A stretch of DNA of 64,000 nt. Source: Acidobacteriota bacterium. GTDB lineage: Bacteria; Acidobacteriota; Vicinamibacteria; Vicinamibacterales; CAVVIG01. The translations under genes and the position numbers were made by a program. A model generated the notes under the pieces. The model was not told where the DNA came from, searched no databases, and saw nothing but the letters and a program-made list of their open reading frames with translations. Location of the stretch: assembly GCA_003222395.1 (NCBI GenBank), contig QHWB01000040.1:384488-448487 (forward strand), written 5' to 3'. Positions 1-64,000 of this stretch are shown one piece after another (the stretch's first letter is position 1; every line of letters begins with the position of its first letter).

Positions 1-29
1 CGCCGGAAGCGCACGGTGAGAGCGATCGC

Positions 30-653
30 CTAGCGCGTGACCCAGGGCTTGAACTGCTCTTCTTTTTGCAATTTCGCGGCGACCGCGTCGGCCTCGCGCC
101 GCGTGGTGAACTTGCCGACGCGCACGCGGTACACCGACGGCGTGCCGGTGGCCGGCGAGAGCACGTACGCCGCGTAACCTTTCGACGTCAGACGCTTCGC
201 AATCGCTTCCGCCTCGCCTCGCACGTTGAGCGCGGCGATCTGCACGGCATAGCCCTGACCTGTCGGCTCGCTCGACGCGGACGCGGGTTGCGCCGACGCG
301 TTGGGCGTTTTTGCCGACGACGTCTTCAGCTCGTCGACCGGCGTTTTCCGCTTCTCGAGGCGATTGAAGTAGCTGAGATCTTCGGCGGCCGGCGGCGGCG
401 CGGCGGTCGTGGGATCGGATCCGCCAGACGTCGGCGCCGGCGCTGCAGTGGGTTGCTGAGGTGTCGTCTCCGCGATCGCGTTCGCGGCTGACGAGTCGAC
501 GACGGCGCGCTCGGCGCGAACGCCGCGTCCTACGAGGACGCCACAGAGGAAGATGACGACCGACACGACCGTCGCAGCCATGAACAGAAAGACGAGCTGC
601 TTACCGTTCAGCTGGATCTCGTGAAAGCCGTCGTCCTGAAACTCTGACGCCAC
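30..653 (-). CDS. SPOR domain membrane protein
   Basis: A 207-residue protein with a short cytoplasmic N-terminus, one membrane segment at about residues 20-42, a Pro/Ala/Thr-rich linker (about 65-130), and a C-terminal SPOR domain (about 130-205, starting GYAVQIAAL). SPOR domains bind denuded peptidoglycan glycans at the septum, so a cell-envelope or division role is likely. The bitopic topology puts the SPOR domain in the periplasm. The start is GTG at 653; a TAAAAT hexamer lies 10 bases upstream, so the transcript may be very short-leadered. It follows the TPR gene on the same strand with a 21-base gap. The exact partner is unknown. Confidence 0.85.
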   Translation of the reverse strand: MASEFQDDGFHEIQLNGKQLVFLFMAATVVSVVIFLCGVLVGRGVRAERAVVDSSAANAIAETTPQQPTAAPAPTSGGSDPTTAAPPPAAEDLSYFNRLEKRKTPVDELKTSSAKTPNASAQPASASSEPTGQGYAVQIAALNVRGEAEAIAKRLTSKGYAAYVLSPATGTPSVYRVRVGKFTTRREADAVAAKLQKEEQFKPWVTR

Positions 654-674
654 AACTGCAGCGATTTTAGCACG

Positions 675-2378
675 TTAGCGCGCATCCAGCCGCGCTAAGA
701 GCTGCTTCGCTTCCGGCGAGGCCGGGTCGAGCGCGAGCGCGCGCTGCGCCTCGGCGCGCGCGGCATCGAATTCCTTCGCCTGACGATATGCTTCGCCGAG
801 CGCGATGTGCGCGTCAACCGTTTCCGCGCTCCACAGCGCGATCTTGAAAGCGTCGATCGCATCGCGAAGGCGGCCGTTTCGCAGATGGATACGGCCCAGC
901 AGCAGATGCGCGTCGCCGAGATACGGTGACAGATAGAGCGCGCGATTCAGCTCGTCGACCGCGACTCGATCGTTTTCCTGCTCGAACTGTCGGCGCGCGC
1001 TGTCGAGATAAAACTTCGCGAGCTCTTCCTGGCTCTTCTGCTCGCTCGATGTCACCTTCGTTTCGAGCCGCCGCGCGTGCGGCAGCTCGGTCTCGTCCTT
1101 GAGGCGTTCAAGCCCCTTCGGCACCGCGTCGCCACCCGGCCGCTTCTCGCGTTCCTCGTACGTGGCCGACAATCGTTTCGCAAGCTCCTTCTCGCGCGCC
1201 GCCTCGACGCCGTTGCCGGCCGCCGCGAGCGCGGCGCCGAGCACGAAATGCGCGTCGCCGTCGGCAGGATTTCTCCTGACCGCCTCGCGCAGCCAGTAGA
1301 TGGCGGCCTGGGTATCGCGATCGAGCCAGTACGCGTATCCGAGGTTGAAGACGTAGTCGGGATCGTCGGGATCGAGATCGGCCGCTTTGGTGAAGTAGTA
1401 CGTCGGGAGCCCCGTTTGCGGCGTCGCGCTGCGTCGAAGCTGGATGATGCCGAGATTATTGAGCGCCGTCGGCGTCGCCTGCGCATCGGCCAGCGCCTTG
1501 AACGTGCTGTACGCGTCGTCGTACTTCCTGAGATACAGCTGCGACAGGCCGACCAGAAAACGCGCGCGCCGCGCGTAGGGAGAGTCCGCGGGCACCTGCG
1601 CCACGACCGCCAGCGCCTCGTCGTGGTCCCCTTGTTCGTCGTACACGTCCCACAGCGCGAGGCGCGCGCGGTCGAACGTCGGCTGCAGTTTCAGCGCGGC
1701 GTTCAGGTATTCGATCGCCGTGAAAGGTGTCTCCGCGAGCAGCCCCTTGATGAAGTTCTCGAACGCGGCGAGCGAGGGCTGCTGGCGAACGACGTCAGCC
1801 GACGGCATCGCGCCGGCGGGCGCGAGGCGCACGGCAATGCGATCGACTGTCGCGAAGAGATCGGACAGCGGACCGCGCTCGGCGACGTCAACCTGCACCT
1901 TCCCCGTGTCGAGCGCGATGCTGCGTGTGTGCAGCACCAGCGTGTCGTTCTCGATCTGCAGATCGCCGACCACGACCTGCGCCGCGCCGACGATTTGGCC
2001 GATGCGGATGACCGTCGCGTTCGTCAGCGTCGCCACCGGCGGCACCTGCAGGCGCTCGAACGCCTGCTGCCGTTCCCGACGCGTGATCGCGTTCACGCCG
2101 CGCGCCAGCAGATCGTCGGTGAGCAGCACGGCCGCGCCCTCGCCAAGCCAGAAAATCCGCCCTTCGCGCTTGACGTTCTCGAACGGCATGACGAGGACAC
2201 GCGAAGGGGCGGCCGGTTCGGGGCGGACACGCTGGTCCGCCCCTGCCTGCCGTGTAGGCGCCGACCAATGGGTAGGGACGGAGCTTGCTCCGGCCTGAGC
2301 CATCGCCGCCGGCTGCGCGAGCCCGGCCCCTACGTTGAGGTTGGCCACGACGGCGATCGCGAGGATGAGCGATTTCAC
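675..2378 (-). CDS. Secreted TPR protein with N-terminal CsgG/TolB-like domain
   Basis: A 567-residue protein: a signal peptide (about 1-20), a low-complexity linker (about 20-55), a CsgG/FlgO-like alpha/beta domain (about 58-190, starting RVLVMPFENV) and TPR repeats in the C-terminal two thirds (for example around NLGYAYWL and AHLLLGRIHLRNGRL). Likely a periplasmic scaffold. I chose the GTG at 2378 because a signal peptide starts there, AGGAG lies 8 bases upstream, and it overlaps the TGA of the V4R gene (GTGA); the longer open frame upstream is antisense-like and not protein-like. The linker at about residues 16-53 is encoded by a dispersed palindromic repeat (2219-2330), so that part is probably an in-frame repeat insertion. 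Confidence 0.8.
   Translation of the reverse strand: MKSLILAIAVVANLNVGAGLAQPAAMAQAGASSVPTHWSAPTRQAGADQRVRPEPAAPSRVLVMPFENVKREGRIFWLGEGAAVLLTDDLLARGVNAITRRERQQAFERLQVPPVATLTNATVIRIGQIVGAAQVVVGDLQIENDTLVLHTRSIALDTGKVQVDVAERGPLSDLFATVDRIAVRLAPAGAMPSADVVRQQPSLAAFENFIKGLLAETPFTAIEYLNAALKLQPTFDRARLALWDVYDEQGDHDEALAVVAQVPADSPYARRARFLVGLSQLYLRKYDDAYSTFKALADAQATPTALNNLGIIQLRRSATPQTGLPTYYFTKAADLDPDDPDYVFNLGYAYWLDRDTQAAIYWLREAVRRNPADGDAHFVLGAALAAAGNGVEAAREKELAKRLSATYEEREKRPGGDAVPKGLERLKDETELPHARRLETKVTSSEQKSQEELAKFYLDSARRQFEQENDRVAVDELNRALYLSPYLGDAHLLLGRIHLRNGRLRDAIDAFKIALWSAETVDAHIALGEAYRQAKEFDAARAEAQRALALDPASPEAKQLLARLDAR
2219..2330 (-). repeat. Repeat family D inside the TPR protein gene
   Basis: GGGGCGGACCAGCGTGTCCG (with CCCC) is a hairpin and GGCCGGAGCAAGCTCCGTCC is another. 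They code in frame for the linker between signal peptide and first domain. The same kind of units lie at 14885-15012. Confidence 0.75.
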
Positions 2379-2962
2379 GCGGAGGGCTCCTGGCCGTTCG
2401 CGAGCGCGACTTTCAGCACACACGTCGCCTCGCCGGTGCCGCGGCATGCCACCACCTCGGTGTGGGCGCCGACGTTGAACATCGCCATCAGCTTCGTGAA
2501 CGCAGCGGCGTAGAAGCCGCACAACGGATGCGACACCGGCTCGCGCACGGTGCAGAAGATCGACGCCCGGACGTCGATATTGGCCGTGCCGCGCCGGAAG
2601 CGGGAAATCGCACGGCTGCCCTGATAGGTTTCGCGGACGAGCTGACGAGCGAGGCGCACCAGCATCCGGCTGCGCAGCCACGTCGGCGCGGCCTTGATGA
2701 ACGCGCGCTGGACGGGCGGCATCGACTGCACCGTCCACTCCGCCGCGTATTCGCCCGCGCGCGTCGTGATAATCGTGTACGCGTCGCCTTCCTGCCGCAG
2801 AAAGCTGAGCACGGCGTAGAGCGGCGCGAGACCGATCGTCCCTTCCCGCAGCCCCTCCGCGTTCAGCCAGTTCTCGTAGAAGCCGAGGCGCGTCGGCAGG
2901 ATGTCGGCGATGCCCTGATGCAGGCTCGCGACGAGCACACGACCTATGCCGGCTTCACGCAT
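2375..2962 (-). CDS. V4R (4-vinyl reductase-like) domain protein
   Basis: A 195-residue protein. Its C-terminal half resembles a V4R domain, a small-molecule binding fold found in bacteriochlorophyll 4-vinyl reductases and many sensors: HPLCGFYAAAF, then EVVACRGTGEATCVLKV. The N-terminal 80 residues are helical. The ligand is unknown. The start at 2962 (ATG) is the first Met before conserved-looking sequence; no clear ribosome binding site is visible. It is translationally coupled to the downstream TPR gene by a 4-base overlap, which suggests a joint role, and is divergent from mobA with a 26-base gap. Confidence 0.65.
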   Translation of the reverse strand: MREAGIGRVLVASLHQGIADILPTRLGFYENWLNAEGLREGTIGLAPLYAVLSFLRQEGDAYTIITTRAGEYAAEWTVQSMPPVQRAFIKAAPTWLRSRMLVRLARQLVRETYQGSRAISRFRRGTANIDVRASIFCTVREPVSHPLCGFYAAAFTKLMAMFNVGAHTEVVACRGTGEATCVLKVALANGQEPSA

Positions 2963-2988
2963 CAGAGTAAGATCGTCGCCGGCAACTG

Positions 2989-3549
2989 ATGGCAGACAGC
3001 TGCAGCGCGGCAATCCTGGCGGGCGGGGCGGCAACTCGTTTTGGCGGCCGTGACAAGAGCGCGCTGACGATCGGCGGCCGCACGATTCTCGAGCGCCAGA
3101 TCGAGGTGCTGTCGCTGGTCGCCGACGAGGTGCTCGTCGTTCGCGAGGATCTCGTGCCCGGCTGCGGTCCGCTCGGCGGGCTGCACACCGCGCTGACGCG
3201 CGCACGCGGCCGCGCCGTGTTCGTCGTCGCCTGCGACATGCCGTACGTCGAAGCGCCGCTCGTCAGGCACCTCGTCGATCTGTCGCGCGACGCCGACATC
3301 GTCGTGCCGTGTACCGAAGACGGGTATCATCCGTTGTGTGCCGTGTACAGCCGCGCATGCCTCGACACGGTGTCGCGCCGTCTGGCGGAACGCCGGCTGA
3401 AAATGACGGATCTGTTTTCGGACGTTCGCGTGCGCGTCGTCAGGGCTCGAGAGATCGACGCATTTGGTGATCGCCATCGACTGCTCGCCAACGTGAATAC
3501 GCCGGCCGACTACGCAGGTCTCGAGGCGCTTCAAGGTCACAAACTGTAA
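2989..3549 (+). CDS. mobA: Molybdenum cofactor guanylyltransferase
   Basis: A 186-residue protein of the MobA nucleotidyltransferase family, which joins GMP to molybdopterin to form the guanine dinucleotide cofactor. The N-terminal nucleotide-binding signature is AAILAGGAATRFGGRDKSAL, followed by CGPLGGLHTAL and a metal-binding VACDMPYV motif; NVNTPADY near the C-terminus is typical. Length is normal for the family. It stands alone: no other molybdopterin gene is in the window. The divergent V4R gene starts 26 bases away. MocA-type cytidylyltransferase is a less likely alternative, given the PLGG motif. Confidence 0.9.
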   Translation: MADSCSAAILAGGAATRFGGRDKSALTIGGRTILERQIEVLSLVADEVLVVREDLVPGCGPLGGLHTALTRARGRAVFVVACDMPYVEAPLVRHLVDLSRDADIVVPCTEDGYHPLCAVYSRACLDTVSRRLAERRLKMTDLFSDVRVRVVRAREIDAFGDRHRLLANVNTPADYAGLEALQGHKL

Positions 3550-3600
3550 TCGTATCACGAGCTTAGCGCCGCTCCCTTCGGCGCGCTGCGCGATCCGTAC

Positions 3601-5676
3601 ATGATTCTCTCGCTCCAGCGACGCATCCACGACGCGATTGCCGGCGCCGTCCGCGACCGCTTCGGCATCAGCGACGTTCCAGCCTTCACCGTCGAGGTGC
3701 CGCCGAACCGTGCGCTCGGCGATCTCGCCGTGCCGGTCGCCTTCCAGCTCGCACGCACGCTGCGAAAGGCGCCGCGGGCGATCGCGCAGGAGCTGGCCGG
3801 CGTCGTCGGCGCCATACCCGGCGTTGCTCGCATCGTCGCGGCGCCGAACGGCTACCTGAACCTGTATCTGGATCGCCCGTCGTTTCTTCTGGCGCGCGTG
3901 CGCAACGAGGTCGCGGCCGATCGGCCGCCGGCGGACAAAACGATCGTCGAGCACACGGCGATCAACCCGAACAAGGCGGCGCACGTCGGCCACCTGCGCA
4001 ACGCTGCGCTGGGCGACACGCTGGTGCGCGTCCTTCGTTTCCGCGACACGCCGGTCGAAGTGCAGAACTACATCGACGACACCGGCGTTCAGGTGGCGGA
4101 CGTCATCGTCGGCTTCCGAGAGCTGGAGCACCGGTCGTTCGACGAGATTCGGCACGTCGCCGACACGACGCGGTTCGATTACTACTGCTGGGACTTGTAC
4201 TCCCGCGTGACCGAGTGGTACGAAGCGGATCGGCGCCGCCTCGACATTCGCGCCGCCGCGCTCCACGATCTCGAGCGCGGCGGCAACGAAACAGCGGCCG
4301 TCGGCGCGTTCCTCGTCGATCGCATCGTGCGCGCGCATCTCGAAACGATGGGACGGCTGAACATCGCCTACGACCTGCTGACGCATGAGGGCGACATCCT
4401 GCGGCTGCAGTTCTGGGCGCGCGCGTTCGAGATCCTCAAAGCCAGCGGTCAGGTGTTTCTCCAGACCGAGGGCAAGCTCGCCGGCTGCTGGGTGATGCGA
4501 ATCGACGAGGGGAAGCTTGACGAGGAAAAGAGCGCGAAGGCTTCAGCCGAGCGAGAAGAGCAGGCGAGCGCGAAGGCGTTACTCGAGCAAGATGAGGCGG
4601 CCGACGAACCGGAAGAGTCGCGCGAAAAGGTAATCGTCCGATCGAACGGCGTCGTCACCTACATCGGCAAGGATCTCGCGAACCAGTTCTGGAAGCTGGG
4701 GTTGCTCGACCGCGACTTCAAGTACCGGCGATACTTCACGCAGTGGAACGGCCGCGAACTGTGGACCACGACGTCCGACGACGGACAGCCGGCGCCGTCG
4801 TTCGGCCACGCGAAGCGGATTTACAACGTCATCGACTCGCGTCAGATGTACCTGCAAGCGCTGCTCAGCCAGGCGCTGCGGACGCTCGGACATCCCGTCG
4901 AAGCCGAGAATTCGATTCATTTTTCCTACGAGATGGTGGCGCTGTCGCACGCGACGGCGCGGGCGCTCGGCTACGGCATCGCCGCGGACGGCGAAGAGGC
5001 AGGGAAGCCGTTCGTCGAGGTCTCGGGCAGGAAGGGCGTCGGCGTCAAGATCGACGATCTGCTCGATCTCCTCACCGACAAGGCGATCGACGAGGTCGGC
5101 AAGCGAAACCCCGAATTCCCGGGCGACGAGCGGCGCCGCGTCGGCCGGCAAATCGCCGTCGCGGCCATCCGCTATTTCATGCTCAAGTTCTCGCGCGGCA
5201 AGCTGATTGTGTTCGACATGGAGGAGGCGCTCAGCTTCGAGGGAGAAACCGGACCGTATCTGCAGTATGCTGTCGTCCGAGCCAACAACATCTTTAATAA
5301 GCTCCGGGAGCGCGAAGGCGTCACGGACGCAGATGTCATTGATGCGCTCGACGGCACGCCGGCCGACGAGATTCTGGGACAGACCGAGTCAGGCGCGCCG
5401 GGAGACGATGCTCACAATCTCTGGTCCGTGGTGTTCGACGCCGCTCGACTGGACGACGTAGTCGAGCAGACCGTGCGGGCGCTCGAGTTCTCGATTCTCG
5501 CGAAGTACGTGTTCGGGCTGGCGCAGCTGTTCAACGCGTTCTACCACCGCTATCCGATCCTCAACGAGGAATCGGTCGATCGGAAGCGATGGCGGGCCGC
5601 CGGCGTCGCCTACGTGCGCGCGCAACTGACGCGCGCGCTCGATTTGATGGGCATCGAAGTGCCCGCGCGGATGTAG
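3601..5676 (+). CDS. argS: Arginyl-tRNA synthetase
   Basis: A 691-residue class I synthetase charging tRNA-Arg. It has the N-terminal additional domain (1-110), HIGH motif as AHVGHLRN (residues about 129-136), NYIDDTGVQVADV, a KMSKS-loop equivalent around SGRKGVGVKIDDLL, and the C-terminal DALR anticodon-binding helical domain ending in MGIEVPARM. It is about 100 residues longer than the usual 560-590. Most of the excess is a charged Glu/Lys/Ala-rich insertion (about residues 300-345) between the two halves of the catalytic core. Starts with ATG 51 bases after mobA; a GCGCCG/CGGCGC inverted repeat (about 3566-3584) lies in the gap. Confidence 0.95.
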   Translation: MILSLQRRIHDAIAGAVRDRFGISDVPAFTVEVPPNRALGDLAVPVAFQLARTLRKAPRAIAQELAGVVGAIPGVARIVAAPNGYLNLYLDRPSFLLARVRNEVAADRPPADKTIVEHTAINPNKAAHVGHLRNAALGDTLVRVLRFRDTPVEVQNYIDDTGVQVADVIVGFRELEHRSFDEIRHVADTTRFDYYCWDLYSRVTEWYEADRRRLDIRAAALHDLERGGNETAAVGAFLVDRIVRAHLETMGRLNIAYDLLTHEGDILRLQFWARAFEILKASGQVFLQTEGKLAGCWVMRIDEGKLDEEKSAKASAEREEQASAKALLEQDEAADEPEESREKVIVRSNGVVTYIGKDLANQFWKLGLLDRDFKYRRYFTQWNGRELWTTTSDDGQPAPSFGHAKRIYNVIDSRQMYLQALLSQALRTLGHPVEAENSIHFSYEMVALSHATARALGYGIAADGEEAGKPFVEVSGRKGVGVKIDDLLDLLTDKAIDEVGKRNPEFPGDERRRVGRQIAVAAIRYFMLKFSRGKLIVFDMEEALSFEGETGPYLQYAVVRANNIFNKLREREGVTDADVIDALDGTPADEILGQTESGAPGDDAHNLWSVVFDAARLDDVVEQTVRALEFSILAKYVFGLAQLFNAFYHRYPILNEESVDRKRWRAAGVAYVRAQLTRALDLMGIEVPARM

Positions 5677-5688
5677 TTCCCGAACCCT

Positions 5689-6381
5689 ATGGCACTGATT
5701 GGAATCACAAGCTGTCGCAAGCTCGAAGACTACAAGCAGGCCGTGCTCCACGTCGGCGGCGAGGTGCGAATCGTCGACGCGTCGATGTCCACCGACGCCG
5801 CGCTCGAGGGCCTCGATGGCTTGATCCTGACGGGCGGCGACGATGTCGGGCCTGCGCGATACGGCGAAGCGGCGCACCCGAAGACCGTGGAAGCGGAGCC
5901 TGCCCGCGACGAGTTCGAGATCGCGCTGGTCAACGGGGCGCGCGCGCAGCAGTTGCCGCTCTTCGCCATCTGCCGCGGCATCCAGGTGCTGAACGTCGCC
6001 TGCGGCGGCACGTTAGTACAGGACATCCCGACGCAGATCAACGGCGCCCTGAATCACAGTCTGACCGTCCCCCCCAACAGTCCGTACTCGCTGGCGCACG
6101 AGGTGTGGGTCGAGAAGGACTCGATCCTGTCGAAGCTCATGGGCGATCGGCTGACCGCCGACACGTGCGAGGTGAACAGCCGGCATCACCAGGCTGTGAA
6201 GGACGTGGCGAAAGGGTTCCGCGTCGCCGCGACCGCGCCCGACGGCGTCATCGAAGCGATCGAAGATCCCGCCGCGCGGTTCTGCCTCGGCGTCCAGTGG
6301 CATCCCGAGAACTTCTGGCGCACGGGCGAATTCAGAGCGCTATTCGAGGGATTCCTCGAAGCCGCCAACCGACGTACCTGA
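5689..6381 (+). CDS. Class I glutamine amidotransferase-like peptidase C26
   Basis: A 230-residue protein of the PuuD/gamma-glutamyl hydrolase family, which hydrolyses gamma-glutamyl amides such as gamma-glutamyl-GABA. The nucleophile Cys is in FAICRGIQVLNV, the catalytic His-x-Glu in GVQWHPENF, and the oxyanion region in LILTGGDDVGPARYGE. It follows argS by 12 bases and is probably co-transcribed. No polyamine pathway genes are nearby, so the substrate cannot be named. The 3' end faces the methyltransferase gene, with a dispersed CTTCGTGG-type repeat between them. Confidence 0.85.
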   Translation: MALIGITSCRKLEDYKQAVLHVGGEVRIVDASMSTDAALEGLDGLILTGGDDVGPARYGEAAHPKTVEAEPARDEFEIALVNGARAQQLPLFAICRGIQVLNVACGGTLVQDIPTQINGALNHSLTVPPNSPYSLAHEVWVEKDSILSKLMGDRLTADTCEVNSRHHQAVKDVAKGFRVAATAPDGVIEAIEDPAARFCLGVQWHPENFWRTGEFRALFEGFLEAANRRT

Positions 6382-6441
6382 GAATCGGCGACACTTCTTC
6401 TTCGTATCCTTCGTGGTCTTCGTGATTCCGCGATTGTATTC
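6382..6441. repeat. CTTCGTGG/CCACGAAG dispersed repeat
   Basis: This 60-base gap between two convergent genes holds a degenerate run of TTCGT units (CCTTCGTGGTCTTCGTG). Related CCACGAAG or CCACGGAGGACAC runs recur at 9285-9312, 34356-34440, 39908-39950 and 40698-40715. Confidence 0.55.
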
Positions 6442-7704
6442 TCACGTTCGATCGAACACGAGGACCGTCTCGACGTGCGGCGTGTTCGGGAACAGATCGA
6501 ACGCGTCGGCGCCGCTGATCGCGTGGCCGGCGTCGATGATGCGGCGCGAATCGCGGGCGAGCGTGGCGACGTCGCATGAAACGTAGATGATCCGCGTCGC
6601 CTGAAGCCGCAATGCGCCTTCGAGTGCTTCACGCGACATCCCGGTTCGCGGCGGATCGACGATGAGCGTTCTTTCCGGCTCGCGGCTATGGGTACTGAAG
6701 GAGCTCAGGAAGTTCTCGACCGCGTCGTGAACCGGCCGCACGGCGCCCTGCGTGGCCGCTGCATTGGCATCGAGATCGGCGGCGGCGTAGCGATCGCCTT
6801 CGACCGCCGTGACCCGGATGCGACGGACAACGGCCGCGCCGATCGCGAAAAGACCGACGCCCGCATAGAGGTCGACGAGCTCACCGCCGGCCGGCACCTG
6901 CGCGACGACATGCTCGACGAGCGGCCGCAGCAGATGGCGATTCCCCTGAAAGAACGCGAGCACGTGTCGCCTCAGCGCAACCGGCGTCCCGTCGACCTCC
7001 ACGCGGTCGGTCACAGACGGCCGGCCGTGCACGCCTGACGCGGACACGAATCCCGTCAGTCCATCCGCCGACGCGAGTCGATCGATGATGCGTGAGTCGA
7101 TCGCCTCGATCGTGTCGAGCGCCAGCACGCGATCGGATGCGTCGACGTTTTCAGCGAGCTCGATTTCGCGAATCGCGTCGAGGGCCAGCGATCGAATGGT
7201 CGCGGTCAGTCGGTCGATCACGTCACACGACTGCGGCAGCAGTTGGCGCGTCTGGCGTACGTCGCACACGTCATGTGTCGCCTCCCTGAAAAAACCAATC
7301 CGTCGTCCCCGGACGTGCAGGCGCGCGCGCATGCGGTAGCCGTCCTCGGGCGAGCCGGCCACGCGGATCGGCGACGGCAGCTCGACGTGACCGATGCGCG
7401 CCAGCGCATCCGCGATCACCCGGCTCTTGATCTCGAGCTGTCGGGGGTAGGCGATGTGGCTGTAGAGCGAGCCGCCGCACATCGGGTCGCCCGTCGCTCG
7501 GCGTCGATCGGATGACGGCTCGTCGGCGGTGACGGTTTCGGCGTACGCGACGCTCTTCGACACACGCTCGACGCGCGCCGTCACGCGCTCGCCCGGAATC
7601 GCGCCCGACACGAGCACCACCTGTCCGTTGACGCGCGCAATCATCCGCCCTCCCGCGGCCGGCTTCTCGATCGTCAGCGAAATCATCTGGCCAGGTGTGA
7701 GCAT
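6442..7704 (-). CDS. TrmA/RlmD-family RNA (uracil-5-)-methyltransferase
   Basis: A 420-residue SAM-dependent enzyme that methylates C5 of uridine in rRNA or tRNA. It has an N-terminal TRAM domain (1-60), a central domain, and a Rossmann methyltransferase domain with DLYAGVGLF (SAM binding), DPPRTGMS and the catalytic Cys in IYVSCDVATLARD. RumA/RlmD enzymes normally have a 4Fe-4S cluster with a CGGC signature; here the equivalent segment reads MCGGSLYSH and most cluster cysteines are absent, so it is probably cluster-free. rRNA is the more likely target but tRNA cannot be excluded. It is the last gene of a long minus-strand run. Confidence 0.85.
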   Translation of the reverse strand: MLTPGQMISLTIEKPAAGGRMIARVNGQVVLVSGAIPGERVTARVERVSKSVAYAETVTADEPSSDRRRATGDPMCGGSLYSHIAYPRQLEIKSRVIADALARIGHVELPSPIRVAGSPEDGYRMRARLHVRGRRIGFFREATHDVCDVRQTRQLLPQSCDVIDRLTATIRSLALDAIREIELAENVDASDRVLALDTIEAIDSRIIDRLASADGLTGFVSASGVHGRPSVTDRVEVDGTPVALRRHVLAFFQGNRHLLRPLVEHVVAQVPAGGELVDLYAGVGLFAIGAAVVRRIRVTAVEGDRYAAADLDANAAATQGAVRPVHDAVENFLSSFSTHSREPERTLIVDPPRTGMSREALEGALRLQATRIIYVSCDVATLARDSRRIIDAGHAISGADAFDLFPNTPHVETVLVFDRT

Positions 7705-7735
7705 GGGCAGGGGCCATGAGCTCGTGATACGCGTG

Positions 7736-7768
7736 GCGACGTTCTGTTCTGGACACGCCCGAGCGCGC
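7736..7768 (+). repeat. Partial copy of repeat family A
   Basis: GCGACGTTCTGTTCTGGA followed by CACGC and CCGAGCGCG matches the intergenic repeat at 43508-43591 and the two copies inside uvrC, with the middle part deleted. It lies in the 69-base gap between the methyltransferase and the unknown gene. Confidence 0.7.
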
Positions 7769-7773
7769 TCTTC

Positions 7774-8520
7774 CTACCCGACAAACGCAACCGTCGGCAG
7801 CGCGAACCGCTCTCGCACGAGACGATCGATCGCCGCCTCGCGCGCCCGCGCGAACGCGTCGGCCGGCATCACGGCGCGAAACGCCGCCAGCTCCTCGTCG
7901 GCTTCCCGCGCGAGCGCTGCGCGGGTCGGTTCATCGAGCCGCGAACGCGCCTGACGCAGCAGCTCCGCGTCCAGATTTCGCAACCGATCGATCAGCGCCT
8001 GCCGCGCCTCGCCGCGCAGGCCGCGCACCTTCGACCGCGCCGCGTCGAGCTCGCGCGAGACGCCGTCGATCACGTCGTCGAACTCGTCGACCAGCGACCC
8101 GTTCGCCCGTGCCGAAGAGAGCCGCGTGACGACCCGCTCGAGATGCTCCGGGAGCGACGATCTCTTCACACGCAGCGCGAGGCTTTCAGCCGCGCGTTCC
8201 CCGACGGCCCCGTCGCTCGCGGCGTCGCTCGCGTCCACGGCTCGCGCTAGACCGACGGCGCGCCTCCATTCGTCGAAGACGTCGAGCACGTCGGCTTCGC
8301 AGAAGTCGACCTTCACCGGCCGGCGGCGCGGGCCGCGGCGATAGTACCGCTCGAAATAGCGATCGATGCCCTGGAACGCGATCTTCAGCGGTATGCCCTG
8401 TCGTTCCCAGTGCGACACGAGCTCGAACGAAGGGCCGACGACGCGGATCAGATGACCGTCGTTCTTGCGACAGAGATAGGTTTCTATCTCCCGGCAGTAG
8501 TCGGCTGGTTGCGTTGCCAC
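7774..8520 (-). CDS. Uncharacterised helical protein
   Basis: A 248-residue protein I do not recognise. The N-terminus (DYCREIETYLCRKNDGHLI, then GIPLKIAFQGIDRYFERY) has two Cys and an aromatic/basic segment. The rest is strongly helical, rich in Ala, Arg, Glu and Leu, with possible coiled-coil from about residue 120 on. No signal peptide or membrane segment. It starts at GTG 8520 and overlaps the end of coaX by 37 bases, so it belongs to the same transcript. The recurring neighbourhood of a pantothenate kinase and biotin ligase says little about its role. Confidence 0.6.
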   Translation of the reverse strand: MATQPADYCREIETYLCRKNDGHLIRVVGPSFELVSHWERQGIPLKIAFQGIDRYFERYYRRGPRRRPVKVDFCEADVLDVFDEWRRAVGLARAVDASDAASDGAVGERAAESLALRVKRSSLPEHLERVVTRLSSARANGSLVDEFDDVIDGVSRELDAARSKVRGLRGEARQALIDRLRNLDAELLRQARSRLDEPTRAALAREADEELAAFRAVMPADAFARAREAAIDRLVRERFALPTVAFVG

Positions 8521-9278
8521 ACAATTCTCAGGCCGTGGAGCGTCAGATCTGGATCGACGTGCTGGATGACCGGCGTCTCCGGCGCAATCATGTCGGCGAG
8601 GCCTCCGGTCGCGACCGAGATCGCGCTGCCGCCGAGCTCGTCGGTCATCCGGCGGACGAGGCCCTCGACCATACCGACGTATCCGTAGAACAATCCGGAT
8701 TCCATCGCGCCGACCGTCGTGCGGCCGACGATCCGCGCCGGCTTCCTGACATCGATGCGCGGCAGCCGCGCCGCGCGCTGAAACAACGCGTCAGCCGAGA
8801 TCTGCACGCCGGGACAAATCGCGCCGCCGAGGTACTCGCCCTGCGCCGTAATCGCATCGAGCGTGGTCGCGGTGCCGAAGTCGACGACGATCAACGGACG
8901 GCCGGCGCCCCGGCCGAACTTCTCGTACGCCGCAACGCCGTTGACGATGCGATCGGCGCCGACCTCGGCGGGATTCTCGTAGAGGATCGGCATGCCGGTC
9001 TCGACGCCCGGCTCGATCGAGAGCGCCGTGACGCCGAAGTACCGCTGCGTCATCGCGCGCAGCGTCGGCGTGAGCGGCGGCACGACCGATCCGAGGATGA
9101 CGCCACGCACCTGCACGCGCTCGATCTTGCTGTGCGCGAACAGCCCGTCGACGAGCAGTCCCAGTTCGTCCGACGTCCGCTCGCGAAGCGTCTGCAGCCG
9201 CCAGCTCTGGACGAGCGTCTCGCCGTCGAAGACGCCGAGCACGATGTTGGTGTTGCCGGCGTCGATCGCTAGGAGCAT
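8484..9278 (-). CDS. coaX: Type III pantothenate kinase
   Basis: A 264-residue ASKHA-fold kinase catalysing the first step of coenzyme A synthesis. Motifs are PHOSPHATE-1 in LAIDAGNTNIVLGVF, GADRIVN and VVDFGTATTLDAI. Length is typical (about 255). It lies between birA and the unknown gene, as in many bacteria where birA and coaX are adjacent. Starts with ATG at 9278; a 43-base gap carrying a CCACGGAGGAC-type repeat separates it from birA. Confidence 0.95.
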   Translation of the reverse strand: MLLAIDAGNTNIVLGVFDGETLVQSWRLQTLRERTSDELGLLVDGLFAHSKIERVQVRGVILGSVVPPLTPTLRAMTQRYFGVTALSIEPGVETGMPILYENPAEVGADRIVNGVAAYEKFGRGAGRPLIVVDFGTATTLDAITAQGEYLGGAICPGVQISADALFQRAARLPRIDVRKPARIVGRTTVGAMESGLFYGYVGMVEGLVRRMTDELGGSAISVATGGLADMIAPETPVIQHVDPDLTLHGLRIVWQRNQPTTAGR

Positions 9279-9284
9279 ACGAAC

Positions 9285-9312
9285 TCGCCACCACGGAGGA
9301 CGCGGAAGACAC
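9285..9312. repeat. CCACGGAGGAC-type dispersed repeat
   Basis: Two CACGGAGG units (CCACGGAGGACGCGG and GACACGGAGG) fill the short gap between coaX and birA. It belongs to the CCACGAAG family seen at several gene junctions here. Confidence 0.55.
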
Positions 9313-9321
9313 GGAGGTGCT

Positions 9322-10263
9322 TCACAACCACGTCACCTCACCACCCACAATCCTCTCGACGCGCTCGCCGACGTGCACCAGCAGGGCGCCATCATCGTCG
9401 ATTCCAGCCGTCACACCAGACTGCGGACCATCGGCCGTCATCCACGCGACGCGCGCGCCGCGGCCCGCCGGCGCGCGGCGCCGCCAGTCGTCGAGAATAA
9501 CATCGAAGCGGCCGGCGAGCAGATCCTCGAACCGTGTCGAGAGCGACGCGAGCGTCTCCGCGAGCAATTCGTATCGATCGACGGCGCGTCCAAGCTCGGA
9601 CTCGAGCGATGTCGACCGATCGCTGATTTCGGGCGGATACGCGATTTCTCGCACGTTGACCCCGTAGCCGAGGATGACGTCGGCGGGGACCCCACTCCCG
9701 CCGCTGTCGCTCGGCGCGTTCGCTCCTCGCAACGGCTCGAGGCTGCCGCGCGCAGAACGTCGCCGATCCGCGCGCGCCTCGGCGAGGATCCCACCGACTT
9801 TCTTGTTGCGGATGTACAGATCGTTCGGCCACTTGAGATCGACCGACAGGCCAGTCTGCGCTTCGATCGCTTCTGCGAGTGCCACGCCGGCCGCGATCGT
9901 CAGCAGCACCGTCGCGCGACGAGGATCTGATGAGCGGGCGGGCATCAGGACGACCGAGACGTAGAGGCCGCTGCCGGGCGGCGAGAACCACGTGTGGCCG
10001 CGGCGGCCGCGCCCTGCGGTCTGCTGATCGGCGATGACGACCAACCCTTCGGCCTCGCCGGAGCGCCCGCCTAAAGGGTTCGCGCTCCCGGAGGCGACAG
10101 ACGCGGCGACGTCGTTCGTCGACTCGACCGTCGGAAAGAAGAGGACGTCCGACGCGAACACGCCCAGCCGATCGCGCGAACGCGCGAGCGCGCTCGCGAG
10201 CGGTTCCGGAAGCTCGTAGCGCAGCCCTTCAGGGCTGCCGTCATCAGAGCGGTTCGATCTCAA
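9322..10263 (-). CDS. birA: Biotin-[acetyl-CoA-carboxylase] ligase, no DNA-binding domain
   Basis: A 313-residue ligase that activates biotin as the adenylate and attaches it to carrier proteins. Key motifs are QTAGRGRRGHTWFSPPGSG (biotin/ATP loop), LKWPNDLYI and KVGGILAE. The N-terminal winged helix of bifunctional BirA is absent, so it cannot be a repressor. Between GGILAE and GYGVNV, where relatives have about 10 residues, there are about 28 extra (about residues 168-195) encoded by a repeat element. The start is uncertain: the TTG at 10263 overlaps nadC, and the first 20 residues come from another repeat. Part of the valS-nadC-birA-coaX run. Confidence 0.88.
   Translation of the reverse strand: MRSNRSDDGSPEGLRYELPEPLASALARSRDRLGVFASDVLFFPTVESTNDVAASVASGSANPLGGRSGEAEGLVVIADQQTAGRGRRGHTWFSPPGSGLYVSVVLMPARSSDPRRATVLLTIAAGVALAEAIEAQTGLSVDLKWPNDLYIRNKKVGGILAEARADRRRSARGSLEPLRGANAPSDSGGSGVPADVILGYGVNVREIAYPPEISDRSTSLESELGRAVDRYELLAETLASLSTRFEDLLAGRFDVILDDWRRRAPAGRGARVAWMTADGPQSGVTAGIDDDGALLVHVGERVERIVGGEVTWL
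9678..9762 (-). repeat. Repeat element inserted in frame in birA (family A-like)
   Basis: On the minus strand the segment opens with GGCGACGTTCTG and closes with GGGGTCCCCGCCGACGT, like the GACGTTCTGTTCTGG ... GGGGCCCC architecture of family A. Length is a multiple of three and the frame stays open. Confidence 0.5.
10217..10250 (-). repeat. Palindromic repeat family B at the birA start
   Basis: On the minus strand it reads GGCAGCCCTGAAGGGCTGCG then CTACGA. A nearly identical unit lies inside ppc at about 41735-41760. It encodes the first residues of the assigned birA frame. Confidence 0.7.
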
Positions 10264-11077
10264 AGCTGATGTCGACGGCCGGCGCAGAATGGGTCAGCGC
10301 GCCGACCGACACGTAATCGGCGCCGGTCGCCGCCAGCTCCGATATGCGCTCGAGCGTGACGCCGCCGGAGACTTCGATCTTCGCGCGCCCTGCGGCGCGC
10401 TTCACCGCCTCGCGCACCTCCGCCGCAGCCATGTTGTCGACGAGGATCGTGTCTGCGCCGCGCGCGAGCGCCTCGTCGACTTCCGCGAGCGTCTGCGCCT
10501 CGATTTCAATCGGCAGGTCGGGCCGGCAGGCGCGCGTGCGATCGATCGCCGCAGCGACCCCGCCCGCGAGGCGAATGTGATTGTCCTTGATCAGCACGGC
10601 GTCGAACAGTCCGACGCGATGGTTGGCCGCGCCGCCGGTCCGCACGGCGTATTTCTCCAGCGCCCGCAGGAGCGGCGTCGTCTTGCGCGTATCGAGGATC
10701 GTGATTCGGCCGCCGCTCGCGTCGACGAACGCGCGCGCCCGCGTCGCCACTCCCGACAGCCGCTGCAGGAAATTGAGCGCCGTGCGTTCGCCGACGAGCA
10801 GCGCACGCGCGGTACCGACGACCTCGGCGATCTCTTCGCCGGCGCGGCACGCATCGCCGTCGCGCTTCAGCGTCGTCGCCCGGATGGTGGAATCGAGCTG
10901 CCGGAACGTCTCGATGGCGACGTCGAGTCCCGCGACGACGCAATCGGCTTTGGCGAGAAAGACGCCGCGCGCGCGCAGCGCCGCATCGACGGTCGCGTCG
11001 GTCGTGATGTCGCCGTCGCGGACATCTTCCTGCAGCGCGCGCCGCACGATGTCGCGATACTCGGCGGCATCAAGCAA
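10244..11077 (-). CDS. nadC: Nicotinate-nucleotide pyrophosphorylase (carboxylating)
   Basis: A quinolinate phosphoribosyltransferase of about 277 residues making nicotinate mononucleotide from quinolinate and PRPP in de novo NAD synthesis. Motifs are ALNFLQRLSGVATRA, LDTRKTTP, RTGGAANHRVGLFDAVLIKD and VEVSGG-like IEVSGGV. I prefer the TTG at 11077 (LLDAAEYRDIV) because it gives the usual family length; an ATG at 11119 would add 14 Arg-rich residues reading over valS. It overlaps the valS stop by 8 bases. No nadA or nadB is in the window. Confidence 0.92.
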   Translation of the reverse strand: MLDAAEYRDIVRRALQEDVRDGDITTDATVDAALRARGVFLAKADCVVAGLDVAIETFRQLDSTIRATTLKRDGDACRAGEEIAEVVGTARALLVGERTALNFLQRLSGVATRARAFVDASGGRITILDTRKTTPLLRALEKYAVRTGGAANHRVGLFDAVLIKDNHIRLAGGVAAAIDRTRACRPDLPIEIEAQTLAEVDEALARGADTILVDNMAAAEVREAVKRAAGRAKIEVSGGVTLERISELAATGADYVSVGALTHSAPAVDISFEIEPL

Positions 11078-13661
11078 GCGGCTCGTACCCCTGCACCGTG
11101 ATCTCCTGCGGATCGCCAACCGACACGTCGAACGCCTTCACCCGCAGCGCCGATCGCAAATCGTCCTCGACGACCGGCATCAGGCCAACGGCCGTGTCGT
11201 GCGCCTTGACGATCACCTTCGTGATCGGCACCTTCAGCGGCTGCTTCGCCTCGGAGCGCTGCTTGCGGACTTCGAACAGCACGTGGGTCGCGAGCTCGTA
11301 CGCCCGTCGATCGAGCTCGCGCGTCGGCTCGCTGTGGTCGGCGATCGTCGACCGCAGCTCGTCGCTCGTCGGCCACGGCGCCGTGTGAATCGATCCGTCC
11401 CGCCACCACGACCACACTTCTTCGGTCACGAACGGCAGGAACGGCGCGAAGAGCCGCAGCAGCGCCGAGAGCGCGGAGACGAGAGCCGCGTTCGCGGAAC
11501 CGGCGCCTTCGCCGCCCTGGTCACCGTACCGGCGTCCTTTCACGAGCTCGAGGTAGTCGTCGCAGAAGCGCCAGAAGAACGTTTCGGTCCGCTGCAGCAC
11601 GCGCGCGTAATCGTAGGCCTCGAACGCCGACGTCACCTCGTCGACCAGATCGGCGAGGCTGCGCATCAGCGCGCGGTCGACGGGAATCGAAATCGTGCCC
11701 TGCGGCTCGGCCGCGGCGAGCGCGAACTTCGACGCGTTCAACAGCTTGATGGCGAGACGCCGGCCAACCCGCATCTGGTTCGTGTCGAATGCGGTGTCGC
11801 TTCCAGGGCGTCCGCTCGCCGCCCAGTAACGGACGCCGTCGGAACCATGCTCCTCGAGCAGCGCGAGCGGCGTGACGACGTTGCCCTTCGATTTCGACAT
11901 CTTCTTCCGATCGGGGTCGAGAATCCAGCCGGAAATCGCCGCGTGGGACCAAGGCAGCGAATCGTGCTCGAGATGCGAGCGCAGCACCGTCGAGAAGAGC
12001 CACGTGCGGATGATGTCGTGCGCCTGCGGACGCAAATCCATCGGGAACGTCCGCGCGAACAGATCGGCATCGTCGGGCCAGCCACACACGATCTGCGGCG
12101 ACAGCGACGAAGTCGCCCACGTGTCCATGACGTCCGGGTCGCCGATGAAGCCGCCGGTCTGTCCCCGCTGCTCGGCCCGGTAGCCGGGCGGCGCGTCGGT
12201 CGACGGATCGATCGGCAGCCGCTCGGGCCGCGCCGCAATCGGACGCTCGTACTCGATTCGGCCGACGTCGCTGATCGGATACCACACCGGAAACGGCACG
12301 CCGAAGAAGCGCTGGCGGCTGATGCACCAGTCGCCGTTGAGGCCGTTCACCCAGTTCTCGTAACGCGCCTCCATGTACTCCGGATGCCATTTCAGCTCGC
12401 GGCCCCGCATGAGCAGAGCGTCGCGGAACTCGATCGTCTTGATGAACCACTGACGGCTCGTGATGATCTCGAGCGGCCGATCGCCTTTCTCGTAGAACTT
12501 CACGGCGTGCGTGATCGGGCGCGGTTCGGCGACGAGATCTCCGCTGCCGCGAAGCTGTTCGACTATTTTTTGCCGCGCCTTCGGCGCGGCAAGGCGCGCG
12601 ATGTCGTTGTAGAAGCGCTGCGCGCGATCGGGATCGACCGACTGCCACGGCGGCTCGCCCCACGTCACCTCGCGCAGCGTGCCGTCCGGTTGAACGATCG
12701 CGCGCACCGGCAGACCGAGCTCGCGCCACCACGTCACGTCGGTGATGTCGCCGAACGTGCAGATCATCGCGATGCCGCTGCCCTTCTCGGGATCGGCGAG
12801 GGCGTGCGCCTTCACCGGCACGCGCACGCCGAACAGCGGGGTCGTCACCTCTTTGCCGAAGAGCGGCTTGTACCGCTCGTCGTCGGGGTGGGCGACGAGC
12901 GCGACGCACGCGGCGATCAGCTCGGGGCGCGTCGTTTCGATTTCAACCCGCTCGAACCTGATGCGGTAGTACGCACCGGGCACCTCGCGGTCCTCGAGCT
13001 CCGCCTGCGCGACGGCCGTCTTGAAATCGACGTCCCACAGAGTCGGCGCTTCCACCTGATACGCAAGCTTGCGTTCGAGCAGGCGCCGGAACGCCAGCTG
13101 CGAGACGCGCTGGGCGCGTTTGCCGATCGTGGCGTACGTCATCGACCAGTCGACCGACAGGCCGAGGTACTTCCAAAGGTGCTCGAACGCCTTCTCGTCC
13201 TCGACCGTGAGCCGCGCGCACAGCTCGATGAAGTTCGGACGCGAGATCGAGATCGGCTGCTTCGGCGGCTGTTGGGGCGGCGCGAACGACGGGTCGTACG
13301 GCAATGATGGATCGCAGCGGACGCCGTAGTAGTTCTGCACGCGGCGCTCGGTCGGCAGCCCATTGTCGTCCCATCCCATCGGATAAAAGACCATCCTGCC
13401 GCGCATCCGGTGAAACCGCGCGACGAGATCGGTGTGGGTGAACGAGAAGACGTGGCCGACGTGGAGCGAGCCGCTGACTGTCGGCGGCGGCGTGTCGATC
13501 GCGTACACGTCGGCGCGCGAGCGCGTGCGGTCGAAGCGGTAAACGCCCGACTCTTCCCAGCGCGGCATCCATTTCGATTCGAGACCTTCGAGGGCGGGCT
13601 TTTCGGGCAGCTTCAGACGCGCGGGGTCGAACCCCAGCAGCGTCCGCGTCGCGTCGGGCAT
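11070..13661 (-). CDS. valS: Valyl-tRNA synthetase
   Basis: An 863-residue class I synthetase. HIGH motif is SGSLHVGHVFSFTHTD, the tryptophan-rich FYPMGWDDNGLPTERRVQN segment follows, and the KMSKS loop is KKMSKSKGNVVTP. A CP1 editing domain sits between them, and the C-terminal anticodon-binding domain includes FFWRFCDDYLELVKGR. It lacks most of the C-terminal coiled coil of E. coli ValS and belongs to the shorter type. The ATG at 13661 has TAAAAT six bases upstream, overlapping the end of the response regulator, so valS may have its own leaderless promoter. Confidence 0.95.
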   Translation of the reverse strand: MPDATRTLLGFDPARLKLPEKPALEGLESKWMPRWEESGVYRFDRTRSRADVYAIDTPPPTVSGSLHVGHVFSFTHTDLVARFHRMRGRMVFYPMGWDDNGLPTERRVQNYYGVRCDPSLPYDPSFAPPQQPPKQPISISRPNFIELCARLTVEDEKAFEHLWKYLGLSVDWSMTYATIGKRAQRVSQLAFRRLLERKLAYQVEAPTLWDVDFKTAVAQAELEDREVPGAYYRIRFERVEIETTRPELIAACVALVAHPDDERYKPLFGKEVTTPLFGVRVPVKAHALADPEKGSGIAMICTFGDITDVTWWRELGLPVRAIVQPDGTLREVTWGEPPWQSVDPDRAQRFYNDIARLAAPKARQKIVEQLRGSGDLVAEPRPITHAVKFYEKGDRPLEIITSRQWFIKTIEFRDALLMRGRELKWHPEYMEARYENWVNGLNGDWCISRQRFFGVPFPVWYPISDVGRIEYERPIAARPERLPIDPSTDAPPGYRAEQRGQTGGFIGDPDVMDTWATSSLSPQIVCGWPDDADLFARTFPMDLRPQAHDIIRTWLFSTVLRSHLEHDSLPWSHAAISGWILDPDRKKMSKSKGNVVTPLALLEEHGSDGVRYWAASGRPGSDTAFDTNQMRVGRRLAIKLLNASKFALAAAEPQGTISIPVDRALMRSLADLVDEVTSAFEAYDYARVLQRTETFFWRFCDDYLELVKGRRYGDQGGEGAGSANAALVSALSALLRLFAPFLPFVTEEVWSWWRDGSIHTAPWPTSDELRSTIADHSEPTRELDRRAYELATHVLFEVRKQRSEAKQPLKVPITKVIVKAHDTAVGLMPVVEDDLRSALRVKAFDVSVGDPQEITVQGYEPLA

Positions 13662-13667
13662 CCAACG

Positions 13668-13673
13668 ATTTTA
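13668..13673 (-). promoter_or_regulatory. Candidate -10 (TAAAAT) of valS
   Basis: TAAAAT ends six bases before the valS ATG, with no Shine-Dalgarno sequence between. It overlaps the stop codon of the upstream gene. Matches the TANNNT-N6-start pattern seen at several genes here. Confidence 0.5.
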
Positions 13674-14858
13674 TTTGATCGATGCCTTGATCCGGTCGAT
13701 CTCTTCGCGAACGAGGCGTTCGGCGATCGTCGACACGAGATCGGCGACCGTCTCGCGAACGACGCGGTCGGAGTGCGCCGACATCTGCTCGAGCACGCGG
13801 CGCGCGACCTGGTCGACGAGCGCGTCGGCCGATCGCGGAGCCGCTGGCCACGCGGGCGCGGCGGTCGGGCTCGCATCGCGCTGTTCCGCCGCAAGGAGCG
13901 CCGCGAAGGCGTCCGACAGCGGCGGCAGCTCCACCGGTTTGCGCGGCAGCTCGATGCGCCGCGAGGGGACGACGTCCGGTTCGACGTGCAGCGAATCGTC
14001 GTGCTGTGATTCGGGCCGCAGCTCCTCGACAGGCGAACGCGCAGCCGGCCGTTCCACTGAATCCGGCAGCGGCGCGACCGCTTCGACCATCGGCACCGAC
14101 GCGACCGGTTCCTGCTGCCGCGCGGGCGGCGGCGCAACGTCGAACGCCGATTCCGGCGCGGCGTACGACAACGGCAGATCGGCCTCCGGCGCTTTTTTCG
14201 CGCCTCGAGAGCCGAACCAGTCGATTTCGTCCGCGACGCTCGCCTGCGCCGGCGGCACGGCCGCTGCTTGCGCCTCCGGCGGCGCTTCAGGCGCTGGTGC
14301 GGAGCCCTTCGAAAGATCGGCAAACGCGGCGTCGAGACGATCGAAGTAATCGCCGATATCGACCGGCGGCGCGGTCGTCGGTGCACCGTCAGGCGTCGCC
14401 TCGCGTCGCGTGGCCGCGTCGAGATTCGGCAGCGCCCACTCGTCGTCGGCATCGGCAGGCGCGGCCAGATCCGCAACGAGCGGCCCCTTGCGCTTGGTCA
14501 GCAGCTCGCGGACGCGCCCGATCACGAGCTGCGGCTCGAAGGGCTTCGCGAGGACCCCATCGCACCCGGCCTCGGCGGCGCGCGCCTGATCGACCGGCTC
14601 GAAGGCGCCAGTCAGCAGGACGACCGGAATGTGCGCGAGGTGCGGCGAGCGTTTGACGTACTGCGCAACTTCGTATCCGTTCTTGCCCGGCATGCCGATG
14701 TCGGCGAGCACGATGTCGGGCGGCGCGCTGTCGAGGCGTTGAATGGCCTGATCGCCATCGCTGACGGCGACGACCTTGACGTCCTCGTCAGCAAACGTCA
14801 GCTCGATGACGCGCTGAATCGTCACGCTGTCGTCGGCAAGAAGAAGGGTATACGGCAC
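13671..14858 (-). CDS. Response regulator with long variable region
   Basis: A 395-residue protein with an N-terminal CheY-like receiver (1-120). All key residues are present: acidic pair D9/D10, phospho-acceptor D53 (VLADIGMPGKNG), T83 and K105 (LAKPFEP). After a Pro/Ala/Glu-rich linker (about 130-340) comes a conserved-looking amphipathic helical C-terminus (about 350-395, ADLVSTIAERLVREEIDRIK). There is no recognisable output domain, so the tail is likely a protein interaction element, as in motility or polarity regulators. Starts at GTG 14858. It lies just upstream of valS, 10 bases apart. The cognate kinase is not in the window. Confidence 0.75.
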   Translation of the reverse strand: MPYTLLLADDSVTIQRVIELTFADEDVKVVAVSDGDQAIQRLDSAPPDIVLADIGMPGKNGYEVAQYVKRSPHLAHIPVVLLTGAFEPVDQARAAEAGCDGVLAKPFEPQLVIGRVRELLTKRKGPLVADLAAPADADDEWALPNLDAATRREATPDGAPTTAPPVDIGDYFDRLDAAFADLSKGSAPAPEAPPEAQAAAVPPAQASVADEIDWFGSRGAKKAPEADLPLSYAAPESAFDVAPPPARQQEPVASVPMVEAVAPLPDSVERPAARSPVEELRPESQHDDSLHVEPDVVPSRRIELPRKPVELPPLSDAFAALLAAEQRDASPTAAPAWPAAPRSADALVDQVARRVLEQMSAHSDRVVRETVADLVSTIAERLVREEIDRIKASIK

Positions 14859-14884
14859 GTTTCGAATATCGGATCGAGGTCAAC

Positions 14885-15012
14885 CACCGTGTAGGGCCCA
14901 GCTTGGCGCAGGGCCGGGCTTGCTCGGCCCAGCACCTGACGGAGCCCGCTCGGCCCAGTGCCGGCGCAGCGAGCTTCACCCAGGACCGGGCGGAGCAAGC
15001 TCCGCCCCCACG
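14885..15012. repeat. Palindromic repeat cluster, family D
   Basis: Several degenerate units of GGGCGGAGCAAGCTCCGCCC and GGGCCGGGCTTGCTCGGCCC occur in tandem. They fill the 117-base gap upstream of the response regulator and run into the 3' end of the B12-binding subunit gene. Related units occur at 2219-2330. Confidence 0.75.
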
Positions 15013-15407
15013 CGAGGGCGCACGTTCTTGTTAATGAAGCCGATGATGTCCTGCATCGGCGTACCCGGCAGGAACACGCCTTTGACGCCGATCTCCTTCA
15101 ACTTCGGGATGTCCACGTCCGGGATGATTCCGCCGATGACGACCAGCACATCGTCGAGCCCTTTCTGCCGGAGCAGCGCCATCAGCCGCGGTGCGATGTG
15201 ATTGTGCGCGCCCGAGAGAATCGACAGGCCGATCACGTCCGCGTCCTCTTGAAGGGCGGCAGCGACGATCTGTTCGGGTGTCTGACGAAGGCCGGTGTAA
15301 ATGACCTCCATGCCTGCATCGCGCAGCGCCCGCGCAATCACCTTGGCGCCGCGGTCATGGCCGTCGAGTCCCGGCTTGGCGATAACCACCCTGATCTTCG
15401 AGCTCAT
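14976..15407 (-). CDS. B12-binding small subunit of acyl-CoA mutase
   Basis: A 143-residue cobalamin-binding domain protein. The base-off signature DxHxxG is present in [12 protein letters not shown], then [10 protein letters not shown] and VVIGGIIPD with GVFLPGTP near the end, all typical of mutase C-terminal domains. It would pair with the large subunit encoded just upstream to form an adenosylcobalamin-dependent mutase. The ATG at 15407 begins the family alignment ([13 protein letters not shown]); an upstream extension is unlikely. The last residues ([10 protein letters not shown]) and the stop codon are encoded by a palindromic repeat, so the natural C-terminus has been replaced or extended. 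Confidence 0.88.
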
Positions 15408-15482
15408 TTTCTTAACCGCGTGGGGGCCCACCTTCTTCTCTCGCGGCGGGGACCACGTCGCCAAGCCCCCCGCAAGCAGCAC

Positions 15483-17111
15483 CTAGATGATAGGAACTTC
15501 TTCGTACTCGCCCCACACTTCGCGCAGCGCGTCGCACATTTCCCCCACCGTCGCGTAGGCGCGCACGGCATCGAGGATCCGCGGCATGAGGTTCTCCGTG
15601 GATCGCGCGGCCGCGCGCAGCGCGTCGAGCGAGCGCGCCACCTGATCGGCATTGCGCGTTTTCTGCAGCCGATCCAGCTTCGCGAGCTGCTTCTCGGCCG
15701 CGGACTCGTCGATGTAGAGGATCTCGATCGGCGGCGCGTCGTGCTGCACGAAGTCGTTGACGCCGACGATGATCTTTTCCTTTCGCTCGACAGCCTGCTG
15801 GAACCGGTACGCGCTCTCGGCGATCTCCTTCTGCGGGAAGCCGCGCTCGATGGCTTCGACCATGCCGCCCATCTTGTCGATGGCCTCGAAGTAGGCCAGC
15901 GCACCGTCTTCCACCTCGCGGGTGAGCTTCTCGACGAAGTACGACCCGCCGAGCGGATCGACGACGTTCGCGACGCCGCTCTCGTGCGCGATGATCTGCT
16001 GCGTGCGCAGCGCCAGCGTCGCCGCGTCGGCGGTCGGCAGGGCGAGCGCTTCGTCGAGCGAGTTCGTGTGGAGCGAGTTGGTGCCGCCCAGCACAGCCGA
16101 CAGCGCCTGGAGCGCGGTCCGCACCACATTGTTGTACGGCTGCTGCGCGGTCAGCGACACGCCCGCCGTCTGACTGTGGAAGCGCAGCTTCCACGACCGC
16201 TCGCTCCTGGCGTGAAAGCGATCGCGCATCGCGTGCGCCCAGATCTTGCGCGCCGCGCGGTACTTGGCGATCTCCTCGAAGAAGTCGCTGTGCGCGTTGA
16301 AGAAGAACGAGATCCGCGGCACGAAGTCGTCGACGTCGAGCCCCGCGTCGACGCCCCACTGCACGTACTCGAGGCCGTCGCGCAGCGTGAACGCGAGCTC
16401 CTGCAGCGCCGTCGCGCCTGCTTCCCGTATGTGATAGCCACTCACCGAAATCGTGTTCCACTTCGGCGCCTGCTTCGAGCAGAACGCGAAGATGTCGGTG
16501 ATGATCCGCATCGACGGACGCGGCGGAAAGATGTACTCCTTCTGCGCGATGAATTCCTTCAGGATGTCGTTCTGGATCGTGCCCGACAGCTTCTTCCAGT
16601 CGGCGCCCTGCTTCTCGGCGACGACCAGGTACATCGCGAAGATCATCGCGGCCGGCGAATTGATCGTCATCGACGTGGTGATGTCGCCGAGCGCGATGCC
16701 GTCGAAGAGCGTCTCCATGTCGGCGAGCGACGTGACGTTCACGCCGCACTTCCCCACCTCGCCGAGCGACAGCTCGTGGTCCGGGTCGCGGCCCATCAGC
16801 GTGGGCAGATCGAAGGCGACGCTCAAACCGGTTCCGCCGGCGCGCAGCAGCGTCTTGTAGCGTTCATTCGTCTCTTCGGGCGTGCCGAAGCCGGCGAACT
16901 GCCGCATCGTCCAGAGCTTTCCGCGATAACCGGTCGGATGGATGCCGCGCGTGTACGGAAAGGCGCCGGGATCGGCCAGATCGCGCGAATAGTCGAGATC
17001 GGCGATGTCGGCGGCGCCGTAGACGCGCTCGATCCGACGTCCTGATATGGTCGTGAACGAATCGGCGCGCTCGCGAAGCAGTTTCGGAACCGGTTCGGCA
17101 ACCGATTTCAT
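15483..17111 (-). CDS. Acyl-CoA mutase large subunit (methylmalonyl-CoA mutase family, isobutyryl-CoA type signature)
   Basis: A 542-residue TIM-barrel large subunit of an AdoCbl-dependent mutase. Catalytic His is H227 in [11 protein letters not shown]. The two residues that set substrate choice in this family align at a constant offset of 17 to Propionibacterium MutB: Tyr89 is F72 here (TMRQFAGFG) and Arg207 is Q190 ([11 protein letters not shown]). Phe/Gln is the isobutyryl-CoA mutase signature, while methylmalonyl-CoA mutase has Tyr/Arg. Size and split organisation also match IcmA/IcmB. Standard annotation would be methylmalonyl-CoA mutase, so the substrate is inferred. No MeaB-type chaperone is nearby. 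TATAAT lies nine bases before the ATG. Confidence 0.88.
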
Positions 17112-17120
17112 ATCAACTGC

Positions 17121-17126
17121 ATTATA
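17121..17126 (-). promoter_or_regulatory. Candidate -10 (TATAAT) of the mutase operon
   Basis: A perfect TATAAT ends nine bases before the ATG of the mutase large subunit, with no ribosome binding site between, consistent with a leaderless or nearly leaderless mRNA. The remaining 150 bases to the divergent gdh gene show nothing else I can name. Confidence 0.6.
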
Positions 17127-17281
17127 GCGGACGTCTTTTTCTCGCCTTGCGTTCGACTGCCAATCAATCGATCCCGCTGACGAGTCACCGCGACTTCGAG
17201 ATCGATGCCGTCCGATTGCTTCGGTTTCTTGACTAGCCGCGCGACCGCGCAGTACGCTGGCCCGTTTCGACCGAGAGCGAC

Positions 17282-18529
17282 ATGGAACACGGACCGATCT
17301 TCGGCGCGATGCTCCAGGAGTTCGACGGAGCCGCGCGACTCCTCAGCCTCGAGCCGGGCATCTGGAAGATCCTCACGAGTCCCAAGCGTCAAATCATCGT
17401 TGCCTGTCCGGTGCAGATGGACAACGGCGAAATCGAAGTCTTCACCGGCTATCGCGTGCAGTACAACATCACGCTCGGACCGGCGAAAGGCGGCATCCGC
17501 TATCATCCCGGCGTCAACCTCGACGAAGTCACCGCGCTCGCCGCCTGGATGACGTGGAAATGCGCGGTCGCGAACATCCCGTTCGGCGGCGGCAAGGGCG
17601 GCGTCATCTGCGACCCGACCAAGATGTCGAAGCGCGAGGTCGAGGCGCTGACGCGCCGTTATGTCGCCGAAATCATCGACGCGATCGGTCCGGAGAAGGA
17701 CGTCCCCGCGCCCGACGTCAACACCAACGATCAGGTGATGGCGTGGGTCATGGACACCTACTCGATGCACGTGGGCCACACGACGACGCCGGTGGTCACC
17801 GGCAAGCCGGTGGAGATGGGCGGATCGCTCGGCCGCCGCGAGGCCACCGGACGCGGCGTGATGATCGCCACGCGCGAGGCCGCGAAGCACGTCGGCATCA
17901 ACCTGAAGGGGGCGCGCGTCGCGGTGCAGGGATTCGGCAACGTCGGATCGGTGTCCGCCGATCTCCTCGCCCGCCAGGGCGCGCGCATCGTCGCAGTGAC
18001 CGACTGGAAGGGCGGCGTCCACAATGAAAGCGGCATCGACATCGACAAGCTGCTCGCGCACGTGCAGCAGCACCGCACGGTGGACGGCTTCAGCGGCGGC
18101 GATCGGCTGGCCGGCGACAAGATCTGGAGCCTCGACGTCGACGTGCTCATCCCCGCCGCGCTCGAAAATCAGATCACGGCGAAGAATGCGTCCGACATCA
18201 AGGCGCGCATCCTCATCGAGGGCGCCAACGGACCGACGACGCCCGATGCCCACCGCCTCCTTCACGAACGCGGCGTCTTCATCGTCCCAGACATTCTCGC
18301 GAACAGCAGCGGCGTCGTCACCTCGTACTTCGAGTGGGTCCAGGATCGGTACGGCTATTTCTGGACCGAGCAGGAAGTCAACGAGCGGCTCGAGCGGAAA
18401 ATGTGCGAGGCGTTCGACGACGTGCTGAGAAACGCACTGAAGTTCAAGGTGGACATGCGGACGGCCGCCTACATTGTCGCGATCAACCGCGTCGCGACGG
18501 TCACGCGGATGCGCGGGATGTACGCCTGA
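17282..18529 (+). CDS. gdh: Glutamate dehydrogenase (short, NAD-type)
   Basis: A 415-residue hexameric-type glutamate dehydrogenase. The catalytic core is [11 protein letters not shown] and [14 protein letters not shown] (active-site Lys in the GGGKGG motif), with a Rossmann domain at [18 protein letters not shown]. The acidic residue region after the glycine loop ([10 protein letters not shown]) suggests an NAD-type or dual-specific enzyme, likely catabolic. Leucine/phenylalanine dehydrogenases are related but shorter. Starts at ATG 17282, divergent from the mutase operon with 170 bases between. A second, different glutamate dehydrogenase is encoded at 24417-25784. Confidence 0.9.
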
Positions 18530-19472
18530 TGCGATCCGCTCTCAGCCCGACGACCGCTGGTTGAACCAGCTGGCCGTACGCCACCGGAAGCCACGCCAGT
18601 CCGAGGAGCGCGCGCGTTGCGGCGAACGTCAGGTGTGCAACGAGGCTGAAGGCGAGCAGACGCGGAGCGGGAGCGAACTGACCGAAGAACAGCAGCCAAG
18701 CCGCCTGCGTCGTGCCGAGATGCGCGACCGTGATGGGCAGCGCCGCCGCCATGAAAACCACCGGAAGGAACGTCAGCATCTGTCCGAACGGAATGTCGAT
18801 GCCGAACGCGTGCGCGCCGTAGTAGTGCGCCGCCAGCGACACGAGGAACATCGGCGCGCGCAGCAGCACGACCTGACCGTAACGGACGGCGCTTGCGCGC
18901 CGGAACGTACGGAAGAGAACCCATTCGCGCGGCGCGAACAACCACGTCAAGGCGCGGGCCGGCGTCACGTGAAGGCGCGTGTAGGCGAAGACCGCCAGCC
19001 AGAACGCGGCAACCGCGACGGCGATCGACAGCAGACCGCTGGTGAGCTCCGCGCGAAATCCGAAAACGCCGAGCATCGCCCACAGGACCAACTGCGTGTA
19101 TTCGGTCAGCACCAGAAAAATGACCGTCCCGCCGAGCTCGAGAAACGGCACGTCGAGCCGGCGCCACAGATAGGCAGCGAGCGCGCCGCGGCCGGCGTTG
19201 GTGTTGAAGAACGCGACGACGTAGGATGCCGCGCGGACCGGCAGCAGTTCCCGGAAGGGAACGCCGCCATGAAACCAGCCGACGACGGTTTTCAGAATCA
19301 GCGTGTCCCAGAGGAAATAGACGATCGTGTTCGGGATCATCACCGCAAGGAATGCCACGTAGTTCGCGTCGCGTAGAGAGGCGATCAGACGATCGACGGG
19401 CACGCGCCGCGCGATCAGCGCGAGCACCGCGATCGTCACCATCGCCGGCATCACGCGCTTCATCATCGTCAT
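18501..19472 (-). CDS. Multi-pass membrane protein, lysylphosphatidylglycerol synthase TM-like
   Basis: A 323-residue protein with about 7-8 predicted membrane helices, resembling the UPF0104/AglD-type flippase region of MprF (features such as FFNTNAGRGALAAYLWRR, VFLVLTEYTQL and LPITVAHLGTTQAAWLLFF). It lacks the soluble aminoacyl transferase domain, so it is not a full MprF. Starts at ATG 19472, overlapping the stop of cofE (ATGA); translation is coupled. Its place after three F420-related genes is notable but gives no direct function. Its 3' end overlaps the 3' end of gdh by 29 bases, convergently. Confidence 0.7.
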   Translation of the reverse strand: MTMMKRVMPAMVTIAVLALIARRVPVDRLIASLRDANYVAFLAVMIPNTIVYFLWDTLILKTVVGWFHGGVPFRELLPVRAASYVVAFFNTNAGRGALAAYLWRRLDVPFLELGGTVIFLVLTEYTQLVLWAMLGVFGFRAELTSGLLSIAVAVAAFWLAVFAYTRLHVTPARALTWLFAPREWVLFRTFRRASAVRYGQVVLLRAPMFLVSLAAHYYGAHAFGIDIPFGQMLTFLPVVFMAAALPITVAHLGTTQAAWLLFFGQFAPAPRLLAFSLVAHLTFAATRALLGLAWLPVAYGQLVQPAVVGLRADRIRRTSRASA

Positions 19473-20221
19473 CGAAAGAGATCCATCGCGGCAGGACGTA
19501 CCAGCGACGCACCGGATCCTTCGCCACACCATTCGGCGGCGCCACGAACGACGGCCGCGGGTACGCCGCCCGTCTTGCCCATCACGATCGCAGCGGCGCT
19601 CGACAGCTCGTCGCCGATCGCGATCACGGTCGACTGCAGCGTGCGGCCGAACGGATCGGTACGGCCGCGCCAGTCATCGAGCGGACGCAGGCCGGCGACG
19701 CCGAGCGCGACGTTCACGACGCCCTCACGCCACGGCCGCCCGAACGTATCCGCGACAATCGTGGCGACACGGCGGCCCGATCGTGAGCACAGCGCGACTC
19801 GCGCCCGCTCCGCCGATGCGTCGGGATCCTCAGGCAGAACGGTGACGAAGCCCGGCGCCACGTTCGACGCGTCGACGCCCGCGTTCGCGCACACGAACCC
19901 GTGACGGGTCTCCGCAACGAGAATTCCGCGGTCCATCCGCACGATCCGCCGCGATTCGCGCAGCACGACTTCCACCATCCTGGGATCTTTTCGATACGTG
20001 GCCGCCCACGAATCGGCGACGGGCGAAGGCTCCACGCACGCGAGCTCCACGACGGCCCCTTCGGCCTTCGAGACAATCTTCTGTGCGATGACGACGACGT
20101 CACCATCCTCGAGCGGCCTCGCCCCGCGTTCGAGCGCGCCGGCGATCAACGCGCCGACGTCGTCGCCGCCGCGCACTTCGGGTATCCCCTCGACCGCGAA
20201 CACGCGCAGATCGGCGGCCAT
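19469..20221 (-). CDS. cofE: Coenzyme F420-0:L-glutamate ligase
   Basis: A 250-residue CofE-family enzyme that adds glutamate to F420-0 in a GTP-dependent reaction. Supporting motifs are DGDVVVIAQKIVSKAEG, RRVATIVADTFGRPWREG and DELSSAAAIVMGKTGG, which match the family well. The C-terminal FMN domain of FbiB fusions is absent, as in archaeal CofE. Start ATG 20221 overlaps the FDOR stop by one base (TGATG). Together with the adjacent F420-type oxidoreductase and NADPH:F420 reductase this argues for genuine F420 use by this organism; cofC, cofD and the FO synthase are not in the window. Confidence 0.9.
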   Translation of the reverse strand: MAADLRVFAVEGIPEVRGGDDVGALIAGALERGARPLEDGDVVVIAQKIVSKAEGAVVELACVEPSPVADSWAATYRKDPRMVEVVLRESRRIVRMDRGILVAETRHGFVCANAGVDASNVAPGFVTVLPEDPDASAERARVALCSRSGRRVATIVADTFGRPWREGVVNVALGVAGLRPLDDWRGRTDPFGRTLQSTVIAIGDELSSAAAIVMGKTGGVPAAVVRGAAEWCGEGSGASLVRPAAMDLFR

Positions 20222-20619
20222 CAGCCGACGACGTGAACCTTCTCCGGTTGGATCTTGATGAGCACGCGCTTTTCGCCGGGCGCGCGGTAGGGGTACTTGT
20301 CCTTGCCCATGTACTTCTTTGCCATTTTGTCGATGTGCGCCTCGGCGCCGTCCTCGGTCATCGCCGCGACACGTCCCTGGATGCCCAGATAACGGTACGG
20401 ATTCTCCGGGTCCGCAATTGCCAGGGCGACGCGCGGGTTCTGCTGCAGGTTGCGGTCCTTGACGCGGCCGCGTGCGGTGTTCACGAGCACGTGCGTGCCG
20501 TCCCAGTCGACCCAGACCGGCGTGACGTGCGGCACGCCGTCTGCGTTGACGGTCGCGAAGTTCGCGAACGCTTTCTTCTGAAGAATATCGACGTGCGTGC
20601 TGGGAATCTGTGCGGCCAT
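20221..20619 (-). CDS. PPOX-class, probably F420-dependent oxidoreductase (FDOR)
   Basis: A 132-residue split-barrel protein of the flavin/deazaflavin oxidoreductase superfamily. The segment FATVNADGVPHVTPVWVDWD and VNTARGRVKDRNLQQNPRV, with its basic residues, is typical of F420-dependent FDOR-B members rather than FMN enzymes. The substrate is unknown. A good ribosome binding site (AGGAGG) precedes the ATG at 20619. It lies between npdG and cofE, with 24 bases and a one-base overlap respectively, so the group is an operon. Confidence 0.82.
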   Translation of the reverse strand: MAAQIPSTHVDILQKKAFANFATVNADGVPHVTPVWVDWDGTHVLVNTARGRVKDRNLQQNPRVALAIADPENPYRYLGIQGRVAAMTEDGAEAHIDKMAKKYMGKDKYPYRAPGEKRVLIKIQPEKVHVVG

Positions 20620-20643
20620 GGCGCCTCCTGACTGTGAGTCGGG

Positions 20644-21303
20644 CTACAGTCCGACGACCCGAAAGCGGGCCTCGTGGACTTTGTGACGGCGATTGATGGC
20701 AATCGCCAGCAGCGTGAGCTGTTCGATGGCGCGGGCGCGCGACAGCGGACCGACGTCGACGGCGCGGAGCGCCGCGAGCATCTCGACGATCGATCGTGCG
20801 CCCTCGCGCGATTCCGGCGAATCACCGCAGACGAACTCGTCGCAGTCGAGCGGCCGGCCGACGTCGTTGAGCACGTGGGCCGGCAGCGTCTTGAACGCCG
20901 CCGCGACGCGAACGTGATCGGGCAGCCGCGCGCGGACGTGTTCGGCCGCCGATCCGTCTGCAACCGGCGCAAGCATGGCCGTCCCGCCGCCGAACGTGAT
21001 CGGCACGGTCACGTCGATGACCAGGGTGTCGCGATTGAAGTCCAATCGATGTTGCGCGAGGAGGTCGTCGAGAGTGCCGAAGGGCACGGTGAGGATCACG
21101 ACGTCGGACGCGACGATGGCGTCGCGATACGACGCGCTGCGAACCCGCGCGATTGCCGCAGGCCACGCGGCGACGGTCGCGGCCGCGCGCGCCGGATCGC
21201 GCGACCCGACGACTACGGCGGTTCCGGCGTGAGCCAGCCGCTGTGCGATGCCGCGCCCCTGCTGCCCCGTGCCGCCGATGACGGCCACGGTCCGCCCCTG
21301 CAT
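20644..21303 (-). CDS. npdG: NADPH-dependent F420 reductase
   Basis: A 219-residue Rossmann-fold protein. The dinucleotide motif is VAVIGGTGQQGRGIAQRLA and the SRDPARA segment after it (Ser-Arg) fits NADPH binding. Later VIDVTVPITFGGG and AFKTLPAHVL match the NpdG/Fno family, which shuttles hydride between NADPH and F420. F420-dependent neighbours support this over a generic NADP oxidoreductase. First gene of a four-gene run; TAAGAT ends six bases before the ATG with no Shine-Dalgarno sequence, so it probably has a leaderless start. Confidence 0.88.
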   Translation of the reverse strand: MQGRTVAVIGGTGQQGRGIAQRLAHAGTAVVVGSRDPARAAATVAAWPAAIARVRSASYRDAIVASDVVILTVPFGTLDDLLAQHRLDFNRDTLVIDVTVPITFGGGTAMLAPVADGSAAEHVRARLPDHVRVAAAFKTLPAHVLNDVGRPLDCDEFVCGDSPESREGARSIVEMLAALRAVDVGPLSRARAIEQLTLLAIAINRRHKVHEARFRVVGL

Positions 21304-21309
21304 CCGATC

Positions 21310-21315
21310 ATCTTA
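21310..21315 (-). promoter_or_regulatory. Candidate -10 (TAAGAT) of the F420 operon
   Basis: TAAGAT ends six bases before the npdG ATG. Fits the TANNNT-N6-start pattern of putative leaderless genes in this window. Confidence 0.5.
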
Positions 21316-21371
21316 TGCGACCTTATGCGAGCGGCGCCCGGGATCACTGCGGCCGCAGCAGCTCGTACGCT

Positions 21372-24287
21372 TCAACCACCGGCCGGCTTCGCGACAATGC
21401 CCGCGTGCGCGCGCCCGTTGATCGCGATGTCGAAGGGTTGTTCGAAGCGCAGATGCCGCACGAACTCGGTTTCAGAAACGGCCGGCTGAGCGGCGAGCCA
21501 CGACCAGTCGACGAACCCTTCGCCGACGTCGGGGTTGACGGTGAAGTAGCCGACGTTGCCGGCGGTGAGGTTCTGGAAGAAATGACTGCCCTGCGACGGC
21601 GTGACGCGGAAATCGGCGAACCCGGCCTCGACGATCGCGCGCGCGCCCGCAATCTGATCCCAAGTCACCGGAATGCCGAGCAGCGGGTCGGCCGATCCCC
21701 ACCGGCCGACGCCGATGAGCAGGTACGGACGTCGCGCCGCCAGCAGATCGGCGTTGCAGTGCGCGACCATGTGCGCGATCTCGTGCGTGCGCGTGCGATC
21801 GAACCGGTTCATGTCGACGACCACCACGTCGCGCACGTCGGCAATCGCGCCGTGGCCGAGCACGTTGCGGCTCTCGCACACGAGACGTTCGCGCGCGATC
21901 GCGCCGATGTCGGCGTCGGGGCCCTCCCGGACCCGTCCGAGCGGACGAAGCTGCAGGACGCCGCACTCCGGCGGAGCGCCGCGAGCGAAGCTCACCGCGA
22001 ACTCGATCTCTACGGGCGTGCCGGTCGCTCGCGCGGCGGCGCCGAGCAGCGCGTCGAGCAGCTCGGCAAGTGGAAACAGGTTGTGTTTCAGCACCGGCGC
22101 GAACGTCACGAGCCGGACGCCCGGCCGCGAGACGCCGTCGTACACCGCATCGTTCTCGCTCGAGTACGTCGACCCGACGCGCGCGAGCGTGCCGTCCTCC
22201 TCCGCGGCGGTCAGCTGAAAGCAGGCAGGCAGCGAACGGCTGCTGCTGTCCTGCCCCAGCTCGAGCGCGTAGAACTCGCGTTGCGCGTTGGCGAGCGTGT
22301 CGGCGACCGACGAGAACTGCACGATGTGCCGCGGGTAGCGCGGACAGAACCGGAAGCACGGCGCGCCCGACACTACGGTTTCGCCGAGGCCGAGCGCGAC
22401 GGCGGCGATGCCGTCTTCCGACCGCATCGGGGCCAGCGGATAGTAATTGTGCGATCGCGCGACGCCGGCGAAATCGGGGTAGAACCGCGGTCCGTGCGCG
22501 GCGCCGACCAGCCGCTGCAGAATCACAGCCATCTTCTCTTCCTCGAGGCGGTACGGCCCGCCCGTGAAGTAGCCCTTCGCCACGCGGCTGAACGTTGAGC
22601 CGTAGACGCGCTTGATGGCCGTCAGCAGCTGGCGCAGCCGGACGTCGAGGCGCGCATGGTCGTTCGGCAGCATGTAGGTCGCGTAGATGCCGGCAAACGG
22701 CTGGTACTGCGAGTCCTCGAGCAGGCTCGACGACCGCACGGCGAGCGGGTAGTCGACGGCGCGGAGCAGCGCCGTCAGATCGGCGGTGACCGCCTCCGGC
22801 AGCTCTGCGTGCACGAACCGCCGCTCGATCTCCTCGTCGTCGGCGGTGTTCAGCGCGAAGTCACGGAGCTCGCTCCGCGCCAGGAACTCGTCGAACACGT
22901 CGGTGCCGACGACGACCGCCGGCGGGACGCCGATGTTCACGCCGGGAAATCGTTCGCCGACGCGCGACTGTTCGAGCAGGAGATCGGTGAACGCGAGGCC
23001 GCGCGCTTTCCCGCCGAGCGCGCCTCCGCCGAGGCGCGACAGCGTCGTCTGCGGATTGAACGTGGCGCGATCGAAGTCGACGACGACGCCACGGCGCGTC
23101 TGCTCGCGATAGGCGCGCATGGCGCGGAGGATCTCGCGGCGCAGGTGCTCGACCGTGTCGAAGTCCGAGACCTTGCGCGGGCGCAGCTCGTGGGCGAGCG
23201 CGAATTCGGTGCGCGCCTTGAACCAGCGCGAGAAGTGGTTCCGCTCGGCGTGGTACGCGACGCTCTCGGCCGGCACCCTGGCCATGCACTCCTCGAGCTC
23301 GCGGAGATCGCGCGCGCGCATCACCTCGCGGCCGTGCGGCAGGCGAAACACGAAGTCGCCGAACGCCAGCTGATCGACCATGAACCGCCCGAGCTGCTGG
23401 AGTAGCGTCGCCGATCCTTTCAGGAGGAACGACGCGCCGACCGATCGCGCGAGCGACTGGTTCTCGGCGCGGTTCGATTGCAGCATCACCGGGACGTCGG
23501 GCTGGCGCTCGCGCACGCGGCGCGCGAATTCGAGGCCGGCGTCGCGCGCAATCGCGCCGCCGCGCGGGAACTCGATGTCCGAAATCACGCCGAGGATGTT
23601 CTCTTCGAAATCGGCGAAGTACTGCCATGCCTCCTCGAACGAGCCGCACAGCAGGATCTTCGGCTGCGCCTGGAGCCGCATCAGCTTGTGCGACAGGTTC
23701 ACGCCTTCGGGCAGCAGCCGGTGCGTCTGCCGCATCAACTCGGCGTAGATGGTCGGCAGAAACGACGAGTAGAAGCGGACGTTGTCTTCGATGACGAGGA
23801 TTGCCTGCACGCCGAACTCGCCGGTATCGTGCGCGACGTTGCGGCGATCTTCGACGTACTTGACGATGGCGGGCACCAGGCGCACGTCGCCCTGCCAGAG
23901 GAACACGCGATCGATCGGCGAGCGCTCGCTGGCCGCCGCGATCTCGCCGGCCTCGCGCATGTCGTACGCGAGCGCGACGACCGGGGTGTCGATCCCCGCG
24001 TCGCGCATGCGGCCCGCGAGCCCGACGGCTGACAGGTCGCCGAGATACGCCGACGCGATCACGAGGTTGTAGCGCGCCTTGTCCCACGCCAGCGCGAGCG
24101 CTTCCTCCGCGGTCGACACGTGCGTGATGCCGGGGGTGTAGCGGACGTTGAGATCGAGGAACTCGCGGAGGATCACCTCGTGCAGCTCGCCGTCCTCGGC
24201 GAGAATGAACGAGTCGTACACGCTCGAGACGAGCAGGATGTCGTGTACCCGGAACCGCGCGAGATCCGACAATCGAGGCAAACGCAC
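21372..24287 (-). CDS. Two receiver-like domains fused to a PEP synthase/PPDK ATP-binding domain
   Basis: A 971-residue protein. Residues about 13-150 and 160-335 look like two receiver or pseudo-receiver domains (HDILLVSSVYDSF; then QAILVIEDN with a possible acceptor Asp in GVISDIEFPRGG). From about residue 425 comes a PEP synthase/pyruvate phosphate dikinase N-terminal ATP-grasp domain (LGGGALGGKARGLAFTDLLL, PLAVRSSSLLEDSQYQPFAG, VEIEFAV). The phospho-histidine and PEP/pyruvate barrel domains are missing, so it cannot be a complete PEP synthase; a regulatory or phosphotransfer role is inferred. GTG start at 24287, with TATTGT six bases upstream. Stands alone. Confidence 0.75.
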   Translation of the reverse strand: MRLPRLSDLARFRVHDILLVSSVYDSFILAEDGELHEVILREFLDLNVRYTPGITHVSTAEEALALAWDKARYNLVIASAYLGDLSAVGLAGRMRDAGIDTPVVALAYDMREAGEIAAASERSPIDRVFLWQGDVRLVPAIVKYVEDRRNVAHDTGEFGVQAILVIEDNVRFYSSFLPTIYAELMRQTHRLLPEGVNLSHKLMRLQAQPKILLCGSFEEAWQYFADFEENILGVISDIEFPRGGAIARDAGLEFARRVRERQPDVPVMLQSNRAENQSLARSVGASFLLKGSATLLQQLGRFMVDQLAFGDFVFRLPHGREVMRARDLRELEECMARVPAESVAYHAERNHFSRWFKARTEFALAHELRPRKVSDFDTVEHLRREILRAMRAYREQTRRGVVVDFDRATFNPQTTLSRLGGGALGGKARGLAFTDLLLEQSRVGERFPGVNIGVPPAVVVGTDVFDEFLARSELRDFALNTADDEEIERRFVHAELPEAVTADLTALLRAVDYPLAVRSSSLLEDSQYQPFAGIYATYMLPNDHARLDVRLRQLLTAIKRVYGSTFSRVAKGYFTGGPYRLEEEKMAVILQRLVGAAHGPRFYPDFAGVARSHNYYPLAPMRSEDGIAAVALGLGETVVSGAPCFRFCPRYPRHIVQFSSVADTLANAQREFYALELGQDSSSRSLPACFQLTAAEEDGTLARVGSTYSSENDAVYDGVSRPGVRLVTFAPVLKHNLFPLAELLDALLGAAARATGTPVEIEFAVSFARGAPPECGVLQLRPLGRVREGPDADIGAIARERLVCESRNVLGHGAIADVRDVVVVDMNRFDRTRTHEIAHMVAHCNADLLAARRPYLLIGVGRWGSADPLLGIPVTWDQIAGARAIVEAGFADFRVTPSQGSHFFQNLTAGNVGYFTVNPDVGEGFVDWSWLAAQPAVSETEFVRHLRFEQPFDIAINGRAHAGIVAKPAGG

Positions 24288-24293
24288 GAACCA

Positions 24294-24299
24294 ACAATA
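24294..24299 (-). promoter_or_regulatory. Candidate -10 (TATTGT) of the receiver-PPDK gene
   Basis: TATTGT ends six bases before the GTG start. A GAGGGG lies too far upstream to serve as a ribosome binding site. Confidence 0.45.
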
Positions 24300-24416
24300 A
24301 CCCCTCTTTTGCGCCTTACTCTCGACCGACCCAACGACCAGGATTGAGCCCGAATGGATCCCGGTAACGATCAGGCGACGATCGGCTTCGCCGCCGCAGC
24401 GTTCGACTAGCGGTCG

Positions 24417-25784
24417 TCAGACCAGGCCCTGATCCATCATCGCGTCGGCGACCTTCAGGAAGCCGCCGATGTTCGCGCCGTTGACATAGTTGCCGGGCGT
24501 GCCGAACGCTTCGGCCGTCTCGTTGCAGGTGCGATGGATGGCTTTCATGATCGTGTGCAGCCGATCGTCGACCTCCTCGCGCGACCAGCTGATGCGCATG
24601 CTGTTCTGCGTCATCTCGAGCCCGGAGGTCGCGACGCCGCCCGCGTTGGCCGCCTTCGCCGGACCGTAAAGAATCTTCGCGTCGAGGAACTGGCAGACGC
24701 CGTCGAGCACGGTCGGCATGTTGGCTCCTTCCGAAACGACATACACGCCGTTGCTCAGCAGGTTCGCCGCATCCTTCGCGCCGATCTCGTTCTGCGTGGC
24801 GCTCGGAAAGGCGCACTGCGCCTTGTGCGTCCAGATGGGATGATCCTCGCGCCGCGGATCGACCGGCGTGTACACGGCGCCTTTGTACTTGTCGGCGTAC
24901 TCGCGGATACGGCCGCGGCGGATGTTCTTCAGTTCCATGACGAACTGCAGCTTGTCGGTCGTGATGCCCGCTTCATCGTAGATGTAGCCGTCGGAGTCGG
25001 AAAGCGTCACCGGCCTCGCGCCGAACTGCAGCAGCTTCTCCACCGTGTATTGCGCCACGTTGCCGCTGCCCGATACGAGGCATACCTTGCCCTCGAGCGT
25101 TTCGCGGCGCGTCGCGAGCATTTCCGCCGCGAAGTACACCGCCCCGTACCCAGTCGCCTCGGGCCGAATGAGCGATCCGCCCCAGTTGAGTCCTTTGCCG
25201 GTCAGCACGCCGGAAAACTCGTTGCGCAGCCGCTTGTACTGGCCAAACAGGAATCCGATCTCGCGTCCGCCGACGCCGATGTCGCCCGCCGGCACGTCGG
25301 TGTCGGGACCGACGTGGCGGCACAGCTCGGTCATGAAGCCCTGGCAGAAGTGCATCACCTCGTTGTCGCTCTTGCCTTTCGGATCGAAATCCGACCCGCC
25401 CTTCCCGCCGCCCATCGGCAGCGTCGTCAACGAGTTCTTGAGCACCTGCTCGAACGCGAGGAATTTCAGGATGCCCAGGTTGACCGACGGGTGAAAGCGC
25501 AGCCCGCCCTTGTAGGGACCGATCGCGCTGTTCATCTGTACGCGGAAGCCGCGGTTGATGTGCACGCGGCCCTGATCGTCCTGCCACGGCACGCGGAACA
25601 TGACGACGCGCTCGGGCTCGACCATGCGCTCGATGATCCGCGCGCTGCGGTATTCGGGCCGCCGCTCGAGGACGAGGTCGAGCGACTCGACAACTTCCTG
25701 CACCGCCTGGTGGAATTCGGGTTCGGCCGGGTTCTTGGCCTTCAGCTCCGCCATCAGATCGCGCACGAACGAGGATGTCGTCAT
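24417..25784 (-). CDS. gdhA: NADP-specific glutamate dehydrogenase
   Basis: A 455-residue enzyme of the E. coli GdhA type, assimilating ammonia into glutamate. Motifs include GPYKGGLRFHPSVN, LPMGGGKGGSDFDPKGKSD, GDIGVGGREIGFLFG and the Rossmann loop CLVSGSGNVAQYTVEKLL; the C-terminus NGANIGGFLKVADAMMDQG is typical. It differs from the shorter enzyme at 17282-18529, so the organism separates anabolic and catabolic activities or uses two cofactors. TAGAAT ends six bases before the ATG and there is no ribosome binding site. Confidence 0.95.
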   Translation of the reverse strand: MTTSSFVRDLMAELKAKNPAEPEFHQAVQEVVESLDLVLERRPEYRSARIIERMVEPERVVMFRVPWQDDQGRVHINRGFRVQMNSAIGPYKGGLRFHPSVNLGILKFLAFEQVLKNSLTTLPMGGGKGGSDFDPKGKSDNEVMHFCQGFMTELCRHVGPDTDVPAGDIGVGGREIGFLFGQYKRLRNEFSGVLTGKGLNWGGSLIRPEATGYGAVYFAAEMLATRRETLEGKVCLVSGSGNVAQYTVEKLLQFGARPVTLSDSDGYIYDEAGITTDKLQFVMELKNIRRGRIREYADKYKGAVYTPVDPRREDHPIWTHKAQCAFPSATQNEIGAKDAANLLSNGVYVVSEGANMPTVLDGVCQFLDAKILYGPAKAANAGGVATSGLEMTQNSMRISWSREEVDDRLHTIMKAIHRTCNETAEAFGTPGNYVNGANIGGFLKVADAMMDQGLV

Positions 25785-25790
25785 GGCGGC

Positions 25791-25796
25791 ATTCTA
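25791..25796 (-). promoter_or_regulatory. Candidate -10 (TAGAAT) of gdhA
   Basis: TAGAAT, five of six bases matching consensus, ends six bases before the gdhA ATG; the intervening GCCGCC is no ribosome binding site. Confidence 0.5.
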
Positions 25797-25847
25797 CAGG
25801 GACGCACCGACCGGCCAGCCGACAGGGAGAAGATCCGAGACGCCTTC

Positions 25848-26525
25848 TCAGGTGAGCGAATCGACGAAGGCGCGCCACGTTCGGGCTTCGGCGCCCTCGG
25901 GATCTGCGAACTCGACGCCGCACCACACTTCGGCGCCGGTCGGCGCGTGGTGCGACCACACGCGGTGCGCCTCGAACGACAGCTGCGCCGCGGGGAGCGT
26001 CACGGCGAACGTGGTCGACGATTCGGGCAGCGGATTGCGAAACGCGAGGCGGAGTCCGCCGTAGCTGACGTCGACGACGTGCGCCACCGCGCTCCCTGCG
26101 CGGACGGTGACGGCGTTCGAGATCCGCTTCCGCTTCCACCGCCGCACGGGGAATCGCACCCACCGGTGATCCGCGATCACCGCCGCCACGTGCGCGAGGA
26201 ACCTATCGTCGTTCCACGGTCGCACGAGGTACGTGGCTCCGAGCCGCTGGGCTTCGCTCTCGACGTAGGGATCGCGTGAGGCGTGCGTGAAGATCACGGG
26301 CCGGTGCGGATCGTCGCCGTGGCTCCCGTTCGCCAGCTCCAGCGCCTGGGACGCGTCGTGGCGGAAATCGACGATGAGCAGATCCGGGCTGACCGTCCGC
26401 AGGAGCTCTGCGGCCGACGCGAATTCGCTGACCGGCGCGACGAGATATCCGCGCCGCGCGAGCAGTGCATGCGTTTGACCGAGCGTCGTTCGGTTCGCGT
26501 CGACGAGTAGGATGAGCGCGGCCAT
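25848..26525 (-). CDS. Receiver-PilZ two-domain protein
   Basis: A 225-residue protein: an atypical receiver (1-120) with D9 and acceptor D53 (LLIVDFRHDA) but with the usual Lys replaced (YLVRPWNDD), then a PilZ domain (about 130-225) with the basic stretch VRRWKRKRISN followed by DVSYGGLRL. PilZ domains bind cyclic di-GMP through an RxxxR and a D/NxSxxG motif; both are recognisable here. It probably links phosphorylation state to c-di-GMP. I chose the ATG at 26525 over 26552 because the receiver begins there. Monocistronic. Confidence 0.8.
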   Translation of the reverse strand: MAALILLVDANRTTLGQTHALLARRGYLVAPVSEFASAAELLRTVSPDLLIVDFRHDASQALELANGSHGDDPHRPVIFTHASRDPYVESEAQRLGATYLVRPWNDDRFLAHVAAVIADHRWVRFPVRRWKRKRISNAVTVRAGSAVAHVVDVSYGGLRLAFRNPLPESSTTFAVTLPAAQLSFEAHRVWSHHAPTGAEVWCGVEFADPEGAEARTWRAFVDSLT

Positions 26526-26703
26526 GATCGGGCGGGGCGTACGCGCCCGCATGCGATACCGTGCCGACCAAACCTGGGTGGCTGAGTTTTGAAGGCTGCT
26601 ATCGCGCGCTTGTGTTTGTATCGCACGAACGATTTCGCATCAAGCGAAAAGTTCGGCGCAACTGCACGAGCGCGAGCGCTTCATCCGCAGAGTGACGAAA
26701 CCG
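26526..26703. other. 178-base intergenic region with an inverted repeat
   Basis: The gap upstream of the receiver-PilZ gene holds a GTGCGATAC/GTATCGCAT inverted repeat with arms about 60 bases apart. It could form the closing helix of a structured leader RNA, but I do not recognise a riboswitch class. Nothing else is evident. Confidence 0.25.
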
Positions 26704-28419
26704 TCAGCTGATCACGCGAAACGTGATCCGATCCTTTGCTTGACCGCTCGAGGTTATCGCGACGACCTCGACGATGTATTCGCCGGCGGCGAGACCAGCG
26801 AGCGGCAGATCGATCTCGCCGAACCGGCTCGGCTTCGCGGATGTGCTGACGCTGAGCTGCCGCATCGCCTGGCCCGATCGGTTCAGCAGTCGTGCCGATA
26901 CCGACGGCGGCTCGTCCGAGGCCGCGTAGATCGGAACGCGGAAGAGCAGCCGCTCGGTCCGGCTGAACTCGCGCGACGCGACGGGCACCGCGGCCGCGTC
27001 GTCGAGCGACCGGAATTCGCGCGCGTTCCGCGCGCGAAGCACCTGCGCCGTGCCGATGACGACGTCGCCGCGCAAATCGCGGACCGAAAGGTCGCGAACG
27101 TCGCGATCGATGACCTGGGCCGCGGCATCCTGGATGGCCATGCGCAGCCGTATTCGTCCCGCAGGCGCGTCGAACACCGCACGCGCCGGCACGTTGCCCA
27201 GCTCCTCGATCGTCGCCGGTCCCGTCGGCGACACCGGACCGTCGAACAGCACGGCCCCGTCCTTGTCGAGCGCCGTCAGCACCAGTCGCGACGCGACGAG
27301 GCGTCCGCGATCGCCGGGCACGCGCGCCGCCGGCTCCCAGACGAACGTGACACGCGTGCGGCCCGAGTCGCCGCGCGACCAGCCGAACCACGGACGGATG
27401 AGCGTGCTCGCGTGCGGCGCCGGCTCGGGCGGCGCCGACGGCTTCGGCGCGTTGATCCGCTCGAGCAGCGCCGCGCGCAGCGTATCGTCGGGCGACGGCG
27501 CGAAGTAGCCTTTGCGCGCGCGCACGTTGACGTTCGCCCGCTTCACACGCACCTGCACGTCGTGAAACTTGCCGTCGTCGGGGTTCGCGACCTGATACGT
27601 CAGCAGGTAATACGTGCTCGCGTCGGCGGCGGCGCGCCGGAGGCCGCCTTCGGGATCGGCGCCGATTATCTGGCCGTCAGTTTCCGCCGCCAGCCGCTCG
27701 AGAGGGGTCGGAGTTGGCGTCGGAGCAGGTGTCGGAGTCGGTGCCAGAGTTGGTGTCGGAGTCGTGCTCGGGTCGAATGGATAAATCGCGACGTTCGAGC
27801 GAGTCGCGGACCGGATGACGGCTTCGAACGACGGCAGCGTCTCCTGACCGCGCCGCCGCTCCATCCGCGAGAGCCCTTCGCTGACGACGATGAGCGTCTT
27901 GCGGCGATCGCCCAGCGTGCCGAGGTGAATAGCAAGGGCGTTGATCGCCGACCAGGCCACCTGCGTGCGCGCAGCCTCGACGCGCGCCGGCGTTCCTGCG
28001 ATGAAGTTGCGCTCGTAATCGTTGCGCGGATCGTATTCCCCTTTGCGCCCTTCGAAGCCCGCGACGACGGCACGCGTCGCATCGCGGTCACGCGTCAGCT
28101 CGATCCGGAACAGCGAGTCGAGCGGCTTCATCACGACGACGAGATCGTTGGGGCCGAGATCGCGCTCGATGAACTGCGCGACGGCGTCGCGAACGCGCGC
28201 GGTGGCGGCTCCGCTCGCGACATGATACTCGTCGAGATAGATCGCAAACAGCCGAGCGTCGTCTTTGACGAGGCGCGCGCCCTCGACGGTACGCACGGCG
28301 CCGTCGTCGCGGATCTCGAAATCCGCGAGCTTCAGGTTCTCGACGCTGCGGCCGCGCGTATCGGCGGCGATCACGTCGATGTTGACGATTTGAGTCGCAA
28401 GTGCGAGAGCCGCCAGCAT
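26704..28419 (-). CDS. VWFA-related secreted protein (acidobacterial type)
   Basis: A 571-residue protein of the acidobacterial VWFA-related family (TIGR03436 type). It has a short N-terminal export signal, then QIVNIDVIAADTRGRSVENL, the metal-site region LFAIYLDEYHV (not a canonical DxSxS), TLIVVSEGLSRM, and RKGYFAP near residue 310. A Thr-Pro repeat (PTPTPAPTPTPTP) lies in the middle. The C-terminal half is beta-rich. Function is unknown; such proteins are abundant and paralogous in Acidobacteriota. It lies 17 bases downstream of a longer paralogue and forms an operon with it. Confidence 0.85.
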   Translation of the reverse strand: MLAALALATQIVNIDVIAADTRGRSVENLKLADFEIRDDGAVRTVEGARLVKDDARLFAIYLDEYHVASGAATARVRDAVAQFIERDLGPNDLVVVMKPLDSLFRIELTRDRDATRAVVAGFEGRKGEYDPRNDYERNFIAGTPARVEAARTQVAWSAINALAIHLGTLGDRRKTLIVVSEGLSRMERRRGQETLPSFEAVIRSATRSNVAIYPFDPSTTPTPTLAPTPTPAPTPTPTPLERLAAETDGQIIGADPEGGLRRAAADASTYYLLTYQVANPDDGKFHDVQVRVKRANVNVRARKGYFAPSPDDTLRAALLERINAPKPSAPPEPAPHASTLIRPWFGWSRGDSGRTRVTFVWEPAARVPGDRGRLVASRLVLTALDKDGAVLFDGPVSPTGPATIEELGNVPARAVFDAPAGRIRLRMAIQDAAAQVIDRDVRDLSVRDLRGDVVIGTAQVLRARNAREFRSLDDAAAVPVASREFSRTERLLFRVPIYAASDEPPSVSARLLNRSGQAMRQLSVSTSAKPSRFGEIDLPLAGLAAGEYIVEVVAITSSGQAKDRITFRVIS

Positions 28420-28436
28420 TCTTTTCTGATCGGGTT

Positions 28437-30524
28437 CTAGCCCATGACCCGGAAGCCAACGAGCTCTTTCGCTTCGCCGCCATCGCCCGTCGCTCTGATC
28501 TCGACGACGTACTCGCCTGCGGCGAGACCGGCGATCGGCAGCTCGATCTGCTGGACGCCTGGAGTCGGCGACGGCGTGGCAGGCACCTCGTTCATCGGCT
28601 GACCGGTCCGATTCAGCAGGTGAACGCTGAGCGTCGGCGTCGTTCCTCCCGGCCCGTACGCCGGCACACGGATGACGACGCGATCGCTGCGGTTGAATTC
28701 ACGGATCGCCGTCGGAATCGCGTTGGGATCGGACTTCAGCTTCTGAAGCTCGGGGGCCGTGCGGCCGCGGAACACTTCGGGCGTTCCGAGCATCGTCTGC
28801 GCGGCGGTGAGGTCCGGAATCGTGATCTCGCGCAATTCGCTGTCGAGCACCTGCGATCCGGTGCCCTGCACCGAGATGCGCAGCTGCAGCTTCCCTGGCG
28901 GCACGTCGAAGCTGACGCGCTGCGGCGTCCGGATCGGCGAGGCGGGCGCCTCGGGCACGCGGCCGCGGAACGACGGCGATCCGTCGCCGGCGAGTGCCAT
29001 GAGGGACACCTGCGACGGTTCGTCGCCGGCCGCCGCGCGATCGCCCGGCAGCCTGGGCAGCGGCTCCCAGACGAATGTGACGCGAGTCTTCCCGTTCTCG
29101 CCGCGCGACGTGCCGATCCAGCTGCGGACGACGCTCGCGCGCGAGGGACGCGCGGTGGCCGCGCTGATCGCCGCCTCGACCGGCTTGGGAACGTCGGCTT
29201 TCGGCGGCGCAGTCGCGCGCTTCGCGTCGTCGGGCGTCAGTGCCCAGTATCCCTTGCGCGCGCGGACCTGGATGCCGGGCCGCTTCACGCGCACTTTGAT
29301 CTCGTGGAACTTGCCGTCGGTCGGCGCCTGCGACGAGTTATAGCCAATCAGGTAGTACGCGCTGCTGTCGCGGATGATCTGCTTCATGCCGACGTCGAGA
29401 TCGTTGCGATTCACGATCGCGCGCCCGTCGGTATTCTCCGCGAGCTCGCGCAGCGTGTTCATCGTCGAGTTGAGGTACTGCGAGTCGACCTGAAACGATC
29501 CCACGTTCTCGTTGATGTCGAACTCGAAGCCGGGAAGCCCGCGCGGATCGACCGCGTAGATCGAGACATTGTTCTTGTTCGCCGCGTCGTACACCTCGCG
29601 CAGATCTGACTCGAGGTCCATGTTCGCGAAGAACTGGTAGCGATCCTCGTTGGGATCGTTCGCGCCAGCTCCCGGGTTGAAGGCATTCGGATTGCCGTAG
29701 CCGGGCAGCTGCGCGTTCGGGTTGCGCATCTGCGGCGGCAGCGCGTTGGTGAATCCCTCGCTCACGAGAATCAGCGACTTGCGTCCTTCCTTCAACGAGC
29801 CCATGTGCACGACGAGCGACTTGATCGCCGACAGCGAGACCTGATTGCGAATCTTCTCGACGATCTCGGTCGGATAGTTCGCGTAGCGTTCCTCGAACTC
29901 GTTGCGCGGCGTATAGTCGTACTTGCGTCCCTGGAACTGCTGCATCGCCTTCATCACCGCGTCGTGATTGCGCGTCATCCGGACCGACGATGTCGATTCG
30001 AGCGGGTACATGACGCCGATCATGTCGGTCGGCCCGATCTGCGTGTCGAGGAAGCGCGACAGCGGATTGCGCACCGAGAGGCTCGTGCCGCGCCGCACGT
30101 GGTAGTCGTCGAGGAAGATCGCGAACAGCCTGACGTCGTCGCGCGCCGCTTCCGATTCTTCGTCGTAATCGGTGCGGATCTGGCGCACGGGCTCCTTCGT
30201 CGCCTCGACGAGGCCGCCGTCGAGCCTTATCAGCTTGAACGTGTCGATCGTCTGCGGCTTCCCGTCTTCGAGCACGTCGAAGTCGCCCGGCTTCAGGTCG
30301 GCCACGCTGTTGCCGCTCTTGTTTTCCGTGACGATGACGTCGACCCGGACGTAGTTGATGCCGGTCCTGAAGATTGGCGGCTGCGGCGTCTGATCCGGCG
30401 GCGGCGCCGGTTGCTGTTGCGGTTGTTGCGGCTGTTGCTGCGTCTGCTGGCCGGCGGCGCCTTGAAGCGTCGCGATCGAGATCAGCGCGGTGGCGAGTCC
30501 GGTAGACCGGAGGAAACTGGTCAT
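28437..30524 (-). CDS. VWFA-related secreted protein (acidobacterial type), longer paralogue
   Basis: A 695-residue protein with an export signal, a Gln/Pro-rich stretch (about 28-48), and the VWFA-related core: FRTGINYVRVDVIVTENKSG, LFAIFLDDYHVRRG, SLILVSEGFTNAL and RKGYWALTPDDAKR. It shares architecture and several motifs with the downstream paralogue, indicating a tandem duplication. Secreted or periplasmic, function unknown. TAATAT ends six bases before its ATG. It is divergent from an acyl-CoA dehydrogenase gene, and the 37-base gap must contain both promoters. Confidence 0.87.
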   Translation of the reverse strand: MTSFLRSTGLATALISIATLQGAAGQQTQQQPQQPQQQPAPPPDQTPQPPIFRTGINYVRVDVIVTENKSGNSVADLKPGDFDVLEDGKPQTIDTFKLIRLDGGLVEATKEPVRQIRTDYDEESEAARDDVRLFAIFLDDYHVRRGTSLSVRNPLSRFLDTQIGPTDMIGVMYPLESTSSVRMTRNHDAVMKAMQQFQGRKYDYTPRNEFEERYANYPTEIVEKIRNQVSLSAIKSLVVHMGSLKEGRKSLILVSEGFTNALPPQMRNPNAQLPGYGNPNAFNPGAGANDPNEDRYQFFANMDLESDLREVYDAANKNNVSIYAVDPRGLPGFEFDINENVGSFQVDSQYLNSTMNTLRELAENTDGRAIVNRNDLDVGMKQIIRDSSAYYLIGYNSSQAPTDGKFHEIKVRVKRPGIQVRARKGYWALTPDDAKRATAPPKADVPKPVEAAISAATARPSRASVVRSWIGTSRGENGKTRVTFVWEPLPRLPGDRAAAGDEPSQVSLMALAGDGSPSFRGRVPEAPASPIRTPQRVSFDVPPGKLQLRISVQGTGSQVLDSELREITIPDLTAAQTMLGTPEVFRGRTAPELQKLKSDPNAIPTAIREFNRSDRVVIRVPAYGPGGTTPTLSVHLLNRTGQPMNEVPATPSPTPGVQQIELPIAGLAAGEYVVEIRATGDGGEAKELVGFRVMG

Positions 30525-30530
30525 ATCTCT

Positions 30531-30536
30531 ATATTA
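30531..30536 (-). promoter_or_regulatory. Candidate -10 (TAATAT) of the VWFA operon
   Basis: TAATAT ends six bases before the ATG of the first VWFA gene. It shares a 37-base divergent region with the -10 of the acyl-CoA dehydrogenase. Confidence 0.5.
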
Positions 30537-30548
30537 GACCGCCAGGTG

Positions 30549-30554
30549 TAACAT
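30549..30554 (+). promoter_or_regulatory. Candidate -10 (TAACAT) of the acyl-CoA dehydrogenase
   Basis: TAACAT ends seven bases before the GTG start at 30562, with no ribosome binding site between. Confidence 0.45.
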
Positions 30555-30561
30555 TTCAGCC

Positions 30562-31731
30562 GTGACGACGCAAAACACGGAATTGATCCATCCGGCCCTG
30601 ACCGCGCTGTCCGAAGACGAACGGCTCTTCCGCGACAGCGTGTACGAATTCGCGGACCGCGAGATCCGACCTGTCGTCCGCGACATGGACGAACACGCGA
30701 AGATTCCGCGCGCGCTCGTCGACAAGCTGTTCGATCTCGGCGTGATGGGCATCGAGGTTCCCGAGGCGTTCGGCGGCGCCGGCGCGAGCTTCTTCCATGC
30801 AGTGCTCGCGGTCGAGGCGCTGTCGCGCGTCGATCCGTCGATCGGCGTCCTCGTCGACGTCCAGAACACGCTCGTCATCAACGCGCTGCTCCGTTGGGGC
30901 AGCGATGAACTCAAGCGCCGCTATCTGACGAAGCTCGCGGCGAATGCCGTCGGCGCGTACGCCCTGTCGGAGGCGGGATCCGGAAGCGACGCGTTCGCGC
31001 TGACGACGCGCGCGGTCGATCGCGGCGCCGAATTCGTCCTCACCGGGCGCAAGCTCTGGATCACCAACGGCAACGAAGCCGACATCTTCATCGTCTTCGC
31101 GAACGCGAACCCGGAGTCGGGCTATCGCGGCATCACGGCGTTCCTCGTCGAGCGGGAATTCGACGGATTCACCATCGGGAAAAAGGAGGACAAGCTCGGC
31201 ATCCGCGCCAGCAGCACGTGCGAGCTGCTGTTCGAGGAGTGCCGCATCCCGCGGTCGAACGTGCTCGGCGAGATCGGCAAGGGCTACAAGGTGGCGATCG
31301 AGACGCTGAACGAAGGACGCATCGGCATCGGCGCGCAGATGATCGGTCTCGCGCAGGGCGCCCTCGATCACGCGATCAGGTACACGCGCGAGCGGAAGCA
31401 GTTCGGCAAGGCGATCGCCGAGTTCCAGGCAGTCCAGCATCAGCTCGCGCGCGCGGCCACCGAGATCGAGGCGGCGCGGCTGCTGGTCTACAACGCCGGG
31501 CGCCTCCGCGACGCCGGCCACCCGTTCCTCACCGAGGCCGCGATGTGCAAGATCTTCTCGTCGGAGGTCGCCGAGCGCGTGACGTCGCTCGCGGTCAACC
31601 TGTTCGGCGGCTACGGCTTCGTGAAGGACTATCCGGTCGAGAAGCTCTATCGCGACGCGAAGATCGGCCAGATCTACGAGGGGACGTCGAACCTGCAGCT
31701 GCAGACGATCGCGAAGCAGATTCTCGGATGA
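30562..31731 (+). CDS. Acyl-CoA dehydrogenase
   Basis: A 389-residue FAD-dependent acyl-CoA dehydrogenase introducing the alpha-beta double bond of acyl-CoA. Family signatures are GAYALSEAGSGSDAFALTT, KLWITNG, and the C-terminal QIYEGTSNLQLQTIAK containing the catalytic Glu. It most resembles short/branched-chain enzymes, which would fit the branched-chain specificity suggested for the mutase at 15.5-17.1 kb, but that link is inference. GTG start at 30562. The 3' end abuts the remnant of a duplicated glycosylasparaginase gene on the other strand. Confidence 0.92.
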   Translation: MTTQNTELIHPALTALSEDERLFRDSVYEFADREIRPVVRDMDEHAKIPRALVDKLFDLGVMGIEVPEAFGGAGASFFHAVLAVEALSRVDPSIGVLVDVQNTLVINALLRWGSDELKRRYLTKLAANAVGAYALSEAGSGSDAFALTTRAVDRGAEFVLTGRKLWITNGNEADIFIVFANANPESGYRGITAFLVEREFDGFTIGKKEDKLGIRASSTCELLFEECRIPRSNVLGEIGKGYKVAIETLNEGRIGIGAQMIGLAQGALDHAIRYTRERKQFGKAIAEFQAVQHQLARAATEIEAARLLVYNAGRLRDAGHPFLTEAAMCKIFSSEVAERVTSLAVNLFGGYGFVKDYPVEKLYRDAKIGQIYEGTSNLQLQTIAKQILG

Positions 31732-31744
31732 CGCGCAATCGAGG

Positions 31745-31989
31745 CAAGAGCGCATCGGCACGCGCGTCGAGCACGTCGGCGCCGCCCGTCATCATCGAGA
31801 ACGCCTTCTCGACGCAGTTGCGCCGCCGTTTTTGAACTTGTGACCGTTGCTCGAGGCGATGGGGATCGGTTTGACGCTCTTCGGCGTCATGACGGTCGGC
31901 GCTTGTCCGAACAGCGCGGTTGGAACGGTCGCGGCAGCGGCCGCGGCTTGCACGAATGCTCGGCGATTCATTTTCGTCAGAACCATCAA
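31745..31989 (-). pseudogene. Truncated, frameshifted glycosylasparaginase copy
   Basis: Starting at 31989, a Tat-type signal (MNRRAFVQAAAAAATVPTAL) is followed by VMTPKSVKPIPIASSNGHKF, which parallels VMMTPKGVKPCVVASSNGN of the intact gene just upstream. After about 60 residues the frame shifts; the continuing similarity (NCVEKAFSMMTGGADVLDA against RAFKMMADGADVLDALVAG) is in another frame and ends near 31745 where the acyl-CoA dehydrogenase gene begins on the other strand. It starts by overlapping the intact gene's stop. It is a decayed tandem duplicate and cannot make an enzyme. Confidence 0.8.
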
Positions 31990-33128
31990 TCCGTCGGGCG
32001 GCCTTCGTACAGGGCGTCCGTCTTCAGCGTCTGCGGGCCGTTCTCGGTGCAGACGGCGTAGGTGCCCTCGTACATCGACACGCCGGCATATTCGCCCTTC
32101 GCATTGAGGCTATAGAAGTTGAGGCCGAAGTTCGGCTGTCCTTTCGCGTTCAGCAGGCGCTTCTCGATCGTGCTCTTCGCGACGCGTTTCAACGCCGTGA
32201 TCGCGGCATCCTTCGGGTGCGCGCCACGCCGCATTTCCTCGACGATCACGAACGACGACAGGTTGTACAGGTTCGCTTCACCGCGGCCGGTCGATCCCGC
32301 GGCGCCGACCTCGCCGTCGACATACAGTCCGGCGCCGAGAATCGGCGAATCGCCGGCGCGGCCCGGAATCTTCCACGCGAGGCCGCTGGTCGTCGTCACG
32401 CCGCAGATCTCGCCTTTCGCATTGACACCGTCGCAGTTGATCGTGCCCCAGAAATGTTCGCCGTCGATCAGCCCTTCGCGGACCATTTGGATGCCGGCGT
32501 CGTACCACGCCTGCGCGCGCTTCTTCGGATCGAGGTAGTGCAGCGGATCGGTGCGGCGCTTCCATTCGAGCCACGCCTTCCGCGCCGTTTCGTTGATCAG
32601 CCCTTCTTCGATCTTGAATCCCATCGAGCGCGCGAACTCCTGCGCGCCCTTCCCGACCAGGAGGTGATGATCCGTCTCCTCGGCGACGAGCTGCGCCACC
32701 CGCGCGGGTGTGCGGACGCCCTCGATGGCCGCGACCGCGCCGGCGCGCTTCTTCGGTCCGTGCATGCACGACGCGTCGAGCTGCACGACGCCATCCGCGT
32801 TCGGCAGACCGCTCCAGCCGACGCCGGTCTGCGTGGGATCGAGCTCGACGATCGCGACGCCGGCGACGAGCGCATCGAGCACGTCGGCGCCGTCGGCCAT
32901 CATCTTGAACGCCCTGGCGACGCAGGTGACGCCCTGATCGTCCTTCGATCGATTCCCGTTGCTCGACGCGACGACGCACGGCTTGACGCCCTTCGGCGTC
33001 ATCATCACCGGGGCCTGCCCCGGGCCTGTGGAAGGCTGTCCGAAAAGCGTCTTCGGAATGGCTGCGGCGGCGACGCCGGCCGCGGTGGTTCTGCGAACGA
33101 ATTCACGACGACCAAACCTCTTGCTCAT
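31986..33128 (-). CDS. N4-(beta-N-acetylglucosaminyl)-L-asparaginase family protein, Tat-exported
   Basis: A 380-residue Ntn-hydrolase of the glycosylasparaginase type, autocleaved before a nucleophilic Thr, here in HFWGTINCDG. GRAGDSPILGAGLYVD and GSTGRGE line the active site. The N-terminus is a twin-arginine signal (GRREFVRRTTAAG), so the folded enzyme is exported. I chose the ATG at 33128, preceded by GGAGG at five bases, over an upstream in-frame one. TAGAGT about 20 bases upstream is a plausible -10, giving a normal leader. Cleaves Asn-linked glycans or beta-aspartyl peptides; the natural substrate is unknown. Confidence 0.88.
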   Translation of the reverse strand: MSKRFGRREFVRRTTAAGVAAAAIPKTLFGQPSTGPGQAPVMMTPKGVKPCVVASSNGNRSKDDQGVTCVARAFKMMADGADVLDALVAGVAIVELDPTQTGVGWSGLPNADGVVQLDASCMHGPKKRAGAVAAIEGVRTPARVAQLVAEETDHHLLVGKGAQEFARSMGFKIEEGLINETARKAWLEWKRRTDPLHYLDPKKRAQAWYDAGIQMVREGLIDGEHFWGTINCDGVNAKGEICGVTTTSGLAWKIPGRAGDSPILGAGLYVDGEVGAAGSTGRGEANLYNLSSFVIVEEMRRGAHPKDAAITALKRVAKSTIEKRLLNAKGQPNFGLNFYSLNAKGEYAGVSMYEGTYAVCTENGPQTLKTDALYEGRPTD

Positions 33129-33200
33129 ACCGCCTCCGTCTGACGGCACACTCTAGTAACGTGACGAAGAGGTGTCAATCTGCCGCGGGCAGGGAGAAGG

Positions 33201-34343
33201 TCAGGCGCTGGCGAGCACGTTCGCCGCGATGATCATCCGCTGGGCCTCGGACGTTCCCTGATAGATTTCCGTCGCGCGCACGTCGCGGAACAGCCGCTCG
33301 ACCACCGATCCGCGGCGGTAGCCGGCCGACGCAAGAATCTGCATCGCCTTGTCGGCGGCCTTGTGCGCCGCTTCCGACGCGGCGAGCTTCGCCATCGACG
33401 CCTCGAACGTGCTCTTCTCCTGATGGTCTTTCGCGGCCGCGGCCTTGAGCGTGAGCAGCCGCGCGGCGTCGAGCTCGGTTGCCATGTCGGCGATCATCCA
33501 CTGGATCGCCTGGTAGTTTGCGATCGGCTGGCCGAACTGCTCGCGCTTCCGGGCGTACGTCATCGCCTCGGTCAGCGCCGCCTCGCCGATGCCGAGCGCC
33601 TGCGCGGCGATGGCGACGCGTCCGCCCTGCAGGGCCCACATCGCCAGGCGGAATCCCTGATCGACGTGGCCGAGCACCTGATCGTCGGCGACGTCGACGT
33701 CGAGATCGAGATCCATGCAGCCAAGGCCGCGCACGCCGAGCGAGTCGGCTCGCGCCGTGCGCGTGATGCCCGGCGCGTCCATCGGCACCAGGAACGCCGT
33801 GACGCCCTGACCGCGCAATCCCGGACGGGTGCATGCGAACACGATGGCGACCGATGCTTCTTCCGCGTTCGCGACCCACACCTTCCTGCCGCGGATGCGG
33901 TAGCCGCCGCTCACGCGAATGGCGGCGGTCTTCTGATTGGCTGCGTCGGTCCCTGCGTCGGGTTCGGAGAGCGCGAAGGCGCCGATCCCTTCGCCGGTGG
34001 CGAGCTTGCGCAGCCACCGTTCCCGCTGCTGATCCTTCCCCGCGTGGGCGATGACTTCGGCGACGAGCGAGTTGGTGACCGTCAGCGCGACGGCGACGGT
34101 GGCGCTCGCCTTCGCGATGGCCTCCACCGCGAGCGCGTAGCTCACGTAATCGCGCCCGAGCCCGCCCCACGCCTTGGGCAGCGTCACGCCGCACAGGCCC
34201 GCGCCGGCGGCCGCGTGCACCACGTCGGACGGGTACTCGCCGGTCTTGTCGATCAGCGCGGCACGCGGCGCCACGATCTCCGTCGCGAACTGTTCGATCT
34301 GTTCCTTGAAGGCGCGCTGTTCAGGAGTGAGCTCGAGGATCAT
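33201..34343 (-). CDS. Acyl-CoA dehydrogenase (second)
   Basis: A 380-residue member of the acyl-CoA dehydrogenase family, with GAFALSEPDAGTDAANQKT, KVWVANAEE in the FAD region, ERLFRDVRATEIYQGTSEAQ at the C-terminus and the GRVAIAAQALGIGEAAL helix. At the catalytic Glu position of relatives (YEGTS) it has YQGTS, so the base may be located elsewhere, as in isovaleryl-type enzymes, or be missing; this should be read with caution. TAGAGT ends six bases before the ATG. Confidence 0.9.
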   Translation of the reverse strand: MILELTPEQRAFKEQIEQFATEIVAPRAALIDKTGEYPSDVVHAAAGAGLCGVTLPKAWGGLGRDYVSYALAVEAIAKASATVAVALTVTNSLVAEVIAHAGKDQQRERWLRKLATGEGIGAFALSEPDAGTDAANQKTAAIRVSGGYRIRGRKVWVANAEEASVAIVFACTRPGLRGQGVTAFLVPMDAPGITRTARADSLGVRGLGCMDLDLDVDVADDQVLGHVDQGFRLAMWALQGGRVAIAAQALGIGEAALTEAMTYARKREQFGQPIANYQAIQWMIADMATELDAARLLTLKAAAAKDHQEKSTFEASMAKLAASEAAHKAADKAMQILASAGYRRGSVVERLFRDVRATEIYQGTSEAQRMIIAANVLASA

Positions 34344-34349
34344 CGCTTT

Positions 34350-34355
34350 ACTCTA
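34350..34355 (-). promoter_or_regulatory. Candidate -10 (TAGAGT) of the second acyl-CoA dehydrogenase
   Basis: TAGAGT ends six bases before the ATG at 34343, with AAAGCG between. Confidence 0.45.
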
Positions 34356-34440
34356 GCCACGAAAGACGCGAGAGCACGAAAACCACGAAACAACTTTAGA
34401 CATTTCGTGAATTTCGTGATTTCGTGTGTTTCGTGGCGCG
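34356..34440. repeat. Inverted CCACGAAA/TTTCGTGG repeat
   Basis: The left half carries CCACGAAAGACGCG and ACCACGAAA; the right half TTTCGTGAATTTCGTGATTT and TTTCGTGGCG in the opposite sense. Together they would form a long imperfect hairpin between two minus-strand genes. Confidence 0.7.
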
Positions 34441-34941
34441 TCAACGTTCATCGCGCGCGAGGCGTTCGAAGATCGGCTGCAGTCGATCGCGCGTCGCCGC
34501 GAGACCCTCCGGCAGCACGCGCGTGTCGGCGATCGCCGTCATGAAGTTGGTGTCGCCGTTCCACCGCGGCACGAGATGGACGTGGAGATGATCCACGATG
34601 CCGGCGCCGGCGGGTCGGCCGAGATTGATCCCGATGTTGATTCCCTGCGGCGTATAGGCCTCGGTGAGCGCCATCTCCGCGTGCCGCGTCAACCGCATCA
34701 GCTCCGCCTGCTCGTCGCCCGTCGTCGAGGCGAGCGTCGCCACGTGGCGGTTCGGCACAACCATCAGGTGACCGTTGTTGTACGGAAACAGATTGAGGAT
34801 GACGTACGTGACACGGCCGCGAATGAGGATCAACTCATCGCGGCCGGGTTCGTCGCTGCGACAGAAGATGCAGCCGGAATCGCTGCCGCCGCTCGCGCCG
34901 TTCACGTACGCGAGGCGCCACGGCGACCATAAGCGTTCCAC
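34441..34941 (-). CDS. HIT family protein (Ap4A hydrolase-like)
   Basis: A 166-residue HIT-domain nucleotidyl hydrolase. The histidine triad is VDHLHVHLVPRW; a Cys pair GCIFC near the N-terminus belongs to a zinc site typical of this branch; ILNLFPYNNGHLMVVPNRHV is characteristic. I start it at the GTG 34941 (VERLWSPWRLAYV), as family members begin there; a longer in-frame ATG at 35022 would prepend residues coded by a repeat. It probably hydrolyses dinucleoside polyphosphates or similar nucleotides. Confidence 0.85.
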   Translation of the reverse strand: MERLWSPWRLAYVNGASGGSDSGCIFCRSDEPGRDELILIRGRVTYVILNLFPYNNGHLMVVPNRHVATLASTTGDEQAELMRLTRHAEMALTEAYTPQGINIGINLGRPAGAGIVDHLHVHLVPRWNGDTNFMTAIADTRVLPEGLAATRDRLQPIFERLARDER

Positions 34942-35030
34942 GTTCGGGATTCGGGACTGGGGACTTGGGATTCGGGGGGATTCGGGCAGCTGCGAATCCC
35001 GAATCCCGAACCCGAATCCCAAATCACGAT
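34942..35030. repeat. GGGATTCGGGA inverted repeat, family H
   Basis: Left half GGGATTCGGGACTGGGGACT and TTGGGATTCGGGGG; right half CGAATCCCGAATCCCGAACC. This imperfect inverted repeat fills the gap between the HU and HIT genes and creates a spurious N-terminal extension of the HIT frame. Confidence 0.75.
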
Positions 35031-35031
35031 T

Positions 35032-35385
35032 TCAGACAGCCATCGCGTCCGGCGGGATTTCACCGGCCGCCGGCGACGGAGCCGCCGGCGCCGGCTCCTT
35101 GTTGATCAGCTCCTTCAGCTCCTTGCCCGGCTTGAAGTACGGCACCTTCTTCGGCGGCACATCGACCTTGTCGCCCGTCTTCGGGTTCCGCCCCTTGCGC
35201 GGTTCGCGCCTGCGCAGCCGGAAACTGCCGAAGCCCCGCAGCTCGATCTTCTCCCCGCGGTGCAGCGCGTCGATGATGCTCTTGAACACCGTATCGACGA
35301 TCACCTCGGAGTGCTTCTTCGTCAGGTCCGACACGCGCGACACTTCCTCGACGAGCTCCGCCTTGGTCATGCTGCCGCTGGTCAT
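35032..35385 (-). CDS. HU/IHF family DNA-binding protein
   Basis: A 117-residue DNA-bending nucleoid protein. The core MTKAELVEEVSRVSDLTKK, IELRGFGSFRLRRREPRKGR and NPKTGDKVDVPPKKVPYFKP matches HU/IHF, including the beta-arm with its conserved Pro. A Pro/Ala-rich C-terminal tail (about 98-117) is an extension. Located just downstream of rpsA, an arrangement shared with ihfB in many bacteria, so IHF-beta-like is possible, but a lone HU is equally likely. AGAGAGG gives a normal ribosome binding site. Confidence 0.9.
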   Translation of the reverse strand: MTSGSMTKAELVEEVSRVSDLTKKHSEVIVDTVFKSIIDALHRGEKIELRGFGSFRLRRREPRKGRNPKTGDKVDVPPKKVPYFKPGKELKELINKEPAPAAPSPAAGEIPPDAMAV

Positions 35386-35420
35386 GTGCTGCCTCTCTCT
35401 GGGGGCTGGGGGCTGGTCCC

Positions 35421-37223
35421 CTACCGATTTCTAAAGTGATCGCCGAGCGTCGCCGTGCCGTCGCCTGCCGATTCCTGATATGCCTCCCAGTCGGCGCGGA
35501 ACTCATCTGACTTCATCGCGCGAATCGACAAACCAATCTTCCGCTCCGATGGAGCGAGCTTGATGATCTTCATCGGATAGGTCTCGCCGACCTTGAGATC
35601 GATCTTCTCGTCCTTCCCGGCGTGGCGCGAGTCGTCGAACTCCGACACGTGGATCAGCCCTTCGATCCCTTCGTCCAACTCGACGAACGCACCGAAGTTC
35701 GTCATCCGCACGACCTTGCCTTCGATGGTGTCGCCGACGTGATGGCGCGAGAAGAAGTCGTCCCAGATGTCGGTCGCGAGCTGTTTCAGCCCGAGCGACA
35801 GCCGCTGGTTCTCGGCGTCGATGTTGAGCACCATCGCCTCGACGACGTCGCCCTTCTTGAGCACTTCGGACGGATGCTTGATGCGCTTGCTCCACGACAT
35901 GTCGGAGATGTGAATGAGGCCGTCGATCTCCTCTTCCACTTCGACGAAGGCGCCGAACTCGGTCAGGTTGCGCACCTTGCCGGTGATCTTCGAGCCGACG
36001 GGATACTTGTCGGCCAGGTCGTGCCACGGATTGGTCTCGACCTGTTTGAGGCCGAGCGAGATGCGCCGCGCGGTCGGGTCGACGCCGAGCACCATCGCGT
36101 CGACCGAGTCGCCGACGTTGAGAATCTTCGACGGGTGTTTGACCCGCTTGCTCCACGACATCTCGCTGACGTGAATGAGACCCTCGACGCCCGATTCGAG
36201 CTCGACGAAGGCGCCGTAGTCGGTGAGGCTCACCACTTTGCCGCCGACGCGCGCGCCGACCGGATAGCGGTCCATGACGTTCGCCCACGGATCGGTGATC
36301 AGCTGCTTGTGGCCGAGCGAAACGCGCTCGGTCGCCGGATCGTACTTGAGCACGATCACGTCGATCTCGTCGTTCACCTTGAACAGCTCCGACGGATGCC
36401 CGACGCGGCCCCACGACATGTCGGTGATGTGCAGCAGGCCGTCGATGCCGCCGAGATCGATGAACGCGCCGTAGTCGGTGATGTTCTTGACGACGCCCTT
36501 GAGCACCTTGCCCTCGGCGAGCGTCTCGAGCGTGTGCTTCTTCTTCTCCGCGTTCTCTTCTTCGAGCAGCGCCTTGCGCGACAGCACGATGTTGCCGCGC
36601 TTCTTGTTGACCTTGATGACGCGCATCCGCAGCTCCTGGCCGCGCAGCGCGTCGAGATTTCTCACGGGACGCACGTCGATCTGCGATCCGGGCAGGAACG
36701 CGCGGACGCCGATGTCGACCGCGAGGCCGCCCTTGATCCGCTCGATGACGCGGCCGATGACGACCTTGCGCTCGGCATAGGCCTTCTCGACCTCGTCCCA
36801 AATCTTCATCTTCTCGGCTTTTTCGCGCGAGAGGACGACGTATCCTTCCCGGTCTTCCGTGCGCTCGAGCAGCACGTCGACGATGTCGCCGGGCTGCACC
36901 GTCATTTCGCCGTTCTCGTCGAGGAACTCGTCGACCTGAATGATGCCTTCGGACTTGTATCCGACGTCGACGATCACTTCCGAAGGAGTGACCTTGAGAA
37001 CCGTTCCCTTGACGACCTCGCCTTCCGCGATGTTCCGGAAGCTGTTATCGTAGGCGGTGAGCAGAGCCTCGAAGGCATCCTTGTCGATCTGCTCATCATC
37101 GTCGCGCGGCCGCGCTTTCAGCGTGCTGCGGTCCGAGCGCTCCGGGCGTTCCGGTCGTTCGGTCGTCGCCGTGGCGGCGCCGCCACCGGCACCAGGAGTG
37201 TTCTCATCTTCAAGCTTCGCCAT
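35421..37223 (-). CDS. rpsA: 30S ribosomal protein S1
   Basis: A 600-residue protein with six tandem S1 (OB-fold) RNA-binding domains (starting about residues 55, 140, 225, 310, 397, 482); repeat signatures such as DYGAFIDLGGIDGLLHITDM and FGAFVELDEGIEGLIHVSEF are clear. The N-terminal 50 residues are a low-complexity acidic/basic region and the C-terminus is short. ATG 37223 with GAGGAG about 11 bases upstream; a GTG nine bases earlier is an alternative. S1 is normally needed to start leadered mRNAs, so its presence together with many leaderless starts is of interest. Next to cmk in synteny, with one small gene between. Confidence 0.95.
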   Translation of the reverse strand: MAKLEDENTPGAGGGAATATTERPERPERSDRSTLKARPRDDDEQIDKDAFEALLTAYDNSFRNIAEGEVVKGTVLKVTPSEVIVDVGYKSEGIIQVDEFLDENGEMTVQPGDIVDVLLERTEDREGYVVLSREKAEKMKIWDEVEKAYAERKVVIGRVIERIKGGLAVDIGVRAFLPGSQIDVRPVRNLDALRGQELRMRVIKVNKKRGNIVLSRKALLEEENAEKKKHTLETLAEGKVLKGVVKNITDYGAFIDLGGIDGLLHITDMSWGRVGHPSELFKVNDEIDVIVLKYDPATERVSLGHKQLITDPWANVMDRYPVGARVGGKVVSLTDYGAFVELESGVEGLIHVSEMSWSKRVKHPSKILNVGDSVDAMVLGVDPTARRISLGLKQVETNPWHDLADKYPVGSKITGKVRNLTEFGAFVEVEEEIDGLIHISDMSWSKRIKHPSEVLKKGDVVEAMVLNIDAENQRLSLGLKQLATDIWDDFFSRHHVGDTIEGKVVRMTNFGAFVELDEGIEGLIHVSEFDDSRHAGKDEKIDLKVGETYPMKIIKLAPSERKIGLSIRAMKSDEFRADWEAYQESAGDGTATLGDHFRNR

Positions 37224-37332
37224 GCCTTGCACGTCTCCTCTGGTCGATCTTTTACTTCTGGGCGATTTGCCGGTGGCTCGTTTTGGGGCACCGGCACCCC
37301 GAGTGGGTTATCGAAATTCCGATAAGCAACAG

Positions 37333-37362
37333 AGAGTACGACACTTATCGCAAAACTGTCAA
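37333..37362 (-). promoter_or_regulatory. Candidate rpsA promoter
   Basis: On the minus strand TTGACA (37357-37362) and TACTCT (37333-37338) are 18 bases apart, upstream of rpsA. The predicted leader is about 100 bases and carries a TTATCG-N6-CGATAA inverted repeat near 37312-37325, a possible site for S1 autoregulation. Confidence 0.45.
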
Positions 37363-37382
37363 GGTTGCGAAAGGACGTGACC

Positions 37383-37919
37383 ATGGCCAAACGGAAGGCC
37401 ACACGACGAGGAAAGCCACCCGCTCGCGACCGCAAGAAGGCGGCGCGGCCTTCGGCGAAACGGTCGATCAAGCAGACAGCGAAGCAGACAGCCCGGAAAA
37501 CCGCCCCGAAACGTCGCCCCAGGCCGCGCCGATCGCCTCGGCTGGACCGGGCGCGCCGCACGCTCGACGAGACGGTGCCGACGCCGCCCTCTTCACTCAA
37601 TATGGATCGCCGCGGCTCGGCGGCGCGCACCGGCCGGGCCGAGCTCGAGGAGAACCGCGCACGGCATCGCGGCATGACCGACGTGGCCGGCGGTGACCTC
37701 GACGTGGACGTCGAGGACGCGTACTTCACGGGTGAAGAGACGCCCGGAGGCGACAATACGACGCCCGATCAGGACGTCGTCGACGACATCGGAAAGGCGC
37801 TCGGCGTGCAGTACGAGGACAACGAAGAGCTGCGCTCGAGCGACAAAGTCGTCGAGCGCGACAAGCACCGCTGGGAGCTCGATCCGGCCTCTGCCGAAGA
37901 TTACAAAGAACGCAAGTAA
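37383..37919 (+). CDS. DUF6335-like protein with basic, histone-like N-terminus
   Basis: A 178-residue protein. The first 60 residues are Lys/Arg/Ala-rich (MAKRKATRRGKPPARDRKKA, then KQTAKQTARKTAPKRRPRP), like histone H1 tails; the rest is an acidic conserved block with AELEENRARHRGMTDVAGGD, YFTGEETPGGDNTTPDQD and VVERDKHRWELDP, which I recognise as DUF6335-like. The function is unknown; nucleic-acid binding of the tail is inferred. AAAGGA precedes the ATG at 37383 by about eight bases. Its 3' end overlaps the end of cmk by 19 bases, convergently. Confidence 0.7.
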   Translation: MAKRKATRRGKPPARDRKKAARPSAKRSIKQTAKQTARKTAPKRRPRPRRSPRLDRARRTLDETVPTPPSSLNMDRRGSAARTGRAELEENRARHRGMTDVAGGDLDVDVEDAYFTGEETPGGDNTTPDQDVVDDIGKALGVQYEDNEELRSSDKVVERDKHRWELDPASAEDYKERK

Positions 37920-38566
37920 GGGCGGATCACTGAAATCACTTCCCGTACAACTTCGTCTACGCTCTTGCCGGTCGTATCGATGACCACGGCATCCTTCGCT
38001 ACGTACAGCGGGGACGCCGTGCGCGTACGGTCGATCGCGTCGCGCGTTCTGAGCAGCGTCGCCACGTCGGCGACCGCCGTCGGCCCGCCTGAATGCGCGG
38101 GATCGGCCGCGCGCCGCCGCGCCCGCTCGTCTGGCGACGCATCGAGGTAGATCTTCACGTCGGCGTTCGGAAAGACGACGGTGCCGATGTCACGGCCCTC
38201 CATCACGATCGCGCCCTGCGTGCCGCACTCCCGCTGACGCTCGACGAGCACGGCACGAACCTTCGGCAACCGCGCGACCGCTGCTGCGGCGCGATCGATT
38301 TCCGGCGTGCGAATCGCGCGCGTGACATCGCTGCCGTCGATCGTGATGAGCGGCGGCGTCACGTCGATGATCGATCGCTCGGCCAGCGCGGCCACCCCAT
38401 CGTCGCTGTCGAGCGGCACGCCGTCCCGCAGCGCCTTCCAACCCACGGCGCGGTACATCGCGCCGCTGTCGACATGGCGGTAACCGAGCTGCGCCGCGAC
38501 GGCGCGCGCTACGGTTCCTTTTCCTGCGCCGGAGGGGCCGTCGATGGCGATCACGAGCTGTTTCAT
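37901..38566 (-). CDS. cmk: Cytidylate kinase
   Basis: A 221-residue P-loop kinase phosphorylating CMP/dCMP. P-loop is AIDGPSGAGKGTVARAVA, followed by YRHVDSGAMYRAVGW and MEGRDIGTVVFPNADVKIYL, all canonical. ATG 38566 starts the family alignment; a longer frame upstream is spurious. rpsA, which typically follows cmk, is separated here by the convergent DUF6335-like gene. Its start region is divergent from and close to the alpha/beta hydrolase gene. Confidence 0.95.
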   Translation of the reverse strand: MKQLVIAIDGPSGAGKGTVARAVAAQLGYRHVDSGAMYRAVGWKALRDGVPLDSDDGVAALAERSIIDVTPPLITIDGSDVTRAIRTPEIDRAAAAVARLPKVRAVLVERQRECGTQGAIVMEGRDIGTVVFPNADVKIYLDASPDERARRRAADPAHSGGPTAVADVATLLRTRDAIDRTRTASPLYVAKDAVVIDTTGKSVDEVVREVISVIRPYLRSL

Positions 38567-38639
38567 TGGGCAGGACGGGCGGGGAAGGGCAGGACGGGCT
38601 GCCCATCCCGGCCAAATCGAACCGGCTCGCGAGTGTAAC

Positions 38640-39902
38640 ATGCGCATCATGAGGCGATGGTCGATCGCCACCGTCGTTGTCGTCGTGACGCTCGCGGGCG
38701 GCGTGTTCATCGCGCGGCCGTTCGTGCACGGCCTGTCGTTCGTGATTCGCGCGGCCGAAATGGACGGCACGCTTCGGCGCGTCGCCGATCTCGACGCGTC
38801 GGCCGAGCGGGAGCGCGAGATTGCAATCCCGACGCCGGGTGGATCGATGCGGGGACGCGTTTACGAGCCGATCGGCGCGCCGCACCGCGCGGCGCTCCTC
38901 GTCTCGGGTTTGCACTCGTCGGGCATCGACGAGCCGCGGCTGATGCGGCTCGCGCGACAACTGGCCGCAGATCATCTCGTCGTCGTCACGCCCGACATTC
39001 CCGAGCTCTCACGGTTCGAGATCACGCCGGCGATCACCGACACGATCGAACGGACCGCCGGATGGCTCGCATCGGAGTCGGGTCTTGCGCCCGATCGCAC
39101 GGTGGCGTTGATGGGGATCAGCTTCAGCGGCGGCCTTTCGCTCGTCGCCGCCGGACGGCCATCGCTCGCCGAACGCGTCGCGTATGTGTTCTCGTTCGGC
39201 GGTCACGACGATCTGCCGCGCGTGCTGCGTTATCTGTGCACGGGACAGGAGCCCTATCCGTCGCATCAGCTCGGAATCCGGCCCTTCGACGGAGCTCAGG
39301 GGCGCCGTGATCCTGTCGACCGGCGGCTGAAGCCGGATGAGACGACTGGCGGGACCGACCAGCCCTTCACGCGCGCTCCACACGATTACGGCGTTGCCGT
39401 CATCCTGCTTGGCGTCGCAGAGCGCCTCGTGCCGGCGCGGCAGGTCGAGCCGCTTCGGGCGGCGATCCGGCAATATCTCTGGGCCTCCGCGCTCGACAGC
39501 GGCGTAGACAAGCCGCGGGCGGCCGCGGAGTTCGACGCCGTGCGCGCGCTGACGAACAAGCTGCCGGAACCGTCGGCCACGCTGCTCCGATACGTCGTGG
39601 ATCGCGACGTCGTCCACCTCGGTCCTCGATTGCTGCCCTACGTGCGCTTTTACGGAAGCGATCCCGCGCTGTCGGTGTCGAAGGCCCCGAAGACGTCGGC
39701 GCCGGTATTCCTGCTGCACGGCACCGAAGACAACGTCATTCCGTCGATCGAATCCGAATACCTCGCGCAGGATCTTCGCGGCACCGCTCCGGTGCGGCTG
39801 CTGCTGAGCGGCCTCATCTCGCACGCGGAAGCCGACCGCCCGGCGCACGTCAGCGATGTCGCAGCGCTGGCGTCCTTCTGGGGCGATCTTCTCTCACGGT
39901 GA
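38640..39902 (+). CDS. Membrane-anchored alpha/beta hydrolase
   Basis: A 420-residue protein with an N-terminal signal anchor (about 8-25). The hydrolase core has the nucleophile elbow GISFSGG, an acidic HGTEDNVIPS region and His in LISHAEADRP, giving a plausible Ser-Asp-His triad. The substrate is unknown. Residues about 213-240 (RPFDGAQGRRDPVDRRLKP and onward) are encoded by a dispersed repeat and interrupt the fold between a strand and the lid. The ATG at 38640 gives a proper signal anchor; an upstream ATG is unlikely. Confidence 0.78.
   Translation: MRIMRRWSIATVVVVVTLAGGVFIARPFVHGLSFVIRAAEMDGTLRRVADLDASAEREREIAIPTPGGSMRGRVYEPIGAPHRAALLVSGLHSSGIDEPRLMRLARQLAADHLVVVTPDIPELSRFEITPAITDTIERTAGWLASESGLAPDRTVALMGISFSGGLSLVAAGRPSLAERVAYVFSFGGHDDLPRVLRYLCTGQEPYPSHQLGIRPFDGAQGRRDPVDRRLKPDETTGGTDQPFTRAPHDYGVAVILLGVAERLVPARQVEPLRAAIRQYLWASALDSGVDKPRAAAEFDAVRALTNKLPEPSATLLRYVVDRDVVHLGPRLLPYVRFYGSDPALSVSKAPKTSAPVFLLHGTEDNVIPSIESEYLAQDLRGTAPVRLLLSGLISHAEADRPAHVSDVAALASFWGDLLSR
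39280..39360 (+). repeat. Repeat element inserted in frame in the hydrolase gene (family E)
   Basis: CCCTTCGACGGAGCTCAGGG is a near-palindrome; GACCGGCGGCTGAAGCCGGA follows with its own GGCTgaAGCC hairpin. The frame remains open across it. Confidence 0.65.
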
Positions 39903-39907
39903 CTTCG

Positions 39908-39955
39908 GCGGCTCGCCACGAAAAACACGAAATCACGAAATACGCGAAAAAGAAA
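39908..39955. repeat. CCACGAAA-type dispersed repeat
   Basis: CCACGAAAAACACGAAATCA and CGAAATACGCGAAAAAGAAA lie in the gap before the pseudouridine synthase; related to the repeat at 34356-34440. Confidence 0.6.
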
Positions 39956-39966
39956 AGATAAGGCGG

Positions 39967-39972
39967 TAACGT
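39967..39972 (+). promoter_or_regulatory. Candidate -10 (TAACGT) of the pseudouridine synthase
   Basis: TAACGT ends six bases before the GTG start at 39979; no ribosome binding site is between. Confidence 0.45.
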
Positions 39973-39978
39973 TTATCT

Positions 39979-40770
39979 GTGGAGCGTCTCCAGAAGATTC
40001 TCTCTCAAGCGGGCGTCGCCTCTCGCCGCGCGAGCGAGCAGTTGATGCTCGAGGGACGCGTCAGCGTCAACGGCCAGACAATCCGCGAGCTCGGCACGAA
40101 AGCCGACCCGTCGCGCGACGACATCCGCGTCGACGGCCGGCGTGTGAAAGTCGCGGAACATCACCGCTACCTGCTGCTCCACAAGCCGCGCGGGTACGTG
40201 ACGACGCGATCCGATCCGCAGCGGCGTCCGACCGTGATCGATCTTCTGCGCGGCGTCCGCGAATACGTATATCCGGTCGGGCGGCTCGACTTCGACTCCG
40301 AAGGTCTGCTCCTGCTCACCAACGACGGCGATCTCGCCGCGCGTCTCACGCATCCGCGCCACGGCGTCGCGCGCGTGTACGACGTGCGGGTGCTCGGCGA
40401 ACCCGATCGCCACGACATCGATCGGCTGTCGAAGGGTATGACGATCGAGGATCGCCGCACAGAGCCGGCGGACGTGAAGGTCGCCGGTCCCGGCCACCTG
40501 ATCGTCACGATTCGCGAAGGACGAAACCGTCAGGTGCGAAAGATGTGCGACGCGATCGGTCACCCGGTGGCCGCGCTCAAACGTGTGGCGATCGGCCCCA
40601 TCAGGGACGCGAAGCTGAAGCCGGGTGAGTGGCGCGAGCTGAGCGAGGACGAGGTCAGGAGGCTGAAGACGGTCGCGGCTCGAGCTCGAACGCTCCACCA
40701 CGGAGGACACGAAGCGCATGGCCTCCGACCCTCACAAACCGCTGCGAGACGACGTTCACCTGCTCGGTGA
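39979..40770 (+). CDS. RluB/RsuA-family pseudouridine synthase
   Basis: A 263-residue enzyme with an N-terminal S4 RNA-binding domain (MERLQKILSQAGVASRRASE) and a catalytic domain with the conserved Asp in GRLDFDSEGLLLLTNDGDLA. NRQVRKMCDAIGHPV is typical of RluB, which modifies 23S rRNA helix 89. The last 25 residues (after about 238) are coded by a CCACGGAGGACACGAAG repeat and by the overlapping start of ppc (53 bases), so this tail is not part of the conserved enzyme. GTG start at 39979. Confidence 0.88.
   Translation: MERLQKILSQAGVASRRASEQLMLEGRVSVNGQTIRELGTKADPSRDDIRVDGRRVKVAEHHRYLLLHKPRGYVTTRSDPQRRPTVIDLLRGVREYVYPVGRLDFDSEGLLLLTNDGDLAARLTHPRHGVARVYDVRVLGEPDRHDIDRLSKGMTIEDRRTEPADVKVAGPGHLIVTIREGRNRQVRKMCDAIGHPVAALKRVAIGPIRDAKLKPGEWRELSEDEVRRLKTVAARARTLHHGGHEAHGLRPSQTAARRRSPAR
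40698..40716 (+). repeat. CCACGGAGGACACGAAG repeat
   Basis: A single unit of the CCACGAAG family. It encodes HHGGHEA in the tail of the pseudouridine synthase and lies immediately before the ppc ATG, where its GGAGGAC could act as the ppc ribosome binding site. Confidence 0.6.
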
Positions 40771-43477
40771 GCTGCTCGGCGAGACGCTGCGGATACACGA
40801 AGGCGACGCGCTCTTCAATCGCGTGGAGCGGGTGCGCGCGATCGCGAAGGCCGCGCATGCCGGTGAAGCCGGAGCGTTCGATCTGCTCGCCGACGTTCTG
40901 GGCGACATGCCCATCGAAGCCGCCGTGCCCGTCGCGCGCGCCTTCGCGCACTTCCTGGCGCTGGCCAACATCGCGGAGCAGCACCACCGGACGCGCCGCC
41001 GGCGCGATCACGCGCGCGACGCCGACCGGCACCCCCAGCGCGGCTCGTGCGCCGAGACGTTCGCGCGGCTGATCGGCGCCGGCGTCGCGCCAGACACGCT
41101 CGCCGACGCCGTCGTTTCGTCGCGCGTCGAGCTCGTGCTGACCGCGCATCCGACCGAAGTCGTCCGGCGCACGCTGATTCAGAAGTACAACCGCATCGCG
41201 TCGATCCTCGCGTTTCGCGATCGGGTCGATCTGACGCCCGTGGAACACGACGATGCGATCGATGGTCTGAGGCGCGAGATCGCGGCGGCCTGGCAGAGTG
41301 ACGAAGCGCGCGCCCGTCGGATCTCGCCGCTCGACGAAGTCCGCGCGGGCCTCATCGTGTTCGAAGAAACCTTGTGGGACGCGGTGCCTGCCTACCTGCG
41401 CGAAGTCGATCGCGCGCTCCGCGACGCCACGGGGCGGTCGCTGCCGCTCGACGCCACGCCGATTCGCTTCGGTTCGTGGATTGGCGGCGATCGCGACGGC
41501 AACCCGAACGTCACGCCCGAGGTCACGCGGCAGGCGACGTGGCTCGCGCGATGGCAGGCCGCCGCCCTCTACCTGCCCGAGGTGGAAGCGCTGCGCGACG
41601 AGCTGTCGATGTCGCGAGCCTCGCCAGAGCTCGCCGACCGCGCCGGCGGCGCCCGCGAACCGTATCGCGTGCTGCTGCGCGAGGTTCGCGATCGATTGAG
41701 CGCCACGCGCGAGCTGGCGGAGGCGCAGCTTGGCAGCGCTGAAGGGCTGCGCTACGAAGCGTCTGATTCGCCAACGCCCAATGCTGATGCCTCCTCTGTT
41801 GCGCAGCCCTTTAGGGATGCCTCGATGGCGCGGCCCTTGAGAGCTGCCTACCTCCGCGTCGCCGATCTCGCCGAGCCCCTGCTCCTCTGCCACCGCTCGC
41901 TCGAAGCGACCGGCAATCAACAGATCGCGAGCGGACGCCTGACGGATCTCCTGCGCCGCGTAACGACGTTCGGTCTCGTGCTCGCGCGCCTCGATCTTCG
42001 GCAGGACTCGGCGCGCCACGCCGAGGCCGTCGATTGGATCTTCGCGTCACGCGGCGACGAGTACTCGTCACGGTCCGAAGAAGGACGCCAGCAGATGCTG
42101 CTGACCGCTCTCGCCGGCGCGCGCGGTGCGATCGACGATCTGCCCCTCGCCGGCGCGCCCGAACCGGTCCGCGACACCGTCGAAACCTTTCGAACAGCGG
42201 CGGCGATCGACGGCGAATCGCTTGGCGCGTACGTGATCACGATGGCGCGCCAGCCCTCCGACGTGCTCGCCGTGGAGTGGCTTCAGCATCTCGCCGGCGG
42301 CGCGGTCCGCCAGCGCCTGGTTCCGCTCTTCGAGACCGCCGATGACCTCGACGCGGCGGGACGTGTGCTCCGCACGCTCTTCGCGACGCCGTGGTATCGC
42401 AACCGGATCGCGAATCATCAGGAAGTGATGATCGGATATTCCGACTCGGCGAAGGATGCCGGCCGATTCAGCGCGGCCTGGGCGCTCTACCGCGCGCAGG
42501 AGGACATCGTCGCCACCTGTCGCGAACACGGCGTCGCGCTGACGCTGTTCCACGGCCGCGGCGGGAGCGTCGGGCGCGGCGGCGGGCCGACGTATCTCGC
42601 GATTCAATCGCAGCCGCCCGGCTCGATCGACGGCACGCTGCGCGTCACCGAGCAGGGCGAGATGATCCAGGCGAAGTTCGGGCTGCCGGACATCGCCGTG
42701 CGGACGATGGAGGTGTACACGACGGCGACCGTGGAGGCGACGCTCAAGCCACCGCTGGCGCCGGATCCTCGATGGCGCTCGGCGATGGACCGCGCGGCGA
42801 CGGAAGCGCGTGACGCCTACCGGCGAATCGTCCGCGAGCATCCGCGGTTCGTCGAGTATTTCCGGTCGGCGACGCCCGAGCCGGAGCTGCGCGCCATCAA
42901 CATCGGCAGCCGGCCGGCGCGCCGACCGTCGCCTTCATCGACCGGCGGCGCACAAGACGGCATCGAGAGCCTCCGCGCCATTCCGTGGCAGTTCGCCTGG
43001 ACACAGACGCGACTGCTCCTCGCGTCGTGGCTCGGCGTGGAAGCGGCGCTCGGCGAAGCCGCCGCGCGCGGCAGCGAGCCGCCGCTCGACGCGATGTACG
43101 ACGGGTGGCCGTTCTTCCGCTCGACGATCGATTTGATCGAGATGGTGCTCGCCAAAGCCGATTCGAGGATCGCGGCTCTCTACGATCGCGAGCTCGTGCC
43201 CCCGGATCTGCGGCCGCTCGGCGAGGCGCTGCGCGCGAAGCTCGATGCGGCGACGGCCGCCGTCCTGCGAGTTACACGGCATCGCCAGCTCGTCGAGAAC
43301 AATCCGGTGCTGCGGCGGTCGATCGACGTGCGCAATCCCTACGTCGATCCGATCAATCTCGTGCAGATCGAGCTGCTGCGTCGATTGCGATCCGGGGGCG
43401 ATCGCGACGAACGACTGCAGCGGGCGTTCGTGGTGACAGTGAACGGGATTGCGGCGGGGTTGCGAAATACGGGATGA
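40718..43477 (+). CDS. ppc: Phosphoenolpyruvate carboxylase
   Basis: A 919-residue enzyme fixing bicarbonate onto PEP to give oxaloacetate. The catalytic His is in VLTAHPTEVVRRT; FGSWIGGDRDGNPNVT, IGYSDSAKDAGRFSAAW, FHGRGGSVGRGGGPTYLAI and the C-terminal VTVNGIAAGLRNTG are all present. The segment at residues about 338-376, between the helix ending ATRELAEAQ and LRVADLAEPLLLC, is a repeat-derived insertion. An anaplerotic role is expected. Its start overlaps the pseudouridine synthase by 53 bases. Confidence 0.95.
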   Translation: MASDPHKPLRDDVHLLGELLGETLRIHEGDALFNRVERVRAIAKAAHAGEAGAFDLLADVLGDMPIEAAVPVARAFAHFLALANIAEQHHRTRRRRDHARDADRHPQRGSCAETFARLIGAGVAPDTLADAVVSSRVELVLTAHPTEVVRRTLIQKYNRIASILAFRDRVDLTPVEHDDAIDGLRREIAAAWQSDEARARRISPLDEVRAGLIVFEETLWDAVPAYLREVDRALRDATGRSLPLDATPIRFGSWIGGDRDGNPNVTPEVTRQATWLARWQAAALYLPEVEALRDELSMSRASPELADRAGGAREPYRVLLREVRDRLSATRELAEAQLGSAEGLRYEASDSPTPNADASSVAQPFRDASMARPLRAAYLRVADLAEPLLLCHRSLEATGNQQIASGRLTDLLRRVTTFGLVLARLDLRQDSARHAEAVDWIFASRGDEYSSRSEEGRQQMLLTALAGARGAIDDLPLAGAPEPVRDTVETFRTAAAIDGESLGAYVITMARQPSDVLAVEWLQHLAGGAVRQRLVPLFETADDLDAAGRVLRTLFATPWYRNRIANHQEVMIGYSDSAKDAGRFSAAWALYRAQEDIVATCREHGVALTLFHGRGGSVGRGGGPTYLAIQSQPPGSIDGTLRVTEQGEMIQAKFGLPDIAVRTMEVYTTATVEATLKPPLAPDPRWRSAMDRAATEARDAYRRIVREHPRFVEYFRSATPEPELRAINIGSRPARRPSPSSTGGAQDGIESLRAIPWQFAWTQTRLLLASWLGVEAALGEAAARGSEPPLDAMYDGWPFFRSTIDLIEMVLAKADSRIAALYDRELVPPDLRPLGEALRAKLDAATAAVLRVTRHRQLVENNPVLRRSIDVRNPYVDPINLVQIELLRRLRSGGDRDERLQRAFVVTVNGIAAGLRNTG
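41733..41846 (+). repeat. Inverted repeat family B inserted in frame in ppc
   Basis: GGCAGCGCTGAAGGGCTGCG then CTACGAAG at the left and TGCGCAGCCCTTTAGGGATG at the right are inverted relative to each other. The left unit nearly equals the one at the birA start. The reading frame is preserved. Confidence 0.7.
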
Positions 43478-43507
43478 GGCTGAAGGTCGCCACGCCGCGA
43501 TCCCACT

Positions 43508-43591
43508 GCGACGTTCTGTTCTGGATACGCGCGAGGGCAGCGGCCCGAGCGCGTCAGCGCATGGGGGCGGGGCCCCATGCGAGTAAGAAAA
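43508..43591 (+). repeat. Intergenic copy of repeat family A
   Basis: GCGACGTTCTGTTCTGGATA, then CGCGCGAGGGCAGCGGCCCG, AGCGCGTC, a GGGGCGGGGCCCC core and GAGTAAGAAAA. This is the reference copy in the gap between ppc and scpB, and matches the two units inside uvrC. Confidence 0.8.
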
Positions 43592-43597
43592 GTTGGC

Positions 43598-44248
43598 TCA
43601 ATGAATCGATTCACCCGACCCGTCGGCGTCAGGCTCCACGAGCGGCAGATCCTCTTCACGCGTCGGCTGCTCGATGAGCAGCGGCGCGTCGAGACCCAAC
43701 GCGTCGGCCATGTCCTCGACTCTCGGCAGGTCGGCGAGATCGTTCAATCCAAAGCGGATCAGGAACTCCTTCGTCGTCGCATAGAGGAACGGCCGTCCGA
43801 CGACCTGCTTGCGGCCGACGATCTTGATCAGGTGGCGCTCCAGCAGCGTGTTCAGCACGCCCGACGTGTTCACGCCTCGAATCTCCGTGATCTCGAGCGC
43901 CGTAATCGGCTGCCGATACGCGATGACGGCGAGCGTCTCGAGCGACTGCACCGTCAGCTTCTGCGTCGTGCGCTCGTGGAACAGGCGCCGCACCCATTCG
44001 TGCAGATCGGTGCGCGTCACGATCTGATAGCCGCCGGCCACTTCCACCAACTGCAGTCCGCCGGGCCGCTCGTAATCGCGTTTCAGCTCCGCGAGCGCCG
44101 CCTCGATGTCTTCCCTCGGCTCGGTGTCGAGCAGCTTGTAGATCGCCTTCGGCGTGAGCGGTTCCGGTGACGCGAAGATCAGCGCCTCTATGATTGATTT
44201 GAGCTCCGCGCTGGCGCGCGTCGCCTGGTCCCTGTCCTCTTCAGCCAT
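43598..44248 (-). CDS. scpB: Segregation and condensation protein B
   Basis: A 216-residue winged-helix kleisin-associated protein of the Smc-ScpAB condensin. LKSIIEALIFASPEPLTPKA, QKLTVQSLETLAVIAYRQPI and VLNTLLERHLIKIVGRKQVV are signature segments. ATG 44248, overlapping scpA by eight bases; an in-frame ATG 12 codons earlier lies inside scpA and is less likely. Last gene of the uvrC-S2P-trpS-scpA-scpB operon. smc is not in the window. Confidence 0.93.
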   Translation of the reverse strand: MAEEDRDQATRASAELKSIIEALIFASPEPLTPKAIYKLLDTEPREDIEAALAELKRDYERPGGLQLVEVAGGYQIVTRTDLHEWVRRLFHERTTQKLTVQSLETLAVIAYRQPITALEITEIRGVNTSGVLNTLLERHLIKIVGRKQVVGRPFLYATTKEFLIRFGLNDLADLPRVEDMADALGLDAPLLIEQPTREEDLPLVEPDADGSGESIH

Positions 44249-45047
44249 GATGAGTCTCCGGATCGCCGATCGGATGCGGCGCATCCGCCGGCCGCGCGCG
44301 CTTGTACACGCGAATGGGTCCGAACGTGCCCGACTGGAACACGCGAACGAGCTTCAGCCGGATCATCTCGAGGAGCGCGAGGAACGTGACGATGAGGCCG
44401 GCGCGATCGTCCACGTCCGCGAACAGATCCTCGAAGCCGCACGCCTCGGTTTCCGACAGCCGCGCGAGCAGCTGATCGATGCGCACTTCGACGGGAATCT
44501 GCTCCGGCGGCAGGAGAACTTTCGGCCGCAGCTTCGCGCGCTGGACGACCGCCTGAAACGCCGTGAGGAGGCTGAAGAGATCGACCTCGATCTCCGGCTC
44601 GTAGTCGTCGCCGGCAATCGCCGCCACGCGCTCGTCTGGACGCAGCCACTGCGCCGCGCGAAGCTGTTCGCGCTCGTGCAGCAGTCCTGCCGCCGCCTTG
44701 AACTTCTGATGTTCGAGGAGCCGGCGCACGAGCGCGTCGCGCGGATCGTCTTCCTCACCCTCGACCCCTGACGCGGTCTCTGGTCGGGGCAGCAGCATCT
44801 TCGACTTGATGTGGATCAGCGTCGCCGCCATGACGAGGAACTCGCCCGCGACGTCGAGGTTGAGCTCCTGCATCAGCTCGATCGTCGCAAGGTACTGCTG
44901 CGTGATCAGCGCGATTGGAATGTCGTGGATGCTCACCTCGTTCTTTCTGATGAGGTGCAGCAGCAGATCGAGCGGTCCCTCGAACATCTCGAGCTTGACG
45001 GGAAACGCGTCGGACGCCGATTCGAAATCGGGATGCGGCTGGCTCAT
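44241..45047 (-). CDS. scpA: Segregation and condensation protein A
   Basis: A 268-residue kleisin. The N-terminal SMC-head binding segment FEGPLDLLLHLIRKNEVSIH with DIPIALITQQYL and LVMAATLIHIKSKMLLPRPE is highly characteristic; the C-terminal winged helix includes FLALLEMIRLKLVRVFQ. It bridges Smc heads and binds two ScpB. Its ATG overlaps the trpS stop (ATGA) and its end overlaps scpB, showing translational coupling. Confidence 0.95.
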   Translation of the reverse strand: MSQPHPDFESASDAFPVKLEMFEGPLDLLLHLIRKNEVSIHDIPIALITQQYLATIELMQELNLDVAGEFLVMAATLIHIKSKMLLPRPETASGVEGEEDDPRDALVRRLLEHQKFKAAAGLLHEREQLRAAQWLRPDERVAAIAGDDYEPEIEVDLFSLLTAFQAVVQRAKLRPKVLLPPEQIPVEVRIDQLLARLSETEACGFEDLFADVDDRAGLIVTFLALLEMIRLKLVRVFQSGTFGPIRVYKRARPADAPHPIGDPETHHG

Positions 45048-46045
45048 TTGTAAGAGATCTTCACGGCATCACGCACTCGCGTCATCGTCTCCTCGGCGAC
45101 GCGCCGCGCGCGGCTCGAGCCGTCGAACAGAATCTGCTTCAGCCGATCCGGTTTCGCGAGGACGCCGGCCCGCCGCTCACGGATCGGATCCAGATGCGCG
45201 TTCAGCGCGTCGGCGAGCTTCCGCTTCACTTCCACGTCGCCGACTTTCCCCGCGCGGTACCGTGCCTTCAGGTCGTCGACTTCGGCCGTGTTCGGGTTGA
45301 ACGCATCGTGATACGTGAACACCGGATTCCCCTCGACGGTGCCCGGAATGTCCGCCCGTACGCGCTTTGGATCCGTGTACATCGACATGACCTTCTTCCG
45401 CACTTCATCGGCCGTGTCGGACAGATGAATCGTGTTGCCGATGCTCTTGCTCATCTTCTTGTCGCCTTCGAGACCGGGAAGGCGCGGAAAGCTGCTCAAG
45501 AGCGGCTGAGGCTCGACCAGGACGTCGCCGTAGAAGTTGTTGAACCGCCGGACCGCCTCTCGCGCGAGCTCGAGGTGGGCGACCTGATCGTCGCCGACCG
45601 GCACGAAGCGCGCGTCGTACATCGCAACGTCCGCAGTCTGCAGCAGCGGGTAGCCGAGGAAGCCGATCGTCGACAGATCCTTGTCCTTCAGCGCTTCGCG
45701 CTGCTCCTTGTATGTCGGCACGCGCTCGAGCCATGGCACGGCAATGACCATTGAGAGCAGCAGGTACAGCTCGGCGTGCTCGGGGACGAGCGACTGAACG
45801 AAGAACGTGCTCTTCTCGGGATCGAGCCCTGCGCCGATCCAGTCGGCGACGTTGTCGTAGACGTTGCCGGTGATGCGGGTCGTATCGGCGTACTCGCTCG
45901 TCAGGGCGTGCCAGTCTGCGACGAAGTAGAAACAATCGTACTTGTCCTGCAGGGGCACCCAGTTGCCCAGCGCTCCGACGAGATGCCCGAGATGCAGACG
46001 TCCCGTCGGACGCATGCCCGAAACGACGCGTGCACGGGAACTCAC
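45044..46045 (-). CDS. trpS: Tryptophanyl-tRNA synthetase
   Basis: A 333-residue class I synthetase. HIGH motif is GRLHLGHLVGALGNW, the KMSKS loop is GDKKMSKSIGNT, and LLQTADVAMYDARFVPVGDD is typical. I start it at the GTG 46045 (VSSRARVVSGMRPTG), which overlaps the site-2 protease stop as GTGA; the longer open frame upstream is only antisense-like sequence. It lies between protease and scpA, all overlapping. Confidence 0.95.
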   Translation of the reverse strand: MSSRARVVSGMRPTGRLHLGHLVGALGNWVPLQDKYDCFYFVADWHALTSEYADTTRITGNVYDNVADWIGAGLDPEKSTFFVQSLVPEHAELYLLLSMVIAVPWLERVPTYKEQREALKDKDLSTIGFLGYPLLQTADVAMYDARFVPVGDDQVAHLELAREAVRRFNNFYGDVLVEPQPLLSSFPRLPGLEGDKKMSKSIGNTIHLSDTADEVRKKVMSMYTDPKRVRADIPGTVEGNPVFTYHDAFNPNTAEVDDLKARYRAGKVGDVEVKRKLADALNAHLDPIRERRAGVLAKPDRLKQILFDGSSRARRVAEETMTRVRDAVKISYK

Positions 46046-46731
46046 TGCAACCAAGAAATCAACAGGCGCGACGGCGGGATGACGAGGTACTCGAAGCCGC
46101 GCGAAAACATCAGTGCATAGATCAGCAGGAATCCATACGGCCGGACGATGGTGTTGTATTGATAGCCGAGACGCCGCGGCAGCAATCCGCTCAGCACGTT
46201 GCCGCCGTCGAGCGGCGGAATCGGAACCATGTTGAAGACGGCGAGGAGCACGTTGAGGCGCATCGCCTGTCCGAGCAGCGATGCGATCGGGACCGAGAGG
46301 TTCGGCTCGCCGAGCGTGACGGGCGAGACCGGCAGCAGATGCAGCACCATCGCCGCGCCGACGGCCATCACGAAGTTGCTGGCCGGACCCGCGGCGGCCA
46401 CCAGCATGAAATCGCGTCTCGGATGCCCGAGCCGCCGCGTGTTGACCGGCACCGGCTTCGCCCAGCCGATGAGCGGCACGCCGCTGATCATCGCAATCAG
46501 CGGAAAGATCACGGTGCCGATCAGATCGGCGTGGACGATCGGATTCAGCGAGACGCGTCCGAGCAGACGCGCGGTGGGATCGCCGAGCTGGTCCGCCGTC
46601 CACGCGTGCGCCATCTCGTGGACGGTCAGCGAGAACAGCAGAACGACGAACCCGAAAAAAATTTGCGCGAAGTCGATGTGCGGCAAGGAGTAAAGGTTAA
46701 GGCCGGCTCGCGAAAAACGCAAGGACGGCAT
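46042..46731 (-). CDS. Site-2 protease family (M50) membrane metalloprotease
   Basis: About 229 residues with five or six membrane helices. The zinc site is SLTVHEMAHAWTA with the third ligand in VPIPPLDGGNVL; NPIVHADLIGTVIFP matches the small M50B group often found beside trpS and scpA. Role is unknown; relatives cleave transmembrane substrates. The start is uncertain: ATG 46731 overlaps uvrC by 35 bases, and a TTG near 46684 is an alternative. Operon member. Confidence 0.85.
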   Translation of the reverse strand: MPSLRFSRAGLNLYSLPHIDFAQIFFGFVVLLFSLTVHEMAHAWTADQLGDPTARLLGRVSLNPIVHADLIGTVIFPLIAMISGVPLIGWAKPVPVNTRRLGHPRRDFMLVAAAGPASNFVMAVGAAMVLHLLPVSPVTLGEPNLSVPIASLLGQAMRLNVLLAVFNMVPIPPLDGGNVLSGLLPRRLGYQYNTIVRPYGFLLIYALMFSRGFEYLVIPPSRLLISWLQ

Positions 46732-48673
46732 CCGCGGTTTTCGGTCCGACGACCGCGGCCAACTCTTCACGCGTCGCTCGGCGAACGCCGGCGAGCGAGC
46801 CGAACGCGGTCAGCAGCGTCTTGCGCCGGCGCGGTCCGATGCCCGAGACGTGGTCGAGCTCGGATCGCAGGTCGCGCATCGTGCGCGCGCGGCGATGGAA
46901 CGTGACGGCAAAGCGATGGGCTTCGTCGCGGATTCGTTGAATGAGCAACAGCGCTGGCTCGGTCGGCGCGAGCGCAATCGCATCGTCGCGATCGCGCGTG
47001 AACAGGAGCTCCTCTTTCTTCGCGATGCCGATCGCGACGAGGTTCGCGAGCCCGAGCTCCTCGAGCGCCGCGTACGCCGCCGACAACTGCCCCTTGCCGC
47101 CGTCGATCAGCACGAGATCGGGAAACGGTCCACCGAGCTCGAGCAGCTTGCGGTATCTTCGCAAGACGACTTCGTGCATGGCTTCAAAGTCGTCATTTCT
47201 TACTTCGGCCGGGGCCCCACCCCCGGCCGCAGACGCGCTCGCGCCGTAGCGCTCGCGCGTATCCTGAACACAACGTCGCAGCGCAACCTCGTCGCCGCCT
47301 GTCGACGCGCTCGGGCCGTAGCCCTCGCGCCTATCTGGAACAGAACGTCCCACCCCTCTGATTCGATACTTGCGATAGTCGCTGCGCCTCATACGGCCGT
47401 CCTCGCACACCACCATCGACGCAACGGTCTCGCTGCCTTGAATGGTGGAGATGTCGAAGCATTCGATGCGGCGCGGAAGCGTGGGCAGCGACAGGACGTG
47501 CTGCAGCGTTTCCAGTGCATCGTACTGAGCGGCACGCGCCTGGTTGAACCGCGTCTGATACGCGAGCGCCGCGTTCCGATTCGCGAGATCGACGAAACCG
47601 CGCTTCTCGCCGCGCTGCGGCACGAGGATCTTCACACGGCGTCCTGCGCGCGCCGACAGGTACTCTTCGATGGCCTCGCGTTCGTCGGGCTCCGCCGGCG
47701 CGTGAATTTCCGGTGGCGCGCCGCGCAGCTCGTAGAACTGCTGGATCGCCGCGGCCAGCACTTCGCCGTCGCTCGTGGCGGCAATCGCCCGGCTGAAACC
47801 TTCCCGCTCCTCCTCTGTCCCCAACTCGACGCGCTCGACGACGCGCCCGCTGCGCACCTGAAAGATCTGCACGGCGACCCCCGCGGGCCCGCGCTTCAGG
47901 CCGAAGACGTCGCGGTGTCCGAGCTCGGCGGTCGCCATCTTCTGCTGCCGATCGTGGAGCGCCTGCACGGTGCGCATCGCGTCGCGCAGCTGCGCCGCTT
48001 CTTCGTACCGTTCACCGTCGGCCGCGGCGAGCATCCGCGTCCGCAGCGTCTTCACGAGCTCTTCGTTCTTGCCTTCGAGGAACAGCTGCGTCATGTCGAC
48101 CGCGCGCGCGTACTCGTCCGCGGCGCAAATAGTATCCACGCACGGGGCGATGCAGCGCTTGATGTCGTATTCGAGGCACGGGCGGCCGCGTTTGCCGGTG
48201 ATCACCTCGTTGCACGATCGGATGCCGAACAGACGATGCGTCAGCGCCATGGTCTTGCGGGCGAAACGCGCCGGCAGGAACGGGCCGGCGTAGAAGCTGC
48301 CATCGCGCTCCACGCGGCGCGCGACGAGGACGCGCGGGAACCCTTCGTTCGTCGTCAGCTGCAGATACGGATAATTCTTGTCGTCGCGGAGCAGGATGTT
48401 GTACTTCGGCGTCCGCTGTTTGATCAGGTTGTTCTCGAGCGCCAGCGCCTCGACGACCGAATCGGTGACGATAATCTCAAGGCGCACGACCTCGTCGAGC
48501 AGCGCATCGGTCTTCGGATCGCCGCCGTAGGCGCCAAGGTAGTTCCGGACCCGGTCGCGGAGCGCCCGCGCCTTGCCGACGTAAATGGTGTCGCCATCCG
48601 TGTTGAAGTACAGATACACTCCCGGCTGCTCCGGCAACCGGGCAATCTGCTCCTTGAGATCCTGGATGGCCAT
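46697..48673 (-). CDS. uvrC: Excinuclease ABC subunit C
   Basis: A 658-residue nucleotide excision repair nuclease making both incisions. The N-terminal GIY-YIG domain (GVYLYFNTDGDTIYVGKARA), the Cys-rich RPCLEYDIKRCIAPC region, the UVR motif, the C-terminal RNase H-like domain (IECFDISTIQGSETVASMVV, DLVLIDGGKGQLSAA) and the helix-hairpin-helix (VSGIGPRRRKTLLTAFGSL) are all present. Residues about 441-492, between YRKYRIRGV and NDDFEAMHEV, are an in-frame insertion of two units of repeat family A, within the endonuclease domain. First gene of a five-gene overlapping operon. Confidence 0.95.
   Translation of the reverse strand: MAIQDLKEQIARLPEQPGVYLYFNTDGDTIYVGKARALRDRVRNYLGAYGGDPKTDALLDEVVRLEIIVTDSVVEALALENNLIKQRTPKYNILLRDDKNYPYLQLTTNEGFPRVLVARRVERDGSFYAGPFLPARFARKTMALTHRLFGIRSCNEVITGKRGRPCLEYDIKRCIAPCVDTICAADEYARAVDMTQLFLEGKNEELVKTLRTRMLAAADGERYEEAAQLRDAMRTVQALHDRQQKMATAELGHRDVFGLKRGPAGVAVQIFQVRSGRVVERVELGTEEEREGFSRAIAATSDGEVLAAAIQQFYELRGAPPEIHAPAEPDEREAIEEYLSARAGRRVKILVPQRGEKRGFVDLANRNAALAYQTRFNQARAAQYDALETLQHVLSLPTLPRRIECFDISTIQGSETVASMVVCEDGRMRRSDYRKYRIRGVGRSVPDRREGYGPSASTGGDEVALRRCVQDTRERYGASASAAGGGAPAEVRNDDFEAMHEVVLRRYRKLLELGGPFPDLVLIDGGKGQLSAAYAALEELGLANLVAIGIAKKEELLFTRDRDDAIALAPTEPALLLIQRIRDEAHRFAVTFHRRARTMRDLRSELDHVSGIGPRRRKTLLTAFGSLAGVRRATREELAAVVGPKTADAVLAFFASRP
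47191..47352 (-). repeat. Two tandem units of repeat family A in frame inside uvrC
   Basis: On the minus strand the first unit runs from GGGACGTTCTGTTCCAGATA through GGGCTACGGCCCGAGCGCGT, and the second from GACGTTGTGTTCAGGATACG through GCGCTACGGCGCGAGCGCGT to GGTGGGGCCCCGGCC and GAAGTAAGAAA. The second ends exactly like the intergenic copy at 43508-43591. Confidence 0.85.
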
Positions 48674-48728
48674 ACGCTACTATGTCGCGATTTCGTCGCG
48701 TGTCTGAACCCACCATTATAAGCGAGGC

Positions 48729-49562
48729 ATGTCGGCAGCCCCAGCGACCGTTGAACGACTGACGCCCAAGCGACCTCGGCAGCGCCTGACGTTCACCGGC
48801 GCGATCGGCGCGATCTGCATGTTCCCGCTGCGCGCCATCATCGCGGGCTGCGTCAAGCTGCGCATTCACCCGAACGTGCTGACCTTCATCGGGGTCGTCA
48901 TCAACGTGATGGCCGCGTGGGCGCTCGCCCTCGGCCGCTTCATGCTCGCGTTCGTGATCATGCTGGTCGCGAACATCTTCGATTTCATCGACGGCAAAGT
49001 GGCGCACGAGCTGCAGCTCCAGTCCAAGTTCGGCGCCTTCTGGGATTCCACGCTCGATCGCTTCTCCGACCTCGCGCTGCTCACGGGGCTCATCTTCCTG
49101 TATTCGCGGCTCGGTCGGAGCGATTACGTCCTCGTCGCCGCGCTGACGCTCATCTTCTCGATCATGACCAGCTACGCGCGGGCGCGCGCCGAATCGCTCG
49201 TCGAGAAATGCAAAGTCGGCTTCATGGAGCGCCCCGAGCGCATCGTGCTGTTCATGATCGGCGCCGCGACCAACCGGATGGCCGGCGTGCTGTGGGTCAT
49301 CCTGGCGCTGTCGGTGCTGACCGTCGCCAACCGCATGTACTACACCTACCTCGCGCTCAATCGGCGGGCGCTCCCCTCTCGGGAGGGGTTGCGCGGTTTC
49401 TTCAACCGCGCCTTCTTCTGGACCGACGATCGCGCGACGCTTCCCTACGATCTGTGGGTCATCGCGATTCTCCTCTTCGTGTGGCTGACGCCGCCCGACT
49501 GGCTCAACGATCCGATGGCGAGCGGTCCCGGCCTTATAGGGCTGCTGACGTCCAGGTTGTAA
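48729..49562 (+). CDS. CDP-alcohol phosphatidyltransferase family protein
   Basis: A 277-residue membrane enzyme with several helices. The CDP-alcohol motif is recognisable as DFIDGKVAH then GAFWDSTLD, with correct spacing of the four Asp; the Arg of the consensus (DGxxAR) is His here. It would join an alcohol to CDP-diacylglycerol or a similar donor; the product lipid is unknown. TATAAG lies six bases before the ATG, and GAGG overlaps that spacer, so the start may be leaderless or leadered. Followed four bases later by a secreted unknown protein, probably one transcript. Confidence 0.8.
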   Translation: MSAAPATVERLTPKRPRQRLTFTGAIGAICMFPLRAIIAGCVKLRIHPNVLTFIGVVINVMAAWALALGRFMLAFVIMLVANIFDFIDGKVAHELQLQSKFGAFWDSTLDRFSDLALLTGLIFLYSRLGRSDYVLVAALTLIFSIMTSYARARAESLVEKCKVGFMERPERIVLFMIGAATNRMAGVLWVILALSVLTVANRMYYTYLALNRRALPSREGLRGFFNRAFFWTDDRATLPYDLWVIAILLFVWLTPPDWLNDPMASGPGLIGLLTSRL

Positions 49563-49566
49563 TGGC

Positions 49567-50367
49567 ATGGCGATCGCGGGCCTGCTGCTGGCGCTGACGC
49601 CGATCGTCGCGCAAGGCCGCCCGGCAGCGCCGCCCCCGACGATGCCGCCGAACGTTCTCAACGTCGTTCACCACAAGCTGAAGCGCGGGACGACGGCGGC
49701 GTATCAAACGCTCGAGGCATCGATCGTCGCCGCCTACAAGCGCGCGAAGGTGCCGTCGTTCTTCTGGATGACGTTTCAAGCGACGAAGGATTCGCGCGAG
49801 ATCTTGTACCTGAACATCGCCGAGACGGCCGAGCAGTTCAATCATCTCGGCGAAGTGTGGCCTTCGATCGCGGCCGCGCACCCGGATCTCGTGCGGCTGC
49901 AGACGCGTCTCGCCGCGATGATCGAAGGCCAGAGCAGCACGCTGACCCGTCGGCGCGAGGAGATCGCGTACACCCGCGGCGACGTCGATGTTGCCACGAT
50001 GCGCGCCGTGCGGCTGTTCACGTTTCACGTGAAGCCGGGCCACGAGGGACGGTTCATGGAGGGAATCCGCGCGGCCGCGGCCGGCGGAGCCCCATGGATT
50101 GTCTACGAGGCGAACGAAGAATCGACGTTCGTCCTGGTGATGCCGCTGCGGTCGCGATCGGAGGCCAGGCGCGCCGCCACCATGCCACGCGCGATTCGTG
50201 AGCTGCGCGGCGCGGTCTACCGCCGCGCCGAGACCGAGCTGTTCGTCTTCACGCCGGCCATGAGCCGACTGCCTGCGGAATTCACTGCGGCTCGAGCGCG
50301 CGGCGCAGCAGGGCGATCGCCTTCGGCGCGTCGCGTTGAAAATCCGCCGCCTGCGCTTCGACACTAA
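49567..50367 (+). CDS. Secreted protein of unknown function
   Basis: A 266-residue protein with a short signal peptide (MAIAGLLLALTPIVAQG). The core has two weakly similar alpha+beta halves (VVHHKLKRGTTAAYQTLEAS and FTFHVKPGHEGRFMEGIRAA), suggesting a duplicated dimeric alpha/beta-barrel fold as in NIPSNAP-like or monooxygenase-like domains; this is a shape-level guess only. The last 28 residues are low complexity and read over the end of the convergent isomerase gene (86-base overlap). No function can be assigned. Confidence 0.65.
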   Translation: MAIAGLLLALTPIVAQGRPAAPPPTMPPNVLNVVHHKLKRGTTAAYQTLEASIVAAYKRAKVPSFFWMTFQATKDSREILYLNIAETAEQFNHLGEVWPSIAAAHPDLVRLQTRLAAMIEGQSSTLTRRREEIAYTRGDVDVATMRAVRLFTFHVKPGHEGRFMEGIRAAAAGGAPWIVYEANEESTFVLVMPLRSRSEARRAATMPRAIRELRGAVYRRAETELFVFTPAMSRLPAEFTAARARGAAGRSPSARRVENPPPALRH

Positions 50368-51073
50368 TCCGCCCGCCGTACCCGATCTCGCGCAACTTCG
50401 CGAAGAACGGCGCGTAGTCGTACTCGCCCCATTCCTGCGGGAACACGCGTCCACGCGGGTTGGCCATGTGGATGTGCCGCAGATGATCCTTCGCGCGAAC
50501 GATGATCGCCGGATCTTCCCGTTCGCTCGCGAGGTGGTAGAAATCGATCATCAGCTCGAAGTTTGGATCGTGGATCGCCTCCACCAGCGCGAGCCCTTCG
50601 GCGGCGGAGTTGATGATGTTGGTTTCCTCGCGACGAAGCGGCTCGACGGCAATCGTGATGCCGTGCGCGCGCGCTTCAGCGGCGGCGCGCGTTCCGAAAT
50701 CGACGAGTTGATCGAAGGCCCGCTCGCGCGGAAATCCATCGGGCACGCGACGGGCGCCTCCGCTGCCGAACACCACGAGCCGCGTGCCGAGTCGAGCGAG
50801 CCGATCGAACGCCTTCTTCACGTAGACGGCCTGCTGCTGTCGATCGACGTCGGGTCCGGTGACCTTGAGCGTCGCCGGAAGGAACAGGTTCGTGACGGGT
50901 ACCGTGAGGCCGAGGCGCGCGATCTCGTCGGCGGTCCGCTCGAAATCGGCGTCGGACATCGTCGCGATCTCCGTCGTGCCGAGCTCGACGTAGTCGAAGC
51001 CCGCGGCTTTCGCCGCCTCCACGTTCCTCACCGGCGTGCAGTAGCCGATCTGGACGAGCAGGAGGAAAATCAC
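50282..51073 (-). CDS. Sugar phosphate isomerase/epimerase family TIM barrel
   Basis: A 263-residue xylose-isomerase-like barrel. Metal-binding residues are expected in ITIAVEPLRREETNIINS, FELMIDFYHLAS, HIHMANPRGR and RISVEAQA, in the right order for the AP endonuclease 2/epimerase superfamily. The substrate is unknown. GTG start at 51073, six bases after ku, so it ends the efp-tdk-x-ku run. Endonuclease IV is unlikely because its extra zinc ligands are absent, though the location beside ku makes the question worth asking. Confidence 0.78.
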   Translation of the reverse strand: MIFLLLVQIGYCTPVRNVEAAKAAGFDYVELGTTEIATMSDADFERTADEIARLGLTVPVTNLFLPATLKVTGPDVDRQQQAVYVKKAFDRLARLGTRLVVFGSGGARRVPDGFPRERAFDQLVDFGTRAAAEARAHGITIAVEPLRREETNIINSAAEGLALVEAIHDPNFELMIDFYHLASEREDPAIIVRAKDHLRHIHMANPRGRVFPQEWGEYDYAPFFAKLREIGYGGRISVEAQAADFQRDAPKAIALLRRALEPQ

Positions 51074-51079
51074 CGGCGT

Positions 51080-51949
51080 TTACGCACGCTTGCGCTTGGG
51101 CGCCGCCGCGGCCGCGACGGCCTTTGCGGCAGCCACCGGCTTTGCGGCAGCCTTTGCGGGCTTCTTCTTCTGCGTGCTGACCGAATCGAGGCTCTTCTTG
51201 AGCGCTTCCATCAGGTTGACGACTCTCGGCGGCGTCTCGATGGAGGGCGCGACGACTTCTTCGCCCGCGATCTTGGCCTCGATGATTTTCTGCAGCCCTT
51301 CGCGGTACTCGTCTTTGTAGTCGGCGAGGTTCAGCGGCCCTTCGAACGTGCTGATGACCTGCCTCGCGAGCTTGATCTCTTCGGGCTTCACCTTCACCGG
51401 AACCGAGGCGAGCTCCTCGACGGCGTCGATGCCGCGGATCTCCGCGGCGTGATGCAGCGTGTACATCACGATGCCGCGGTCGTGCGGACGAACGGCAACG
51501 AGATACTCGCGTCCGTACAGCGCCAGCTTGCCGATGCCGACTTTCCCTTCCATGCCTTCGCGCATGACCGCGAACGCGTCGGCCGCCATCCCGCCGTCGG
51601 GCGCCAGGTAGTACGTGCGATCGACGTACATCGGATCGATCGATCGCTCGTCGGCGAACTGCACGAGGTCGATGACGCGGGTCGATTCGGGCCGCACCTT
51701 GTCGAAGTCCTCCTCCGACATGACGACGTAGCGTCCCTTCTCGAACTCGTAGCCCTTGACGATCTCGCTGTTCGGCACCTCGCGATTGCAGTGCGGACAC
51801 CAGCGCTTCTGCTGGATGCGCGTCTGACATTCGCCGTGCAGCTGGTTAAAGGAGATTGTCGCGCTCGACTCGGTCGCCGGGAACACCTTGATCGGGATGT
51901 TCACCAGGCTGATCTTGAGGAAACCTTTCCAGGTTGCGCGTGCTGCCAT
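51080..51949 (-). CDS. ku: Ku protein (non-homologous end joining)
   Basis: A 289-residue bacterial Ku, a ring-shaped homodimer that loads on double-strand ends and recruits LigD. ATWKGFLKISLVNIPIKVFP, HGECQTRIQQKRWCPHCNRE, GYEFEKGRYVVMSEEDFDKV and YYLAPDGG match the core. The C-terminus is a Lys/Ala/Pro-rich tail like that of mycobacterial Ku. ATG 51949. No ligD lies in the window. It sits 10 bases after a membrane gene, in one operon with efp and tdk. Confidence 0.95.
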   Translation of the reverse strand: MAARATWKGFLKISLVNIPIKVFPATESSATISFNQLHGECQTRIQQKRWCPHCNREVPNSEIVKGYEFEKGRYVVMSEEDFDKVRPESTRVIDLVQFADERSIDPMYVDRTYYLAPDGGMAADAFAVMREGMEGKVGIGKLALYGREYLVAVRPHDRGIVMYTLHHAAEIRGIDAVEELASVPVKVKPEEIKLARQVISTFEGPLNLADYKDEYREGLQKIIEAKIAGEEVVAPSIETPPRVVNLMEALKKSLDSVSTQKKKPAKAAAKPVAAAKAVAAAAAPKRKRA

Positions 51950-51959
51950 AACTGTTTGC

Positions 51960-52517
51960 TCACCCTTCGTGGCGTTCCTCATGATTACCCAGATCCAGAC
52001 CGGTTCCCGCGAAACGGATTTCGTGGTCGCCGATTTTGTCGCGGAGGAGGTTTCGCGCCGCCCCGCATTTGTCCCCCGGCACGACGAGGCGACGCGCAAG
52101 ATTACGCAGGCGCGAGACGACGATCAACGTCGCATGGTGTTCCCCCTCGCGCCAGCTGATGCCGCCTACCTCGCTGTACGGAATGAACGCCGTGTCGGCC
52201 CATATCCCGTCTTCGTAGAAGCCGCGACCGATTCGCAAGCTCAGCGGCATCAAGTACGCGTAGTAGGCGAACATCATCGTCTCGCCGAACGCCTGCATGT
52301 GGAGTCGGAAGATCTTCAGCAGGATCAGGAAACCGAGGACGACGCCGATGGCCAGTTCGAGGGTGTAGTACGGCGGCTTCTGGCTCGGCCAGGTGAGAAG
52401 CGCCGTCGGCCGGCGCCGCTGGTACCTCGTATAGTCGACGACGAGCTTGACGTTCGCGACGAAGAACCCCGCTCCGAGCAGCAGCAGAAACCCGGTGAGC
52501 AGCGACTGAACCTTCAC
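51960..52517 (-). CDS. Small membrane protein, uncharacterised
   Basis: A 185-residue protein with two membrane segments (about 5-27 and 52-70), then a soluble domain with FIPYSEVGGISWREGEHHAT and LIVVSRLRNLARRLVVPGDK. The pattern resembles PH-like or DUF5673-type membrane proteins, where a second messenger of membrane state is sensed, but I do not recognise the family with confidence. In operon: 12 bases after tdk, 10 before ku. The C-terminal GNHEERHEG is repeat-derived (TTCGTGGCGTTCCTCATG). Confidence 0.6.
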   Translation of the reverse strand: MKVQSLLTGFLLLLGAGFFVANVKLVVDYTRYQRRRPTALLTWPSQKPPYYTLELAIGVVLGFLILLKIFRLHMQAFGETMMFAYYAYLMPLSLRIGRGFYEDGIWADTAFIPYSEVGGISWREGEHHATLIVVSRLRNLARRLVVPGDKCGAARNLLRDKIGDHEIRFAGTGLDLGNHEERHEG

Positions 52518-52529
52518 GGTTCGATTGTA

Positions 52530-53114
52530 TTAAACCTTTTCGACGGCGGCGAGATGCGGGTCGAAGCAGTGCCGGCAGCGCGCTTCGTACATGCCGGTGG
52601 CGCCGACGAGGACGCGGTCGCTGCTGGCGACGAGGCGCTGCGTGTGGTTCGCCGGATCGCCGCAGACGACGCAGATGGCGAGCGTCTTGGTGATGTATTC
52701 GGCAATCGCGAGCAGCTGCGGCATCGGCTCGAAGGGACGCCCGAGATAATCCTGATCGAGGCCGGCGACGATGACCCGCTTGCCGCGATTCGCGAGCGCA
52801 TTGCACGCCCCAGGCAGACCCGCGTCGAAGAACTGCCCCTCGTCGATTCCGACGACGTCGGTGTCGTCGTCGACGCGGCGCAGCAGCTCGTCGGAGTTGC
52901 GGACGTTCTGCGACGCGATTCGCATGTCGCTGTGCGAGACGATCTGATCTTCGCCGAAGCGGTCGTCGATGAGCGGCTTGAAGATCTGAACCTTCTGGCG
53001 GGCGATCTGCGCGCGACGCAGCCGGCGGATCAGCTCCTCGCTCTTGCCGCTGAACATGCTGCCGGTGATGACTTCGATCCAGCCGTGCGACGGCGTACTT
53101 CTGACTTCGTCCAT
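52530..53114 (-). CDS. tdk: Thymidine kinase
   Basis: A 194-residue type II thymidine kinase for salvage of thymidine. P-loop [17 protein letters not shown], the Walker B-like GIDEGQFFD and the zinc-ribbon cysteines (CVVCGD and CRHC) are present. Length is typical. It starts one base inside the efp stop (TGATG), so translation is coupled. Confidence 0.95.
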
Positions 53115-53680
53115 CAGACCCGTGCTTGGTATTCGCCGGTCTCCGTGTTGACGCGCACCTTGTCGCCTTCGTTGATGAACGGCGGCACTTGCACGACGAG
53201 CCCGGTTTCGAGCGTCGCCGGCTTCACCTGCGCGCTCGCCGTCGCGCCCTTGATGCCCGGAACGGTTTCCTTGACGACGAGATCGACGGTCTGCGGCAGC
53301 TCAATGCCGACCGGCTCGCTGTCGTAGAACTCCACGCGGATGATCGCGTCGGCGATCAGGAAGTCCTTCGATTCGCCCATCGCCTCCGCCGAGATGTGGA
53401 TCTGATCGTACGTGGTCGTGTCCATGAAGTAGTAGTGGTCGCCGTCGTTGTAGAGATACTGCATTTCGCGCTCTTCGAGAATCGCGCGCTCGATGTCGTC
53501 TTCGGCGCGGAACTTCTGATCGGACAACGCCTGCGTCCGGATGTTCCGCATGCGCGCCTGGATGAAGCCGCGCTTGTTGCCCGGCGTCATGTGCTGCGTG
53601 TCCATGATGCGGAACAGATCGGCGCCGATCTTGATCAGCATCCCCTTGCGCAGACGGGTTGCCTGAATGGAATAAGCCAT
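53114..53680 (-). CDS. efp: Elongation factor P
   Basis: A 188-residue three-domain protein that rescues ribosomes stalled at polyproline. Domains I-III are all present, with [20 protein letters not shown] and [20 protein letters not shown]. The loop reaching the peptidyl-transferase centre, KPGKGQAF in E. coli, reads TPGNKRGF here with equal length, so the position of the modified Lys34 is Asn (N35), followed by Lys. ATG 53680; the longer frame upstream overlaps hsp20 antisense and is rejected. First gene of a five-gene operon. Confidence 0.95.
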
Positions 53681-53736
53681 CGTGCTCTGGTGCCTCGTGC
53701 GAATGCGCGCGCTCCGCGCAGGTGTATAACCTTGGG

Positions 53737-53775
53737 ATCGTAGCACAGCCGGTCTGAAACCAATCGTGCTACGAT
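53737..53775. promoter_or_regulatory. 10-base inverted repeat overlapping the hsp20 start
   Basis: ATCGTAGCAC at 53737-53746 and GTGCTACGAT at 53766-53775 are perfect inverted repeats 19 bases apart. The right arm includes the first two bases of the hsp20 ATG. It could be an operator between efp and hsp20, or an RNA hairpin masking the start codon. It is not a CIRCE element (TTAGCACTC-N9-GAGTGCTAA), though it shares the TAGCAC core. Confidence 0.55.
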
Positions 53776-54196
53776 GAAAAACGTGGCGTTTACGCGGTGG
53801 GATCCGCTGCGCGATCTGCTCGCGCTCCACGAACAACTCGGACAACTCGTCGGCACCGATGCGCCGGGCTGGACGCCGCCGGTCGATCTGTACGAGACCG
53901 CCGGCGAGTTCGTGCTGATGGCGGAGCTGCCGGGCCTGAAGCGAGACCAGGTGGAGATTCACGCGGAGGATGCGCGAATCGTCATCCGCGGCGCGCGCGG
54001 TGAATCTGCCGACCGCGATATCCCCTGCGAGCATTACCATCGCGTCGAGCGCGGTCACGGACGATTCTCCCGCGCGTTCTCGCTGCCGGAACCGATCAAC
54101 GTCGAGGCTATCACGGCGGAGCTGAAGGACGGCATCCTCACCATCACGATGCCGAAAGCGGACGACCGCAGCTCCCGCCGCGTCGACGTGTCATGA
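53774..54196 (+). CDS. Hsp20 family small heat shock protein
   Basis: A 140-residue alpha-crystallin-domain chaperone. WTPPVDLYETAGEFVLMAEL opens the domain and GRFSRAFSLPEPINVEAITA with DGILTITMPKAD closes it. The N-terminal arm is short (FTRWDPLRDLLALHEQL). The C-terminal IxI anchor is replaced by VDV. Holds unfolding proteins during stress. The start codon lies within an inverted repeat. It is followed by the disrupted htrA, so both may once have formed a stress operon. Confidence 0.92.
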   Translation: MKNVAFTRWDPLRDLLALHEQLGQLVGTDAPGWTPPVDLYETAGEFVLMAELPGLKRDQVEIHAEDARIVIRGARGESADRDIPCEHYHRVERGHGRFSRAFSLPEPINVEAITAELKDGILTITMPKADDRSSRRVDVS

Positions 54197-54221
54197 GAGT
54201 GGAGATCCCGGGCTGAGTCTC

Positions 54222-55372
54222 ATGTTCCGTAGATTTTTCCTCTCGCTCGTGCTCCTGTTCGCCGGATTTGCGGCCGGGCTCGCCGTCACGGCGCGGATTC
54301 GCGCGGCCGACGCTCGCGCCGACCTCCCGCCGGCGCGACCCGCGACCACAGCGGTCGAACCGCAAAGGCCCGCGCCGACGCCTGCGCAGACGCCGTCGGC
54401 GTCGTATTCCGGAGTGCCCGATTTCACGCGCGTGGCCGCGAGCGCCGTGAAAGGCGTGTCGAACATCTCATCGCTGCAGGTGGTTCGCGCTCCGAACTCT
54501 CCGTTCTCGAGCGATCCCTTCTTCCGCTACTTCTTCGGCGACGACGACATCTTCGGATCGCGCGACCGGCGATCGATGAGCCTCGGGTCGGGCGTCATCA
54601 TCTCGTCCGACGGCTACATCGTCACCAACAACCACGTGATCGGCGAAAACGACAACGTGCGCGGGGCGCGCACCGAGATCACGATCGCGCTGCCGGACAA
54701 GCGCGAAGTGCGCGGCCGCATCATCGGCACCGATCCGACCACTGACATCGCGCTGGTGAAGGCCAACCTTACCGGGCTGCCGGTCATTCCCTGGGGCGAT
54801 TCGAGCCAGCTGAAGATCGGCGAGTGGGTGCTCGCGATCGGCAGTCCGTTTCAGTTGAGTCAGACGGTGACTGCCGGCATCGTCAGCGCGACCGGACGAT
54901 CGAACCTGGGCTTCACGGACTACGAAGACTTCATTCAGACGGACGCCGCCATCTCTTCAGCCAGAGCGGCGGCTATCAGGGCATCGGGTTCGCCGTGCCG
55001 AGCAACCTCGCGAAGAAAATCGTCGACGACCTGATGAAGTACGGCGACGTGCGGCGGGGATCGATCGGCTACATCGGCATCGAGCGGCTGACGCCGGAGA
55101 TTGCCGAGGACGTCGGCGCGAAGAACACGAACGGCGCGCTGGTATCGCGCATGAGCCGCGCGTCTGAAGCCTACGACGCCGGCCTGCGTCCCGGTGACAT
55201 CATCGTCGGCTTCAACGGTCAGACAATCGACGACCCGTCACAGCTGCAGCGCGTCATCTCCGACGCGCGGATCGGATCGACGGCCACGGTCAAGGTGCTG
55301 CGCAACGGCCGCACCATGGAGTTCAAGCTCCCGATCGTGTCGACCTCGACCTCCGGGCGCGGGCGGCGGTAG
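54222..55372 (+). pseudogene. htrA: Disrupted HtrA/DegP serine protease
   Basis: The first 243 codons encode a signal anchor and a trypsin-like domain with catalytic His (IVTNNHVIGE) and Asp (DPTTDIALVK) up to YEDFIQTDAAI. At about 54951-54956 the frame shifts: similarity resumes one frame over with FSQSGGYQGIGFAVPSNLAK and a complete PDZ domain to 55372. The missing 22 or so residues are those that carry the catalytic Ser (NPGNSGGP in relatives). The junction sits where two copies of GCCATC would lie, suggesting deletion between short repeats plus two extra bases. As sequenced it cannot be an active protease; an assembly error is the alternative. Confidence 0.85.
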
Positions 55373-55396
55373 AGGGCGCTCGCGTGAAAGCTCCCG

Positions 55397-56689
55397 CTAC
55401 GGCACTGAGACAGCGCCGTAGCGCGGGGCTTTCAGCCGAACATCTTCCGAGGCTTTCAGCCGAGCGTCCCGTTCACGCCACCACGTTTCGAAATCCTTGA
55501 ACGATCGTGTGAGCCGCACCGGATCGTTCAACTGCTTCGCCACGACTTCGGCCGTCTTGTATCCGTTGCCGGTCACGCAGACGACGATCGACTCGTCGCG
55601 CGGAATCGCGCCGCGGCGAACCAGCTCGATGGCCGCCGCGAGCGTCGTGCCGCCCGCAGGCTCCGTGAAGATGCCTTCCGTTTCGGCGAGCAGCCGAATC
55701 GCATCGACGATTTGTTCGTCCGACACCGCGGCGCCGCCGCCGCCGGTCGCGCGAACGCTTTGAATGACCTGATACCCGTCGGCTGGATTTCCGATCGCAA
55801 TCGATTTCGCGATCGTGTTCGGCCGGACCGGCTCCGGGTGCTCGAGCCCGGCTTCGAGCGCGTTCACGACCGGCGAGCATCCTGCCGCTTGAGCGGCGTA
55901 CACCTTCGGCAGCTGTCCGTCGACGAGGCCAACCTCACGCAGCTCGCGAAGCCCGCGGACGATGCGCGGCAACAGCGTGCCGCCGGCGACGGGCGACACG
56001 AGGTGCTTCGGGTAGCGCCATCCCAGCTGCTCGACGATCTCGAATCCGAGCGTCTTCGCTCCTTCCGCGTAGTACGCGCGCAGGTTGATGTTGACGAAGC
56101 CCCAGCGATACCGGTCCGCCACCTGCGTGCAGAGCCGATTCACATCGTCGTAATTGCCGGCGATGGCGAGAATCGTCGGATTGAAGATCGCGGACCCGAG
56201 CAGCTTGCCGGCTTCGAGGTTGTCAGGGATGAACACGCAGCAGTCGATGCCGAGCCGTGCGGCATGGGCGGCGACGCTGTTCGCCAGGTTGCCGGTCGAG
56301 GCGCACGCGAGCATGTCGAATCCGAGCTCGATGGCGCGCGTCGCCGCCACCGAGACGACGCGGTCCTTGTAGGAGAGCGTGGGATGGTTGACCGAGTCGT
56401 CCTTGATGTAGAGCTCGTCGACGCCGAGCCGCGCGGCCAGGCGATCGCAGCGCACGAGCGGCGTGAAGCCGGAGTTGAACCCCGTTCGAGGCTCGCCGGC
56501 AATCGGCAGCAACTCGCGATAGCGCCACAGATTTTTCGGCCGGCTCGCGACCTGCTCGCGCGTCAGCGCGATCGCGCTGTAGTCGTACAGCGGCTCCAAT
56601 GGACCGAGGCACCGATCGCACACGTAGGTCGCCTCCGCCGCAAAGAAGGTCTTGCACAGATGACACTGGAGTCCCAGGAATGCGCTCAC
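55397..56689 (-). CDS. thrC: Threonine synthase
   Basis: A 430-residue PLP enzyme converting O-phosphohomoserine to threonine. It has an N-terminal zinc-ribbon-like CHLC...CDRC motif, the PLP Lys in TLSYKDRVVS, CASTGNLANSVAAHAARLGI and the phosphate-binding AGGTLLPR. The last 20 residues (RLKASEDVRLKAPRYGAV and onward) are encoded by repeat family C. Its start overlaps the end of hom by four bases, so it is under control of the SAM riboswitch upstream of hom. Confidence 0.93.
   Translation of the reverse strand: MSAFLGLQCHLCKTFFAAEATYVCDRCLGPLEPLYDYSAIALTREQVASRPKNLWRYRELLPIAGEPRTGFNSGFTPLVRCDRLAARLGVDELYIKDDSVNHPTLSYKDRVVSVAATRAIELGFDMLACASTGNLANSVAAHAARLGIDCCVFIPDNLEAGKLLGSAIFNPTILAIAGNYDDVNRLCTQVADRYRWGFVNINLRAYYAEGAKTLGFEIVEQLGWRYPKHLVSPVAGGTLLPRIVRGLRELREVGLVDGQLPKVYAAQAAGCSPVVNALEAGLEHPEPVRPNTIAKSIAIGNPADGYQVIQSVRATGGGGAAVSDEQIVDAIRLLAETEGIFTEPAGGTTLAAAIELVRRGAIPRDESIVVCVTGNGYKTAEVVAKQLNDPVRLTRSFKDFETWWRERDARLKASEDVRLKAPRYGAVSVP
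55417..55475. repeat. Repeat family C forming the thrC tail
   Basis: CGTAGCGCGGGGCTTTCAGC with CGAAC, then GAGGCTTTCAGCCGAGCG. The same unit occurs at 59884-60007 and 61421-61470. It encodes the C-terminal tail of threonine synthase. Confidence 0.75.
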
Positions 56690-57807
56690 ACGGCCTCCGT
56701 CAGCGTGATGCTTGAAAGTTCGAGGTCTGAAGTCCGAAGGACGAAGTCAGAAGTACGAAGTGGTAAGTCAGAAATCGGTTCGAAGTCCGACGGTTGAAGC
56801 TCGAACTGCGTCGTCAGAACCGGCGCGGGCACGATAGCTGCGCGGTCGCGGGCAATCGCCATCAGGTCGCTCAGAACGGCGACCGATGTCGCGTCGCCGC
56901 CGGCGCCAATGCCGAAGATGCCGGTCTCGCCGGAGTGAGCGCCGGTGACAACGGCCGCGTTCGCGGGACCTACCGTCCGCGCGAAGATCGACGAACGCGG
57001 CACGACGACCGGCGCGACCCACGCGGTGAGGCGCGACGCGGCATAGTCGTAGTCGGCGTGCGCGAGCTGGCGGATCGTGCCGCCCCGGCGTCGCGCATCG
57101 TCGAAATCGGACGGCGCGATGTGAGCGGCCGATCGCACCGGAATCCGGATCGGATCCAGATGCAGCCCGAACGCGAGGCCGCAGAGGATCGCGAGCTTCG
57201 CGCGCGCATCCTCGCCGTCGAGATCAGACGAAGGGTCGGCCTCGGCGTAGCCCTTCGCGCGCGCGTCGGCAAGCGCAGTGTCCATCGAGCAGCCGGTGGC
57301 GTCGATCTGCGACAGGACGGCGTTGGTCGTGCCGTTCAGAATCGCCTCGACGCGGGTGATGCGATCGCCGGCGAGGCCTTCGGCGACGGCGCGGACGATC
57401 GGCATCGCGCCGCCGACGGCTGCCTCGAACCGCAGCTGACGCCCCTGCCGCGCCGCCAGCCGGCGCAGGCGGACACCGTGCCGCGCCACGACTTGTTTGT
57501 TCGCCGTCACGACCGACTTGCCCGCGAGGAGTGAATCCGCAACCCACGATGCCGCCGGCTCGACACCGCCGATCGCCTCGACGATGACGTCGACGTCGCT
57601 CTGCAGGATGTCGTCGATGCGATCGGTCCAGACGACGCCCGCGAGCTCCGGATGCGCGGCGCGCTTCATCGATGAACGCCGGTCGAAGATGTGCGTGAAG
57701 TCGAGATAATTCTCACAGGGAACGGCGTCGGGGTGGGTCAGACGGCGGGCGACGGCGGAACCGACGGTGCCAAAACCGAGAAGCGCTACACGACAGCGGG
57801 CGATCAC
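56686..57807 (-). CDS. hom: Homoserine dehydrogenase, short form without ACT domain
   Basis: A 373-residue enzyme reducing aspartate semialdehyde to homoserine, the branch metabolite for threonine and methionine. The Rossmann loop is VALLGFGTVGSAVARRL; EAILNGTTNAVLSQI and YAEADPSSDLDGEDARAK are catalytic-domain signatures. The GTG at 57807 is preferred: it has a GGGAGAGA Shine-Dalgarno sequence, while the upstream ATG 57822 lies inside the riboswitch P1 helix. The C-terminal ACT domain that confers threonine inhibition in most bacterial homologues is missing; instead the protein ends in repeat-encoded LRTSDFVLRTSDLELS. Confidence 0.93.
   Translation of the reverse strand: MIARCRVALLGFGTVGSAVARRLTHPDAVPCENYLDFTHIFDRRSSMKRAAHPELAGVVWTDRIDDILQSDVDVIVEAIGGVEPAASWVADSLLAGKSVVTANKQVVARHGVRLRRLAARQGRQLRFEAAVGGAMPIVRAVAEGLAGDRITRVEAILNGTTNAVLSQIDATGCSMDTALADARAKGYAEADPSSDLDGEDARAKLAILCGLAFGLHLDPIRIPVRSAAHIAPSDFDDARRRGGTIRQLAHADYDYAASRLTAWVAPVVVPRSSIFARTVGPANAAVVTGAHSGETGIFGIGAGGDATSVAVLSDLMAIARDRAAIVPAPVLTTQFELQPSDFEPISDLPLRTSDFVLRTSDLELSSITLTEAV
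56712..56790 (-). repeat. GAAGTCCGAAG-type degenerate tandem repeat in the hom 3' end
   Basis: On the plus strand GAAGTCCGAAGGACGAAGTC, AGAAGTACGAAGTGG and GGTTCGAAGTCCG are tandem variants of a CGAAGT unit. They encode the Ser-Asp-rich C-terminus of homoserine dehydrogenase. Confidence 0.7.
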
Positions 57808-57816
57808 GACTCTCTC

Positions 57817-57959
57817 CCTCATCTCCCCGCGGTCGCTCGCGTCCCGGCTTTAGCCGGACTGAAGCGAACCGCGGCAGGAATTGGCACCTGAACCGCGACG
57901 TCGTGTCGCGTGGTTGCCGTGGCGTCGCAGGGCCTGTCCCTCAGCCACTCTGGATAAAG
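57817..57959 (-). ncRNA. SAM-I (S-box) riboswitch upstream of hom-thrC
   Basis: Reading on the minus strand, all core elements of the SAM-I aptamer are in order: CTTTATCCAGAG, GAGGGACAGGCCC, CGGCAACC, a P3 helix (CGCGAC/GTCGCG), GGTGCCAATTCCTGC, a P4 helix (CCGCGGT.. with ..ACCGCGG) and the terminal AGATGAGG. P1 pairs CTTTATC (57953-57959) with GATGAGG (57817-57823), seven base pairs with two GU. The 3' strand of P1 runs directly into the Shine-Dalgarno sequence of hom (GAGGGAGAGA), with GTG at 57807. SAM binding should stabilise P1 and block initiation. There is no intrinsic terminator, so control is likely translational. Confidence 0.93.
57841..57859 (-). repeat. CCGGCTAAAGCCGG hairpin repeat inside riboswitch P4
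   Basis: GTCCGGCTAAAGCCGGGAC forms a perfect hairpin that caps the P4 helix. It resembles the GGCTGAAGCC-type dispersed repeats of this genome and appears to have been accommodated in the aptamer's tolerant P4 loop. Confidence 0.55.
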
Positions 57960-58035
57960 AAGGCGTATTCAGTTGTTCCGCGGACTATACCAGACGCGCG
58001 GACCGGACGCAAATCGATATATGCAGATACCTCGA

Positions 58036-59871
58036 TTAAGCTGAGCACTCCCCGTCCATCACCACCGGCGCGAACTCGTCCGCTTCCCCGAGATCGACGA
58101 AATCGGCCGGCACCGCGTCGCCCGGCTGGAGCCGCTCGAGATCGGCGAGCTCGATTTTCACGCGACTCAGATCGACGCGCGCGAAGAACGCGGGTGCCGA
58201 CTCCTCGACCTCGCGCTCGCGCACGTAGAGCGCAATCAATCGCTCCAGCGCGTCGATGATGCGGCGGGCCGGGACCTTCGCGGCGAGCCGCGCGAACGCC
58301 GCGCCCTGCTCGCTCACGCCGCCGCCGACCATCACGAAGTACTGTGGCACGGCGCGGGAGCCGAGGCGCCGCACGCTGCCCTGGAATCCGATGGTCGCAA
58401 TGTGATGTTGGCCGCATCCGTTCGGGCAGCCGCTGATCTTGATGTGCGCCCCATCGGCGGCCGCGATCAGATCGGGCCGCGCCCGAAGATGGTCCTCGAG
58501 CAGCCGGCCGAGGCCGCGCGACTGCGTGACGGCCAGACGGCACGATTCCGCGCCTGGGCAGCTGACGACATCCGCGATTGTCGCCGCGTCGGCGAGTCCC
58601 AGCCCCGCCGCCGCGAGTCGACGATAGAGCTGCCGCGCGTTGGACGAATCGATCCATCGGAACAACAGATCCTGATCGATGGTTACGCGCACGCTGCCGT
58701 CGCCGTAGGCGCGCGCGAGCTCGCCGAGGACGCGCATCTGCTCGCTCGTCAGATCGCCCAGCGGCACCGTCGCCGTCGCCGAGACGTAACCGAACTGTTT
58801 CTGCGGGCGGACGTTCGTCGACCGCCAGCGCGCGTACGCATCGTCGCCCGACTGAAACACGGGAACGACCTGCGGCGTCAGGCCCGGACCGGACACACGG
58901 CCGGCCGTCACGCGCGACGCGATGCGGCCGACCGACGGCGACTCTTCCTTCGGCCACGCGGGAACCGACTCGGACGCTGGCGGATCGATGTCGAGCGTCG
59001 GGACGTCGCCGCGCAGCCGGCACGCGGTCAGCTCGCGGTCGTACTCCTCGCGCCACCGCGTCCATCCGAGCTGCTTGATCATGAATTTCATGCGGTTGCG
59101 CTGCTTGTGCTCGTAGTCACCGAAGCGCTTGAACACCCGGAGCACCGCTTCCGCGACGCGCAGGATCTCGGACGCCGGCAGGAAGTCGTGCAGCACCCCG
59201 GCGTTGGTGACCATGATGGAGGTGCCGCCGCCGGCGGTGACGCGGAAGCCGCGCCCGCCGTCGGGCCCGAGCTGCGCGCGGAAGCCGAGATCGTTGATGC
59301 CGATCATCACGTGATCGGTCGCGCAGCCTTCGAACGCGATCTTGAATTTGCGCGGCAGCGTCGAGCTCAAAGGATGCCGGAGGAGAAAACGGGTCAATCC
59401 CTCCGCGTACGGCGACACGTCGAAGCGCTCGTCGGCCGACACGCCCGCGTACGGGCAGCCGGTGATGTTTCGCACCGAGTTGCCGCACGCCTCGCGCGTC
59501 GTCAGACCGGTTTCGGCGAGGCGGCGCATCGCCGGCTCGACATCGTGCAGCTTGACGAAGTGGAACTGAACGTTCTGCCGCGTCGTGATGTGCCCGAAGC
59601 CGCGCGAGTGCCGCTCCGCCACGTCGGCGAGTGCATCGAGCTGGTCGGCCGTCAGCACGCCCTGTGGAATCTTGATGCGCAGCATCTGCGCATCTTCGGC
59701 CTGCCGCTGTCCGTAGGTGCCGCGCACCAGCCGGAACGCGCGCCACTGCTCGGGCGTCAGCTCACCGCGCTCGTACTTCTCGAGCGTGGCCACGAACTCG
59801 TCGATGTCCGCAACGCTGGCGAACGAGAGCCGCGCGCGGCCGAACGTTTTTGGATCGTCTACTACTGACAT
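58036..59871 (-). CDS. Siroheme/4Fe-4S nitrite or sulfite reductase
   Basis: A 611-residue hemoprotein carrying two ferredoxin-like and two siroheme-binding repeats. The cluster/siroheme Cys are in SCPGAESCRLAVTQSR and KISGCPNGCGQH; ITTRQNVQFHFV and TREACGNSVRNITGCPYAG match the first half. This family reduces sulfite to sulfide or nitrite to ammonia by six electrons, with ferredoxin as likely donor. The cysteine-rich leader upstream of the operon favours sulfite reductase. The Shine-Dalgarno GAGG before the ATG 59871 is supplied by repeat family C. It ends 80 bases downstream of the SAM riboswitch start region, both on the minus strand. Confidence 0.9.
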   Translation of the reverse strand: MSVVDDPKTFGRARLSFASVADIDEFVATLEKYERGELTPEQWRAFRLVRGTYGQRQAEDAQMLRIKIPQGVLTADQLDALADVAERHSRGFGHITTRQNVQFHFVKLHDVEPAMRRLAETGLTTREACGNSVRNITGCPYAGVSADERFDVSPYAEGLTRFLLRHPLSSTLPRKFKIAFEGCATDHVMIGINDLGFRAQLGPDGGRGFRVTAGGGTSIMVTNAGVLHDFLPASEILRVAEAVLRVFKRFGDYEHKQRNRMKFMIKQLGWTRWREEYDRELTACRLRGDVPTLDIDPPASESVPAWPKEESPSVGRIASRVTAGRVSGPGLTPQVVPVFQSGDDAYARWRSTNVRPQKQFGYVSATATVPLGDLTSEQMRVLGELARAYGDGSVRVTIDQDLLFRWIDSSNARQLYRRLAAAGLGLADAATIADVVSCPGAESCRLAVTQSRGLGRLLEDHLRARPDLIAAADGAHIKISGCPNGCGQHHIATIGFQGSVRRLGSRAVPQYFVMVGGGVSEQGAAFARLAAKVPARRIIDALERLIALYVREREVEESAPAFFARVDLSRVKIELADLERLQPGDAVPADFVDLGEADEFAPVVMDGECSA

Positions 59872-59883
59872 ATGCGCCTCGTA

Positions 59884-60007
59884 CGCTCGGCTGAAAGCCT
59901 CGCGCTACGTCCTTTGCTGAACGCCTCGTACGCCCGGCTCAAAGCCTCGCGCTATATCCGTGCGTTCACACGGTTGCCACTTCGTAGCGCGAGCCTTTCA
60001 GGCGAGC
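59884..60007. repeat. Three units of repeat family C
   Basis: CGCTCGGCTGAAAGCCTCGC (then GCTACG) at 59884-59909, CGCCCGGCTCAAAGCCTCGC at 59931-59950, and an inverted copy CGTAGCGCGAGCCTTTCAGG at 59982-60001. They fill the sumT/reductase junction, code for the sumT tail and supply the reductase ribosome binding site. Confidence 0.8.
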
Positions 60008-60737
60008 GCTTTTGCTCGGCCAACTGCAGGCTGACGGCGACCACGTCACCGACGACGATCGTGGCGGGACCGTTCGAATCGAGATCGACGCGTTCGAACG
60101 CGAGATCGTCCAGCGTGCCGCGCCAGACCTGCTGCTGCGGTCTCGTGCCGTCGACGATGACGGCTGCGGGCGTTCCGCGCGACCAGCCGCGATCGACGAG
60201 GGCGCATGCGAGCGCCGCCGATCGTGTCAGGCCCATGAGAATCACTATGGTCATCTGGTTCGGCCGCACCTGATCGATCGCCGACGCGAATGCGGTCTCG
60301 TCGTGACCCGACACGACGAGGAACGCCGAGGAGACGCCGCGATGCGTCACCGGAATGCCCGCGCTCGCCGGCGCCGCGATCGCGCTCGAGACCCCGGGGA
60401 CGATGTCGTACGGAACGCCGGCGCGCTGCAGCGCGAGCGCTTCCTCGCCGCCGCGACCGAACACGAACGGATCGCCGCCCTTCAGGCGGACAACGCGGCG
60501 GCCGCGCCGCGCGGCGCGAATCATCAGCCCGTGAATCGCTTCCTGCGACATGGCGTGTCGTCCGGCGCGCTTGCCGACGAAAAACTTCTGCGCACGGCGT
60601 GCATACTTCAGCACGCGATCGTCGATCAGCGCGTCGTACAGCACGAGATCGGCCGAGCGCAGCCGGGCGATTGCTTTCCGCGTCAGCAATCCCGGGTCGC
60701 CGGGACCGGCGCCGACGAGCGAGACGTGTCCTTTCAC
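59952..60737 (-). CDS. cobA: Uroporphyrinogen-III C-methyltransferase
   Basis: A 261-residue SUMT that makes precorrin-2 from uroporphyrinogen III, the first step of siroheme and B12 synthesis. VSLVGAGPGDPGLLTRKAIA, VVRLKGGDPFVFGRGGEEAL, VPGVSSAIAAPASAGIPVTHR and MGLTRSAALA are diagnostic. The second GTG (60737) is best: GGAGG lies nine bases upstream and it overlaps the met8 stop (GTGA). The C-terminal 22 residues (from AEQKRSPERLALR) are coded by repeat family C. In the operon between met8 and the reductase. Confidence 0.93.
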   Translation of the reverse strand: MKGHVSLVGAGPGDPGLLTRKAIARLRSADLVLYDALIDDRVLKYARRAQKFFVGKRAGRHAMSQEAIHGLMIRAARRGRRVVRLKGGDPFVFGRGGEEALALQRAGVPYDIVPGVSSAIAAPASAGIPVTHRGVSSAFLVVSGHDETAFASAIDQVRPNQMTIVILMGLTRSAALACALVDRGWSRGTPAAVIVDGTRPQQQVWRGTLDDLAFERVDLDSNGPATIVVGDVVAVSLQLAEQKRSPERLALRSGNRVNARI

Positions 60738-61417
60738 AACCACGAGTCCTCCGGTGCGCTGAGCCACGGAACATGCGCAAATGTGTTGTCTGCATGCGCT
60801 GCAGGTTCTGCGGTCGGTGCATAGAGATCGTTGAGCGCGTCGAGCAGCAGCGGCTTTCGGTCGTCCATCGGAATCCGCTCTCGACGCCAGATGATGCGCT
60901 GCCTGCGCGCCGCGTCCATCCATACCCGGAGATCGTGCGGAAGCAGCCGCTCGATCGCTTCGCGGAGCAACGCGGTGAGCGCGGGGGCATCGCCGCTCGT
61001 CGAGATCGCGATCGTCACGCCGTCGCGGCGGACGACGCCGCTCAGGTACGCGCTCGCGTTCGCCGGATCGTCGACCGCGTTCACGAACAGCCGCCGCTGT
61101 TCTGCAGCGTGGGCGACTTCGCGATTCGCTTCCGGCGTGGCCGCGGCCACGACCAGCCACGCATCGTCGAGATCGGAAGGAACGAATGGCCGGTGCGTCA
61201 GGTTCAGCTGTGGCGCGGGGCTTTCAGCCCCGCGATCGCGGCCCTGAAAGGGCCGCGCCACCTCCTCCAGGTCGTTCGAGATCTCCGGCGCGATGACGCG
61301 GACGCGGGCACCGACGGCGAGCAGCTGGCGCAGCTTCGCCGCCGCAACGCGGCCGCCGCCGACGAGGACGACCTGCCGTCCGGTCACGTTCAGGAAGAGT
61401 GGCAACAGTTCCGGCAT
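60734..61417 (-). CDS. Precorrin-2 dehydrogenase / sirohydrochlorin ferrochelatase (CysG N-terminal, Met8-like)
   Basis: A 227-residue protein oxidising precorrin-2 with NAD and inserting iron to make siroheme. The Rossmann loop is RQVVLVGGGRVAAAKLRQLL; the catalytic Asp is in VNAVDDPANASAYLSGVVRR; AISTSGDAPALTALLREAIE follows. Residues about 52-69 (VARPFQGRDRGAESPAPQ) are a repeat-encoded insertion in a surface loop. ATG 61417; GAGG three bases upstream, again part of repeat family C. It is the first structural gene after the cysteine-type attenuator. Confidence 0.9.
   Translation of the reverse strand: MPELLPLFLNVTGRQVVLVGGGRVAAAKLRQLLAVGARVRVIAPEISNDLEEVARPFQGRDRGAESPAPQLNLTHRPFVPSDLDDAWLVVAAATPEANREVAHAAEQRRLFVNAVDDPANASAYLSGVVRRDGVTIAISTSGDAPALTALLREAIERLLPHDLRVWMDAARRQRIIWRRERIPMDDRKPLLLDALNDLYAPTAEPAAHADNTFAHVPWLSAPEDSWL
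61211..61260. repeat. 50-base near-perfect palindrome in frame inside the Met8-like gene
   Basis: Outer arms TGGCGCGG and CCGCGCCA; inner hairpins GGGGCTTTCAGCCCC and GGCCCTGAAAGGGCC; centre CGCGATCGCG. It is a close relative of repeat family C (GGCTTTCAGCC core). Confidence 0.8.
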
Positions 61418-61420
61418 AAA

Positions 61421-61490
61421 CCTCGCTCGGCTAAAGCCTCGCGTTCCTCACTTGCTGAAAGCCTCGCGTTCCAACGCGTTCAAGGTCTCG
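61421..61490. repeat. Degenerate family C units in the attenuator leader
   Basis: CGCTCGGCTAAAGCCTCGCG and TTGCTGAAAGCCTCGCGTTC lie between the attenuator terminator and the Met8-like start codon. Confidence 0.65.
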
Positions 61491-61497
61491 CGCGACG

Positions 61498-61534
61498 AAA
61501 AAAAAGGCCCGGGAAGCTGTGAGCCTCCCGGGCC
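61498..61534 (-). terminator. Intrinsic terminator (attenuator) before the siroheme-sulfite reductase operon
   Basis: On the minus strand GGCCCGGGAGGC, loop TCACA, GCTTCCCGGGCC, then eight T: a 12-pair stem (one GU) and a perfect U tract. It lies between a Cys-rich leader ORF and the Met8-like gene, 80 bases upstream of its ATG, so it must terminate or be read through to express the operon. Segment 61520-61528 (GGAGGCTCA) in its 5' arm is exactly complementary to TGAGCCTCC in the leader ORF (61605-61613). Confidence 0.93.
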
Positions 61535-61563
61535 TTCAGGTCTCGTCGGTGTCTGAAACTAGA

Positions 61564-61668
61564 TCACGGTGCGACCGACTGTCTGCAGAGTAGACCATTG
61601 GCGCGGAGGCTCATGCAGAGCCTGCAACAACAACAGCCGCTACACATGCAGGTCGATTGACCGATCAA
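61564..61668 (-). CDS. Cysteine-rich leader peptide (34 residues), candidate cysteine attenuator
   Basis: Starting from TTG at 61668, five bases after a good Shine-Dalgarno (AAAGGAG), a 34-codon ORF ends in TGA at 61564. It has Cys at codons 7, 9, 12, 13, 14, 15, 18 and 28; the centre reads CSGCCCCRLC. Directly after the four Cys codons lies AGGCTC (61618-61623), which pairs with GAGCCT (61607-61612); the latter, as TGAGCCTCC, can instead pair with the 5' arm of the downstream terminator. This is the 1:2, 2:3, 3:4 logic of a trp-type attenuator. Low cysteinyl-tRNA would stall the ribosome over segment 1, free segment 2, and allow read-through. Confidence 0.85.
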   Translation of the reverse strand: MIGQSTCMCSGCCCCRLCMSLRANGLLCRQSVAP

Positions 61669-61727
61669 GATGGCTCCTTTTTACCGCCTTCTACCGACCG
61701 GCGTCAAGTTTTCGCGGCGGCGGACAG

Positions 61728-61733
61728 TACACT
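61728..61733 (+). promoter_or_regulatory. Candidate -10 (TACACT) of the M1 aminopeptidase
   Basis: TACACT ends six bases before the ATG at 61740, with GTGTCG between and no ribosome binding site. Confidence 0.45.
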
Positions 61734-61739
61734 GTGTCG

Positions 61740-64000
61740 ATGCGCGCGCCGACGGCATTCATTCTCGCGGCTTTGAGCTTCGTCAGCTTACCCGCTGTCG
61801 CACAGCGACTTCCGATGGACATCCGCCCCGAGCACTACGACCTGGCATTCACGGTCGACCTTGCGCGGGCGCGATTCGATGGCACAGAGACTATCCGCGT
61901 CGAGGTAGCTCAGCCGACCGCGCGAATCGTCCTCCATGCGTTCGAGCTGATAGTTCACGACGTGACCATCGGCGCCGGCGCGGCCGCGCAGAAGGCGTCG
62001 GTGATGCTGGACGAGCAGCGCCAGACGGCGACGCTGACGGTGTCGCGCCCGCTCGATCGCGGCGCGAACGAGATTCATATCCGGTACACCGGCGTCCTCA
62101 ACGATCAGCTGCGCGGGTTCTATTTGAGCAAGGGACGGAATCGCGCGTACGCCGTGACTCAGTTCGAATCGACCGATGCGCGCCGCGCATTTCCCTGCTT
62201 CGACGAACCGTCGTTCAAGGCGACGTTCGCCATCACGCTCACCGTCGATCGCGGCGACCGGGCGATCTCGAACGGAAAGATCGTCTCCGATGTGGCGGGT
62301 CCGTCGGTCGTGCAGCACACCGTGACCTTCGCGCGGACGCCGAAGATGTCGTCCTACCTCGTCGCGATGGCGGTCGGCGATTTCCAATGCTCAGAGGGCG
62401 GCGCCGACGGCATCCCGATCAGGATCTGCGCGACGCCCGAGAAGAAGGATTTGACGCGGCTCGCTCTCGACGCGGCGCAGCGGATTCTCCATTTCTACAA
62501 CGGCTACTACGCCATCAAGTACCCCTTCGAGAAGCTCGACGTCGTCGCCGTGCCCGACTTCGCGGCCGGCGCCATGGAGAACACGGCGGCGATCTTCTAC
62601 CGCGAAACCGACCTGCTGGCCGACGAGAAGTCGGCGTCGGTGGCGATGCGCAAGACGGTGGAATCGGTGCTCGCGCACGAGATGGCGCATCAATGGTTCG
62701 GCGATCTCGTCACGATGGCGTGGTGGGACGACATCTGGCTGAACGAGGGATTCGCGACGTGGATGGCGAACAAGCCGCTCGCCGCCGCGCACCCCGACTG
62801 GAACATGGCGGTCGACGAAGCGCACGAAACGCGGACGGCGCTGAGCCTCGACGCGCTGAGGTCGACGCGCCCGGTTCACAACGACGCGGAGACGCCCGCG
62901 GAGATCGATGAAGCGTTCGACGCGATTGCGTACGAGAAAGGCGCCTCGGTGCTGCGGATGATCGAGAGCTACGTCGGCGCCGAGGCGTTCCGCAAGGGGA
63001 TCAACGCGTACCTTCAGGCGCATGCGTACGGCAACGCGACGTCGGAGGACTTCTGGAGAACGATCGCGGCGAACTCGGGGAAGCCGGTCGATCGCATCCT
63101 GCCGACCTTCGTCAATCAGCCTGGCGTTCCGCTGCTGATCGTGTCGGACGTGCGATGCGAGGCGAACGCGTCGGCAACGCAGGCCACGGTCCGTCAGCAA
63201 CGGTTCATCGCGGACGGCGATCGTCGCGACCGAAACGAGCGATGGATGGTGCCGGTGTGCACGAAGGCTCCCGGCGCCGATGCCGAGACGTGCCGCGCCA
63301 TCTCGGAGCGCGAGCAGCGCCTCGACGTCGCGCGCGGCTGTCCGGCATGGTTCTTCGCGAACGCCAACGCGCGCGGCTACTACCGGACCGAATATCCTCC
63401 GTCGCTCCTGCGCGCGATGGCGCCCGAGATCCAGGCGAAGCTGACGCCGGCCGAGCGGCTCTCGCTCATCGACGACGAGTGGGCGCTGGTGCATGCGGGA
63501 CGCCACAGCGCAGCCGACTATCTGTCGCTGGCGTCTGGGTACGCGCGCGAGCACGTCAACGGCGTGCTCGGTGAGGTGACGGGGCGGTTCGCGTTCGTGC
63601 GCGACTACCTCACTCCGGCCGCCGCCGTGCCGCAGTTCGAGCGCGTCACGCGCACGCTGCTGCGGCCGCTTTTCGACGAGCTGGGATTCACATCCGGGTC
63701 GTCGGACAACGACGATCGACGGGCGCTGCGCGCGACGGTCGTCGGCGCGCTCGGGACGACGGGCAACGACCCCGACATTGCGGCGCGGGCGCGGGCGGCG
63801 CTCGATCGGTCGCTGTCGGGCGGCACCGCGCTTGATCCGACGCTGGCCGGGGCGGTCGTCGAGGTCGCGGCGCAGCACGGCGACGAGAAGCTGTTCGCCG
63901 CCCTGGCGGCCGCGGCGGATCGCGCCGCGTCGCCCGAGGATCAGTACCGCTACCTCTACGCGCTGACCGCGTTTCGCGAGCCGGCCTTGATCGATCGCGC
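61740..64000 (+). CDS. M1 family zinc aminopeptidase (partial, runs off the window)
   Basis: At least 753 residues, without a stop before the window ends. A signal peptide (MRAPTAFILAALSFVSLPAV, cleavage after VAQ) precedes the M1 N-terminal beta domain (YDLAFTVDLARARFDGTETI). The exopeptidase motif is GAMENTAAIFY and the zinc site HEMAHQWFGDL followed by WLNEGFATWMA. A large helical ERAP-like C-terminal domain follows (from about residue 520). It removes N-terminal residues from peptides, probably in the periplasm. ATG 61740 gives the signal peptide. Divergent from the siroheme-sulfite reductase operon. Confidence 0.93.
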   Translation, partial: MRAPTAFILAALSFVSLPAVAQRLPMDIRPEHYDLAFTVDLARARFDGTETIRVEVAQPTARIVLHAFELIVHDVTIGAGAAAQKASVMLDEQRQTATLTVSRPLDRGANEIHIRYTGVLNDQLRGFYLSKGRNRAYAVTQFESTDARRAFPCFDEPSFKATFAITLTVDRGDRAISNGKIVSDVAGPSVVQHTVTFARTPKMSSYLVAMAVGDFQCSEGGADGIPIRICATPEKKDLTRLALDAAQRILHFYNGYYAIKYPFEKLDVVAVPDFAAGAMENTAAIFYRETDLLADEKSASVAMRKTVESVLAHEMAHQWFGDLVTMAWWDDIWLNEGFATWMANKPLAAAHPDWNMAVDEAHETRTALSLDALRSTRPVHNDAETPAEIDEAFDAIAYEKGASVLRMIESYVGAEAFRKGINAYLQAHAYGNATSEDFWRTIAANSGKPVDRILPTFVNQPGVPLLIVSDVRCEANASATQATVRQQRFIADGDRRDRNERWMVPVCTKAPGADAETCRAISEREQRLDVARGCPAWFFANANARGYYRTEYPPSLLRAMAPEIQAKLTPAERLSLIDDEWALVHAGRHSAADYLSLASGYAREHVNGVLGEVTGRFAFVRDYLTPAAAVPQFERVTRTLLRPLFDELGFTSGSSDNDDRRALRATVVGALGTTGNDPDIAARARAALDRSLSGGTALDPTLAGAVVEVAAQHGDEKLFAALAAAADRAASPEDQYRYLYALTAFREPALIDR

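Follow-up and report, generated by a model that had tools for sequence, protein, structure and literature searches.

A putative cysteine-sensing, Trp-type attenuator upstream of siroheme and sulfite reductase genes in Acidobacteriota

Overview

On the minus strand of the window, by which we mean the whole 64,000-nucleotide stretch analyzed here, the region ahead of a met8-like gene very probably constitutes a ribosome-mediated transcription attenuator that, judging from its sequence and those of its relatives, would sense charged tRNA-Cys. A sequence-only reading of the window had proposed a Trp-type attenuator with a cysteine-rich leader peptide at this site, and this proposal gains support from the Cys clusters, the promoter motif, the terminator, helices that co-vary over 68 elements and the recurrence of such leaders at many sulfur loci. 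The Acidobacteriota are a group of soil and water bacteria. Ribosome-mediated attenuators of the Trp/His type are known from Proteobacteria. The element shares with the Trp/His type the codons for the pathway amino acid in the leader ORF, the mutually exclusive helices 1:2, 2:3 and 3:4, and the intrinsic terminator, but differs from it in the predicted sensing of Cys, in an apparently leaderless ORF and in a second antiterminator block (A:B) outside helix 2:3.

Architecture of the leader region

The features of the region are collected in Table 1. The TTG-started frame with eight Cys among its 34 codons and a stop at 61564 (TGA, 61566-61564), which had been described by the sequence-only reading, is present, as are the run of four Cys codons with segment 1 directly behind it and the strong terminator before the Met8-like gene. 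The terminator, which lies between the leader ORF and the first gene, has a 16-pair stem (61537-61503) with a 3-nt loop, a T tract running to about 61498 and a computed energy of -30.9 kcal/mol. Helices 1:2 (AGGCTC 61623-61618 with GAGCCT 61612-61607; hairpin of -9.8 kcal/mol) and 2:3 (TGAGCCTCC 61613-61605 with GGAGGCTCA 61528-61520) are both exact, as had been drawn, but the predicted antiterminator is longer than drawn, running from 2:3 via a GCC:GGC core to a GGTCT:AGACC pairing, with a computed energy of -30.4 kcal/mol for the long duplex. In duplex calculations, segment 2, a GCGCC-like core and GGTCT pair in most elements with AGACC, GGC and the distal arm of the terminator. A terminator scan of the window by itself found one terminator against 1.4 expected by shuffling, i.e., not above chance; the feature set exceeds chance because it is conserved in relatives.

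Table 1. Coordinates of the predicted attenuator and of the genes behind it in the window
Feature	Position	Strand	Basis
Predicted -35 box TTGACG	61702..61707	-	TTGAC in 99/115 elements
Predicted -10 box TAAAAA, overlapping AAAGGAG	61678..61683	-	Aligned promoters of relatives
Predicted transcript start, 1-3 nt 5′ of the TTG codon	61669..61671	-	Inferred from -10 distance and start-codon peak in relatives
Leader ORF, 34 codons, 8 Cys, TTG start	61564..61668	-	Sequence
Putative regulatory Cys codons TGT TGT TGT TGC	61624..61635	-	Cys cluster retained in relatives
Segment 1, AGGCTC, immediately 3′ of the Cys run	61618..61623	-	Cognate 1:2 pairing (68 elements)
Segment 2, TGAGCCTCC, alternative partners segment 1 and terminator 5′ arm	61605..61613	-	Cognate 2:3 pairing (68 elements)
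Segment A, GCC core and GGTCT, putative second part of the antiterminator	61592..61602	-	Cognate A:B pairing (68 elements)
Segment B, AGACC, just 5′ of the terminator, predicted to pair with GGTCT	61539..61543	-	Duplex and cognate pairing
Intrinsic terminator hairpin, segments 3 and 4	61503..61537	-	Conserved in relatives
Met8-like precorrin-2 dehydrogenase, putatively regulated	60734..61417	-	Pfam NAD_binding_7, Sirohm_synth_M
SumT-like uroporphyrinogen methyltransferase, putatively regulated, start not fixed	59952..60752	-	Pfam TP_methylase
Sulfite/nitrite reductase, putatively regulated	58036..59871	-	Pfam NIR_SIR, NIR_SIR_ferr

Beyond the sulfite/nitrite reductase gene follow a homoserine dehydrogenase and then a PALP-family enzyme, which we take to be threonine-synthase-like. 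The neighbor on the opposite side is divergent, its frame being open from 61569 with MRAPTAF... from 61740, and looks M1-aminopeptidase-like; since it is divergent, the terminator is not needed by any upstream gene. A terminator placed between divergent genes and facing met8 is most simply the end of a leader transcript.

Conservation at met8 loci

Met8 was matched in 47 of 60 genomes, among them that of the window (7.74 Mb, 118 contigs), and its closest relatives are encoded by metagenome-assembled genomes (MAGs), most of which bear names such as Acidobacteria, Luteitalea or Vicinamibacterales. There are 24 same-family relatives with a met8 match, of which 23 were given as loci and 21 came with upstream sequence. 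A short Cys-rich ORF with a Cys cluster, followed by the terminator, is kept upstream of met8 in 17 of these 21 loci, as would be expected of a Trp-type leader. The sequence-only reading had held that loss of the Cys leader with retention of the terminator would speak against attenuation. This combination occurs at two of the 21 loci (L023 and L026), where promoter and terminator are kept and the Cys leader is lost or without a Cys cluster, possibly representing decay to a differently controlled element, but not at the 17. Neither the Cys leader nor the terminator was found at the other two loci (L022 and L034).

One locus carrying this acidobacterial met8 region (L128, CALQBJ020000131.1) comes from a MAG titled Bifidobacterium breve, a label that looks wrong.

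Co-variation of the alternative helices

We ran a cognate-versus-swapped partner test on 68 elements with 20,000 permutations. Cognate partners beat swapped ones for 1:2 (z = -7.0), 2:3 (z = -5.2) and A:B (z = -6.1), each level being reached in 0 of the 20,000 permutations, and the control pairings of segment 2 with B (z = -0.2) and of A with the distal arm (z = -1.3) give no signal in the same 68 elements. The terminator's own z of -15 is not independent evidence because the terminator was used for selecting the elements. Over these elements, then, the mutually exclusive helices 1:2, 2:3 and 3:4 are kept in evolution. The co-variation that the sequence-only reading had called for is thereby supported over the full set, but it is weak in the 19 met8-linked elements alone (1:2 z = -1.9, 2:3 z = -1.4, A:B z = -2.2), 18 of which, the window included, belong to one family and one (L019) to another, and it is mixed on an alignment.

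That alignment, A3, holds 51 sequences, one of which supplied the structure used for its pair counts (a further alignment, A1, shifts the window's segment B by one base). In A3, 77.9% of the cells pair as against 73.5 ± 0.8 in shuffled versions, the covariation score is 0.175 as against 0.125 ± 0.010, and there are 32 double-change cells as against 15.0 ± 3.0, each value being reached in 0 of 500 shuffles. Slid versions of the structure give up to 31 double-change cells, at most 55.4% paired cells and a score of at most 0.134. The number of pairs with a double change (8 against 7.0 in shuffles, reached in 186 of 500) and that of pair types (25 against 21.4, reached in 36 of 500) do not stand out in A3. 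MAFFT and RNAalifold alone recover the terminator and a 3-pair helix but not the full antiterminator, because the latter shares bases with the terminator; hence the use of the cognate-swap test.

Promoter and start of the leader ORF

A script-made set of 115 distinct candidate Cys-leader/terminator elements was drawn from the retrieved loci, including a few doubtful ones with an overlapping second frame (L061, L147, L156, L172 and L180). A TTGAC motif lies at most 100 nt upstream of the Cys cluster in 99 of them, against 8.0 expected by shuffling, and alignment of these 99 promoters reveals an A/T-rich hexamer, the presumptive -10 box, at offsets 24-29 from TTGAC. When ATG or GTG codons 37-40 nt after TTGAC are counted without choosing, 72 are in frame and 1 is out of frame in the 99 elements; an in-frame start is found 30-50 nt behind TTGAC in 94 of the 115. 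With the -10 box at these offsets and the usual distance from it, transcripts should therefore start at, or a few nucleotides before, the start codon. The promoter scan of the window found no promoter by its own criteria.

If the transcript starts near 61670, then the AAAGGAG at 61680-61674 would lie within the promoter and outside the RNA. The motif, which the sequence-only reading had listed, does exist, but a role in ribosome binding is doubtful given its overlap with the inferred -10 box. A 4-nt Shine-Dalgarno match is absent in 85 of the 94 elements with a placed promoter, and we reject a Shine-Dalgarno-led leader as the general rule; the window's element is among the nine with a match, which sits on the inferred -10 box and discriminator. 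By the distance from promoter to start codon, as distinct from 5′-end mapping, the polycysteine ORF upstream of the sulfur genes qualifies as leaderless, and we regard the window's leader ORF as probably leaderless or near-leaderless. Its TTG start, where relatives mostly have GTG or ATG, is unusual for a leaderless ORF and counts against this.

The divergent M1-aminopeptidase-like gene may also be leaderless, since a TACACT box precedes its ATG (61740) by 6 bases (window 61728-61742).

Distribution across sulfur operons

A gapped pattern of two TGT codons and a terminator gave 68 matches (overlapping ones included) in 25 of 27 family genomes, while the reversed pattern, run as a control, still matched 16 times in 11 of the 27; since the control is this high, the pattern served for locus finding only. 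The covariance model R1, built from 18 met8 leaders, matches in 23 of the 27 family genomes and has a second set of matches at other loci, which are mostly further Cys leaders upstream of other genes. The broader model R2, built from 51 sequences, matches in 117 of 162 genomes of the order and in 46 of 396 genomes of a phylum sample, 31 of them from the same order, 3 from the same class and 12 from elsewhere. Nine of these 12 matches outside the class were inspected, with a Cys leader found in four (G475, G374, G359 and G291) and none in five; in the remaining three the match to the model began only at position 95 or 96. R2 finds three elements (E below 1e-4) in the window's genome, including that of met8. 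The second lies about 30 kb off on the same contig, before genes for an AhpC/TSA-domain protein, DoxX and a glyoxalase-family protein, and the third on contig 15, before a PF03601 protein.

From the R2 matches we hand-chose 60 regions, dropped nine (seven without a Cys leader and two without an ORF) and kept the 51 in which a leader with 3 or more Cys precedes an ORF. As many as 41 of these 51 ORFs belong to sulfate-assimilation, siroheme, sulfite-transport or cysteine-synthesis families, as the genes of the sensed amino acid's biosynthesis would, though the choice of the best ORF behind a match may take a second gene. The families are PAPS-reductase-type (CysH/CysD), EF-Tu-type GTPase, ATP sulfurylase/APS kinase, TauE, siroheme synthase, SumT, sulfite reductase, CbiX, PALP (cysteine-synthase-like) and ThiF/JAB; six EF-Tu-type GTPases are presumed from their domains to be CysN and counted as such, and two siroheme-type matches (L282 and L290) have NAD_binding_7 only. 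The ten ORFs outside the count comprise four PF03601 proteins, which we assume to be putative sulfate exporters, two NMT1-type binding proteins, one AhpC/TSA protein, two RimK-type ATP-grasp proteins and one outer-membrane receptor. R2 holds no gene information, but many of its training sequences come from met8-chosen loci, so the link to sulfur genes is largely, not wholly, independent.

In one genome two divergently oriented Cys leaders lie less than 400 bp apart (G101:C1:46020-46142 on the minus and 46286-46411 on the plus strand), one before a TauE-like gene and the other before a stretch with an EF-Tu-type GTPase domain.

Codon choice in the leaders also deserves mention. In 46 elements whose loci had been selected without the TGT pattern, TGT accounts for 152 of 248 Cys codons, counted from the cluster through to the stop, against 15 of 115 in 31 downstream genes and 3 of 25 in five window genes. 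The use of a rare codon at the regulatory positions would fit a sensitive sensor; alternatively, TGT could be preferred through avoidance of G+C-rich pairing.

We lean, with confidence only a little better than even, toward the view that the sulfur/cysteine regulon of vicinamibacterial Acidobacteriota is controlled by distributed elements, each operon having its own polycysteine leader, leaderless and coupled to an antiterminator of two blocks, which may substitute for a protein regulator of the cysteine genes, and that Myxococcota combine the same sensing with Shine-Dalgarno sequestration as output. The element further provides a way to recognize sulfur-regulated operons from sequence in bacteria that are mostly uncultured.

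Predicted mechanism

We propose that RNA polymerase would initiate on the minus strand near 61670 and that the leader ORF would be translated from its leaderless or near-leaderless start. When Cys-tRNA is scarce, the ribosome would wait on the Cys run and cover segment 1, leaving segment 2 and the GCC/GGTCT stretch to pair with AGACC and the terminator 5′ arm; with this antiterminator formed, the polymerase could read into met8, sumT and the sulfite reductase gene. When cysteine is ample, the ribosome would move on, segment 2 would be covered by it or paired with segment 1, and the terminator would form, ending transcription before met8.

Folding calculations were made on the pre-terminator transcripts of the 115 elements with the ribosome on the last Cys codon, at the stop codon or absent. 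With a stall on the Cys run, the share of the terminator 5′ arm that is taken by the leader averages 0.81 and exceeds 0.5 in 111 of 115 elements; it averages 0.41 when the ribosome sits at the stop codon and 0.45 when there is none. The respective values for shuffled leaders are 0.44, 0.17 and 0.24. A stall gains more than 0.2 over the stop-codon state in only 65 of the 115. The window's own element gives 0.81 in all three states and hence no difference from stalling, and another element of the same genome (L204) likewise gains nothing from a stall (0.48, 0.34, 0.48). The full transcript of the window folds into the terminator in every state tried, where equilibrium folding cannot separate the states, and switching would therefore have to be kinetic. 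For the window's element we infer switching from timing and from the relatives, and a response to cysteine is predicted. The stop codon of the leader ORF lies well downstream of segment 2, which counts against this picture.

Alternative explanations

The polycysteine ORF might instead act through translational or Rho-type attenuation as in mycobacteria, the terminator being incidental. M. smegmatis polycysteine leaderless ORFs are described as acting on translation in the accessible portions of PMC9031893 and PMC13236596, and two loci from MAGs labelled Myxococcales/Deltaproteobacteria (L149 and L154) have no T-run terminator and, by eye, a Shine-Dalgarno-sequestering look. This account is nevertheless improbable for the window, given that the terminator is strongly conserved, that its 5′ arm co-varies with the leader over the 68 elements and that in four relatives (L007, L008, L009 and L011) the start codon of met8 follows directly on its T tract.

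We give still less credence to the idea that the small ORF is a gene for a functional Cys-rich peptide, metal- or redox-active, from which the terminator merely separates met8: the Cys content is high and the leader peptide is partly conserved within the family, but outside the Cys cluster the peptides vary widely between loci, yet the RNA pairing is kept, and the leaders precede many different sulfur genes. Equally hard to credit is a riboswitch that binds a metabolite, or a T-box, in which the Cys-rich frame would be accidental. A terminator upstream of sulfur genes is what it would have, but the conserved parts are the start codon, the frame and the Cys cluster, and Rfam gave no match at gathering score for 15 related loci, the seven matches within window 61200-62000 all being below gathering. 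A Trp-type cysteine attenuator remains our preferred reading.

The two Myxococcales/Deltaproteobacteria loci (approximately L149:2830-3000 and L154:540-717) carry a Cys-rich leader ORF before a met8-like gene, and by eye a stretch facing the Shine-Dalgarno region has its complement in a segment of the leader, an arrangement that suggests a translational cysteine attenuator.

Relation to known systems

The sequence-only reading had pointed to cysteine-responsive leader peptides in actinobacteria, and the accessible text of PMC1262725 predicts Cys leaders before cys operons of Mycobacterium and Propionibacterium acnes and before cbs of Bifidobacterium longum, describing no conserved terminator hairpins for the Mycobacterium regions. 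Polycysteine leaderless ORFs with attenuation acting on translation are ascribed to Canestrari et al. 2020 in the portions seen of PMC9031893 and PMC13236596, and the part seen of PMC9094748 mentions cysteine-rich regulatory sORFs. As far as these partial sources go, the present elements share with the mycobacterial ones a leaderless ORF that carries runs of Cys codons and lies upstream of cysteine/sulfur operons, but differ in the conserved intrinsic terminator and antiterminator and in the phylum. As the conserved terminator contradicts the mycobacterial description in the accessible text of PMC1262725, we do not class the element with the mycobacterial ORFs.

A further parallel is the uORFC-8-2 motif before cysS of Rhodobacterales, for which the portion seen of PMC8632094 gives tandem Cys codons, an intrinsic terminator and a proposed ribosome-mediated attenuation. 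On that partial account it has two Cys codons usually at positions 14-15 and is confined to cysS and to alphaproteobacteria, unlike the acidobacterial elements with their long Cys runs (four in a row in the window) and their place before met8 and many sulfur operons.

By its sequence, the window's element would work like a trp attenuator with a type of sensor common to the mycobacterial ORFs. The sequence-only reading knew of no cysteine leader peptide in Acidobacteriota, and our literature searches on cysteine leader peptides and attenuation, with most subscription papers beyond reach, agree in giving no report for this phylum. Within that literature, the combination of a leaderless ORF with Trp-type antitermination across a sulfur regulon in Acidobacteriota appears new: two devices that stand apart in the sources found, the leaderless sensor ORF and Trp-type antitermination, are joined here.

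A dispersed repeat next to met8

The sequence at window 61421-61500, reaching up to met8, is a dispersed repeat. It contains a duplicated GGAACGCGAGGCTTT-like piece that is also present before met8 at two other loci (L006 and L010), and three copies of its part at 61454-61500, with 80-82% identity and a spacing of 52 nt, occur on contig 64 of the same genome (L002-L004, G000:C64:163952-164104).
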